Shown one piece after another: positions 1-64,000 of a DNA stretch of 64,000 nt. How positions within the stretch are numbered: position 1 is the first letter of the stretch; every line of letters starts with the position of its first letter. The stretch spans positions 124,001 to 188,000 of the forward strand of contig JACVTC010000047.1 of the NCBI GenBank assembly GCA_016946835.1, read 5' to 3'. The notes beneath the pieces were generated by a model that did not search any database, was not told the origin of the DNA, and saw only the letters and a list, made by a program, of their open reading frames with translations. This DNA is from Neocallimastix lanati (nom. inval.) (Eukaryota; Neocallimastigomycota; Neocallimastigomycetes; Neocallimastigales; Neocallimastigaceae). The position numbers were made by a program, and so were the translations under genes.

Positions 1-1038
1 TATTATTTTATTATTTAAAGGTTAATGATATATGAAATATTATTAATTTTTATAATATAATTATATTTAAGATATAATATATAGTTGTTGTCAGAATTTT
101 ATTAATGCTAAATCATTAAATATTATTAAGTTTTAATGACATATTTATTTTTAATTAATTTCTAAGAATTTATCTCTTCTATTTTTATAAAAAAAAAAAA
201 AAAAAAGAAACAAAATATATTTTATTTTACGTAAAATTTATTATTTAGTTATTCCGTCTTTTAAAATAGGAGTGATTGAAATAACTTTAATTAAATTAAA
301 TTATAATATATAATATATATATAATTAAATTAATACAAAAAAAAAAAAAAATTTTTATATAATTATAAAATATAATAATGAAATAACAAATTTAAATATA
401 TAATTTTAAATATTATATTATTTCAGATATCATAAGTAGTAACAAAAGCCAACTAAGTCGTCGGCTTGCTTCAATAACGATTTTAATTTTATACAATTAA
501 AATCGATACAATTAAAATAGTAATTGAAGCCTAATAGAACGTCTAGAATTCTAGACATTTTATCTAATTGCTTTACAATAAGTTCTTTATATAGTTATCA
601 ATGACCTCCGTTAGTACCAATTTTTTTCTTTTTGGTAATTTTTTTAATTATCTATAATAGAAATAATATTTATTTTAATTTCATGTATATTATTTAATTA
701 AATTTTTTAAATGTTAGATATAATTATTTTATAAAGTTTTTATTTATTTGTATAAAAACAATTTTTAATATAATTTTTATATTTAATTTCTATTAGTTCA
801 TGCAAACAAGATAAATTCAGATTATACTTTTATTGTCTTTTAAAAATTCTTTTAAATAATATTTTTTTAATAAAAAATTGATATTAAAATTTCTTATTAC
901 TAATAAACCAATTTCAAAAAAAAAAAATTTATTTACTAAAAAAAAAACTGCCAAATTATATATATAATAATATACCTCACAAAGGAAACAACAATAAAGT
1001 CCCCTTTGAAGTATAATTTGATAAAAAGGTAAATTACA
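1..1038. other. AT-rich intergenic stretch with a SINE-like scrap
   Basis: No gene is visible. Poly(A) runs occur near 188-206 and 337-350. The only higher-complexity part is about 430-620. It contains taagtcgtcggcttgc, which resembles the A-box region of the SINE at 52686 (ttaagtcgttggcttatc), so it may be an old SINE fragment. No B box was found next to it. Confidence 0.4.
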
Positions 1039-1040
1039 AT

Positions 1041-2568
1041 AAATTTAAAGTTTTTTGGTTGTAAATGTTTTTATTACGTTCCAAAACAATTTAGAAAGAA
1101 ATTTTATAACTCTACCCTTCCAGGCATATTTATTGGATATAACAATTTAAATCCAACTGCATATAAAATATACGATTATAATAACAATGAAGCAATATTA
1201 TCTCGTGCAGTGGAATTCTTTGAGGATATTCCTGGAAATGTTGGAAATCCTAGTACTATTCCAGATAATGTAAATTTTACAAATTTTTCTGAAGATAATA
1301 ATAACAGTGATATTCAAGAAAATTTTAAAGATTTTAATTAAAACAATCAAAGTAATTTAATATAAATTTAAATAATACTTTTTTTTAAAGAATAATTATA
1401 ACATACATCAATTAGATATTAAGGCAATTTATTTAAATGCAAAATTAAATGAAGATATATATATGGAACTATCAGAGAGTGACGACCATCAAGGAATGAA
1501 ATATTTCAAGTTAAACAAAGCTTTGTATAGTCTTAAACACCCATGACGTATGTGGAATGACACCTTAAATAAAGCTCTAGTTGACATGAAATTTAATAGA
1601 CTATTAAGTAAACCTTGTCTGTATGTTAAAAGGAATGCATATAATAAAATAATTTTCCTTCTAGGTGCATATGTAGATGATATACTCATCACAGGTGAAA
1701 ATAAAGAAATTTTAAAAGTTAAAAGATTATTAAAAAGAAAATTTGATATAACTGATACAGGTTATGTTGGTTTTATAGTAGGTATAAAATTTGTGAAATG
1801 TAAAGATGGATATTTAATCCATTAAAAGAGGTATTTGAGTGATATATTTAAAAAATTCAATATAGATAAATTAAAACCATGCTCAAATATGATTCCAATT
1901 AATAATAAAAAATTAAAAAAGAAATCATTTAATCCAACAAAATATAAACAAGCCATTGGTAACCTGTTATATCTTGCCATAGCATCACGTAAAAACCAAA
2001 ATCCAAATTATGAGGATTAATTTAATGTCTTAAAAATTTTTAGATATTTAAAATATACACTAAATTATGAAATTAAATTCAATAAAAATGATAACTACAA
2101 TTTTGAGGTCTACGTAGATGCGGATTTAGGTGGTGATCCAGATACTAGAAAATCTACCACTGGATACGTGATGACAATAAACTCTGGACCCGTTAGCTGG
2201 TATTCTAAATTACAAAACACCGTAGCAGTCTCTACAGCAAAAAGTGAATATTACGTGATACATGAGTGCACACGTCAATGTTTATGGTGTAAAATTTTAT
2301 TTAAAGAATTAAATATAAATATAAATAATATAACAATTAATTCGGATAATAAAGCTGCAATTTATAATTGTGAAAAAGAAACTATAAATCTAAAATCAAA
2401 GCACATTGATTTAAAATATCATAAATTAGAGAACTAGTTCGAGAAGGTAAAATAAAATTAAATTATATTAAATCAGAACATAATATTGCTGATGGTTTTA
2501 CCAAATATCTTAATTCTACTCTAATGAGTAAATTTAGAATCAACATTCTTTCTAGCTTTAGCAATTAA
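1041..2568 (+). pseudogene. Decayed Ty1/Copia retrotransposon polyprotein (integrase tail, RT, RNase H)
   Basis: Translated pieces run in the order expected for a Copia pol. The integrase tail comes first (FIGY, then KIYDY, then SRAVEFFED; about 1120-1250). The reverse transcriptase follows, with LNAKLNEDIYM near 1430, YSLKHP, and the catalytic YVDDILITG near 1670. RNase H comes last, with STTGY near 2155, SWYSKLQ, DNKAAIYN near 2345, SKHIDLKY, then SEHNIADGFTK near 2480. The frame is broken: TGA at 1544, TAA at 1823 (where LIHQ is normal), TAA at 2018, and a one-base frameshift near 2430 that puts the last ~45 codons in another frame. Gag and the N-terminal integrase were not found upstream, so the copy is 5'-truncated as well as dead. 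A purine tract (ttaggggga, 2603-2611) follows the stop, as before a 3' LTR. Confidence 0.9.
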
Positions 2569-2613
2569 AAATAATAAATCATTTATTTAAAGAATATTAA
2601 ACTTTAGGGGGAA

Positions 2614-2939
2614 AGTTAGAAATAAAGTTTAATATATGAATATTATTCTTGTTAATAAACAAAATAACATATATAAATTTTATGTATAATGTTATAAATT
2701 ATTAAGATATCAACTATTATATAAATTGTAATATGACAGCATGTATGACGTACATAAAACATTTATGTAATAACACATAAAATAAAATTGTGATATAATT
2801 AAAATTTATGTAGTAAAAATATAAAAAAATATTAAAAATAATTATTCAAAAAGTAGTTAACTTTTATTCCAATTATAAATATTTAAAAAGTATTTATTAT
2901 AATATTAAATTGTAAACTAAAAACAATAATTTTCTAACA
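2614..2939 (+). mobile_element. Possible degenerate 3' LTR of the Copia copy
   Basis: It lies just after the polypurine-like tract at 2603-2611. It begins agttagaaat (a plausible decayed TGTTAG terminus) and ends ctaaca at 2934-2939, the expected inverted terminus. No intact 5' LTR was found to compare it with, so the boundaries rest on termini alone. Confidence 0.35.
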
Positions 2940-3418
2940 ATTTAAAATAAATTAACTTAGAATTTATTATATAATAAAATTAATTTATTTATTAATAATT
3001 AAGCTTTATATTAATTTCCATTATAATATTTCAGAATATTAAATTTGATATATTTATTTCTAACAAATTAATTTATTATAATAATAAAATTAATTTATTT
3101 ATTAATTATTAAACTTTGAAATTAATTTCCATTATAATATTTCAGAAAATTAAATTTGAAATATATTTATTTCTAACCAAATTTTTTTAAATATATTCTA
3201 AAATAAAATTCAAAAACATTTCATTTAAGAACTTATTCATTTTGAAAATAAAAGAATTAAAATTTTATTTTTATTTATTCTAAATTTTGAATTTATATAA
3301 ATATTTTTTATAAATGAATTAATGATATAAAATTACAAATTTAAAATTAAATTATTTTTTCATTTATAAATAAGTATGAAAATTAATAATAAAGATAATA
3401 AATTAAATAATAATTAAG

Positions 3419-3988
3419 ATGAAAATCAATTCATATCAAATATTATATTTATTTTATTTAAGTATAATAACAATTACTTCAGCAAAAATAAATTCAAAAA
3501 TTAATTATAAAAGAAATTATGAATTTCATGATACAAAATGTATTGGCTTATTAAATGAAAATAAAAGAATTCCAATACAATATCACACATATAGTTTTGT
3601 TAGCGAAGATACTTATACTTTTTTATCTGATTGCTTTTATAAAATTAGTGATGATATTGTTATTTGTAATGATTTAAATTTACATTATGTCTATATGTTT
3701 AAATTCCAAAAGGACAATTATAAACTCTATAGTACTAATTCTTTAAATAATTATTGTTTCAATAATAGTACTGATATAATTAAATGGAATTTAAAATATA
3801 AAAATAATAAAACACCAGAAACAGCATTTAATTATGAAAAACTGAAAAAAGAACATAGTAGAAAAGAATATTCATTTGAATTAATTTTTAAAAATAATTG
3901 TACATATGTATTATCATTACAGGATTTGAATATAGCAAAGACTTATAAATGTTATGTTTGTAAAGATGGTAACATTAAAAAGTTATAA
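3419..3988 (+). CDS. Small secreted Cys-containing protein, family unknown
   Basis: This is an uninterrupted 189-codon frame with a convincing secretory signal: a positively charged start, a hydrophobic core through about residue 20, and a likely cleavage after ITSA (about residue 22). The mature part has seven cysteines, including a C-terminal C-Y-V-C, and several N-x-S/T sites (for example NNST and NNCT), consistent with passage through the secretory pathway. No transmembrane segment follows the signal. The ATG is the first in frame, and stops occur just upstream (taattaag). The A/T-only 3' flank with a (TA)n run at 4041-4071 looks like untranslated sequence. I do not recognise the fold. 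It has no close neighbours. A secreted effector-like or surface protein is possible, but this is only inference from the signal peptide. Confidence 0.6.
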   Translation: MKINSYQILYLFYLSIITITSAKINSKINYKRNYEFHDTKCIGLLNENKRIPIQYHTYSFVSEDTYTFLSDCFYKISDDIVICNDLNLHYVYMFKFQKDNYKLYSTNSLNNYCFNNSTDIIKWNLKYKNNKTPETAFNYEKLKKEHSRKEYSFELIFKNNCTYVLSLQDLNIAKTYKCYVCKDGNIKKL

Positions 3989-4039
3989 TTAAAAGTTACA
4001 TTTTAACAATTATGTAATAATTATTAAAAATTTCTTAAA

Positions 4040-4075
<36 letters not shown>

Positions 4076-4286
4076 TAAAAAAATTAAATTTAATCTTTTT
4101 CATCAATATTTAATATATTATAAAATATATTTAAAAAATTAAATTTAATCTTTTTCATATTATATATTATAAAATTATAAAATTTATAAGTAAAAAATGT
4201 TTAACAAACATTTATGTATTCATTAAAAATAATTTAAAATTAAAAACAATATAATAATATAATATTTTTTTAATTATAGTATGTAT

Positions 4287-4321
<35 letters not shown>

Positions 4322-6160
4322 AAATATTTATTCTGAATACTTTTAATTAAATATATTATAATACTAAATAATTACTATAATAATAAAATAAAAATAAGAA
4401 TAAAATAAAACTAACACTAGAACTAATAATAATAATAATAAAAACAAAAATAAAAACAAACAAGCAAAAAAAAAAAAAAAAAAAAAGAATTAATTGAAAT
4501 AATATTAACTGGTAACTGATTAAATAGAATTATATATATATTATGATTATGATTAAATAAAATATATTTTTATTTAAAAATAAAAAAATGTAAAATTAAT
4601 TATCAAAAATTATTAGATTTATTTTTTTAATGGGCTTTACATATGATATGATAAAAAAATAATATATTATTTAAAATTAATGTTTTAATTTTATAAAATC
4701 AAACAATAATATAAATAATTAATTGTATATAAAGTTTGATAATATTTTAATCAATAAGAATTTTCGTCTCTTCATTATTTAATGATTTATTCATTTTATT
4801 ATTATTATTATTGTTATTATTATTGTTATTATTATTAATGTTGTTGTTGTTTAAGGAATATTATTTACTAAGACACAAAAATTATAAATAAAAATGTTAA
4901 TATGTTTTAATAGCTTATTTATTTATTATGTAGTTTTTATCATATGGAAGACTTCACTGTTTAAGATATACTAATATTACATACTATGTATATATTGTTA
5001 TCATCTGATTTTAATAAGTGTTAGTATTATTCATAATTTTTTCAAATATATATTTATATATAATACATAATTTTTTTTATTATTGTTACCTTATTGAGGA
5101 TTTATATTACAAAAGTTGAAAGATGTTGTTACACCTTTCATCTTAGAAAACAGGTGAAAAATAATGTATAAATAATCTTTTAGTTCAGTTATTCAATTAT
5201 TCATTAACTTTTTTGACACTGCTATGCTATTGTGTGTTTTCTAGTATTGAATGAGAAACAGGCATACTTTCATTTTTCAAATATTTCTTCTAAATTAATT
5301 ATTTTGACTGTTTATTATAATTAAAATGAATTGTATCTTTCATAAGTTTGTGAAATTCCAATGAATATTCTAAAGGCTTCGAATTTATGTTTTAAAAATA
5401 TCTCCAAAATTTTCTATCAAAATTATCAATGAAAGTGATATAGCATATATATTATTTAATGGTCATTATTTTTATGCCAATAATATCTGAATAAATTTAT
5501 TAAGATGGTTTTATAATTAATTTATTTTTTATTTGCTTCATGCTATTATATAGTTTTAAAATAGTAATTATTTTTAATTTTTATTTTAATAAATAGATTT
5601 AATTAAAAAAAAAGTTTCATATATATATATATATTTGTTAAACTTCTGTGTGTGTGTGTGCCAAATTTCTTAAATGAACAGTAACTAAATTTAAAGTTGA
5701 ATTGTGATAAAAATTTGTACTATCTAATTTGCTTTTGGGAATGTCATTCTATTTTTATGAAAGGAAAATATTATTAATCAAACCTCTTCTTTCTCCCTAG
5801 CTTTGAACTTTTGATTATAATTAATATATGAGTTTCTGAATCGACCCCTTGACTACTTCCTGAATTTATATGAGACCGATTTAAAAAAAAAATTTAAAAA
5901 ACAAAAAATTTTTTTATAATACTTAATTTATACTTGTTAAATAAATAAATAATAAATTATAAAAAATTAAATATATTTTATTTTTAATCATTAAAAAAGA
6001 AAAAAAAAAATCTAAAAATTGAAATAAGTAAAACAGATAGGGGAAAGAATAAATTATTGTAAATAAAAAATATAAGATAATTTTTCAAAAACAAAGATAG
6101 GTAATTCAAAAGTATATAGATGTACTGAATATAAGACATCAAATAAATATAAATCTTTCA
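3989..6160. other. Gene-free stretch with simple repeats
   Basis: It holds a (TA)n tract at 4041-4071, poly(T) at 4290-4320, poly(A) near 4467-4486, an ATT/GTT trinucleotide run at 4798-4850 and a (TG)n run at 5648-5660. A slightly more complex part at 5750-5880 includes gaatcgacccctt, which looks like a decayed SINE B box. No coding frame is supportable. Confidence 0.5.
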
Positions 6161-6169
6161 TTATTTTAA

Positions 6170-7360
6170 ACAATAAAAAGGGGATCCTAAATCATGAAAG
6201 CTTACATAATCATCTCAAAAGAATTTGATGTATCTATATCAAGAGCGAAACAGAAATTAAAGAAGATATTAGAAAAAGTTCAGCTCCTTTTGATCAAAAA
6301 CAAAAACATACATTTAATAAAAAGTTCTCAAGAAATGAGATTTATATGTTCTGAATATAATACATTTAAATAATAAAATATAAATAAGCAACTACCTCCT
6401 GATATAACTTTTTATGAAATCCCAGATGAATCAGAATATCATAAAACAGAAATAGATGAAAGCATAGTAGTATTCAAAATTTCAAATATAATAATTTTTC
6501 AATCCCCATTTTAAGTTGAGTTATTTTTAAAATATAATGATATATTTGCAGATGGAACATTCTGTGTAGCACCAAAATTTAGTTACACTACTTCTTTTTC
6601 TATATTAAGTACAAATTTACTTATGACATATTATTAGAAGAAATAAAAAAAAAAATTCTAGTAAATATTATAATATTTTAAATGCACAAGAAAATTTTCA
6701 TTGTGATTTTAAAATAGGAATATCTTATGCTGCAGAAAAAGTTTATCCTAATATAAAAAATGAAATATTGCATTTTTCACTATAAAAGTACATTAGAGAA
6801 AAATAAAAATAAAATATGTTTTAATGAAGTGGAAAATAAAAAAGATTTGTATATTTATTATAAGTATATTTCGAACTTTCCATTTATAAATCCCTAAATA
6901 TATAAATGATATTTATGATGAAATTAAAAATGAGTGCCATGAACAAAATTACGTCCAATTTTTTGAATTTTTAGATTACTTTGAAAAAACTTATTTAAAA
7001 AGCTATAGAATATTTGAATTATTATAATAATACAGGACATATAATAATTAATGCTTCAGAATCTTATAATAATTACTTAAAAAATTTATTTTCAGACAAG
7101 CCAACTTTTTACAAATTATTATTAACAATACAAAAAGAGAAATTCTTATCTTATAATGGATTACTAAAGGAGAAATGGAGGTGTTTTTTTTTTTTTTTTT
7201 TTTTAAAAAAAAAGAAGACAAGGAAGAACTGATGAAATCAATGATTTAAATAAATACTACAAAAAATGGAAATTTTATTAAAAAAAAAAAAAGTAATATA
7301 AATGATTTCATTGAATTATGGTTAAAACGTTTAAATGATTTAAATATTAGAATTATTAAT
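6170..7360 (+). pseudogene. Decayed MULE-type transposase (FLYWCH/MULE family)
   Basis: Fragments in several frames follow the order of a Mutator-like (MULE) transposase. A HNH-like segment (ESLHNHLK, about 6197) comes first. IFADGTFCVAP near 6545 follows, matching the family's DGTF block. FHCDFKIGISYAAEKVYP near 6695 matches the second acidic block. The C-terminal NNTGHIIINASESYNNYL near 7025 is the typical TNN..E block. Multiple stops, frameshifts, and poly(T) and poly(A) tracts (7183-7212) interrupt it, so it is inactive. The C-terminal part is clearly related to the fragment at 23233-23595. I did not find the terminal inverted repeats seen around that second copy. Confidence 0.75.
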
Positions 7361-7723
7361 TAAATAATTAATAATTAATAATGACAGAGAAATTATTAAA
7401 TGAAAATGCTGTCATACAAATTTATAATATATTAATAATTAAATCTGTTTTAAAAAATAGTTCTATCCAATGATTGATTATTATTGAATTTTATTGAATT
7501 AGGCTATTTTAAAAATATTAAAGAATCTTTTTAAAATTAAATATTATTAAATATTTTATTATAAATATTTTAACAAAAAATATTAAGATATATCTTTAAA
7601 ATTAAGTATTATAAATCTTATTATTAAATATTTCATTATTTAATAATAAAATTTATAATACTTAATTTTAAATTTACGTCAGATTTACATAAACGAATTA
7701 TAAGTACGCCACTTATTTATATA

Positions 7724-8449
7724 TGTTGAAATTAAGATAGGAAATGGTTTTATAACTTATACTGTTACTAGGTCAATATGTTGAATTATATATTAATAAT
7801 CCAACAATAATTAATTAATAATGAGGTAATAATTAAATAAAATAAGATAATAAGTTTAGTTATTTAAACACTAAATATTTAAAGAATAATTTTAATAATA
7901 ATTTTTTGAAAGATTTATAATATATTTATTTATTGAATTATTAGTATATAATTATTGTAAATACAATAACCTTACAAAGAACATAAAAGATTAATTTCTA
8001 TATCTTTCTTTAAATTTTTACATCTTTCTTTTATACTTTGTAAGTTACATAATAATAGTATTTAATTATAAGATATTAATAATATTGTAATATGAATATT
8101 AATAAAATATTAAGTTAATAACAATATCGATATGTTTAAAATATTTAATATAACTAAATAAATTTAATTTGTAATTATATAATTAATTTGAATAATTATA
8201 TATATCGTAAACATATATATAAACATAATATAAATAAATACATGTGACGTCATATGTAGATAATTGTAATTATTAATATAAATCTAATATATTAATGGCC
8301 TAAGATAATTCTTTAAATATTAAATAAAATTTCTATTAAGTATTAATTATTTAAATATGTTTATTATTTATAATTAAATAAATAATATTTTCAACTATTG
8401 AAATGTAAATAACTGAAATTGAGATTTCAATTCAGTTATAATTTCAACA
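7724..8449. mobile_element. Solo LTR (726 bp) flanked by ATATA target duplication
   Basis: The element starts TGTTGAAATT and ends AATTTCAACA, a terminal inverted repeat of the TG...CA type used by LTR retrotransposons. The five bases before it (7719-7723) and after it (8450-8454) are both atata, as expected for a 5-bp target-site duplication; in such A/T-rich DNA that match alone is weak. No internal coding region is present, so it would be a solo LTR left by LTR-LTR recombination. It contains a TGACGTCA palindrome at 8245-8252. Parts (tacaataaccttacaaag, ggcctaag, and the ctgaaattgag block near the end) are shared with the element at 19938-21279. Confidence 0.6.
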
Positions 8450-8510
8450 ATATAAAGTCACGTTTCGAAATGCAATGTTTCAAAATGCACACTTCTTTAC
8501 CACCATCCTC

Positions 8511-9110
8511 GAAATGGAATCAAGTTCTATCCTGGTTGTTAGTCCGTAGGCTTGCATACATAATGGTTCTGGTTCTATCCCTTCCTTTGAGCATTTCCGG
8601 TTTTCCTTACAAGAGGTTTTAACAGAATATGGTGGGTAGTACTACAAATAAGTATTTCCCTCATATATATTCATTGCTTTAAATCTCCTAAATAATATAG
8701 ACAAGATACTTTTCTAACTGGCCTTAAGTTCTGTCATTTAATATATTTACAAAGGAATTCCTAACATATGTGTATATATTATGCATCCATGTAGATATAT
8801 TCTACTAAATTATAATCTTTCTGACTTAAATGTAATTACCAAGGGAGCTAGTACGTATCTCAATGGGTTAGGTTTTATTGATCAGGAACTGGAGAAGCAC
8901 TCTGTGAAAAAGCGTACTAGAAAATACTTAACAATAATATGTATGTCAGAGCATCAATATTGAACACTTAATAAGGTCGTCCAGTAGGGACAATATCTGC
9001 CAATGCGAAAAGCATACGAAAGTGTTGTGACTACCACAATATTCCTATACCTTGAGGGGGAGGCTGAAAATTAAGGTATTACACACTAGAAGTTAAAAAA
9101 AAAAAAAAAA
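8511..9110 (+). mobile_element. Old tRNA-derived SINE (same family as the copy at 52686)
   Basis: This is a higher-complexity island in A/T-only surroundings. The head, agttctatcctgg then ttgttag then ggcttgcata, followed by a B-box-like ggttctatccc (8572-8582), aligns with the head of the SINE at 52686. It ends in a poly(A) tail (9095-9110). The flanks caccatcctc (8501-8510) and cactcatcctc (9111-9121) may be a decayed target duplication. The interior is strongly diverged. Two short open frames inside (8419-8622 and 8781-8963) show no protein-like features and are taken as chance. Confidence 0.55.
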
Positions 9111-9262
9111 CACTCATCCTCAGTACCACGAAAATTAAGATGTTCGTCCTTTAGCTAAAATAAACAATTAAACAAATAAATATTAATTTTGTAATTTTTT
9201 TTATATCTATCTTTTTAATTTTTTTAGAATGATAAATTAAATTAAATTATTAAATGATAATT

Positions 9263-9305
<43 letters not shown>

Positions 9306-9504
9306 TTTTTAAATTTTATTAATTTTTTCTTATTCAATCATACTTTATATTCTTATATTCTATGAATTTTTTTTTTAAAATAATAATTTTTTAACAATAT
9401 ATTTTTATTTTTCTATTGCAATGATAATTAAATTAAATTATATATATATATGTATAAAAATTTGAATAATAAATAAAATAAATAATAAAATAAATAATAA
9501 ATAC

Positions 9505-9545
<41 letters not shown>

Positions 9546-9653
9546 TTAATAAAAAAATTATTATTCAATAAATAAAAAAAATTAAAATTTATTATTTTTA
9601 TATATAGATTCATTCCTCAAGAATTAATTATTAACAACTGCATTATTTTCATT

Positions 9654-12203
9654 TTAATAATAATTACTATAATTATTATTACTATAATTATTATTACTAT
9701 AATTATTATTACTATAGTTATTATTATTATAGTTACTACTATTACTGAATAAGTTACCATTATATGAATTATTTATAGTAGATGAGAATAATGTTGGTTT
9801 AGCAGTTGTCATAGGCATAGCTGAATTTCCGGTTTGGTAATGATAACTTAATAATCCTGATTTATTATTAATTTGACTATATTGGGTGTTGTTTTGACTT
9901 ATTTGAGATCTAACGAAATTACTATTGTAATAGTGTGAACTATTAATACTTCCACTTGAACTCTTGAAAGTACTAACATCTGAGAAAAGATTTTCTTTTC
10001 GAATAGAAATATTATAATATTTACTTCCAAAAATAATAGTTAATGTTGAAATACAGAAACATAAAACTAATGCAGATCTAAGACCAAAAAATAAATATCT
10101 ATTTTGGATATTGATATGTTCAACGATAATGAATAAGCCAATAAGTAAAATATTAATATAGAGTGTAGAAGTTATTGATCTAATATCTTGTTTAAAGGCA
10201 GCAAGATTCCATTCTGCAAATACCAACACACACATAATAACAAGAATGGTTAATTTTAATCCGTACATTATATATTGCATAATTTTTCCAGTAGAACTGA
10301 ATGAACTACAATATTGAAAGTTCTTACCGGCTGTAACCATAAATTTATTTACACCCATTGGATCTAATAAATACCATGTAATATTTAATATTACATCAAT
10401 AATTAAGAAAACTATAAAAACTAACATAAAATGTTCTTTTACAAACTTTGCTATTCCATTCTTACTTGGGAATATAGAAATCATTTTAAGGAAGAATGGT
10501 ATATAAATTAGTGAAAACCCAATTGAGAGAAGGAATGGTCTTATTAAACAATTATAGTCCGTAAGCTTGTGTATACCAGTTAAACAATAACATAAAGCCA
10601 TTAATATACCAAATAAAAATATACACCAGTAACCGTACGTTAAGAAATTGAATTGTTTTCTGAAGCGCTTAATAGATAAGTAGATGTAAGAACAGAATAA
10701 TGAAATTAATGTTAATAAAGTAAACGATAAAATAATAATACTTGCAACAGAATTAACTTCAACATAATGAATTTTTCTGATATCATCAATTTCTTCTAAA
10801 ATTTCCTTAGCAGATTGATTACTTTCATTAAAAATAAATTTTCTTGCTAACTCACGAAATCTCTCAGAATATTGCTCATAATTAACAGATGAACTACTTG
10901 GTCTTACAATACCTTGCATTGAACTAAATTTTGGACAATCAATTTTTTGACAAACTTCGGGATCACTATAGGTAGAATGAATAGCACTTCTAAAATTATT
11001 TGTTATAATATTCTTCTTTTGTTGTTCAAATGAATTAATAAAATTTAAAACTTCAGCAGCAGCTTTTTTTCTTTCCTCACTAATATATCTATTCATAGAT
11101 GTATTACTACCACCAATACATGAGGCAGAAATACCTTCCTTCTTACCAGGAAGTTGATTGAAACTGAGTTCATATTCTTTAGATAAACTATCTCCTATAT
11201 ACCAGAATCTCGCAAAAATATATTTACCAGTAATTAAAGCACCCATCATTAAAATTTCATTGGTTGCAAAATCATCTGAAGTTGAAGCATTTTCTTTAAT
11301 TTTTTTCATTTCTTCAAGAGCAGCTACCGCATTATCACTAGTATATTCTGGAAATTTATCATTTGGTGAATCTCTAAATGAATGAATAAATTCAAGAAGA
11401 GATACCAAACCATTTTCATATTCCGGAAAATGCGCCAAATATTTATGTAATTCAGGATCTAATTGTGATTCTCTTTCATAAATATAATTTGTAGTATTAA
11501 TTAATTCATCCCATGTTTTTGGAATAGTCTGATTATATTTATTCAATAAACTCATATTAGAATATAAACCCCCATAATCTACTGAAAGTGGCTATATTTT
11601 TTTAATATTTTTTTTTTATAAAATTAATAATTGAAAATAATTTAATAATTTAAAAAAGTTTTTAATAGTTAATATTTATATAAAATACTTACTAAACCAA
11701 CAAGCTTCGTATCCACGTAACATGTATTTGTAGCGGTACCATCTTTATAAAGATCTATTACCTTTTTATCAACATATTTATTTAAATCTTCAAAATGCTG
11801 AGCAAAACGTCCAGTATATACAGTATCAGTAAGGTAAAGATCATAACCTTTATCCTTTTTTAATATTATTTGTTCAAGTGCATTAGCTACATGATTGGGA
11901 TCACCTGAACTAGAATCTGGATTTTCAAAAACAGTTTTTAAGGTAATATCCAAATTTTTTGATTTCATATATTCATTTACTGTTTTTTCTAAATTGTTAT
12001 GAAATTCATTTTGAACATACAGAAAACCATGCAATGTAACTTCAATTGCATTAACTATCATTATTATTTTATATACATTTTATATATATTTTATAAACTA
12101 TTAATATTCTAATTTTTAATTTATTTTTAAAAATTTATTTTAGAAATTATATACCTAATCCAATGATAGTTAAAATTATTGTATTTAATAATAACATATT
12201 CAT
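9654..12203 (-). CDS. Class C-type 7TM receptor with extracellular solute-binding domain (receptor 1)
   Basis: Three-exon model on the minus strand: 12203-12155, 12054-11693 and 11591-9654. The introns are GTATAT...TAG and GTAAGT...TAG (100 and 101 bp). The joined frame gives 782 residues. Residues 1-19 form a signal peptide (start at 12203). Residues about 20-400 resemble bacterial family 1 extracellular solute-binding proteins: a conserved VGL-PLSVDYGGLYSN block and a TWDEL motif. A Cys pair (CQKIDC) lies before the membrane part. Residues about 417-661 hold seven hydrophobic helices of the GABA-B/class C type. The tail (662-782) is Ser/Asn/Tyr-rich and ends in repeated NNNYS units. The likely role is a cell-surface sensor for a small ligand, perhaps a sugar or oligosaccharide; the ligand is inference. 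Compared with receptor 2, the SSP motif at the start of helix 2 is missing, so the coupling face has diverged. Confidence 0.85.
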
Positions 12204-13216
<1,013 letters not shown>

Positions 13217-13859
13217 GATAATATAAAATATTCAACTATTAAAATTTAAAATATAAATGATAATAAAATCATAAATAAAAGAAAAAAAATTATAAAATAT
13301 TGTAATTTATTTCATTTACCACATATATAACCACATATACGATATATTTAATTATAGTATTAGTTTTTATTATTTATATAATTCTTTTAATATATGAATA
13401 TTTTTAAAATTATTGTATTTTATTATTTTTTTAAAAAGAAAAATGGAATATATCTAATTGAAAACTTAAAAATAATTCTATTATAAATATTTTTAAATTT
13501 TAAATCATAAAAAAAAAATAAAAACTTAAATTATAAGCAAATCATTCATATATTACATAAATTTTAAGAATGATTTTAATTAATTTTTATTATTTATTAA
13601 ACTTTTCATTGGGGACATACTAATGTATTAAAATAAATATTGGTTTTAAGCTAATATTAAATTTCAATATTTAATATATGTGTGTAATATAATGTTAAAT
13701 TACAATATAACATATAGTTTTTTTTTTTTAAATCCTTTTTGAAACATGAAAATCCATAGATAATCATTTTAAATAAATAAATAAATATTATATAGAAATA
13801 AATTTTTAAATCGAATATATAATTTTTATTTACAATTTCGTAGCACAGATAATTATATA

Positions 13860-13972
13860 AATATAGAAATAAGGGGGAGAATTCAGGTATGGTACACATA
13901 TATAAAAAAAAAAATAAAGAAAATAAAATGTTACACGGTACACTTTACACAAAAAAAAAAAGAAGAAATAGC
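13860..13972. repeat. Dispersed repeat, second copy near 22510-22640
   Basis: The segment attcaggtatggtacacatat, followed by an A-rich stretch, cggtacactttacac, a poly(A) run and agaagaaata, is matched in the same order by 22528-22640 (tttcagatatggtatacacatat, acagtacacttaacata, a CA-rich run, poly(A), gagagaaata). The SINE at 13987 inserted directly beside this copy. The identity of the element is unknown. Confidence 0.5.
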
Positions 13973-13986
13973 ATGCTATTTTCATG

Positions 13987-14425
13987 GCCATGTTGGTCCA
14001 GTCGGTTAGGACGATACAGGTCACTGTAGAGGGCGGGGTTCGAATCCTCGGCATGGCACCAAATAATCGGATGAGGTTTCTATCCTGGGATATCATGAGA
14101 CCACACGTGATGTCCATAAGGCTTTCCCTCAAATGATTATTTCACCCATCCCTGATACTACGCTTTGAATTGAAGCATAGACCTTGATGATTGTAAAATT
14201 TCCAATCGCCAATGATTACACCCACTAGGGAGGAGTTAATGGTTCCGTTCTGATGCTCGTGGTCATTAGAGATGTATGTAGGAACGTTAGGAATGCATCT
14301 CCGGGCAGTGTGTAACGACGATTGAGAGCGGCGAAGCTGATACAGTATGCCAATAACTCATCACCTTACAGTTAATTAATAACTGTATGGCCATATGGGA
14401 GATGGGTACCCATATGTGCATGTCT
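13987..14425 (+). mobile_element. tRNA-derived SINE, family 1, copy 1, with 14-bp target duplication
   Basis: The head (13987-14061) folds as a tRNA. It has a 7-bp acceptor stem (GCCATGT with GCATGGC), a D stem GTCC/GGAC, a T stem CGGGG/CCTCG, discriminator A and an encoded CCA. The RNA polymerase III A box (TGGTCCAGTCGG, 13994-14005) and B box (GGTTCGAATCC, 14037-14047) are intact. The anticodon arm is shortened to a 5-bp stem with a 4-base loop (GTCA), so it is not a functional tRNA gene. The 439-bp element is flanked by perfect 14-bp direct repeats, atgctattttcatg (13973-13986 and 14426-14439), and begins exactly at tRNA base 1. This is the signature of LINE-mediated insertion. Confidence 0.92.
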
Positions 14426-14762
14426 ATGCTATTTTCATGTTTTTATATTTAAAACAATTTTTTTTTTAAAAAAAAAAAAGCATATTTGTATTTCATTAAA
14501 TTTATAATATTAAATCTAATTAAATAAATAAAAAAAATAGCAAAATTATTGTTTTTTAATAATAGTAATAATAAAATTATAATAAATATAAATATAAATA
14601 ATATAAAAATAATTTTTTATATTTTAAAGGTGGAAAAAATAGAAAAAATTCAAATTTAAGGTTTCACAAATACTATATAATTCATAAATAAAATTTCTAA
14701 TATATAATATTCATATAAAATAAATTTAAAATCAAAGATAAAAAATTATTATAGAACATATA

Positions 14763-15169
14763 TAATGGGTACCCATCTCCCATTAGTGCCCCAACAGTTA
14801 TTACTGTAGATATGATGATATATGATGTACCAGTACAACGTCGCCGTTCACAACACGAAGTTACCTTTTTTCGTGGAGATGAATTCCTATGCATTCCTAC
14901 ATATATCTCCATTGACCATTAGCATCGGAACTAGAACCATTGACTCCTCTAGTCGGTGTAATCATTGATGTCTTGGAATTTGCCCGTCGTCCAACTCGTA
15001 TAAAATTAGCCTGGGACATCATCAAGGTCTGTGATTAAGTGGTAGTGTATCAGGATTGGGTGAATAAGCAGCCAATAGAAAGCCTTTTGGATTCCACTGT
15101 GGTTGCATGATACCCCAGGATAGAAAACCTCAATGTTTATTTTGTAGTGACCAACTGGACCAACATGAC
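14763..15169 (-). mobile_element. tRNA-derived SINE, family 1, inverted copy with deleted B box
   Basis: The reverse complement begins GTCATGTTGGTCCAG at 15169 and ends gggagatgggtacccatt at 14763, matching both ends of the copies at 13987 and 21357. The middle matches too (ccttgatgat, caatgattacaccgactag, tggtcaatggagatatatgtagga). The part that would carry the anticodon arm and the B box is missing after ttggtcacta, so pol III transcription is unlikely. It lies about 340 bp from copy 1 in opposite orientation, forming a large imperfect inverted repeat. No clear target duplication remains. Confidence 0.85.
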
Positions 15170-15409
15170 TTAAAAACCAAGGATAAAGAATTAGCATAAC
15201 CTTTAATAACTTTTAGGGAAATTATCATTGAATTCTTTTAAATAAAAACTAAATAAGAAACGTTCAAATAAAATTTAATTTGCTTTAATTATTTATGTTT
15301 TATGTAATAAAGATATCTAAATTTTTTCTCAAAATATATTGTATTAGCTATAAAATACAATTAATAAACTTTCACAAATGATATTCAGCATTTGCAATAA
15401 ATCAAGCCT

Positions 15410-15950
15410 CAAGATTTTTTGCGAATTCAATATAGGCTGATTTGAATGTAGGTATTCAAATATTAAAATACCTTAAAAATACAAAGAACTATTCAATTCA
15501 TTATAACGGAAAGAAAATTTTAAGAATTTATTGTGATGAGATTTCCTACTAATGAAATTAAAAGAAGATCCATCTCAGGATATATCTTTGCATTAGGAAA
15601 TAGTTCAATATCATGGAAATCAGAAAAATATAGCCTTATCAACCACAGAAGCCAAATTCTCAAGTTTAATAGAATGAAAAAAACAAGCTATATGGATTAA
15701 AATATTAATAAATGAAATATTCAAACGAATATTAAAATTAATATTAAAATAGATAATAAACCATGTAAGGATATAGCTGAAATTGAAAACAAAAAAGGAC
15801 GATGCAAATATATGAACATAAAATACAAATCTTTTCAAGATGAATTTTTAAAAATGAAATTAAATTAATACTCATTGATTCTTACTCAATGAAGGAAAAT
15901 CCATTAACCAAAAGTATTTCAGGACCCAAGCTCAAATAATGTACCGATTT
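15410..15950 (+). pseudogene. Copia RNase H fragment
   Basis: Shifted frames give ILKYLKNTKNYSIHY near 15455, then GYIFALGNSSISW near 15580, ALSTTEAKFSSL near 15635, QAIWIKILINEI near 15690 and KYMNIKYKSFQDEF near 15810. These are, in order, the connection, the RNase H core and the SKHIDIKYHF-type block of Copia polyproteins. Several stops and frameshifts make it dead. It differs in sequence from the Copia copy at 1041-2568. Confidence 0.75.
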
Positions 15951-16187
15951 CATCATGGAAATGTAGAAAATGCCAATGTTGGAATAATGATAAATAGAGT
16001 AATTATGTGTTCAATTAAATTGTATATTATACAACATTATTAAATGTAAAATATTTCAACTTGATAGTATCATGCAATGTATCATTAAATGTTACCAATA
16101 ATATTAGACTATTATAGAAAAATGATTATAAACAACATGTAATGACATATTCCTAAATGAATAGGTCTTTCTTAATGTAAAAGTAAT

Positions 16188-16223
16188 AAAATAAATAAAT
16201 AAATAAATAAATAAATAAATATA
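16188..16223. repeat. (AAAT)n tetranucleotide run
   Basis: About eight tandem aaat units precede a gene-free stretch that continues to about 18480. In that stretch, 16360-16425 (ataaaacaaatatgtgt then acatatttgtatatttaataataattatt) is repeated at 20382-20447. Poly(T) lies at 16890-16920. Confidence 0.6.
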
Positions 16224-16885
16224 TCATTGATTTCTGATTTTAAGTGTTATATTTAAAAAGTAATTATATATGTATTTTAATTTTTAAAATACGTTTTATC
16301 TACAAAAAAGAAAATAAATAGATAATAATTTTATTATATAATAATCATTAATATTAATATAAAACAAATATGTGTTTTAACATATTTGTATATTTAATAA
16401 TAATTATTAAATATTAAATTTATATCTTTTTGATAATTATTTTATTTTATTTTATTTCAATATGTATTATTATTATATTATAATAATTATAATACTTTAT
16501 TTCATATAAAATTTATATATTTCTATATATTAGAATATATAATTAATATATTACCTATTTCTTATTTTTCTAAATAAAAATTTTAATAATTTATAATGAT
16601 TTTTATAAAAACTACAACTAATAGAAGTTTTTTTTTTTTTTTTATAATTATCAATTATTTTAAAAATATTAAATTAATATTATATATTATATAACTAATA
16701 TAAATTTATATTATACGTCATTATTATTTATTTAATGTATATATTGTAAAGATTATTATAAATAATAATATACTAATATATAATAGGAATAATATATGTA
16801 TTAAATATACATAAATATTTCATATACATTAATATATAACATTTATATAAATATAAATATTAAATTTAAATGACCTTAGAAATAG

Positions 16886-16925
<40 letters not shown>

Positions 16926-17518
16926 ATAAAATATTGAATAATATTAAATTTTAGAATTAAATAAATACTATTTTAATATTCTAAATTACAATAATATTTT
17001 TTTATATTAATTTATTGTGAAGGCCTTTCTTTAACAGTTTTTAATGTATAAGTAATAATAAATAATAAAATCAAAAATGTTAACATTTTTATACATTTTT
17101 TTCTATTTATAAAATTTAATTATAAAAGCCAAAATTTATTATTATTTAATTATTTTTTTATTATATTATTTATTTAATTTCACATATGGCTAATGCTATT
17201 TGAAATTCGAAAATCGAATAATTATTACTAGTAAAAATTAAAATTTATTAATAATAATTTATTAATTTAATGTGTTTAATAATATATATAAATTAAGAAT
17301 GAAAAAAAAAAAAATTAACTTTTAAAATGATTCTTAAAAATTTCTTTATTATTGTAATATATAAATAGATAAAAAAAAAGAGAAAGAAAAAGGAATGATA
17401 TTATACAAACTATATGGCAAGAAAAATTAAAAAAATCAAATACTATAATAATTTATTTAATTATTAATAAAATTTAAAAATACGAAATTAGTATAAATTT
17501 GTCGAAATTTTAAAAATC

Positions 17519-17668
17519 TTAGTATTTTGGAAATAATATTTTGGAAATAATTTATTTGTTATTATGCTTTATTAAAAAAAAAAAAAAAAAAAAAAACTTA
17601 GTATAATAATCTAATGAAGCATAATAACAAATAAATTATTTCCAAAATATTTTTTCCAAAATACTAAG
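17519..17668. repeat. Near-perfect 56-bp inverted repeat (hairpin)
   Basis: Arm 17519-17574 and arm 17613-17668 are reverse complements with two mismatches in 56 bases. They are separated by 38 bases containing a poly(A) run and an extra cttagta. No coding sequence is present. It may be a tiny fold-back element or a source of hairpin RNA. Confidence 0.85.
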
Positions 17669-18506
17669 TTTTTTTTTTTTTTAAATTATCATCTATGCAT
17701 AAATTTAATTATATATGTATATTTATATACATATATTTTATATTCTCAAAATATCTAATATATATTAATATCATTAATTATTAAATAAACATAATCTTTT
17801 TTATTATTATTATTATTATTTTTTTTTGAAAGTTTATCATCTTTACTGGTCACATTGTTAATTATTATTTTTATTAAGATGATTTCAATAAAAGTTAATA
17901 GGTTTAAATGATAATAAATAAAAATTCATTAAATTTTATAAAATAATATAAATATAAAATAAATCAGAAATGCTTATATATTAATATAAAATTTTAATAT
18001 AAATAATATATAAGTAATATAATTATAAATATTTATGTTTTATTAAAAAATTAATAATAAATAAATAAGTTACATTTAAATGAAATATGCTTGAAATTAT
18101 TATTACATTATTTAATACACTAAGATGAGGATTATAATGTTTTAATAAATTAATTATATTAATTACTACTAAAAATCATATACTGATTATGATAAAATTT
18201 AAAATTTAAGAGAAAAAAAAAGCATTTAGAGAACTTTAGATGATTTAATTGTTAACTAATAATTATTCGTTACAATGCATATAAATGTATCAATAACATT
18301 TAATTTGTTTAACTCTCAAATATAACAACAACAACAACAACAATAATAATAATAATAAAAGGAATTAAAAAAATATTCGGATATAATTTAATTAATAGAA
18401 AGTTATATAATTAATTCATAATCTTTTTTCTCAAGTTCTTAAGAAAAATATTAGTTTTTTATAGAAAAAGATCATTATTAAGGAGAAAAATAAAATTTAA
18501 TAAATT

Positions 18507-19304
18507 ATGATTTACAATAACGCAGATTTAAATTATGAATTAGCAAAAAAATTTACCATATATAATTAGATTATGAATTAGCAAAAAAATTTACCATATA
18601 TAATTAGATTATGAATTAGCACACAAATCAAAATAGAACAAATAGAGGAAATGCATAAAGAAAATGAAGATATCCGCAAGCAGACTAAAAAGTGTGAAAT
18701 ATGCTTAGAAAAATTTTCTCTCCTAGATGGCACCAATTATTTTTTAAATTGTAATTGTGTTTTATATAATATATTTTTTGATAATATGGTAAAAGTAGCC
18801 ATAGAGAATAATTATTTACCTTAAAAATAGCCTAATTGAAATACCTCAATCCATCCTAACTATATCATAGACTCAATTAATAATGCAAATCCTGATTTAT
18901 TGAAAAAATATGAAAAATATTCAATTAATAATTTTTTAATGAATAATAATGATGAATTTTCTCCATGTCCTACACCTGGATGTGAATATATATTCTTCTT
19001 TCAACAAGGTGAATTCAATTTTTTATGTCCTATGTGTCATAAACATTATTGTTTAAATTGTAAAGATGAATGGCATAATGGTTTAACATGTCAACAATAT
19101 AAGGATAGTAGAGATGAGAAAAAATTAGATGATCAATTTTTCCAATTTGTTAAAGGAGCTAAATTTAAAATGTGTCCAAAATGTAAATACTGGGTAGAAA
19201 AAACTAGAGGATGTAATCATATGAGATGTAGATGCGGTGCAGATTTTTGCTATTTATGTGGAGACTTTATGAATATGAATACAAATCATACTTGTAGAAG
19301 ATAA
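18507..19304 (+). pseudogene. Broken RBR (RING-IBR-RING) ubiquitin ligase copy
   Basis: This is a paralogue of the intact gene at 25260-26306. The 5' part is damaged. The helical repeat units (DYELAKK) end in stops. RING1 has lost the equivalents of H170 and C173. A run of three stops (TAA, TAG, TGA; about 18822-18838) replaces V189 and the two zinc-binding Cys of the CPNC motif. From about 18853 to past the stop codon the DNA is identical to the other copy, so the IBR and RING2 codons (18900-19304, 134 codons) are intact. An ATG at 18900? is not present; a TTG opens that frame. No full ligase can be made from this locus. A truncated IBR-RING2 product cannot be excluded. Confidence 0.85.
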
Positions 19305-19332
19305 TAATTATTAATTTCTTCGTTTTATATAC

Positions 19333-19536
<204 letters not shown>

Positions 19537-19937
19537 CACATTAAAAAATTATTCATTTAAATAACAGTTTTCATATTAAAGTTATAATATTAAATTATTT
19601 ATAATATAGAAATTAAAAATAAAATAAAATGAAAAATAAAAAAATTATGGTTTATTTCATAATAAAAAATAAATACAGAAACATTTTTCCTCTTTTTATA
19701 ATAAAATTTATAATGAAATATTTACAATATTCACCGTATTTAATTGATATTTTATTGTATATCTCTTTTTTTTTTTTTTATTTCGTTTTATTTCATGTTA
19801 TTTTAAATAATAAAAACGCTTTTTTTTATTAAATAATAATATATATATAAAAAAAAAGAAAGAAAAAAAGAATTAAGCTCTCAATAAAATAAAAAAAAAT
19901 ATATAATATTTTTTTGCTTTCTATATATATTCTAATA

Positions 19938-21279
19938 TGTTAAAGTTTTGAGGTAATTTGGTCTTAACGATTAGGTCAAGATGCCAAATTATAGTAATTA
20001 ATTAATAATTTAATTTCACTCTTATTAAAAACATATTGTTATTAGTAAATTTTATAATTAAGTTTTTTTATTTAAAATATAAATTTTATTTAATCTTAAC
20101 AATATTTTATTACATTATTATTTTATATAATTATTACTATAATTCAAATTACAATAATCCTACAAAGGATTAATCAAAAGATTTAAACATGTATTTATAT
20201 AAAATAATTAATTATTAAAATATTAATTATTAATATGAATATGTAATAGTATTAATATAAGTTTGATATTGATAATATAAACTAAGATAATAATATAAAT
20301 ATTTAATATAAATAAAATATAAGAATCTAATATAACTAAATATTATATTTTATAATTAAAATATAATATGTAGAAATTGATATAAAACAAATATGTGTAG
20401 CAACATATTTGTATATTTAATAATAATTATTAAATTTTATATCTCTTTTGTCAATAATAATATTTGAAATAATTTCTTATTCATATATTATTCAATAATA
20501 TTTATATATATATTATTCATTATAATATGAAATATATTAAATATATTAAATTAAATAGTTAATTTCTTCTAAATATATATAATAAGAATATTATTATATA
20601 TATAATTTAACTATTCATATTTATTTTTAAAGTTTATATTAAAAATACATAATACTTCTATATATTATAATATATAATATAATGAAATAGTTTTAGTTAT
20701 TTTAATTATAATTAAATATATATAGTTGATATTATTTATTATAATCATATTTATTATATAATTATATTCTTATATATTTAACTTTATTATTCTTATTTTC
20801 ATTTTAAGAATTATATAGTTATATTTATTATATTTATTATTTTAATATATATTTATTATATATTATACTATACTCCGATATAATATATTTTAAATGTATA
20901 TTTATTATTATTAATAATTAAATTATTATAAAGATTCCTAATAACTACTCTTCTTGATTGTAGTTTAGAGAAGACCCTTGGTTAATTGGGTTTTTAAATT
21001 AAAATATATTAATAAAGGTTAATTAAATATAACGATACTATTAAAAATTAGTAGCACATAAAAGTCCCGCATATCAAAATTAATTTAATATGACAATCAC
21101 GTGTTTACATTATTTAATATATATTAATTTCAATATGTAAATAATATTTAGTCAATTAGTTGGCCTAGACTATTTCCTAAATATTTTAATAATAATTATT
21201 ATATTATTAATTATTAATATTGAAATTCAAAAAACTGAATTATTGAAATTGAAATTGAAATTCTGTTATTATCTTAACA
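19938..21279. mobile_element. LTR-like element with TAATA direct flanks, probably with a nested insertion
   Basis: It starts TGTTAAAG and ends ATCTTAACA. The five bases before (19933-19937) and after (21280-21284) are both taata. Several blocks are shared in order with the solo LTR at 7724-8449 (acaataatcctacaaagg, ggcctaga, and a ctgaattattgaaattg block near the end), so it looks like a related LTR. It is about 600 bp longer, and about 20380-20990 includes sequence also found at 16360 onward, suggesting a second repeat inserted into it. No protein-coding frame was seen. Confidence 0.45.
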
Positions 21280-21356
21280 TAATATAATTTTATTATTTTT
21301 TACTAATTCGAAAATAAAATGTTCTTGTATATATCAATAAATTTCATATTCTCATT

Positions 21357-21821
21357 GTCATGTTGGTCCAGTCGGTTAGGACGATACAGGTTACTGTAGA
21401 GGGCGGGGTTCGAATCCTCGGAATGGCATCAAATAATCGAATGAGGTTTCTATCCTAGGATATCATGAGACCATATGTGATATTCATAAGGCTTTCCCTC
21501 AAATGATTATTTCACCCAACACTAATACTACGCTTTGAATTGAAGCATAGACCTTGATGATTGTAATATTTCCAACCGCCAATGATTACCCCCACTAGGG
21601 AGGAGTTAATGATTCCGTTCAGATGCTCGTGGTCAATGGAGATATATGTAGGAACGTTAGGAAGGCATCTCCGTGTAGTGTGTAATGACGATTGAGAGCG
21701 GTGAAGCTGTTACAGTATTCCAATAACTCATCATCTTACAGTTAATAAATAACTGTATGGCCATATTGGGAGATGGGTACCCATTATGTGCAAGTCAATT
21801 TTTTTTTTTTTTTTTTTTTTT
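21357..21821 (+). mobile_element. tRNA-derived SINE, family 1, copy 2, with T-tail
   Basis: It is strongly similar to 13987-14425 along its whole length. The A box TGGTCCAGTCGG (21364-21375) and B box GGTTCGAATCC (21407-21417) are intact, and it has the same conserved end (gggagatgggtaccc). It ends in a poly(T) tract. Flanking direct repeats tttcatattctcatt (21342-21356) and tttcatactctcatt (21822-21836) differ at one base, a slightly aged 15-bp target duplication. The acceptor stem has mutated (GTCATGT against GAATGGC). Confidence 0.9.
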
Positions 21822-22918
21822 TTTCATACTCTCATTAAATTGTCCATTATTAATTTTACCATTGTATATGATAAATTATCAATGTATAAAGTTATAGTTG
21901 TTTTTTTTTATTAAATAGTATTACTATAATATTTTTCTTTAGCATGTTTATACACTTATAAATCAAACTTCTGTTATTGATAAAGCAACTGAATTTTTTA
22001 TTTTAAATGCTCAAAAAAACAATTTATTTTTTTTTTCTCAATAAAAATTATTACTTCTGATGTGGATTTTCTTTCCTGTTTATTACTCCAAAATCTACAT
22101 CAAATATCCATTAAAATCACCAGTATCATAAAGAAATTTTATAACCAATAGTATTATTTAAACATTTAAGAAAATTTAAAATTTTGTTTTATTAGATAAA
22201 AGCTAGTCAAGACATGTGCATTTAGAAGGATAAATGAAGCAAGAATAGATTTATAAATAGTTTTATCAAAAAAATTGATTATTTTTTGAAATAATATTTT
22301 CTTCAAAAGAAGGAATATTACATATTTTAATATTATTTATATTAAATCAATTGGGTATTATTAATTTGAAATTTCTTTTTTAATAAATATTTTTTATGGG
22401 TGATCTTACAAAGTAAAAATTTACAATTGTTAGGATTTATATTATTTATACTGTTACAAAAGCTAAATTTTATGTCTAACTCAGAATCCGAACTTGTATT
22501 TAGTTATAAATTAAAACAAGGGAAAATTTCAGATATGGTATACACATATAAAAAAATTTTTAGAAACACAGTACACTTAACATACGCACACACACACACA
22601 CAAAAAAAAAAAAAAAAAGAGAGAGAAATAACTTACTATTATCATATTTTATCATTTTTTTAAATAATAAAGTTAAACATTTTTGAATAACTCTATTTGG
22701 TAATCTTAAAATAATATAAGAAATTAAAATAGACTAGATAATACAAAATAATAAAATTAACATAATTAAATATTGAAAGTGCTTATATTATTATAAAATT
22801 AAAAATATAAATAGTACTAGTTTTTTTTTATTATTATTTCTACCTTAAAGATGTAATTTTTTAATAAAATAAAGAAATAATATTTAATAATATTTAATAA
22901 AAAAAAAAGAAGGAATGT

Positions 22919-23822
22919 GGTCCAAAACGCCAATTTTTTTTGAAATTATAATAAGCCATCTATTTATATGTGGCTTTTAAAATTTAATTTATAACGCCAT
23001 AAAATTTAATATAATTTTAAGTAAAAAAGAAATAAATGTATAAATAAATAAGTAAATAAATAAATAAGTAAATAAATAAATAAATAAAAATTAAAAAGGT
23101 CAATAAAAAATAAAATATTTTTATATAATTTTTTTTTTTTTGACAATCATGTTATAAGGAAAATGTTAAATAATTATTTTCCTTATAACCTTATTTTTAT
23201 ATATTTTATTATTAATCTATTGAAAAAAATTCTTGTCAATTTTTAAAATTTTAGAATATTTTTATGAAACATATTTATTTGGTTACGATATGAAAAGTTG
23301 GAATTATTATAATAATATTGAACATATAACTAATAATGCTTCAGAATCACTCAATAATTCTTTAAATAAACTATTTCCAATGAAACCAAATTTTTATGAA
23401 TTAACAAATAAATTAAAAGAACAGGAACATTTATCATATTATGATTACCAAATGAAAATAAAAGGAATTTGGAGAATGAAAAAAAAAATAAAAACAAAAA
23501 CTGTTGAAATTAATATCTTAATTGAAAAATACAAGAATAAAGAAGCCAAGTTAATTGATATTAAATATGATAGAAGTGATCTTACTAAATTGTGATTTGA
23601 ATGTTTAACTAATTTAAATAATATTTTATAAATATTATTTTATTTTTTTTTTGTAAAAAAATATTTATTTTTATCTAACCATTCTAATTTATTTAATTAT
23701 TCACTTAATAAATTTTAAGAAAAAAATTATAAATTAATAATACAACAAAATAGTATCATACAACTATTAATTTAAAAAGCCTCAAAATTTGATATATCAC
23801 GTGAAAATTGGCGTTTTGGACC
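22919..23822. mobile_element. TIR-bounded MULE deletion derivative (~900 bp)
   Basis: Perfect 19-bp terminal inverted repeats: GGTCCAAAACGCCAATTTT at 22919-22937 and its reverse complement at 23804-23822. The interior holds only the C-terminal part of a MULE transposase. It is therefore a non-autonomous deletion product of a Mutator-like DNA transposon. No convincing 8-10 bp target duplication is visible outside the TIRs. Confidence 0.8.
23233..23595 (+). pseudogene. MULE transposase C-terminal fragment
   Basis: An open stretch of about 120 codons contains SWNYYNN followed by TNNASESLNNSLNKLF and a basic helical tail. This is the conserved C-terminal TNN..E block of MULE transposases and aligns with the decayed copy at about 7014-7200. 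The catalytic DGTF and acidic blocks are absent, because only about 300 bp separate the left TIR from this frame. The frame is open without an ATG in the expected place. It is a remnant inside the TIR-bounded element, not a working transposase. Confidence 0.75.
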
Positions 23823-24631
23823 TCTCCCAAAAAAAAGTACTTAAAAATTCTTTTGTTAGGGGCATTAAATTACAAATCAAATTTAAATTTAAAAGTCATG
23901 TTCCGAAATGCAACTATCCCTATTTATAAAATGAATTTAAAACCTAACAATAAAAAAAAAATAGTATAACTTTAATTTTTATTAGAAATTATCATTGAAT
24001 TTTATAATATAATTTCAATATAAGAAATATTCAAATATTTTATATAAAAAAAGTGAAAGTAAAAGAAATATCTAATGAATGAAATTTTAGATATTTAATA
24101 ATTATTCTAATTTTTTTTTTTTTTTTTTTTCTAATTTTCTAAATAGTGTTTCCTACTGAAATTTTTAAAATTTCAGTAATATATAAAAAAAAAAAAAAAA
24201 AAAAACAGCTATACATAATACAAATAAAAGTAATTGTTCAGAAATATTATAATATTTATTATAAAATAATGAATTAAATTTTAATAATAGAAATTTAATT
24301 GAGATATTCGATATTCAATATTCAATATTAATGATTATTATTAAGTAATATAATATACAAAAATGTATATTTAATAATATTACTTTTATTAACTCTATAT
24401 TAAATAAGATATTTAAACTATAATAATTTCATATAGTATATTTAAAAGTTTACCAAAATTTAACAATATAAATTAAAAAAATACTTTCATAGTTTTTAAT
24501 TGTTCCGTCTTTTTTTTTTTTTATCATATAATATAAAAAAAATTTATTTGTATATTCTTATATATAATTAGTTATTAAGTTTTTAATAATGATTAATATT
24601 TAGACATATAATATGAATATAATATAATATA

Positions 24632-24690
24632 ATAAAAAATATTAAAAATATATGTAAAAATAATTTACATATATTTTTAATATTTTTTAT
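24632..24690. repeat. Perfect 27-bp inverted repeat with 5-base loop
   Basis: 24632-24658 and 24664-24690 are exact reverse complements separated by aataa. All but two base pairs are A/T. The role is unknown; in this composition short hairpins can arise easily, but 27 bp without mismatch is long. Confidence 0.7.
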
Positions 24691-25259
24691 AAAACTAGTG
24701 GTTAAATATTTATTATTAAATATTATTTTTTTACTAAAAGAATTATTAAAAGAATTGATTGGTTTTTTTATTTTTTTTAGTTTAGAGAATTACTGAATTA
24801 CTGAATTTTTATTTTTAATATTCATTGTTGTACAAAATGGAAAAGTGTTAATAACTTAAAAAATTATAAATTTAATATATACAATTTTTATATTTTTAAT
24901 AATATCCTAATATTGTAAGTAACAATAAGTATGTACAAATTTGAAGCATAGTTAAATACAAGTAAATGTTAAATATAAAACATATTTAAAATTTTATCTT
25001 AATAATTTTACAAATTAGATAGTGGATTAAATATTGATCTGTAGCATTTAATTTGTATAACATTTAATAATACAAAATTTTTATATTGGATTTTAATTAT
25101 ATTAAAAAGGGAATATAAAAAATGGACATAGTTTAATTAATAGAAAATTATATATATAAAGTAAATTTCGTCAAATTTATATCTTATTTCATTACTTAAG
25201 AAAAAGTTCATTTTAAGGAGAAAAAAAAATTTAATAAGAAAAATAAATTTTGATAAAAA

Positions 25260-26306
25260 ATGGTTTACTTTTTTTCAAATAATGAAGAAAAAAATGATAA
25301 AAATAAATATGAAGATGATTTTCTAATTTTCGAGAAATTTAACAAATTAAATTTAGATTATGAATTAGCAAAACAAATTCAAAGAGAAGAATTAGAAGGA
25401 ATACAAAAAGAAAAAGGAAAAGGAAAGGAAGAAGAAAGGGAAAATAAAATAAATTTAGATTATGAATTAGCAAAGCAAATTCAAAGAGAAGAATTAGAAG
25501 GAATACAAAAAGAAAAAGGAAAAGGAAAGGAAGAAGAAAGGGGAAATAAAATAAATTTAGAAAATTTAGATTATGAATTAGCACAACAAATTGAAGTAGA
25601 AGAAATGATAAAAATGAAGTCCAATGAAATATATTTAGATCATGAAGTAGCTAAACAAATCGAAAAAGAAGAAAGAGAAAGAATACATAAGAAGTGCGAA
25701 ATATGTTTAGAAAATTTTTCTCTCCTAGATGGCACCAATTATTTTTTAAATTGTAATTGTGTTATACATAATATATGTTTTGATAATATGATAAGAGTAG
25801 CCATAGAGAGTAATAATTTACCTGTAAAATGTCCTAATTGTAATACCTCAATTCATCCTAACTATATCATAGACTCAATTAATAATGCAAATCCTGATTT
25901 ATTGAAAAAATATGAAAAATATTCAATTAATAATTTTTTAATGAATAATAATGATGAATTTTCTCCATGTCCTACACCTGGATGTGAATATATATTCTTC
26001 TTTCAACAAGGTGAATTCAATTTTTTATGTCCTATGTGTCATAAACATTATTGTTTAAATTGTAAAGATGAATGGCATAATGGTTTAACATGTCAACAAT
26101 ATAAGGATAGTAGAGATGAGAAAAAATTAGATGATCAATTTTTCCAATTTGTTAAAGGAGCTAAATTTAAAATGTGTCCAAAATGTAAATACTGGGTAGA
26201 AAAAACTAGAGGATGTAATCATATGAGATGTAGATGCGGTGCAGATTTTTGCTATTTATGTGGAGACTTTATGAATATGAATACAAATCATACTTGTAGA
26301 AGATAA
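25260..26306 (+). CDS. RBR (RING-IBR-RING2) E3 ubiquitin ligase with tandem MIU-like helices
   Basis: Single-exon 348-residue protein; the ATG at 25260 follows an A-rich leader. Residues 33-138 carry four copies of a D-[YH]-E-[LV]-A-x-Q-I-x-x-E-E helix (starting 33, 67, 104 and 127). This resembles the MIU ubiquitin-binding motif. The first two lie in an exact 34-residue tandem repeat with one substitution. RING1 is C146/C149, C165-x-C167, H170, C173, C191/C194. IBR is C237/C242, C257/C260, C265/C268, H273/C278, with perfect spacing. RING2 is C306/C309, then the catalytic-position Cys C319 in GCNHM, C324/C326, C331/C334, H344/C346. RBR ligases take ubiquitin from an E2 onto the RING2 Cys and then transfer it to substrate. 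The substrate is unknown. Oddity: in RING1 the usual C-x-H-x2-C appears as C-x-C-x2-H. Confidence 0.9.
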   Translation: MVYFFSNNEEKNDKNKYEDDFLIFEKFNKLNLDYELAKQIQREELEGIQKEKGKGKEEERENKINLDYELAKQIQREELEGIQKEKGKGKEEERGNKINLENLDYELAQQIEVEEMIKMKSNEIYLDHEVAKQIEKEERERIHKKCEICLENFSLLDGTNYFLNCNCVIHNICFDNMIRVAIESNNLPVKCPNCNTSIHPNYIIDSINNANPDLLKKYEKYSINNFLMNNNDEFSPCPTPGCEYIFFFQQGEFNFLCPMCHKHYCLNCKDEWHNGLTCQQYKDSRDEKKLDDQFFQFVKGAKFKMCPKCKYWVEKTRGCNHMRCRCGADFCYLCGDFMNMNTNHTCRR

Positions 26307-26333
26307 TAATTATTAATTTCTTCGTTTTATATA

Positions 26334-26517
<184 letters not shown>

Positions 26518-26929
26518 CACATTAAAAAATATCATTTAAATGACAGTTTTCATATTAAAGTTATAATATTAAATTATTTATAATATAGATATTAAAAAAA
26601 AAATAATATAATATAAAAATAATAAAATAATATAAAAAAAAATAAAAATTAAAAAATTATGGTTTATTTCATAATAATAATAAAAATATATACAGAAACA
26701 TTTTTCCTCTTTTTATAATAAAATTTATAATGAAAAATTTACAATATTCATTGTATTTAATTGATATTTTATTGTATATATATATATATATTTTTTATTT
26801 TTATTATTATTTCATTTTATTTTATTTCATTTTTTTTAATAAATATTAAAAACGTTTATTTTTTAATATATATATAAATAATTATAATAGTGAATTTATT
26901 ATTTATTAAAAAATATTCCAATACATCAC

Positions 26930-27240
26930 ATTATTCATGGACGAAAAAACATGATATATAAGTAAGTCTTACTGGGAAAATGTTCATTACAAGTACAAGT
27001 ACCCCTGCGATTAGATCAATTAAATACAAGAAAATTAAATTTTACTTTAAAATATTTATTCAACATCTATCTCTAAAATATTCCCTATCTTCTTTTGGAT
27101 TTATTTTTGTTTTGGATTGAAAGAATTAAATGTGGATTCAAATTTGATGTGAAATGTTATATTAAAAGCAAATTGGTATCAGAAGATTGCTCGACATGCC
27201 CTTGTAACAGTATACTTTGTTTTTTATACTGGATAACTTT
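26930..27240 (+). pseudogene. LINE 3'-ORF fragment (Zn-knuckle region)
   Basis: The translation ERIKCGFKFDVKCYIKSKL followed by VSEDCSTCPCN aligns with the LINE at about 31620-31710 (SRIRCGFKFD, VSEDCPKCCPCC). The stretch from about 26935 (tggacgaaaaaac) aligns with 31420 onward. Only this ~300-bp piece remains, with frame breaks. The next ~950 bp (27241-28180) contain slightly more complex DNA but no recognisable gene. Confidence 0.65.
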
Positions 27241-28188
27241 TATATCCTAAACTCCAATGATGTGGACTGTATTTCCAAGTCCATAGAGGGTTGATGGAAA
27301 GGAATAACCTATATCAGGTGTACTAATTGCAGCTTTCTGTGATTCTGATGATAATCGATGGTTACCATTTCTAAAGTAGCTTCTAGAACGAAGAGAGAAA
27401 ACTGGAATACTGGAAGACTATAGTAAGAGAACCTGATGTTTTATATTGTTTATACTGGATATGTAGTAACATTAGAGTTGTATAATTAATAATATCATGT
27501 AGTTTCTACATATTATCATTGTAATGAATCTATTGTATTTTTTACTTTAGCATTATTTTGTATATGTATTATTTATGCTTTCATGTAGCTATTGTAGGAG
27601 ATTGATTCACTCCAAAGCTTGTATTTAAGACATTATTTAACCGATGGGAATCTTTTTTATTTTCTTATAGTCTTTCTCTCCTAATATTTTTTTTTTTTAA
27701 AAATATACTTTTAGCTAATTTATGATTATTCAACAGAAAATTTTTAACGTCTTAAAGAGCTTTATTAATTGAAAGAATTACATTCAGTCAAAAGATAAAA
27801 AGAAACAATTATTAATTTTAACAGTATATACAAGTAGTTTTGTATCAATAAATTTCTAACCCTTATGTAAATAAATAAATATTATAACAGCAATACAGAA
27901 TAAAATCAATTATTTAAAAAATCAAAAAACTATAAAATCATCAAGAACAACTATATAATTCAAGCTTTCATATATTCAACACTAATATCTTTTTTTATAT
28001 ACTATTTAAAGGGAATTTACTTTCTCTTTTATTTTTATTTTATTATATATTTTATAAAAAAAAAAATTAATTTATTTTTTATTATATATATTATAAAAAA
28101 AAAAAAAAAAATTTAATTTATTTTTTATTATTATTACTTTTTTTTTATTTTATACTTCTTTTATTTTATTTTTTTAGGCTTTCTTGAA

Positions 28189-31100
28189 ATGAATAATGCT
28201 TCTTCAAATTTAGAAACTGTTCCTGTTTTGCGACGAGGCCTTCGAAAATACGATATTCTGAATAAGATTTCATTCTTATCTTTTATTAATGATCTTCAAT
28301 TATGGTCTGTTAGTAAACTTTGGGAATTTCATAGTAAGCATATTTCCAATTGCAATGAAATAGTTCATGGAGTTACAAAAAAATACATACCTAATATGGA
28401 AAATTACTTCATTTTAAGGATAAACTATGATAAACCCACTTATTATCTAAATATTTTATTTCTTCTTACTAGATGCCTTCCTATATATAAAATTAATTGG
28501 ATCAAAACCAACGAAATTCGAACTTTCAGTTATGTTAAGAAATTCAACAATAAACTTTCTTCTTTTGAAACTAAATCAATGGTAAAAGATTTTCTTTATA
28601 GTAACATTTACTCACCGTCTACTCAATTCTTCAATCTTTGTGTCAGTTAGAACATTAATGGATGGAATGCTGAAAAATGTAATGGTATTAGATACTTTAA
28701 TGAAATTTTTAAACCCATCTGTATTTGCTTGCAAGAGGTCGGTAATAGCCAATACCTTAATGTACATTCAAATAATTACCCATTTCTTTGTCACTATAAT
28801 ACAATTTTACGAAAAGCTGATCCAAATATACCTGGTATGAAGGGTCTTAGTATAAGTGTTCTTGTTTATTTTCTCCTGATCCTTTTGAATATAAGTATAT
28901 CATTTTTGTCGACATTACTTCTTTTTGGGGAATTAAATGCACTCTTGATAATATTTATGTTCCTACAGTCACTCATAAGGAAGAAAGAAAGAATGCCTTT
29001 CAGAAATTACTAATTGGATTAAGAAACATACTAATAAACCTTCTATTCTTGTAGGTGACTTTAATTTGTCTAAATCCCAATTAGAAAGTTCACTTAATAA
29101 ATTATCTCATCAGTGGTTCACTAAAAACTTATCGGGTCTCGGTTTTACATGGGCTCGGGATGGTAGATCATCTTGTACTGATCATGTTTTATTTAATTGT
29201 AAAATGAAGGAATATATTAATAAGGTATCTGTTTGTAGTACATTCAATGATATTTCTGACCACTTCCCTCTTATCCTTTCCTGTAAAAAAGATGACTCAG
29301 AAGGTTTTCGTGCTCCTACTCCATCTAGAAGATTCAACTTGTCCCAATGATAAGCAAAATGAAATATTCTCAAGTAACTACTTCTCAATTCTTCTTAATG
29401 AATTTGATGATAATTAAGGACTAAGTTCTTATGAAATGGTCAATAAATTTATAGAAATAGCTAATAAAGTTGGTGATAAAGTTCATGCTAGAGTTCCTTG
29501 TGATCTTAAAGGCTCAGCTTTCCACTGCCCTTACTATATCAAGAAACTTTCTCATGAAAAGCATGTTGCATTTAATGAAATCAAAAATTTTTCTTTAGGT
29601 CCTAATCTTGAAAACCTTGATGAATTTTTTAAATTTGCTTCGTGAATATAAAAATATATGTGATAAAGTCAGATCAATTAAGTTTTCTATTAAATTAAAA
29701 CAATTTCATCAGTCGATAGAATCTGTATGTATTGATTTTCGTAATAAAAATGCTAGGAGTGCTTGGTTAAAATTAAAGAAGCTATCTCACCCTATGTACT
29801 CTAATTCTATTTCGTCAAGCGTTTTAAGGACGAGCAGGGTAACTTTTTATTTTCTCATTCGGATCAGTTGAATCGATTTGCTGAACATTATAATGAACTA
29901 GTTTCTGATGCTACTCAACAAAGTCTGGATAATGAATATTGGGTAAATTTATTTGGAACTAATCCTAATAATAATCCTACTTGGAATATTAATGATCCTG
30001 TTACTATGGAAGAAATTCGAAACATTGTGCTTGATATGAAAAATAATAAAGCTCCTGGCCCCGATGGTATTCCGATTAATTTTTTTAAAGCCTTCTTAAG
30101 TAAATCTGATTTATCCGATAATCAAGATGATTCTTCAGTTGTTCATTACTCTAATTGTACTAAATGTTTACTTTCATTATTTAACAAAATCTGGGATGGT
30201 GATTTCCCTGAAGAGTGGAATTCGGCTTCTATAATATCAATTCCAAAAAAAAGAGATCTTTCATATTGCTATAATTATCGTATTTCTCTTATTAATGTTG
30301 GCTTAAAAATTATTTCAAAGATTGGTACTAATAGAATTGCTAAATATGCCTTTGAACATAAATTTGTTAGACTCGAACAATTTGGATTTAGAAATAAAGA
30401 AGAATTCATAAGTTTATATATTTCAGTTAGAAAAATATGTCAAAGAAGAAAATTTCAAGGAAATTTTACTTATCTTGCTTTTCTCGATCTTAAAAAAGCC
30501 TATGATTCAGTATCTATCTTTAATATTTTGACCAAATTATATAACTTAGGAATTAGAGGTAAATGTCATTTGTTTTTAAAGAATCTTTATCTATTCTCTA
30601 AAGCTCGTGCTTTTTTTAATGGTAATCTCTCAGAAGAATTTTCGATTAATCGTGGTGTTAGACAAGGATGCCCTCTATCTCCTATTTTATTCAATTTGTT
30701 CATTGATGATGTACTGGATAATTGTGATAAGTATGGTGTATAATTAGATTCTCAATATTTTTGTGGTGGACATTTTGCGGATGATATTGTTTTAGTTGCT
30801 CCATCTAAACAAGCTCTTAAGAAAATTTTGAATGAAGTTCATGAATGGGTTATTAAAAATGAAATGAATTTTGGAATTAATAAATGTGTTACTCTTGTTG
30901 TATAACCGATTAACTTTGTTAAACCGATAAATTATGAAAATCCATCTTTCTTTATTGGTAGTAACAAATTACCTAAAACTGACATCTATACTTATCTTGG
31001 TATTCCTTTTAATGAATCTTTATCATTGAAATCTATACAATCCAAATTAAACAGTAATTTAAATGTAAAGTTAAATTCCTACTTTCGATTTCTTATTAAT

Positions 31101-32313
31101 AAATCTATTCCTCTCCCATTGAAGAAATATGTTTTAATTTCGATTATTCTTAGTCTTGTTATATATTATGCTCCTCTCTTTTGTTCAAATAAGAGAAGAT
31201 GTTCTAAAGCTCAAAAAATTATTAATAGAGGACTTTATTAGAGAAATGGATTTAAATCTCGCAATTCTTATGTTAGTCTCTATGATATTATTCTTGAATT
31301 AATAATACCTCCTCTTTCAGTGCTATATCTCAATTACGCTGATTTAGAAAATTGAAAAATTCATCATGTATTATTAATCATCTCACTAATAATATTCCTA
31401 TTATGTCACATTACTTATGGACTAAAGAATGAAGGACTTTGGATAAGAAATTAAATGGTAAAAAAACAAGAAAAATAAAAAGTTTTATTGGGAAAGAAAT
31501 GTTTTCAAAATCTCAAAAGCTAAAAAAGCAATTATTTCAAGGAGAATTATTTTGGATTTATTTCAGAAATCAAAAACTTAACATTTCAATATCCTAAGTA
31601 TCAGTTGGGATTCTTTTGGATTTCTCGAATTAGGTGTGGTTTTAAATTTGACATTAGTATTTCCATTAAAAGAAAAATCGTCTCAGAAGATTGCCCTAAA
31701 TGTTGCCCTTGTTGTGGTGTTAGTGTACCTAGTTTTTTTCTCACTGGATCTTTGCCTGTAAAGTATAGGAAAATTACAGAAATAAATCTTTACCTTTTCT
31801 AGATGATCTCTTTTTGAAGTTTGCAATGATAATTGAACAAAAATCCTTGGATGTTTCTTTAGATTCATAAAAGGATTATGATAATAAGATTTATTACTTT
31901 ATATTGAGTACTCTTTCTGGTGGGCATTCAATATATGAAAAAATTAAAGTTAACGATGGGGAACAAAGACAATTAATTGACAATATTTTTAAACAAAGTT
32001 CAACTTCGTCGATTGTTCCGTTTTTTGTGGGGATTGCGGAGTTTCTAACAAACGTAATACCTTTAATTTGTCGATCTTTTAGATTGATGATGAAATGATA
32101 TTCCGTTGAATCTATTGAATCTATTGAATCTACCGTTGCTAAGAGCGTCGACGTCGAAATGATAAGACATGGATTTTCACCTCCCGGTGAAAAAACTAAT
32201 ACAGATTCGTTAGATAATACTAATACTGAAATTATTACTCGCAATAATGGACGTGGTGTTATCATCGATGAATGGGAAAAGTTAGAGGCTATTGCTTCTA
32301 ACACACTTTTATA
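28189..32313 (+). pseudogene. Non-LTR retrotransposon (LINE) ORF with APE endonuclease, RT and Zn-knuckle, degenerate
   Basis: In order: an N-terminal segment without known domain (28189-28647), then an APE-type endonuclease and a reverse transcriptase. The endonuclease has SIN/NINGW at 28651, CLQEV near 28725, VGDFN near 29056 and ISDHFP near 29257. The RT has APGPDGIP near 30052, FGFR, LDLKKAYDSV near 30488, RGVRQGCPLSP near 30655 and FADDIV at 30776. A CCHC-like knuckle follows (CPKCCPCC near 31692). Then comes a C-terminal module containing FVGIAEFLTNVIPLI and GVIIDEWEKLEAI, ending at TAA 32311. Breaks include TAG at 28648, TAA at 30741 and 30903, TAG at 31239, and several frameshifts in the endonuclease and downstream of the knuckle, so this copy is dead. 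The domain order matches APE-class LINEs that insert by target-primed reverse transcription. Related tails lie at 26930, 32440, 46450 and 49935. Confidence 0.9.
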
Positions 32314-32439
32314 ATTTTATAATATATAATATTTTATTTCATGTATTTTTTTTTCATTAAAATCATGTAATTTTATTAATATTATAAATTAAAAAAAGTT
32401 TTCTCTAAGTTTAAAAAAAAAAATTTATATCCTAAATAG

Positions 32440-32925
32440 AATTTAGGCAACAATTCATTCAATTCGTTGATGAAATTTTAATTAATTTTTCTGATATTGT
32501 TAATGAGAAATCTTTGGACATTCCTGATGACATAGAGGAAGATTTTTATGATAATATTAATTTTTATATACTATGTCTCCTTCTTGGAGGAAATGATGTA
32601 TATAAAATTTTAAAGAACGGTTCTAAGGAAAAAAGCCATTTTATTAATAGCATATTTCAATCATCTTCGAGAGAATCTCCTTTCCAGATTTCTTATTTTG
32701 TGGGTATTCCTTACTAATGTTTTTCCTATTGTGATTAGAGATTTTTACACTACGATCAATTTGTATACTATAAAGGCTAACGTTATCAAGAGCATCAATG
32801 CTAATTTAATAAGGTAAAGAAGAAATTCTGAAAGATGATTATTTTTACCCATATGGAATAATCATCAATTAATGGGAAGAGTTTGATGCCATTTCGTCCT
32901 TGAAACTCATAAGGTAGTTTTTTAA
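32440..32925 (+). pseudogene. Second copy of the LINE C-terminal module
   Basis: The translated stretch EKSLDI, LLLGGNDVYKI, then SIFQSSSRESPF, YFVGI, IKSINANLIR and GIIIN-x-WEEFDAIS follows the same order as the preceding module at about 31840-32313 (EQKSLDV, LSGGHSIYEKI, NIFKQSS, FFVGIAEF, AKSVDVEMIR, GVIIDEWEKLEAI). It has at least three stops. It is a tail of another LINE copy lying head-to-tail behind the first, or a tandem duplication of the 3' end. Confidence 0.7.
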
Positions 32926-33220
32926 TATTAATGTAAAAAATTTTATGTATTTTATTTTCATGTATTTTTTTTAATAAATATTATTAAATATTGTTTATTC
33001 CAAGCCTAAGAAAATATTTTTTATGATTCTTGATTTATTATCATTATTTTTTTTATATTTTAATATTTAAGATTATCTATTACAAATTTATTTAAAAGCT
33101 TCTCTTTATTTTTTTTTAATCTCTTCATTATTTTGAATTAATAATTATGAATTAATAATCATTATATATACTTTTGTTAATTATATTTTTATATATAATA
33201 TATATATTATTTTTATTTTT

Positions 33221-35071
33221 TTAATTATTGAAATAATGAATGAATTTATAATTATGAATATTTTCAATTATGAACAAAGCTCATAGTAATTATAGATTGT
33301 TTTAAAAGTTTATAATAATTTAAAATATATTTATTCTTGGTTATATTAGATATGAATAGTTTTTTATTTTATTTTTTTTTTTATTTTTATATTTTAATAT
33401 TTTTAAAAGATAAATCATAAATAATAATCCTGACTTTTTTATTATTTATAGTCTTTTTTTTTCTATGTTTTTAATATTTAAGATCATATATTTTATTTTA
33501 CGAATTTATTTAAAAGTTTCTTATACTAATTTTTTTTATTTAAAATTTTACATTATTCAATCGTTATTATTTATTGAAACTATTTTTATTTTACTAATAT
33601 ACTAAATTATGATATTACTTTTTATTTATTTATGTGCTATATATAAATTCTGTTGACAATTGTTTAATTTATCCATTTTGAATAATGTTTGTCTCTACCT
33701 TCATAATATAATATATGAAGAAATCTTGAATTTATAGAATTAAAAAAAAAAAAAAATATATATATTAAATCTTTTTTTGTTCCATATCAGAATATATAAT
33801 AGAAACTTAATTCCGATTTTTGATAATTTAGAAAATTGCTAAAAGAAAAAAAAAATTTAAAATCGTACTTTATAACATACTTTTATTTGAAAAATAACCC
33901 TATTTATATTGTTTATAAGTACTCATATAAATATAATAGACTTAAAAGCACAACTAAAGTTAAGTCCTCTTAAGACTAAAATTTAATAAATATTAAATTA
34001 CGTTCGAGCATTAGTCAAGCTAAATTAAAGAAAAATTGAAGTTTCAAATAATAAATAACTTCCACCTGAAAAAATTACTGTAAAATATTAAAATATTAGA
34101 ATATCCAATTTTATAGATATTTAAAATATTAATTCAAAAAAAATATATAAAAAATTTAAGAATTGGATTTACTCTTTATAATAATAGTAATAAATAGTAT
34201 AATTAAGCATACAACATACAAATTGTTTATTTAAGATGTCTCATAAACATCCTTATAAATAAATTAATCTCAAAGAAGGTATAATAATATATATCAAAGA
34301 CAAAGAATTTTATTTAGAAATATCACAGATAAATAGATTAATAATAATAATATAATAAATAAAAATTTTTGTCATTCTAACTCCTCTTTAATTAATTAAT
34401 GCCTTAAAGTTAATCTCATAAAAGATATATATGGAAAATAAAAAATTAATATCGTTTCAAATTTGATATAAAGTTGTTGAAGACATGATGTATAATGATT
34501 TAAAGTTGAAAGCACCAGATGATGATGATGATTATGTATATAATATTTCATAGGAAAATCAAATGTTTTCCAATATAAAAGTATAAATGAACCCATAGTT
34601 AATTTTAAGAAATATTCTCCTTTCTTCAATGGTATTGAAGATTTTATAGGTTAAGTTGATGTATCCAAGGACAGTTATAAACAAACGATTAACCAAACTT
34701 TTAGTAATATTTATGTTTTAATTTGGAATAACTGAAAAAAAAAATAAATTGATATTACAGATTATAATAATAAATATGATATATTATACTAATATATTGA
34801 GTTAAATAATATTTAGATTTTCATAATTCAATGGAATTATATGAATATTAAATGAAAATCCAAAAAGTAGTTGGAAAGAAAAAAATTAATTCAGCTAATA
34901 TCTACCTAACATAATTCTATGATGGAAAAAGTTATTTATGTGAAATGAATCTATTCCAGGATGAAGTTAAAAAGAAATTTGCTAATAGTAAGATTCAATA
35001 CCAAAAAGAAATTAAGAAATTAAAACATAAAATAAAAATAAATAAAAGTAACTAGATTAATTCAAAAGTCG
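33221..35071. repeat. Segment duplicated at 48512-49528 (copy 1, with ~850 bp extra)
   Basis: 33221-33742 matches 48512-49056 and 34596-35071 matches 49057-49528 at high similarity; for example, agttaattttaagaaatatt and ataatgtttgtctctacctt are shared. Copy 1 has about 853 extra bases (33743-34595) at the junction, starting with a poly(A) run. The duplicated part contains fragments that translate as a protein-like stretch (FKKYSPFFNGIEDFIG; FQDEVKKKFANSKIQYQKE) but with stops, so it may be a decayed gene or a retrotransposon 3' region. Both copies lie just downstream of LINE tails. Confidence 0.75.
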
Positions 35072-35692
35072 TATATTAGAAAATTTAAAAGAAATCTTGA
35101 AGAAAACAATAAAATGATAATATCATGATTTTGATTATTTTTTGAAAACAGTTTAACATATTTTAATATTATTTATATTATATCTATCGAGTACATTTTT
35201 AATATATTATAACTAATAAATATTATAATTAAAGAACCATCATTTTTCAATAACTATACCTATAAAAATAAATAATAATAATTAATAAATTGACAGTTAT
35301 AATTAGAAAATTTATTTTTATTTTTTTGAATAAAACATAACAAATTATAATTAAATCTAGTAATTACCATATTGTCAATGTATAGTCCTATAATATGAAA
35401 AACCTTATTTTAATCACTAATATGATAAAAGTGGAAAATGTTTATATATATACTGTTTAAAACCAATTTTAAATAAAAATTTAATAATTGCAAATTCTAA
35501 TTTCTATATTAATTTCCAAAAACCTTTTTCCAAAGTTTTTATCTCCTTGAGGAATTTTATCATAAATATCTCTTTCTAATGGAGTATGTAATAATAGGTA
35601 ATAGGAAGCTTAAATATACATTTGATATAGATTTATTCCGATGTATGTAATATAAAAATTCTAATAATAAACTAGGGGATCAAGCATTTCGT

Positions 35693-36009
35693 AATGTGGC
35701 GTATAAATTTTTTAAATAAAGCCATACATTTTTAAGATATTCTATACAATCATAAACAAATATATAAATAATTATTATTTTAAAAGAAATAATAATATAT
35801 TTTTTCAATTAAATATTATTAAATAACTATTTCAAAAGAAATAATTATATATTCTATTACAAAAGAATTAGAAAAAATTATTTTTATAATTGAATATTAA
35901 TAAATTATATATATATAATAAGAATATTTATTATTTATTTAATTATTATTTATTTGATTATTATTTATTTGATTATTAAAAAAAGCCACATACAAAAATA
36001 CGCCACATT
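35693..36009. mobile_element. Possible MITE (317 bp) with 12-bp TIRs
   Basis: aatgtggcgtat (35693-35704) is the exact reverse complement of atacgccacatt (35998-36009). The pair stands out because G/C-containing words of this length are rare here. The interior is A/T only, with agcca-containing subterminal words near both ends. No clear target duplication is visible. Classification beyond a TIR element is not possible. Confidence 0.5.
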
Positions 36010-36365
36010 GTAAAATTCACAATTGAGAAACGTACTAGATTCAATAAACTATAATCTAACCCATAATATAAGTTATTACCATACATACACGTTTTATATT
36101 ATTACATTGTTGACTCCACTATTAACGTATTTCATTAATTTTTTTTTTTTTTTTTTTTTTTTAAACGTATATGGAAATTTTCCATTTTATACTTTATTAA
36201 ATTTTCTTCATTGTTAATTTTGGACTTTAGTACAAATTCTTTTGATATTTTAACTTTTCTTTATTACTATATAAAAATTTGATATATAGGTTTGTAATTT
36301 CTGGAATTCCATTTTAATATAATTAAATAAAAATTCAAAACTGATTCTATCTATTCCTGGTTTAC

Positions 36366-36584
36366 TCATCGAGTTTCATTGTCATATATTTTATATAGAT
36401 TATTGAGAATGTTTTGATATAATTCGAAATCTTCATTTTTGATTTCTAGTTTTTTGGTATTTAGTTCAATTCCACAGAGTCTTGAAGCTTGTGTTTCAGA
36501 ATACCCATCTTTTAATTTTTTAATACTTATGTTAAGGCTTTCTATTTCAATACTGATATAATTAACTAATAGTACTAAATTGGA
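36366..36584 (-). pseudogene. Unidentified open fragment with helix-turn-helix-like segment
   Basis: The minus strand is open for about 72 codons before a TGA at 36366-36368. It encodes an amphipathic helical stretch with KKLKDGYSETQASRLCGIEL, which resembles a DNA-binding helix-turn-helix of recombinase or transposase type. There is no suitable start codon, and a stop lies just upstream. It is probably a relic of a mobile element; the family is not recognised. Confidence 0.35.
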
Positions 36585-37735
36585 ATACTATTAGTAGAAT
36601 TTTTTTTTTTTAAATAACATATTTAATTGTATAGGATTTATTTTAATATATATTTAATTAATAAACCATAAACTATAAGTAGGTCATATAAGAATAAGTA
36701 GGTCATATAAGATATATAATAACTAGGGCACTTAATCTATTAAAAGTTAGTAATATAAATTCCACAGTTATCACAATTTTTTGATAAAAAGTTTCTAGGA
36801 TTTATTTATTTTAAATTACATGATATTAAATTAATATATAAATATGTGTCCTTTATAATAGTATTACAATTAGATTTTATGACATTTAATTATATATTCT
36901 AATCAATATAATGTAAGTGTTTTATATTATCAATTCTTTAATAATGAATAAAGTACTATTTATAGAATTTATATAAACTCAAAAATTTGAAAATATTTTA
37001 ATATGTAGGAATAAATTATTATTTTTTTTAAAAAAGTAATACTAGTAATTTTTATTTTTTTTTAATTTTAAGTTATTATCTTAAAGACGAACTTAATTAT
37101 AATAAGAGGAAAATATAGATAGAAAAGAATCCTTTAAAAAAAAAAAAAAAAAAGAGGAGAATATATAATTTGTCATAATTTGTGTAATTTTTAATAAAAA
37201 AAATTTAAGATAAAAATATAATATAGTATCTTTTACTAAAATGAAAATAGTACATAAAAATATTTGTAAAATATTTTAAGTTAAATGTTTCGAAAGATTT
37301 ATATTATTTATTTAACTATTAATATTATTAATATATATTGACAAATATAAATTATATATTATATATTTATAATTGTTTATTCTATTAGAAAAATAAAAAT
37401 ATGATTTTAATATATGTTTGTATCTTTTTATTAGTTTAAATAAGCTCTTTATTATTATAAATTTCAAGTTAAGTCAATAAATTTTACAAATATTACTTTT
37501 ATTATTAGAAATAATATTTCAAAATCGCTATAATAAAAAGAAAAGTTTGTTATATTAAATTATATGTTTTTTAAAAATTGTTTTTATGATATTTAACTAA
37601 ATTTTTTTAAATTGAATTAGAACTTTACATTTATATAAAGATAATTCAGATAATTAGTTTAATTCAATTGAAAAAAATTAGTTTAATATTATAAAAAAAA
37701 ATTTTTAAAAGTATATCGTTTAATGTAACAAAATT

Positions 37736-37872
37736 TTCTTTAAATGTAATAATTTTCAAAAGTAATAATAATAGTAATAATTAAAAAAATATTTTTAATA
37801 ATTATAATACTAATAATAATTAAAATAGCATTTTAATACTATTACAAATAATACTACTACTAATAATAATTC

Positions 37873-37903
<31 letters not shown>

Positions 37904-37932
37904 GCTAATAATAATACTAATACTAGTAATAC

Positions 37933-37963
<31 letters not shown>

Positions 37964-38083
37964 TTTCTATAAATGTAATAATTTTAATAAGTAATAATAA
38001 TAATAGTAATTATTAAAAAAATATTTTTAATAATAATTATAATAATAATAATAATTAAAATAGCATTTTAATACTATTACTAA
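37736..38083. repeat. Direct duplication around a dispersed AAT/ACT run
   Basis: 37736-37850 (tctttaaatgtaataattttc through atagcattttaatactatta) recurs at 37966-38083 with small differences. Between them lies a run of AAT/ACT/GCT triplets. No coding function is seen. The surrounding 36.6-40.1 kb is otherwise gene-free. Confidence 0.6.
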
Positions 38084-38672
38084 TAAGAATAATAATAAGT
38101 AAGTATATCATATGTTGTTATATCAAAGCTTTAGTTATTATCATCTTTTATTATTGATTGAAAAATATTTTTTAAAAAGTGAATTAGTGTAAAAAAAATA
38201 ATAAATTTATTAAAATGATTTTATTAATATATAAATGAAATTTTAATATTTTAATTTTGAAATTCTTTGATTTTAATAAAATTAATTTATATAAATTAAT
38301 TTATAAATTAAAATTCAATATATATAAATTTTTTCTATTATATACAAATTTACTTAAAAGGAAATTTTGAATATATATAACTATTATTCTTTGTTATATC
38401 ATAAAAATAATATATAAAGAAAAAAAATAATAGATAAAAAAATAATAGAAAAAAAATTACAAAAAAAAAAAAAATAATAGTAAAAGAATAAATAATAGAA
38501 AAAAAAAATAATCAAATAAACGAATAGTTTAAAAACTTTATGCAAATTTTTTCTTAAAATAGAAATATTCAATTTTATTAGATGAATTGAAACAAATTGT
38601 TTTTTTTTATTTATTAAAGTTAAATATTTTTTATTTTTTATTTTATTTTGTATGAATACATTAATTTTAACA

Positions 38673-38749
38673 AGTAAAAAAATTTAAAATGTATTTCTTT
38701 TAACTTTAAATACTTAAGTTAAAAGAAATACATTTTAAATTTTTTTACT
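38673..38749. repeat. Perfect 34-bp inverted repeat with 9-base loop
   Basis: 38673-38706 and 38716-38749 are exact reverse complements, with taaatactt between them. A transcript would form a perfect 34-bp hairpin. No gene lies within about 4 kb. Confidence 0.85.
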
Positions 38750-40100
38750 TTAAAAAGTTTTGTAATACTTTTAAGAAAGATATTTTAAAAGTAAAATATA
38801 ATTATATATAAAAATATTTTTTAAAAAAAATGGTATTAATAGTTTATAAAATTTAGTTATAAAGTATATTTTAATAATATTCTCTTATATATTTAAATAT
38901 ATTAAATAATAGTAATAAAAATTATAAACTTTATATATTAATAAAATTTCAGGTTTTAAAATTATTTCAATTTTTATTATTATATAAAATAAATTTTTTT
39001 TTTTTTAAAAAATATATTTTTTTATTTATTTAAGGTTATAAATAGAAATATTTTAATAAACGAATGCCGCAAAATTTTATAATAATGATATTATATATTA
39101 TTATTTTATTGTATTATACATTTCTAATAGCATATATTTTATTTTCTAAAAGTAACACTAAATCAATTAGTCAACGGCATACTTTTTAGTTTCCCTTATT
39201 TTCTATATTAATAGTAAATATTTTTAGAATCAATGTTTTAATAAAAATAAGATTTATTATTTTTAATTTAATATAAAATTTTAATTAAAAATCAATGAAT
39301 TATTAATAGATTAAAAATGTCACAAATGGAAAATTAACATAAAAAAAAAAACAAAATATAAAAAACAATCCTGTAAACAAAAAAAAAATAATAAAAAAAA
39401 TTTTTTTTTATTATAATATTATTTTATCCCATAATGTATAAAAAGACATTTTTAATAATTCCATTAAATGTTACTTAATTCAAAAACCAAATAAATTTTT
39501 AGAATATTATGAAATTATATAAAACAGTCCAAAACATTATTATATTAGATCTATTAAATTTATTCATTGAAATAATATTTAAAAAATTTTTATTGTGGAT
39601 CGAATATATATTTAAAACATAATAAAAATTTTTTAAATATAATTCCTTTTTTTTATTAATACAATATTTTAAAATTAATACCCAAAATTTATCTATTTAA
39701 ATTTAAATATAAATATCAAAATTAAGAATAATATTTTTATATAATATTTTTTAATTTATTGTTTTTTAGTAATAAAACAAACACCTTAATATATATAAAA
39801 AATTTAAACAAGAAATTTTATTATATATATTAAATAAAATAATTATAGTATTAAATTCTAATATAGTATTGATAAGAACAGATATTAATATAAAAAATAA
39901 ATATATAATATTAATAAATATAAGAATATATTAATAGAATTAAAAATCAAATAAAAATATTAGATATAAATAATAATAATTAAAAAAATATATAGAAAAT
40001 TTAAGGTAATACAAATAAGAGATTTTCAACCTAATTAAAGTTATATGTAACATTACTCAAAAAAATGGTCATCTTCTAATTTTTAAATATTATTTAATAT

Positions 40101-41005
40101 TTTAAAAATCAAAATTCTTTTTTTATTTAAGGAGATAAAAAAATTATTTCGTTATGATTAATAACAAAATATGAAGCATTTTGTTTGATATAAAATTTCT
40201 GATACAAAATAAAATTATTATAAATAAAATTTTTAATATATAAATAATGCTTTATATTATAATATTGATATATTTTATTAATTTAAAAATCAAAGTTCTT
40301 TTTTTATTTAAGGAGAAAAAAAAATTATATCATTATGATTAATAACATAAAAATAAAATATGAAGCATTTTGCTTTATATAAAATTTCTGATACATAATA
40401 AAATTATTAAAAATAAAATTTTTAATATATAAATAATACTTTATATTATAATATTGATATACTTTATTAATTTAAAAATCAAAGTTTTTTTTTTTTCATA
40501 TAAGAAGATAAAAAATAAAATTTTTAATATATAAATAATGCTTTATAAGAAGATAAAAAATAAAATTTTTAATATTTAAATAATGCTTTATATTATAATA
40601 TTGATATATTTTATTAATTTAAAAATCAAAGTTCTTTTTTCATTTAAGGAGATAAAAAAATTATATCATTATGATTAGTAATATAAAAATAAAATATGAA
40701 GCATTTTGCTTGATATAAATTTCTGATACATAATAAAATTATTAAAAATAAAATTTTTAATATATAAATAATGCTTTATATTATAATATTGATATATTTT
40801 ATTAATTTAAAAATCAAAGTTTTTTTTTCATATAAGAAGATAAAAAAAATTATATTATTATGATTAACATAAAAATAAAATATGAATCATGTTTACTTAT
40901 TAATTTATAATTTCTAATATATATAATAAAAATATTAAAAATAAAATTTTAATATAAAAATAATGCTTTATATTATAATATTGATATATTTTATTTATTA
41001 AAATA
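40101..41005. repeat. Tandem repeat array, period ~185 bp, about 5 copies
   Basis: The word tttaaaaatcaaa marks unit starts at 40101, 40282, 40471, 40618 and 40806 (spacing 181, 189, 147 and 188). Each unit then carries a poly(T) run, aaggag or agaag, an attatatcattatgatta block, a tatgaagcattttgctt block in most units, and ends with ataatgctttatattataatattgat. The third unit is shortened and carries a small internal duplication. No open frame is present. Confidence 0.8.
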
Positions 41006-42894
41006 AAGTTAAAATTAAAAAATCATATCATTTTTTTTTTAAAAATATATTTTTTTTTACCTCAATTTTAATTAATTTTTAATATATAAAGGTCAATTAA
41101 TATATTTAATATATAATTTTTAAAATTATATAAAACATGTTTTTTAAGCATGGCCAATTAAGTACAATAATCAATAGTTTATTTTTATTATTTATAAACT
41201 GTAAATATATTATGCATTATAAATTAGTTATTTAGTATATTGTAATGTATTTGATAATATATTTACTATGTATTATATATTATTAACCTTGTCATATATA
41301 TAAAATATTATTTTTAATTATTTTTACATAAAAATATATTATAATATGTATAATATATAAATTACATTATATTTTATATTGGAGATTTATATAATAACAA
41401 TAATAATATTTTATTTATTTTATTTTAGTGCATATTTGTATATATTAATTTTTTTTATATTTTTCTTGGTAATAAATTAACCAATATACTATAGTCAATA
41501 AAAGGGTAATATTTTTTTTTACTAATTTTGGTATAATACATACTAAAAAATTCAAAATTTCTTTAATTATTTTCAATATGATAAAATAATAGTAAAAAAT
41601 ATTAATATATTTAATATCTTTAATAATATTAATAAATTATTATTAGGTTATTGTATTTAATTTAAGATAACCAACCATTTATTATTTTTACCCTAATATT
41701 TTTATAATTGATGATTTATAAATTAAATTATTAGAAATTATGAAATTTATATTATATGATTTAATCTAGATAATTAATTTAATTTTTATATATAATTTTA
41801 TATATTACAATAATTTAATTATATTTTATTCCATTATTTTATTTATTTAAGTTCATATTTAATTGATTTAATTAAATTATACAATTTATAATATATTATT
41901 TTATTGTTATTAAATATATAATTATTCTATTTATTATCTAATTATGTAATGATATTCTTTTTTCAAAAAAAATTAATTATAATTTATATTGAATCTAAGT
42001 ATTGTTGATTATTTTTTAATTATTATAATGTCTAGTATATTATTTTGCATTTTTATTTTTTAATTTATTTATTATGCAATAAGATTATATTAATGTGTAT
42101 GTATAAATTTATTATATATATATATTTTATAATAAAAAAGGTTTATTTTATTTTTTTTATTTTATTATTATTATTATTTTTTGTTTTATTTAAAAAAACC
42201 AATTGAAAAGTATTTAGAAACATTATTTTATAATTTTGATTCATATTATTAATTATATATTTGTATTAATAAATTTAATGATTACTTAATTTATTATATT
42301 AAAGTAATCTTTTTTTTTATTTCTATTTTTTATTTTTATTTTATTTTATTTTATTTTTTTTTTTTTTCATTTTTGTTTTTTTTTATCTTTTTATTTATGT
42401 ATTTGTTGTTTTTATTTTTTTGTTATAATATAAATAGTTTTAAATTAAAGAAAAAACTACAAATTATTTATTAAAGTACTATATTATTTATATCAAAAAA
42501 AAAAAAAAAAAATAAAAAATAATAATAATAAATAAAATAAAAAATAAAATAATTTTACAGTAACTTACTACTAATAAATAAATTTTAATTTATATTAATT
42601 TCCTTTAACAAAATAAATAGAACAATTTACTTTTTATTCTATTTTATGAAATAGAAATCTTTAAATGTTAAAATAATTTATAGCCAATTATTTAACGAAA
42701 AGATAATATTAATTTTATATAAAACTAAAATATATAATATAAATAATAATAAAATGCTTTATATGTCATAAAGTAAAAAATAAATACAACTTTTTAAATA
42801 AATTCAAATACCTTTTAATATTATTTTTTTATTATTTTTTTTTGTCTTTTTTATTTTTAAAGAAAGTCATTAGTTGTCGAATATAAATAAAAAT
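41006..42894. other. Gene-free AT-rich stretch upstream of receptor 2
   Basis: Only low-complexity A/T sequence with poly(T) and poly(A) runs (42350-42367 and 42497-42511) is seen. The promoter and 5' UTR of the receptor gene must lie at its right end, but no element can be named. Confidence 0.5.
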
Positions 42895-45821
42895 ATGAAA
42901 ATGAATATAATACCATTATTTTCAATTACATTTTTATTATGTAAGATAAATAGCTATTAATTTATATAAATATAATTTTTAATTTTTCATAATATGAAAT
43001 TTATTAATAAACATATATTTATGTTCTAATTATTAATTTTAAATTATTATAAAAAAAAGTTTTAAAAATACAGGCTGAAGTAGTAAAAGTATGTATTTGG
43101 AAAAGATATAGTTACTTGAATGAAACTATTAAAGCTAATTTTAATAATGTAAATTCAAATCCTGGTGTACAACTTGAATTTATAGTACCAGATTCTGATT
43201 TTAATGCTATTGAAAGAGTTACTTCAACTACTTGTGATATTGCCATGATTGACCCTTTCTGGGCTTTAAGTAATGGTGGTAATATGATTCCTTTTTCTTA
43301 TGATAATGATATATTGGAAAGAGTAAAGGAAGATGGAGAAATATATTCCGGATTAATGGAAGATATTACAGTTTATGATGAAAATAAAAATAAAGAAATA
43401 TATGGTTTGGTGGGTTTTTTTTTTTTTTTTTTTTTTTTTAAATATTAAATTATATATAGTTTTAAATTTTTAAAATAAAAATAATATTAATAAAAATAAA
43501 ATTTATATTTAATAAAATTTATATAGCCATTTTTCTTAGATTTTGGAATAATATATACTAATCAAGCAAAAGCTAACAATGTACCAACAACTTATGAAGA
43601 TTTAATTAATATATCAAGCACTTTGCAAATCGATTCAACTTTTGGTAGAACAGCAAAATATGCTTGTCATTTTAATGGTATTTTTTTTTATTAATAGAGA
43701 AACTAAAAATAAAATTCATATTCTAGAAGTTATAAAAACTAATAATTAAATAAATATAATACTTATAAATAGATCATAGAGGATACTATTACAATTTTGT
43801 AGAAGCTGTTGCTAATTTTAGTAATAATGAAAATTTTACATTATATGGTGATGAAGCTGGAGAAGCAATAAAAAATTTTGTTAAACTTTTTGAGAATGAA
43901 ATATTTAATGGTTAGTAAGCTAAATAATTTAATAGTTAAAAAAAAATAATAATAAAAAAAGCAATAATAATTAGTAATAAGAAAAAAAAAATTTTTTTTT
44001 TTATTAAAAGAATTGATAATTAATTATTAATAATTTACAATTTATTTTTTTAAATTAATAAATTTATATATATTAAAAATAATAAAATTATATAATTATA
44101 TATATAATAATTAATAATATAAATAATTTTGAAATAAAGAAAAGGAATGGAATAGTGATGCAGATCTATTAAAAGATGGTTTCTGTAGAGGCGATATTAT
44201 TTATATGAAAAATTGGGTTTCTTATGATAGTACTCTTAAGGATTGTGGTATAAATTACTCAAAAACAAGAGTACTTAAGTCAGGTACTTTAAAAGGGGAC
44301 AGTAAAGCACTAGCAAGAGCTGTATATTTAGCAATACTTAAAAGAAGTAATACTAAATCAACTGATCTTTTAGTTCAAGTAATAAAAGATTTAACATCAA
44401 AAAAGTTTATAGAATCTCTTGTAAATAATATTAATTATAAAGAAATTCCACCATATCTTGATGTATATAATAATGCTGTACAAACTGAATATTGTACTAG
44501 AGTTGATTGTAATTTATATACCTCAATTATCAATAATCTTTATGTTTCACATATTGCTAAGTTCAGTAGAGACGATGGAGTAACAAATAAACATTTTTCA
44601 GATATATTTTCTGACAGTTATGAACATTATATTAAAGAAATATATAAAACTAAGAAAAATGAAGCCGATAAAGCAAAGGATGGTTTAAGTAATTATTTTG
44701 AAAATAAGTATGTTAAATGGACAGACATACCAGCAATTATTATAGGTGGTATATCTGTTGTTGGTATTATTATTACACTTGTAGTCTTTTTCATTACTGT
44801 TAAAAATAGAAATGCTTTAGTTATACGTAGATCATCACCTCTTTTCTTATACTTTATGCTTATTGGTATTCTGATTGCGTTTGGTTCTGTAATTACCTAT
44901 ATTGGTAAACCAAACGAAATAATATGTACTGTTAGACCAGTCGTTATTGTGCTTGCTTTCGGTCTATCATTCTTAGCATTATTTGTTAAGACATTCAGAA
45001 TTAAAGTTATTTTTGATAAATCTGATATAAAAGTTCAAGATAAATATTTATTACTTTACAGTGGAAGCATCCTTTTATTGGAACTTATCATTGTTGGTGC
45101 ATGGACTTTTCTTGATAGAATGAAGCCAGTAATTAGATATATAGGCACAAAGATGCATTATTATACATGTAGTAATGTTGGAAAATATGGTACTTATTTC
45201 CAATATGCTTTACTTGTTATTAATGCCATTATTCTTTTATATGGTTGTTATTTAGCTATTAAGGTTAAAGATGTCTATTCAGATTACAATGAATCTAAAG
45301 TTATTGGTTTATCTATTTATGGTATTATGATTTGTATGATTATTCAACTTATTATATCTGCAGTTGATTCTCTTGGTCATTCAGTTATATTTATTATACA
45401 ATCATTAATGATTATTTTATCATCTGTTATTCTCTTAACGTTTATGTTCATACCAAAATTTTGGAAATTACATATGACAGGTTCATCTCAAACTCCAAGT
45501 TCTCAACCATCCTCTCAAAGACCAAGCAATAATCAAAATAATTCCTACTCTACAAAATCTGAAAAGAATGGATATATCAATATGCAAAACGTTGAAAATG
45601 ACTATTATAACAATATGGCTCAAAGAAATAATTATTATAATAATATGAATGGATCATCAGAATCTCTCAATAATGGTTATTATAATAATAATAATAGCAA
45701 TAATTTTAATAATTTTAACGGTAACAATTATAATAATAGTGGTAGTTATAATAGTAATAACAATTCATTTGCTTACAGAAACAATGTTGCTCCTGAAGCA
45801 TATGTTCAATATAATTATTAA
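42895..45821 (+). CDS. Class C-type 7TM receptor with extracellular solute-binding domain (receptor 2)
   Basis: Five-exon model: 42895-42940, 43081-43409, 43527-43677, 43773-43910 and 44140-45821. All introns begin GT and end AG, and the joined frame is exactly 782 codons (781 residues). Exon 1 encodes a signal peptide. Residues up to about 400 form a family 1 solute-binding-type domain (GL-PFFLDFGIIYTN, TTYEDL), with a Cys pair CTRVDC before the membrane part. Residues about 418-663 are seven helices with class C hallmarks: RRSSPLFLYF at helix 2, CTVRP at helix 3, KTFRI after it, and a final FIPKFW. The tail is Asn/Ser/Tyr-rich. It is presumably a G-protein-coupled surface sensor; the ligand is unknown. 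Introns 1 and 2 match receptor 1 in position and phase. Oddity: the exon 2 acceptor must be the AG at 43079-43080; the stronger-looking cag at 43071-43073 would break the frame. Confidence 0.88.
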
Positions 45822-45973
45822 AAATAATATTTAATTTTATTTTTTAAAATATATATATATATATAGTCTTATAATAACAATAATAGAATTTATAAAAAGA
45901 AAAAATTTTAATATTATAAAAAAAAATAATATAAATAGAAAATATAATAATATAAATAGTAAATATTATAAAT

Positions 45974-46016
<43 letters not shown>

Positions 46017-46449
46017 AAAAAAAAATTTTTAAATTAATTTCATTATTTATAAATTATTTTTTATTTTATTTTTACCATATTATTATAAAAAAAAAAAAAA
46101 TTTTTTTTACTTTTAAAAAAAATATTTTCTTATATTATTATTTATTATGTATAATGTCATTAATAAGAAAATAAAATAAATAAAAAATAACAAAACAAAA
46201 ATAAACAAACAAACAAAAAAAATATATATATATATATATATATATTATAAACAAAATTTAAAAAAAATAAAATATTAAAAAAAAAAAAATAAAATAAAAT
46301 AATTTTTTTTATTAAATTTCGATTTAAAATAAGAGAAATTAATCTACAATTTCATTAATAAGAGTACAAATACTATTTATTATTATTTATTATTATTACT
46401 TTGAAAAAAAAAAAATAAATATTATCATCGTATTGAAAAATGTACAACT

Positions 46450-47930
46450 ATGGTTACAAAACCAATGAACTTCCAATCTCCTCCAAATTATAGTGACCCA
46501 ATCTTCTATCCAAAAGTTTCTAGTAATATTTATCTAGATATTCCTTTTTCAGATGATCTCTTATTAAAACACATTTTATCTCACATGCATTTTAAATTTA
46601 GTTAGAAAATCCCTTCTTTCATTTACACGTTTCTTTTCTAATAAACTTTTTCCTATTAAATACAAGAAAAAAGTTCTTCAATCCTTTGTTATTAGTAAAG
46701 ATATTTATTATTCTCCTCTACTTGGTTCAAACAAATCTAGAACGGTTAGAACCTAAACATTAATTAATACTGATCTATTTTGGTGTATCGGCTCCTTCTC
46801 TAAAAATGGTAAAACAAATTCAGAAAACAACGACTATATAAGACATAATTCTACTATGAGTACTTATGCTTTATCTTGAGATCTAAGCATCCCTCCTATT
46901 GCTGGTATCTGCGCAGCCTTACAGATTAAATCGTTTGCAAAATGGTGTAAATCAAACTGTATTATAAAGGATTTTATTAAATCTATTCCCAAAATGCCTT
47001 ATTATTTCCTGGACTAAAGAATCTAGAACTTTGTACAAAAAAAATAAAAAAATATTATAAATGTGTAAAATATGACGATATTTTAGAACGTTATTGGAAA
47101 TCAATTTCCAAATTTCAAGGTATTAAAGGTTAAAACTACGATAGTAACAAGTTCTCAAATAATAAAGCTTAGCTTAAAATATCCCCAATTCAACTTAGGG
47201 TTTTAGTGGATTATACGTTTACACTGTGGTTATAAATATAATACTATCATTGCTATTAGAATGGGTAAGTTTCAGAAGATTGTCCCAAGACTTGCCACTG
47301 TTGTGGCGAAGATAATCAATCTTTTGAACATTAGATTTTTAAATGCAATGCTCTTGCATCTTTTAGATGGAATTCTTTAAATTTCATAGATGAGCTCTAT
47401 GCTTTGTTCACTAAGAAGATTAGAATGTTTATTCATTTTTCTTCCTATGACTCTATTTCTAATTCTGATGATTATATATATACTTGTTCTTTCTTGGTGG
47501 AATTTTAGCTATAAATGATTACATTTCGATAGTGGGGAACTGAGACAATTAAATGAACTACTTTTCAAAGGTTCATCTAAGTCTCCTGTTCCAAAAATTG
47601 TGGGCTTGGCGGAATTCTTAACTAGCCCAATACCTATCATAAGTAGTTCGTTTGAGCTATTATTTGATAGGTATTCCAAAATACCAAACTTAACTAAGAG
47701 CGTCGACGTCGTACTGATAAGGCATAATAATAATACAGGATCACCATCTGTTTCTACGAAGGGTGAATCTCGCTTTATTTGTTCATTAAATGATGAATCC
47801 GAGGAGAGTTTAGTGGACACCACACTATTTATTTTAAAGATGTTTCTTCTAGGTTTTATTATTTTTTTATTTGTTAGGAAGGGAAAATTCCTGCATAGTA
47901 CAACTTGCCGAAATACAAAGTATTTTTGAG
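46450..47930 (+). pseudogene. LINE 3' part (post-RT region, Zn-knuckle, C-terminal module), degenerate
   Basis: Shifting frames align with the second half of the LINE at 28189-32313. KYKKKVLQSFVISKDIYYSPLLGSN (here cut into pieces) near 46660 matches the LKKYVLISIILSL/IYYAPLFCSN stretch. SEDCPKTCHCC...H near 47275 matches the knuckle. VGLAEFLTSPIPIISSSF near 47598 and KSVDVVLIRH near 47697 match the C-terminal module. There are many stops. The RT catalytic blocks are absent, so this is a 5'-truncated copy, as is typical for LINE insertions. It is followed, after a poly(A) run at 48059-48084, by the duplicated segment that also follows the first LINE. Confidence 0.75.
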
Positions 47931-48362
47931 CTTTTTTATTTTGTATTTTTTTAACTTTTATTTTTATTTTTAATTTCAAATGTACTTTTCACCTACATGT
48001 ATTTTTTTATATAATAAAATTAATAAATTTATGGAAGTGTATTCTCTTCCCTATCTATAAAAAAAAAAAAAAAAAAAAAAAAAATTATTATTATAATTAT
48101 TTATTAATATAGAACTTTTAACAGTTTAAAAATTATTAATATAAAAAAATTTTTTTTATTCTTTCAAATAAAATAGTTAATGTTTAAATGTCTTTAAAAT
48201 ATATATTTTTTTTATATATATTATTATCGATTTAGTTTTTTTGTTTTTTTATTTTATTTTATTCTTTTAAATACAATATATAGTAATTGTAAATACAATA
48301 AATAGTAATTGTTTAAATATTTTTTAAAAAATATATATTTTTTTATATATTATTACCGATTT

Positions 48363-48408
<46 letters not shown>

Positions 48409-48511
48409 ATATAATCATTCTAAATAATAAAAAAAATTTTAATTGAGAATTAACAATTATTAAATATACCTTTATTTATTATATTTTAATATATTTTTAT
48501 ATTTATTTTAC

Positions 48512-48654
48512 TTTTTAATTATTGAAATAATAAATGAATTTATAATTATGAATATTTTCAATTATGAATAAAGCCCATAGTAATTATAGATAGTTTTATA
48601 GATGTATAAATAATTTAGTATATATTTATTCTTAGTTGCTATATTAGATATGAA

Positions 48655-48691
<37 letters not shown>

Positions 48692-49528
48692 TTTATTTTT
48701 ATATATTAATATTTTTATGAGATATATTATAAATAATAATCCTTAATTTTTTGAACTTTTTTTTTTTTTTTTTTTTCTATATTTTAATATTTAATATCAT
48801 ATATTTTATTTTACAAATTTATTTAAAAGTTTCATTTACTATTTTTTTTTTTAAGTTATTTATTATTATTTATTGAAACTATTTTTATTTTACCAATATA
48901 CTAAATTATTTTAACTTTAATATTTCCATAGATATTACTTTTTCTTTATTTATGTATTGTGTATAAATTCTTTTGAAAATTGTAATTTATCCATTTTGAA
49001 TAATGTTTGTCTCTACCTTCATAATATAATGAAAAAATCCTTAATTTATAGAATTATAGTTAATTTTAAGAGATATTCTCCTTTCTTCAATGGTATTGAA
49101 GATTTTATAGGTTAAGTTGATGTATCCAAGGGCAGTTATAAACAAACGATTAACCAAACTTTTGGTAATATTTATGTTTCAATTTGGAATAATTGAAAAA
49201 AACTAAATTGATATTACAGATTATAATAATAAATGTGATATATTATATTTATATAGTGAATTTAATAATATTTAGATTTTCATAATGCAATGGAATTATA
49301 TAAATATTAAATGAAAATTCAAAAATAGTTGGGAAAAAAAAATTAATTCAGCTAATATTTACCTAACATAGTACTATGATGGAAAAAGTTATTTATGTGA
49401 AATGAATCTATTCCAGGATGAAGTTAAAAAGAAATTTGTTAATAGTAAGATTCAATACCAAAAAGAAATTAAGAAATTAAAACATAAAATAAAAATAAAT
49501 AAAAGTAACTAGATTGACTCAAAAGTCG
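48512..49528. repeat. Segment duplicated from/to 33221-35071 (copy 2)
   Basis: Collinear with 33221-33742 and 34596-35071 but lacking the ~853-bp middle. Homology stops at the shared word caaaagtcg (ends 49528). Poly(T) tracts (48657-48689 and 48757-48776) are longer here. Downstream, 49514-49708 is open but shows no recognisable protein. Confidence 0.75.
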
Positions 49529-49934
49529 AACAATTTAATACTGAACTTAGCGCATTCATCTTTAAGCTACAAAATACAAATAATAGAATTAATATTACTA
49601 CTCACAATGATCGGCGACTTCATAGTTAATGAAGAACATGAAACAATTCATAGTAATTTTGATAAATTAATATTTGAATATTTGAAATTAAATTTAGGCA
49701 ATGTTTAAAAATGAAATTAATAGTGATGGAGAAAGAAACAAGATTTTTGACTATTGATAATTGTATTGCTACTATTATAAAGTATTCTTTAGACTCTCAC
49801 TTACATCAATCAAGAGAAATATTATAATGTGATTTAATTTTATTGATTCATTGTATTATGAACAATTATTACTATTTGAGTTAGATGAATTCGAAGGTCT
49901 AGTAATAAAAGTTTTTCTTTGTTAAATCATTTTA

Positions 49935-50135
49935 TGTTGACTCTCTTCGTTGTGAAGATTTTTTTTAAATATCAAATGAACAAATGATTTATCATTTTTA
50001 CTACAACATGGATATGATTTAGGACAATTTTCTGTAGTTTTACAACTTCTGATAATAATAGCGATTCTTATATCTATATCTTTAAAGTATAATCCAATTA
50101 AATCCTTAATTGAATTTAAGGTCTTTACAATGTAA
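49935..50135 (-). pseudogene. LINE Zn-knuckle fragment, inverted
   Basis: The minus-strand translation has IRIAIIIRSC, then ENCPKSYPCCSKNDKSFVHLIF. This aligns with the knuckle of the other LINE copies (SEDCPKTCHCC, then SFEH). The surrounding 49.7-51.6 kb otherwise shows only A/T-rich DNA with a poly(T) at 50439-50463, an (ATTT)n run at 50469-50512 and another poly(T) near 51042-51059. Confidence 0.55.
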
Positions 50136-50439
50136 GATAGAATAAATTTTTAGAGTAAATGATGAAAATATTTCATAATTAATTCCTTTAATATTTTGTT
50201 TTGTAGCAATATCTGACTAATACGACTTTATAACATCATTAATTTTTTTTTTTTTTATATTTAGAATAGGAAGAGTATATGCAAATATAAAATCCAATCA
50301 TATCTGAAGCTATATTATTAGTATTAAGGAAGATTAGAAAATAAATTAATTAATGTTTATTTTCTAAAAACTTACTGTTGAGAGTTTATTGAAAACAAAT
50401 GTAAACTAATTTAAAGATTGAATTAAACTATAAGGTGTC

Positions 50440-50470
<31 letters not shown>

Positions 50471-50472
50471 AC

Positions 50473-50507
<35 letters not shown>

Positions 50508-51420
50508 TTTTTCCAATTATTGCCATTCCAACCACCACAAAATTTAAAGAAAACTAACGTTAAAGAATAATGAGAAAAAACTTGAGGCATAGAGTTTGAA
50601 AAATGAATTTAAATATTTAAAATTATTTTTATATCTTTTTTATATCTTTTTTTTTTTTTTTCTATTGATATTTACTTAATTTATGATATATGAAAGGTTA
50701 AAATCACATACCAATAAATTTTAGTTGTAATAAAAAGTTTTTCAATATTTTTAATAACCTAATTATTATTGGTTAAGAACAGTAATTTTAATAGCAATAT
50801 AAGTCATGATTTAGTAAATTTAAATTGACCTTCTTTAGTTTTAACTAACTGATAGAAAGTAAACTTATTACATTATTAAATTGTTTTATTAACTATTCTA
50901 TGACAAATCATGAATGAATATTATGAAATAATTTTTTTTACAATATTGTTAAAATATTGTGAGTCACTAATGACTTAATAATATTCAGATAAGTTTAATT
51001 TTGAATGTTTAAAATTATGATTGTTATTTGAGTATAAAAAATTTTTTTTTTTTTTTTTTGATGTAGTTGATAAAAATTGTTAACTAAACTATTATATCAA
51101 GATAATTAAAACACTTTTGGATTTTGAGTAATAAGTTTGTAATTTGAATTATATGTTGTCATTATGAAATAAGAATAAAAATTAAATAAATTAAATAAAT
51201 TGAAAATTAAACAGATAAGATAATCAACAGAAAATAGTAAAAATGTATCAATATATATTATAATTATATACATATTATAAAGTTTATAATTATAATATAT
51301 ATATAAAACATAACAATAAATATTAACAATTAGCAATAATAATTAAGAAAAATATCATATAAGATGGTGATATAAATAAATAATAAATATATATATATAT
51401 AAAAACTAAAGAAGACAAAT

Positions 51421-51458
<38 letters not shown>

Positions 51459-51639
51459 AAAAGAAATAAAAGGTAAATATATAAATTTAAAAAATAAAAC
51501 AGAACAAAATGGAAAAAAGAATATTATTTATACTTTACCTGATACATATATAAAATACTTATTGATGAAAAAAATAATATAATATTTTCTTCATTAATAT
51601 TTTTAACAGAAGCATCATTTAAGTTATATTCATTACTTG

Positions 51640-52015
51640 TAATATTATCATATCTATCTCGTCAGAATAAAAAATTCGTATAGAATTTTCAATTTTAAAA
51701 AAAAAGGAACGGAAAACAGTAAACTTGCTATTATCATTTTTATCATTAAATATGGAATATCTTCCCTTTGAAGTAGATAATAAACTATAGTTGCTATTAA
51801 AGTTCGAACTATTGAAAGGAATAGATACTTTTTAGTTAAAACTGATCCTTTTTGGAAGAACTTCTTATAAGTTTTATTTCTTTTACATAGAGTAGAAATA
51901 GAACAAAAAATTATTATTATTATTAAGATCTTTGATCTGTGTTTTATATTTTATCAATCTTTGTATTTTGAATGATTTCCTTTTAACTTTCCCTATGTCA
52001 GAATTAGTTTCAAAG
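51640..52015 (-). pseudogene. Decayed Ser/Asn-rich coding relic, family unknown
   Basis: The minus strand reads KVKRKSFKIQRLIKYKTQ, then after a frame change RSSSKKDQF, a stop, and in a third frame SIPFNSSNFNSNYSLLSTSK, GRYSIFNDKNDNSKF and TVFRSFFF. Its composition (Ser/Asn, mixed charge, G/C at first codon positions) is protein-like, unlike the surrounding DNA. It may be a decayed gene tail. No domain was recognised. Confidence 0.3.
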
Positions 52016-52685
52016 GAAGATTAAAATTTTGAAAGCAGGTTCATGTATTTATTGTTTTATTTTTTAATTTTTTTTTATTTAATTCTTTTTAAACACCATA
52101 CTATCTAATTTACCGATATTACTACTTCGTTTTATTTTATTTAATATTTTTTGGATGAAATAATTTCACTTCGCATCATTGCCATGATTATTTCAAAAAT
52201 TTTATTATATTTTTATTAATATTAACATTAATTTTATTTGTTTTAAAATTTTATTTTTAAAAACTTTATTGTATCTTAATTATTTTTATATAATTATTTT
52301 TATATATTTGTTTTATGATATTTATAAAATATTTTTAATATACCATTTAATTAGTATATTAATAGTTTTAATAATTAATAAATAAAGCAATAGTAGTTCC
52401 ATTCACTTAAGTAAAAATAATAATAATATTATTATTAAAATTTTATCTTTTATTAAACAAACTTTCTCTTATTTAAAAATATATATTTATATTTATAGTA
52501 TAATTAATCAAATTAATGATATAGCAATATACATTGACAAATATACAATATTTTAATATAATAAAAAAAAAATAATAATAATAATAATAATAATAATTAA
52601 TAGTATTTGTTGTGTAATAGATTAATTTTTATACAATGATAATAATAAAAATTGAAAATTATTGTGTAATTTAGATAGAAGTATA

Positions 52686-53106
52686 GTCATCCAGTTCTTA
52701 TCCTGGGTTGTTAAGTCGTTGGCTTATCATACCAAAGGTCTCTGGATCGACCCCCACAAGTATCATATCTTCACGATTTTTCCCTTTGGGTTTTGCGTGA
52801 AAGGTTAGGGGATAAACGATACTCAGGTATACTTTCAAAGTTTTCTATATTTCTAACACTATAAGAATCCCATTGCGTAAGCCTTGTCTGAGAGGATTTA
52901 CAGTGTCCAGCTCCTCTGGGATGGCAAGGACGCCACCTATAGTTGGCTCTGCTTTCCCTCGAGGATCGCGTAGGGTGCTTCTATATGGAGTTTCTTTGCT
53001 TATGGGGAGTTGAGAGCGTCGACGCCGTACCGGTATGGCAGTTAATTATACACCCATATTACTATATGGGGAAGACCAAAGTCTTCAGTCTATAAAAAAA
53101 AAAAAA
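52686..53106 (+). mobile_element. tRNA-derived SINE, family 2, with perfect 15-bp target duplication
   Basis: A 421-bp G/C-richer island ending in a poly(A) tail (about 53093-53106). It is flanked by exact repeats ttagatagaagtata at 52671-52685 and 53107-53121, the mark of a recent LINE-driven insertion. The head has an A-box-like ggttgttaagtcgttggc (52711-52728) and a B-box-like ggatcgacccc. The interval around the would-be anticodon (atCATaccaaAGGTC) looks by eye most like elongator tRNA-Met. Near the 3' end it carries AGAGCGTCGACG (53013-53024), a word also found in two LINE tails. A diverged relative is at 8511-9110. Confidence 0.88.
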
Positions 53107-53121
53107 TTAGATAGAAGTATA

Positions 53122-54425
53122 AACCATATTGATGGATAAAAAATGAATCAAAGTATTACACATGATTTTTTTAAATCAAAACCTAGAATCAATAAATAAA
53201 TGAACTATTAATTTATAAATGAAGTTATAAATGTATTTTTTATTGTCAATATATTATAAATATATTAGAATGAATTTAAAAAAATTATTTGAATATAATT
53301 TAATTAAAGAATTATTTTGTATTATTTTTTAAATTTTTTTTTTAGAGGGGTTTAATTTATATTAATCATTTTTAATTAAAAATAATAAAAAAAAATATAT
53401 AAAAAAATAAAATTAAAATTTAATAAATAGAAAGAAAATAGAAAATTTTATAAAAATTTTATATATAAAATAAATATATTAAAAGTATATCAGGATAAAA
53501 TTCAAAACAAGGTTTCAACTTAAATTTTAGTGTTTTGTTTATTAAATTATATAAAGTATTCTAAAATGTTATACTTAAAATATTTTAATATAAATTTAAG
53601 ATATAAACTCAAAAAAGGATATATTAAATAAATACTATAAAAAAGAATAAAAATAATATATATTAAGAATAAAAGACACTATTTAATATTTATTAATTTA
53701 TGAAAGTATGTTATATCTATATTTGATTATCTTTTTTTTTTTTTTTTTTTTTTCTTCTCTTTTCTTTTCTTTGCTATAAGAAATTTTATTAATTTAATTT
53801 AAAAAACATAAAAAAATAATATAAAATAATATTTATTTTAAATTATTAATATCTAATTAAATTAATGATTTCTATGTAATTTTTATTATTTGATTAATTT
53901 TATTTTATTTTATATTTTTATTTTTTTTTTTGAATATTATATATTATTTTTATACATTACTTTTTTATAAAATAATGAATAATACCTATATGTTATAATT
54001 TATTCAATAAAATTATAATATAATTCAAAGGTCAATCAAATTCTTTAAAAATTTTTTAATAATTACAAAAATAATTTTAAATTTAATTTTTAAGAATTAC
54101 TAAATAATATTATTTCTAATATCTAAAAATTATTACTTAAAATTTTATATTTTAATATAAATGTATAGGTCAATTATTGTTTAAAAATTTATTATATATC
54201 ATTCATTAAATAAAAATTATAAAAATTCAAATTTTTTAAGATGATTCTTTCTTTTTTTTTTTTTTTTGAATTTATTGCTTTTTTTAATAATATAAATAAT
54301 TAATTTTATATGGTATTAATAATTAATAATTAAAAATTTAAAATTTTAAATTAATTATTATTAATTAAAATCACTAATTCACTTTACCTTCTAACATTCT
54401 GTGTTTTTGTAAAATAAAGAATTTT
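53122..54425. other. Gene-free AT-rich stretch
   Basis: Poly(T) at 53731-53752 and a series of A/T-only segments. No gene or recognisable repeat was found. Confidence 0.5.
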
Positions 54426-54426
54426 T

Positions 54427-54695
54427 TATTATATATAATATAATATAATATAATATAATATAATATAATATAATATAATATAATATAATATAATATAATA
54501 TAATATAATATAATATAATATAATATAATATAATATAATATAATATAATATAATATAATATAATATAATATAATATAATATAATATAATATAATATAATA
54601 TAATATAATATAATATAATATAATATAATATAATATAATATAATATAATATAATATAATATAATATAATATAATATAATATAATATAATATAATA
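54427..54695. repeat. Pentanucleotide (AATAT)n array, ~265 bp
   Basis: About 53 tandem copies of the 5-mer, essentially uninterrupted. The flanks are plain A/T-rich DNA, and 54700-55470 holds no gene, only a poly(A) run at 55265-55296. Confidence 0.95.
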
Positions 54696-55261
54696 TTTTA
54701 TGTTAAAAAAAATATAAAATAAAAATATTTATTAACTATATATATAAAGAGTTTTTAGTATATTTAACATTACTTTTATTAGTTCTATTAATAATAAAAT
54801 ATTTATTAAAGAATAAATAATATACATTAATACTTTTTATACTAATGTAAAGTGATTATTATTATTTGTATTAAAATTATAATTTATAAACACTTTGAAG
54901 AAAAGATTAATAATTTTTGTTAAAATATATTAAATATATTTTATTAAAATAATTTATAATTTCTAAAAGTAATAAGGTATTTCATTTATAATTAAAATTT
55001 CTTATTAATTAAAAAGTACACCTTTTTAATTATTATATTAATAATAATAGAAGGAAAAAAACATTTAAAGTTTATTAAATAAATAAAAGTAATAAATGTA
55101 TTATTAAGTAATAATTAATATGTTAATAAATATATTAAAAATCTTAAATTTATTTTCCCTAACTAAAAAAACTTTATTAATATATTATTCATTAAAAAGA
55201 ATAATATTCTTCTTTTATTCTTTCATATATAATAAAATTTTCTTTTAATTATATATTATTT

Positions 55262-55301
<40 letters not shown>

Positions 55302-55471
55302 GTGTAATTGCATGTATTGTTTTATAATAAAATATTATTTAAGGATTGAATATACAAATTAATCAATACATAAAATAAAAAAATTTATTAAAATATGATA
55401 TTATTTTATTAAATATTTTTTTTCTTTAAAATTATAATTATTAAGCAATATATTAAAATCAATATATATAA

Positions 55472-62899
<7,428 letters not shown>

Positions 62900-62929
62900 A
62901 TAATTATTATTATTTCATAATTAATTTAT

Positions 62930-62934
<5 letters not shown>

Positions 62935-62972
<38 letters not shown>
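62935..62972. repeat. (AAT)n run between convergent genes
   Basis: A short AAT array just downstream of the ePHD stop codon. The ~530-bp gap to the convergent TPR gene (62900-63429) holds this, a poly(T) run at 63378-63405, and otherwise only A/T-rich DNA that must contain both 3' UTRs. Confidence 0.8.
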
Positions 62973-62973
<1 letters not shown>

Positions 62974-63374
62974 TATAGTAAAAGATTAATACAAATTGTC
63001 TAACAATTTACAATTATAAATCAACTTAAAATTATCTGAAACATATAGAAAACATATACATATATTAATATATCTATATTTTTTATTTTATAAATATATA
63101 TACTTATATATCAAAATTTATTTATTTAAAAATATTACGTTTTTCATATTTTATTTTATCTAATTATTTTTAATATATTATTTATCATTAATTATAGTAC
63201 ATTTCAATATCTTTATAAAAAAATAAATAAAACTATTTAAAAAAGAATAATTTCATTAATAAAAATTTAAAAATATATAAAATTTAATGATTTAAACTTT
63301 TTAATTTATTACAATATTTTTTATTAAAACTTATAAATTGGGTATATATTTATTACTGTAGGGTAATATCGTGA

Positions 63375-63411
<37 letters not shown>

Positions 63412-63429
63412 TTTATAAATTTAAATTAT

Positions 63430-63734
63430 CTAATTCAAATCATTAGATGTAGAAATAACATGCATTGCTAAATTTTTCATTGCCTGTTTTGTATTTGAAG
63501 TACCGGTACTATATTTTAAATATAAATTTGTTAATAATTATAATTTATTAATAAATACTAATATTTCGATATAAAGATATATAATACTTACATAAATCCA
63601 CTACTTAAATAAGCTGTTGATTCTGTTGGTAATAATTTAATAACATGATTATTATCTTCATTAGCTTCTTTTAAGAGACCTATAATTAAATTAATTGTTA
63701 TAAAAATAACAATAAATATTTTTTTTTTTTAAAA

Positions 63735-63789
<55 letters not shown>

Positions 63790-64000
63790 TGTATTTATAT
63801 GATATTTTGATATGTAATTATTATTTTTACCAAGTTTTTTGTATAGATATGCTCTATTGTAATATCCATAAACCGAATTTGGATTCATTTTTATATATAA
63901 ATTAAAATCGTCCAATGCACCTTTTAAATTAACATTTAAAATAACTCTAGTAATACCTCTATTTAATAAAATTTCATAATTATCAGGCTTTAATTTATTT
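63430..64000 (-). CDS. TPR-repeat protein, 3' end (partial)
   Basis: Minus strand, running off the window edge. Exons: 64000-63831 (incomplete), 63679-63592 and 63508-63430, stop TAG at 63430-63432. The introns are GTAAAA...TAG and GTAAGT...TAG, with phases consistent. The visible start reads KPDNYEILLNRGI, then GALDDFNLYIKMNPNS, YGYYNRAYLYKKLG. This is one full tetratricopeptide repeat and parts of its neighbours, with the usual A..D......I..NP and Y..RA..Y..LG spacing. The last ~55 residues are not TPR-like. TPR arrays mediate protein-protein binding; the specific role cannot be told from the 3' end. An (AAT)n run lies in the first intron (63738-63788). It is convergent with the ePHD gene. 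Confidence 0.8.

Follow-up and report, generated by a model that had tools for sequence, protein, structure and literature searches.

We found that the G/C-rich motif AGAGCGTCGACG is the 5' half of a hairpin in the sense RNA of both L1-like LINEs and SINEs, and that the palindrome CGTCGACG is a by-product of two adjoining GUCG strands. The palindrome belongs to an RNA hairpin of 27-30 nt, interrupted by an internal loop, that occurs in five LINE families (A to E) and three SINE types (SINE1 to SINE3). The hairpin with its compensatory changes, the origin of the palindrome and the (A)GTCTA with which several of these elements end go beyond what the original prediction saw. We consider it probable that the hairpin, together with the terminal (A)GTCTA of LINEs A, B and C and the SINEs, is a tag for the choice of template RNA by the LINE protein, and that the SINEs carry this tag and are copied by a partner LINE.

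In the window, by which we mean the whole 64,000-nucleotide stretch of DNA analysed (G+C 17.8%), AGAGCGTCGACG occurs exactly, as originally claimed, at 32142-32153, 47697-47708 and 53013-53024, all on the + strand. The relatives of the motif claimed for family-1 SINEs are also there, as a form with two mismatches in the SINE at 14325 and as a minus-strand form at 14823-14849, close to where it had been placed. The 8-mer palindrome was said to be unexpected by chance in DNA of this composition; the window holds three copies, against none in 100 dinucleotide shuffles. The match between SINE2 and the LINE at 47697 does extend past AGAGCGTCGACG as far as GGCA, and its ungapped block scores 48.4 bits, a value equalled by none of 300 shuffles (best shuffle 33.5). 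SINE2 against the window's LINE B gives 34.1 bits (0 of 300 shuffles equal, best 32.2). For the family-1 SINE, likeness to LINE A in primary sequence is not significant (21.3 bits, matched by 131 of 300 shuffles), and its match to SINE2 scores 37.9 bits, equalled by none of 300 shuffles, but with a best shuffle of 37.2. The family-1 SINE joins the group because of its SINE2 match and the shared fold, not because of primary sequence shared with LINE A.

Across the genome (199,045,447 bases in 762 contigs), the 12-mer AGAGCGTCGACG has 1,272 copies, 627 forward and 645 reverse, while the control, the same 12-mer read backwards, has none. The first 30 of these places, which all come from contig 1 and may not represent all 1,272, comprise 20 in LINE A, 3 in LINE B, 5 in LINE C and 2 in SINE2; the motif was thus not common at unrelated loci, with 0 of the 30 outside these LINE and SINE families. 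The core pattern had no copies in the viral or prokaryote sequence collections, and the LINE reverse transcriptase had none in viral contigs. The analysis set consisted of 90 loci and the window, whose relevant features are as follows; bit scores are those of a covariance model built from seven aligned versions of the hairpin.

13976-13986 and 14429-14439: direct repeats CTATTTTCATG of SINE1 copy a
13987..14428, + strand: SINE1 copy a, with a tRNA-like head at 13987-14061 (ARAGORN) and the 3' end GTCTATG
14326..14352, + strand: core hairpin of SINE1a (36.4 bits; a row of the model)
14823..14849, - strand: core hairpin of SINE1b, a diverged copy (32.4 bits; a row of the model)
21696..21722, + strand: core hairpin of SINE1c, element 21347-21822 (29.0 bits, outside the model rows; SINE match)
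29805..32420, + strand: decayed LINE B copy, a reverse transcriptase frame (RVT_1, 4.5e-21) and a C-terminal part with tail (tblastn with the L017 ORF, 63.9% over 288)
32143..32169, + strand: core hairpin in the LINE B ORF (38.7 bits, outside the model rows)
32439..32832, + strand: LINE C tail fragment adjoining LINE B (tblastn with the L014 ORF, 73% and 55%)
32790..32816, + strand: LINE C core hairpin, decayed (12.1 bits, E 0.73; a weak match taken alone, in a fitting place)
46432..48084, + strand: decayed LINE A copy with its 3' end at an A run, 48061-48084 (tblastn with the L011 ORF, 61.7% over 447 aa)
47698..47724, + strand: core hairpin in the LINE A ORF, coding for SVDVVLIRH in the frame taken from relatives (41.8 bits; a row of the model)
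48033..48058, + strand: LINE A 3' end, GGAAG...CTTCC and then CTATCTAT (CTGTCTA in relatives)
52671..52685, + strand: left target-site duplication TTAGATAGAAGTATA of SINE2, an exact 15-bp repeat of 53107-53121
52686..53106, + strand: SINE2 copy (family 2), 5' end GTCATCC and A tail 53094-53106, with ends as in other full-length SINE2 copies
53014..53040, + strand: SINE2 core hairpin GAGCGTCGACGCCGTACCGGTATGGCA (42.7 bits; a row of the model)
53071..53086, + strand: SINE2 3'-terminal hairpin GAAGAC-CAAA-GTCTTC, read from the sequence, parallel to GGAAG...CTTCC of LINE A
53087..53092, + strand: SINE2 terminal AGTCTA, of the (A)GTCTA kind common to LINE and SINE 3' ends
53107..53121, + strand: right target-site duplication of SINE2, repeating 52671-52685

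The seven versions align without gaps and have a common fold, with an outer stem at 5-8/23-26 and an inner stem at 11-14/18-21. The pattern is GAGC-GNCG-A(C/A)-GYYG-loop-YRRU-A-NRNC-A, that is, outer stem, internal loop, inner stem and a loop that is 3 or 6 nt long. In the seven-row alignment 92.9% of the cells are paired, against 20-45% with slid partners, and in a larger alignment of 15 matches (11 distinct rows), which was fitted to the fold and leans towards it, the figures are 90.9% and 19-47%; the fold is favoured over its slid versions in such counts because it was derived from these same sequences. The covariation score lay above all 500 shuffles in both alignments. Three pairs of the seven-row alignment are changed on both sides, a count not beyond that of shuffles (52 of 500 as good with 7 rows, 174 of 500 with 11), and further pair types do not stand out either (11 of 500 shuffles with 7 rows, 355 of 500 with 11). 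The double changes include a U-A pair in LINEs A, B and C that becomes C-G in SINE2 and SINE3, and two stacked pairs that are exchanged between LINE A and LINEs D and E despite changed amino acids.

RNAalifold, with the stems not supplied, recovers the same stems except for pair 8-23, which does not form in the LINEs. No single sequence clearly outfolds its own shuffles. Taken alone, SINE2 has a different hairpin as its minimum-energy fold, as does SINE1b, and LINE E keeps the inner stem with different outer pairing, while the minimum-energy fold of LINE D, a family found later by the covariance model, is this hairpin. Two alternatives were rejected for weaker covariation, namely the hairpin GCCGUA-CCGG-UAUGGC and the short fold GCG-UCGA-CGC; the latter has 95.2% of its cells paired, but 85.7% remain so after a slide of +3. 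The MAFFT alignment A2, which places the D/E gap outside the loop, was not used for any of the counts.

Within the window the covariance model finds seven sites, six at E values of at most 1.1e-5 and the decayed LINE C site at 0.73; four of them are rows of the model, and those of LINE B, SINE1c and the LINE C remnant are new. The search of 87 of the 91 sources (all except L009, L022, L031 and L061) gave 104 matches, of which the weak new ones were inspected (L016 at 2575, L026 at 263), and yielded two more LINE families, D (E 0.0067) and E (E 0.0054).

Judged by its sequence matches, the reverse transcriptase of the window LINEs is L1-like: the best PDB matches, at 2.1e-25 to 1.4e-24, are to L1 ORF2p, and R2 comes next at 7.8e-10. 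Candidate APE endonuclease motifs, GDFN and SDH, share a 269-aa open frame at L055; these motifs and the core were not seen together in a single copy. The LINE protein search scored 127 of 2,989 candidates; many of the 127 have a single open frame some 1366-1415 aa long, so the LINE families look young. In LINEs A, B and C the core lies in the same frame, inside the ORF and before its stop; across the LINE families it codes for (K/R)SV(D/N)(V/A). The distance to the stop is 24-66 codons in L003, L014, L017 and L030, among others, and differs in some decayed copies. LINEs D and E carry the hairpin at the matching place in LINE-like sequence (RSVNAENAVRQ and KSVNAEETVRQ), where the inner stem is GCUG/CAGU and the loop has 6 nt rather than 3, equal to one extra codon. 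The D and E copies examined are decayed; in each of them a stop stands 16-20 codons above the hairpin. The codon in which this stop falls differs between two D copies (TAA in L016, TGA in L011), which makes decay a likelier cause than an ORF that ends there, and in D and E, too, the hairpin would then lie inside the ORF.

The coding sequence at the core is conserved in its letters. Among LINEs A, B and C, ten successive third codon positions agree there, compared with 30% of the 233 aligned codons overall, and a run of ten was reached in 11 of 20,000 permutations. For A versus C alone, over 508 codons, such a run is not unusual (2,497 of 20,000 permutations). Third positions are identical even where the amino acids differ (GTA/GAA/GTA, CTG/ATG/ACG), and the core uses codons that are rare in the LINE ORFs (AGC 9 of 198, GTC 4 of 78); with the codon use of four copies pooled, AAG AGC GTC GAC GTC has a product frequency of 4.8e-6. 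When the codons are swapped at random for synonymous ones, as many pairs survive in 23-55% of trials, and this test thus gives no support for selection on pairing. LINE pair counts alone therefore do not demonstrate selection, and what is conserved is the letters, unpaired ones included, not merely the pairing.

The SINEs carry the core in their 3' part and keep no long frame there. The best-scoring copies within SINE2, and those within SINE1, are nearly identical. SINE2 identity is 94-100% among the best 40 of 397 candidates, a choice of best-scoring copies in which older ones are therefore under-represented; the full-length copies start with GTCATCC, end in an A run and have target-site duplications read by eye (32 listed, two of them 5'-truncated). 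The best-scoring SINE1 copies are 98-100% identical, also with target-site duplications read by eye, and 29 of the 30 listed have the 3' end GCAAGTCTATG, the window copy having GCATGTCTATG. SINE3 is known from a single copy, beside the SINE1 copy at L066. ARAGORN reports a tRNA-like head in SINE1; three SINE2 loci and the SINE3 part of L066 gave no such head. After the 3' end, SINE1 copies (L061-L090) have a T run or directly the duplication, and SINE2 and the LINEs have A runs. The SINE2 copy at L055 is inserted beside a sequence, GTTCGATTCCCGGTT, that by eye resembles a tRNA T arm.

Directly before the tail, LINEs A, B and C and SINEs 1, 2 and 3 share a terminal (A)GTCTA of 5-6 nt; L017 ends AGTCCA, L012, a short LINE B copy, lacks the usual 3' end ahead of its A run, and three copies of LINE D lack the terminal AGTCTA and end in GCGGCT or similar. 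From the start of the core to the terminal GTCT there are 74 nt in SINE2, 94 in SINE1, 110 in SINE3, 213 in LINE C, 264 in LINE B and 351-384 in copies of LINE A. The common block of at least 25 nt that the original prediction asked for does exist, at 27-30 nt, in the SINE 3' part and the LINE ORF. Its spacing to the 3' end is not constant, as had also been asked for, but ranges from that of SINE2 to that of the LINE A copies.

The likeness between particular LINEs and SINEs suggests partners. The SINE3 hairpin differs from that of LINE B at 3 positions, from LINE A and LINE C at 5 each and from SINE2 at 3. That of SINE2 is equally distant from LINE A (4) and LINE C (4), and the GGAAG-N7-TCTTC ahead of its terminal GTCTA, as in LINE A, favours LINE A as partner. 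The inner stem of SINE1 is that of LINEs D and E, and its whole hairpin is only slightly nearer to D (6 differences) than to SINE3 (7) or E (7). On these sequence comparisons the scheme appears best for SINE3 and LINE B and weakest for SINE1; it is only suggestive because SINE2 ties between A and C and because LINE D, with the SINE1-like inner stem, ends differently. We advance only tentatively, as rather doubtful in its full form, the idea that the tag lies in the LINE's own coding sequence, with a stem and loop peculiar to each LINE family and a matching version in each SINE family.

A host factor for RNA export, stability or ribosome docking could bind the hairpin in LINE and SINE RNAs in place of the LINE protein. 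Alu gains access to the L1 protein via host SRP proteins, which is a precedent, and the LINE hairpin precedes the stop codon, where ribosome-linked events could matter. We nevertheless think such a factor unlikely, since a single one would leave unexplained the likeness of SINE3 to LINE B and of the SINE1 inner stem to that of D and E (matches with few sites behind them), and no Rfam family reaches its gathering threshold within the window. The Rfam result also bears on the block being a self-cleaving ribozyme or other known RNA; ribozymes are frequent in retrotransposons, but this block lies inside an ORF, near the 3' end, and we hold the idea to be extremely improbable. That CGTCGACG might be a DNA site, such as a protein-binding or promoter element, rather than an RNA element would accord with a perfect 8-bp palindrome that is unexpected by chance in the window. 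SINE1, SINE1b and LINEs D and E have no palindrome yet retain most of the stem pairs, so we rejected the palindrome as the functional unit and regard a DNA site as very unlikely.

The block in the SINEs might instead be baggage, a piece of LINE ORF caught by template switching, with the LINEs sharing (K/R)SV(D/N)(V/A) for protein reasons. Pieces of LINE that start at the motif or within 2 nt of it do exist (L012 and L015), the amino acids are partly conserved, and much of the pairing would survive synonymous recoding anyway. Set against this are the third positions that stay unchanged across amino-acid changes, the rare G/C-ending codons that are kept, the paired positions that change together between families and the similar place of the block in three SINE types, and on balance we find baggage a distinctly unlikely account. 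LINE pieces that start this close to the motif make up 2 of 28 LINE loci, L015 (counted as LINE A) being a 53-nt piece inside another LINE, and a D copy (L051) does the same; truncation or template switching may be favoured at the hairpin, which we offer as a lead only.

The shared elements lie in the sense-strand 3' part of both RNAs. Given the analogy with stringent LINE/SINE pairs (PMC3747384, PMC5135761), template choice by the LINE protein is the simplest reading. The LINE protein would read the hairpin in the sense RNA and thereby pick its template, the same stretch doubling as LINE coding sequence, and SINEs bearing the hairpin, which copying would require, would be copied by their partner LINE. 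The location of the tag in the ORF may, speculatively, tie an RNA to the protein newly made from that RNA.

The system is of a known kind, that of the stringent LINE/SINE pairs, and is unusual in having its hairpin in the ORF. In such pairs, described for eel UnaL2, zebrafish ZfL2 and SART1, a 3' RNA stem-loop and 3'-end sequence are common to LINE and SINE, as here, and recruitment of the LINE by its SINE is attributed to this stem-loop (PMC3747384, PMC5135761); their stem-loop is in the LINE 3' UTR, whereas here it lies in the ORF, 213-384 nt before the terminal GTCT of LINEs C, B and A. Plant L1-clade LINE/SINE pairs likewise have an L1-like reverse transcriptase, poly(A) and a conserved hairpin with compensatory changes, but their hairpin is described within the 3'-end sequence (PMC3747384). 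Human L1 has predicted stem-loops at the end of ORF2, as here, but in the account given in PMC5135761 these are not described as shared with Alu or matched to a partner, and their function is left open. Among fungi, Tad1 is reported to have a 3' stem-loop shared between LINE and SINE (PMC5135761) and SINEs are described in Aspergillus (PMC5063351), whereas the LINE here is L1-like, and these fungal systems are likened to ours by description, not by sequence.

The SINE central domains (V, CORE and Deu) are similar in being a short conserved hairpin block in otherwise dissimilar SINEs. We know of no case of such a domain inside a LINE ORF, and the likeness is again one of description rather than sequence. 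The V-domain has a conserved stem-loop (PMC5135761). Among the matches listed by our literature search, outside which most subscription journals lie, nothing dealt with SINEs of anaerobic fungi or with a hairpin common to a SINE and a LINE ORF.

How an L1-type protein chooses RNA beyond poly(A) is described as an open question (PMC5135761), and an element of 27-30 nt that LINE and SINE of an L1-like lineage have in common, with natural compensatory variants, offers a direct test of RNA choice. If the proposed tag is real, it would clearly exemplify an RNA signal within a reverse transcriptase gene that is followed by its parasites, and a LINE could not drop the tag without altering its own protein, so that these parasites would be hard to escape.

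The window holds several other features. Open frames of 651 and 635 aa lie at 58747-60702 and 60992-62899 (+), with no Pfam match at 0.001. Frames with a 7tm_3 receptor domain are at 9654-11591 (-) and 44133-45821 (+), the first also having a bacterial-type solute-binding domain, a combination that, with the base composition, suggests an anaerobic gut fungus as the source; two IBR-domain frames at 18840-19304 and 25257-26306 (+) are each followed by AAT-type repeats. An A/T-rich repeat array occupies 40209-41003; its longest copies are 178 nt, and they are spaced 147-189 nt from start to start.
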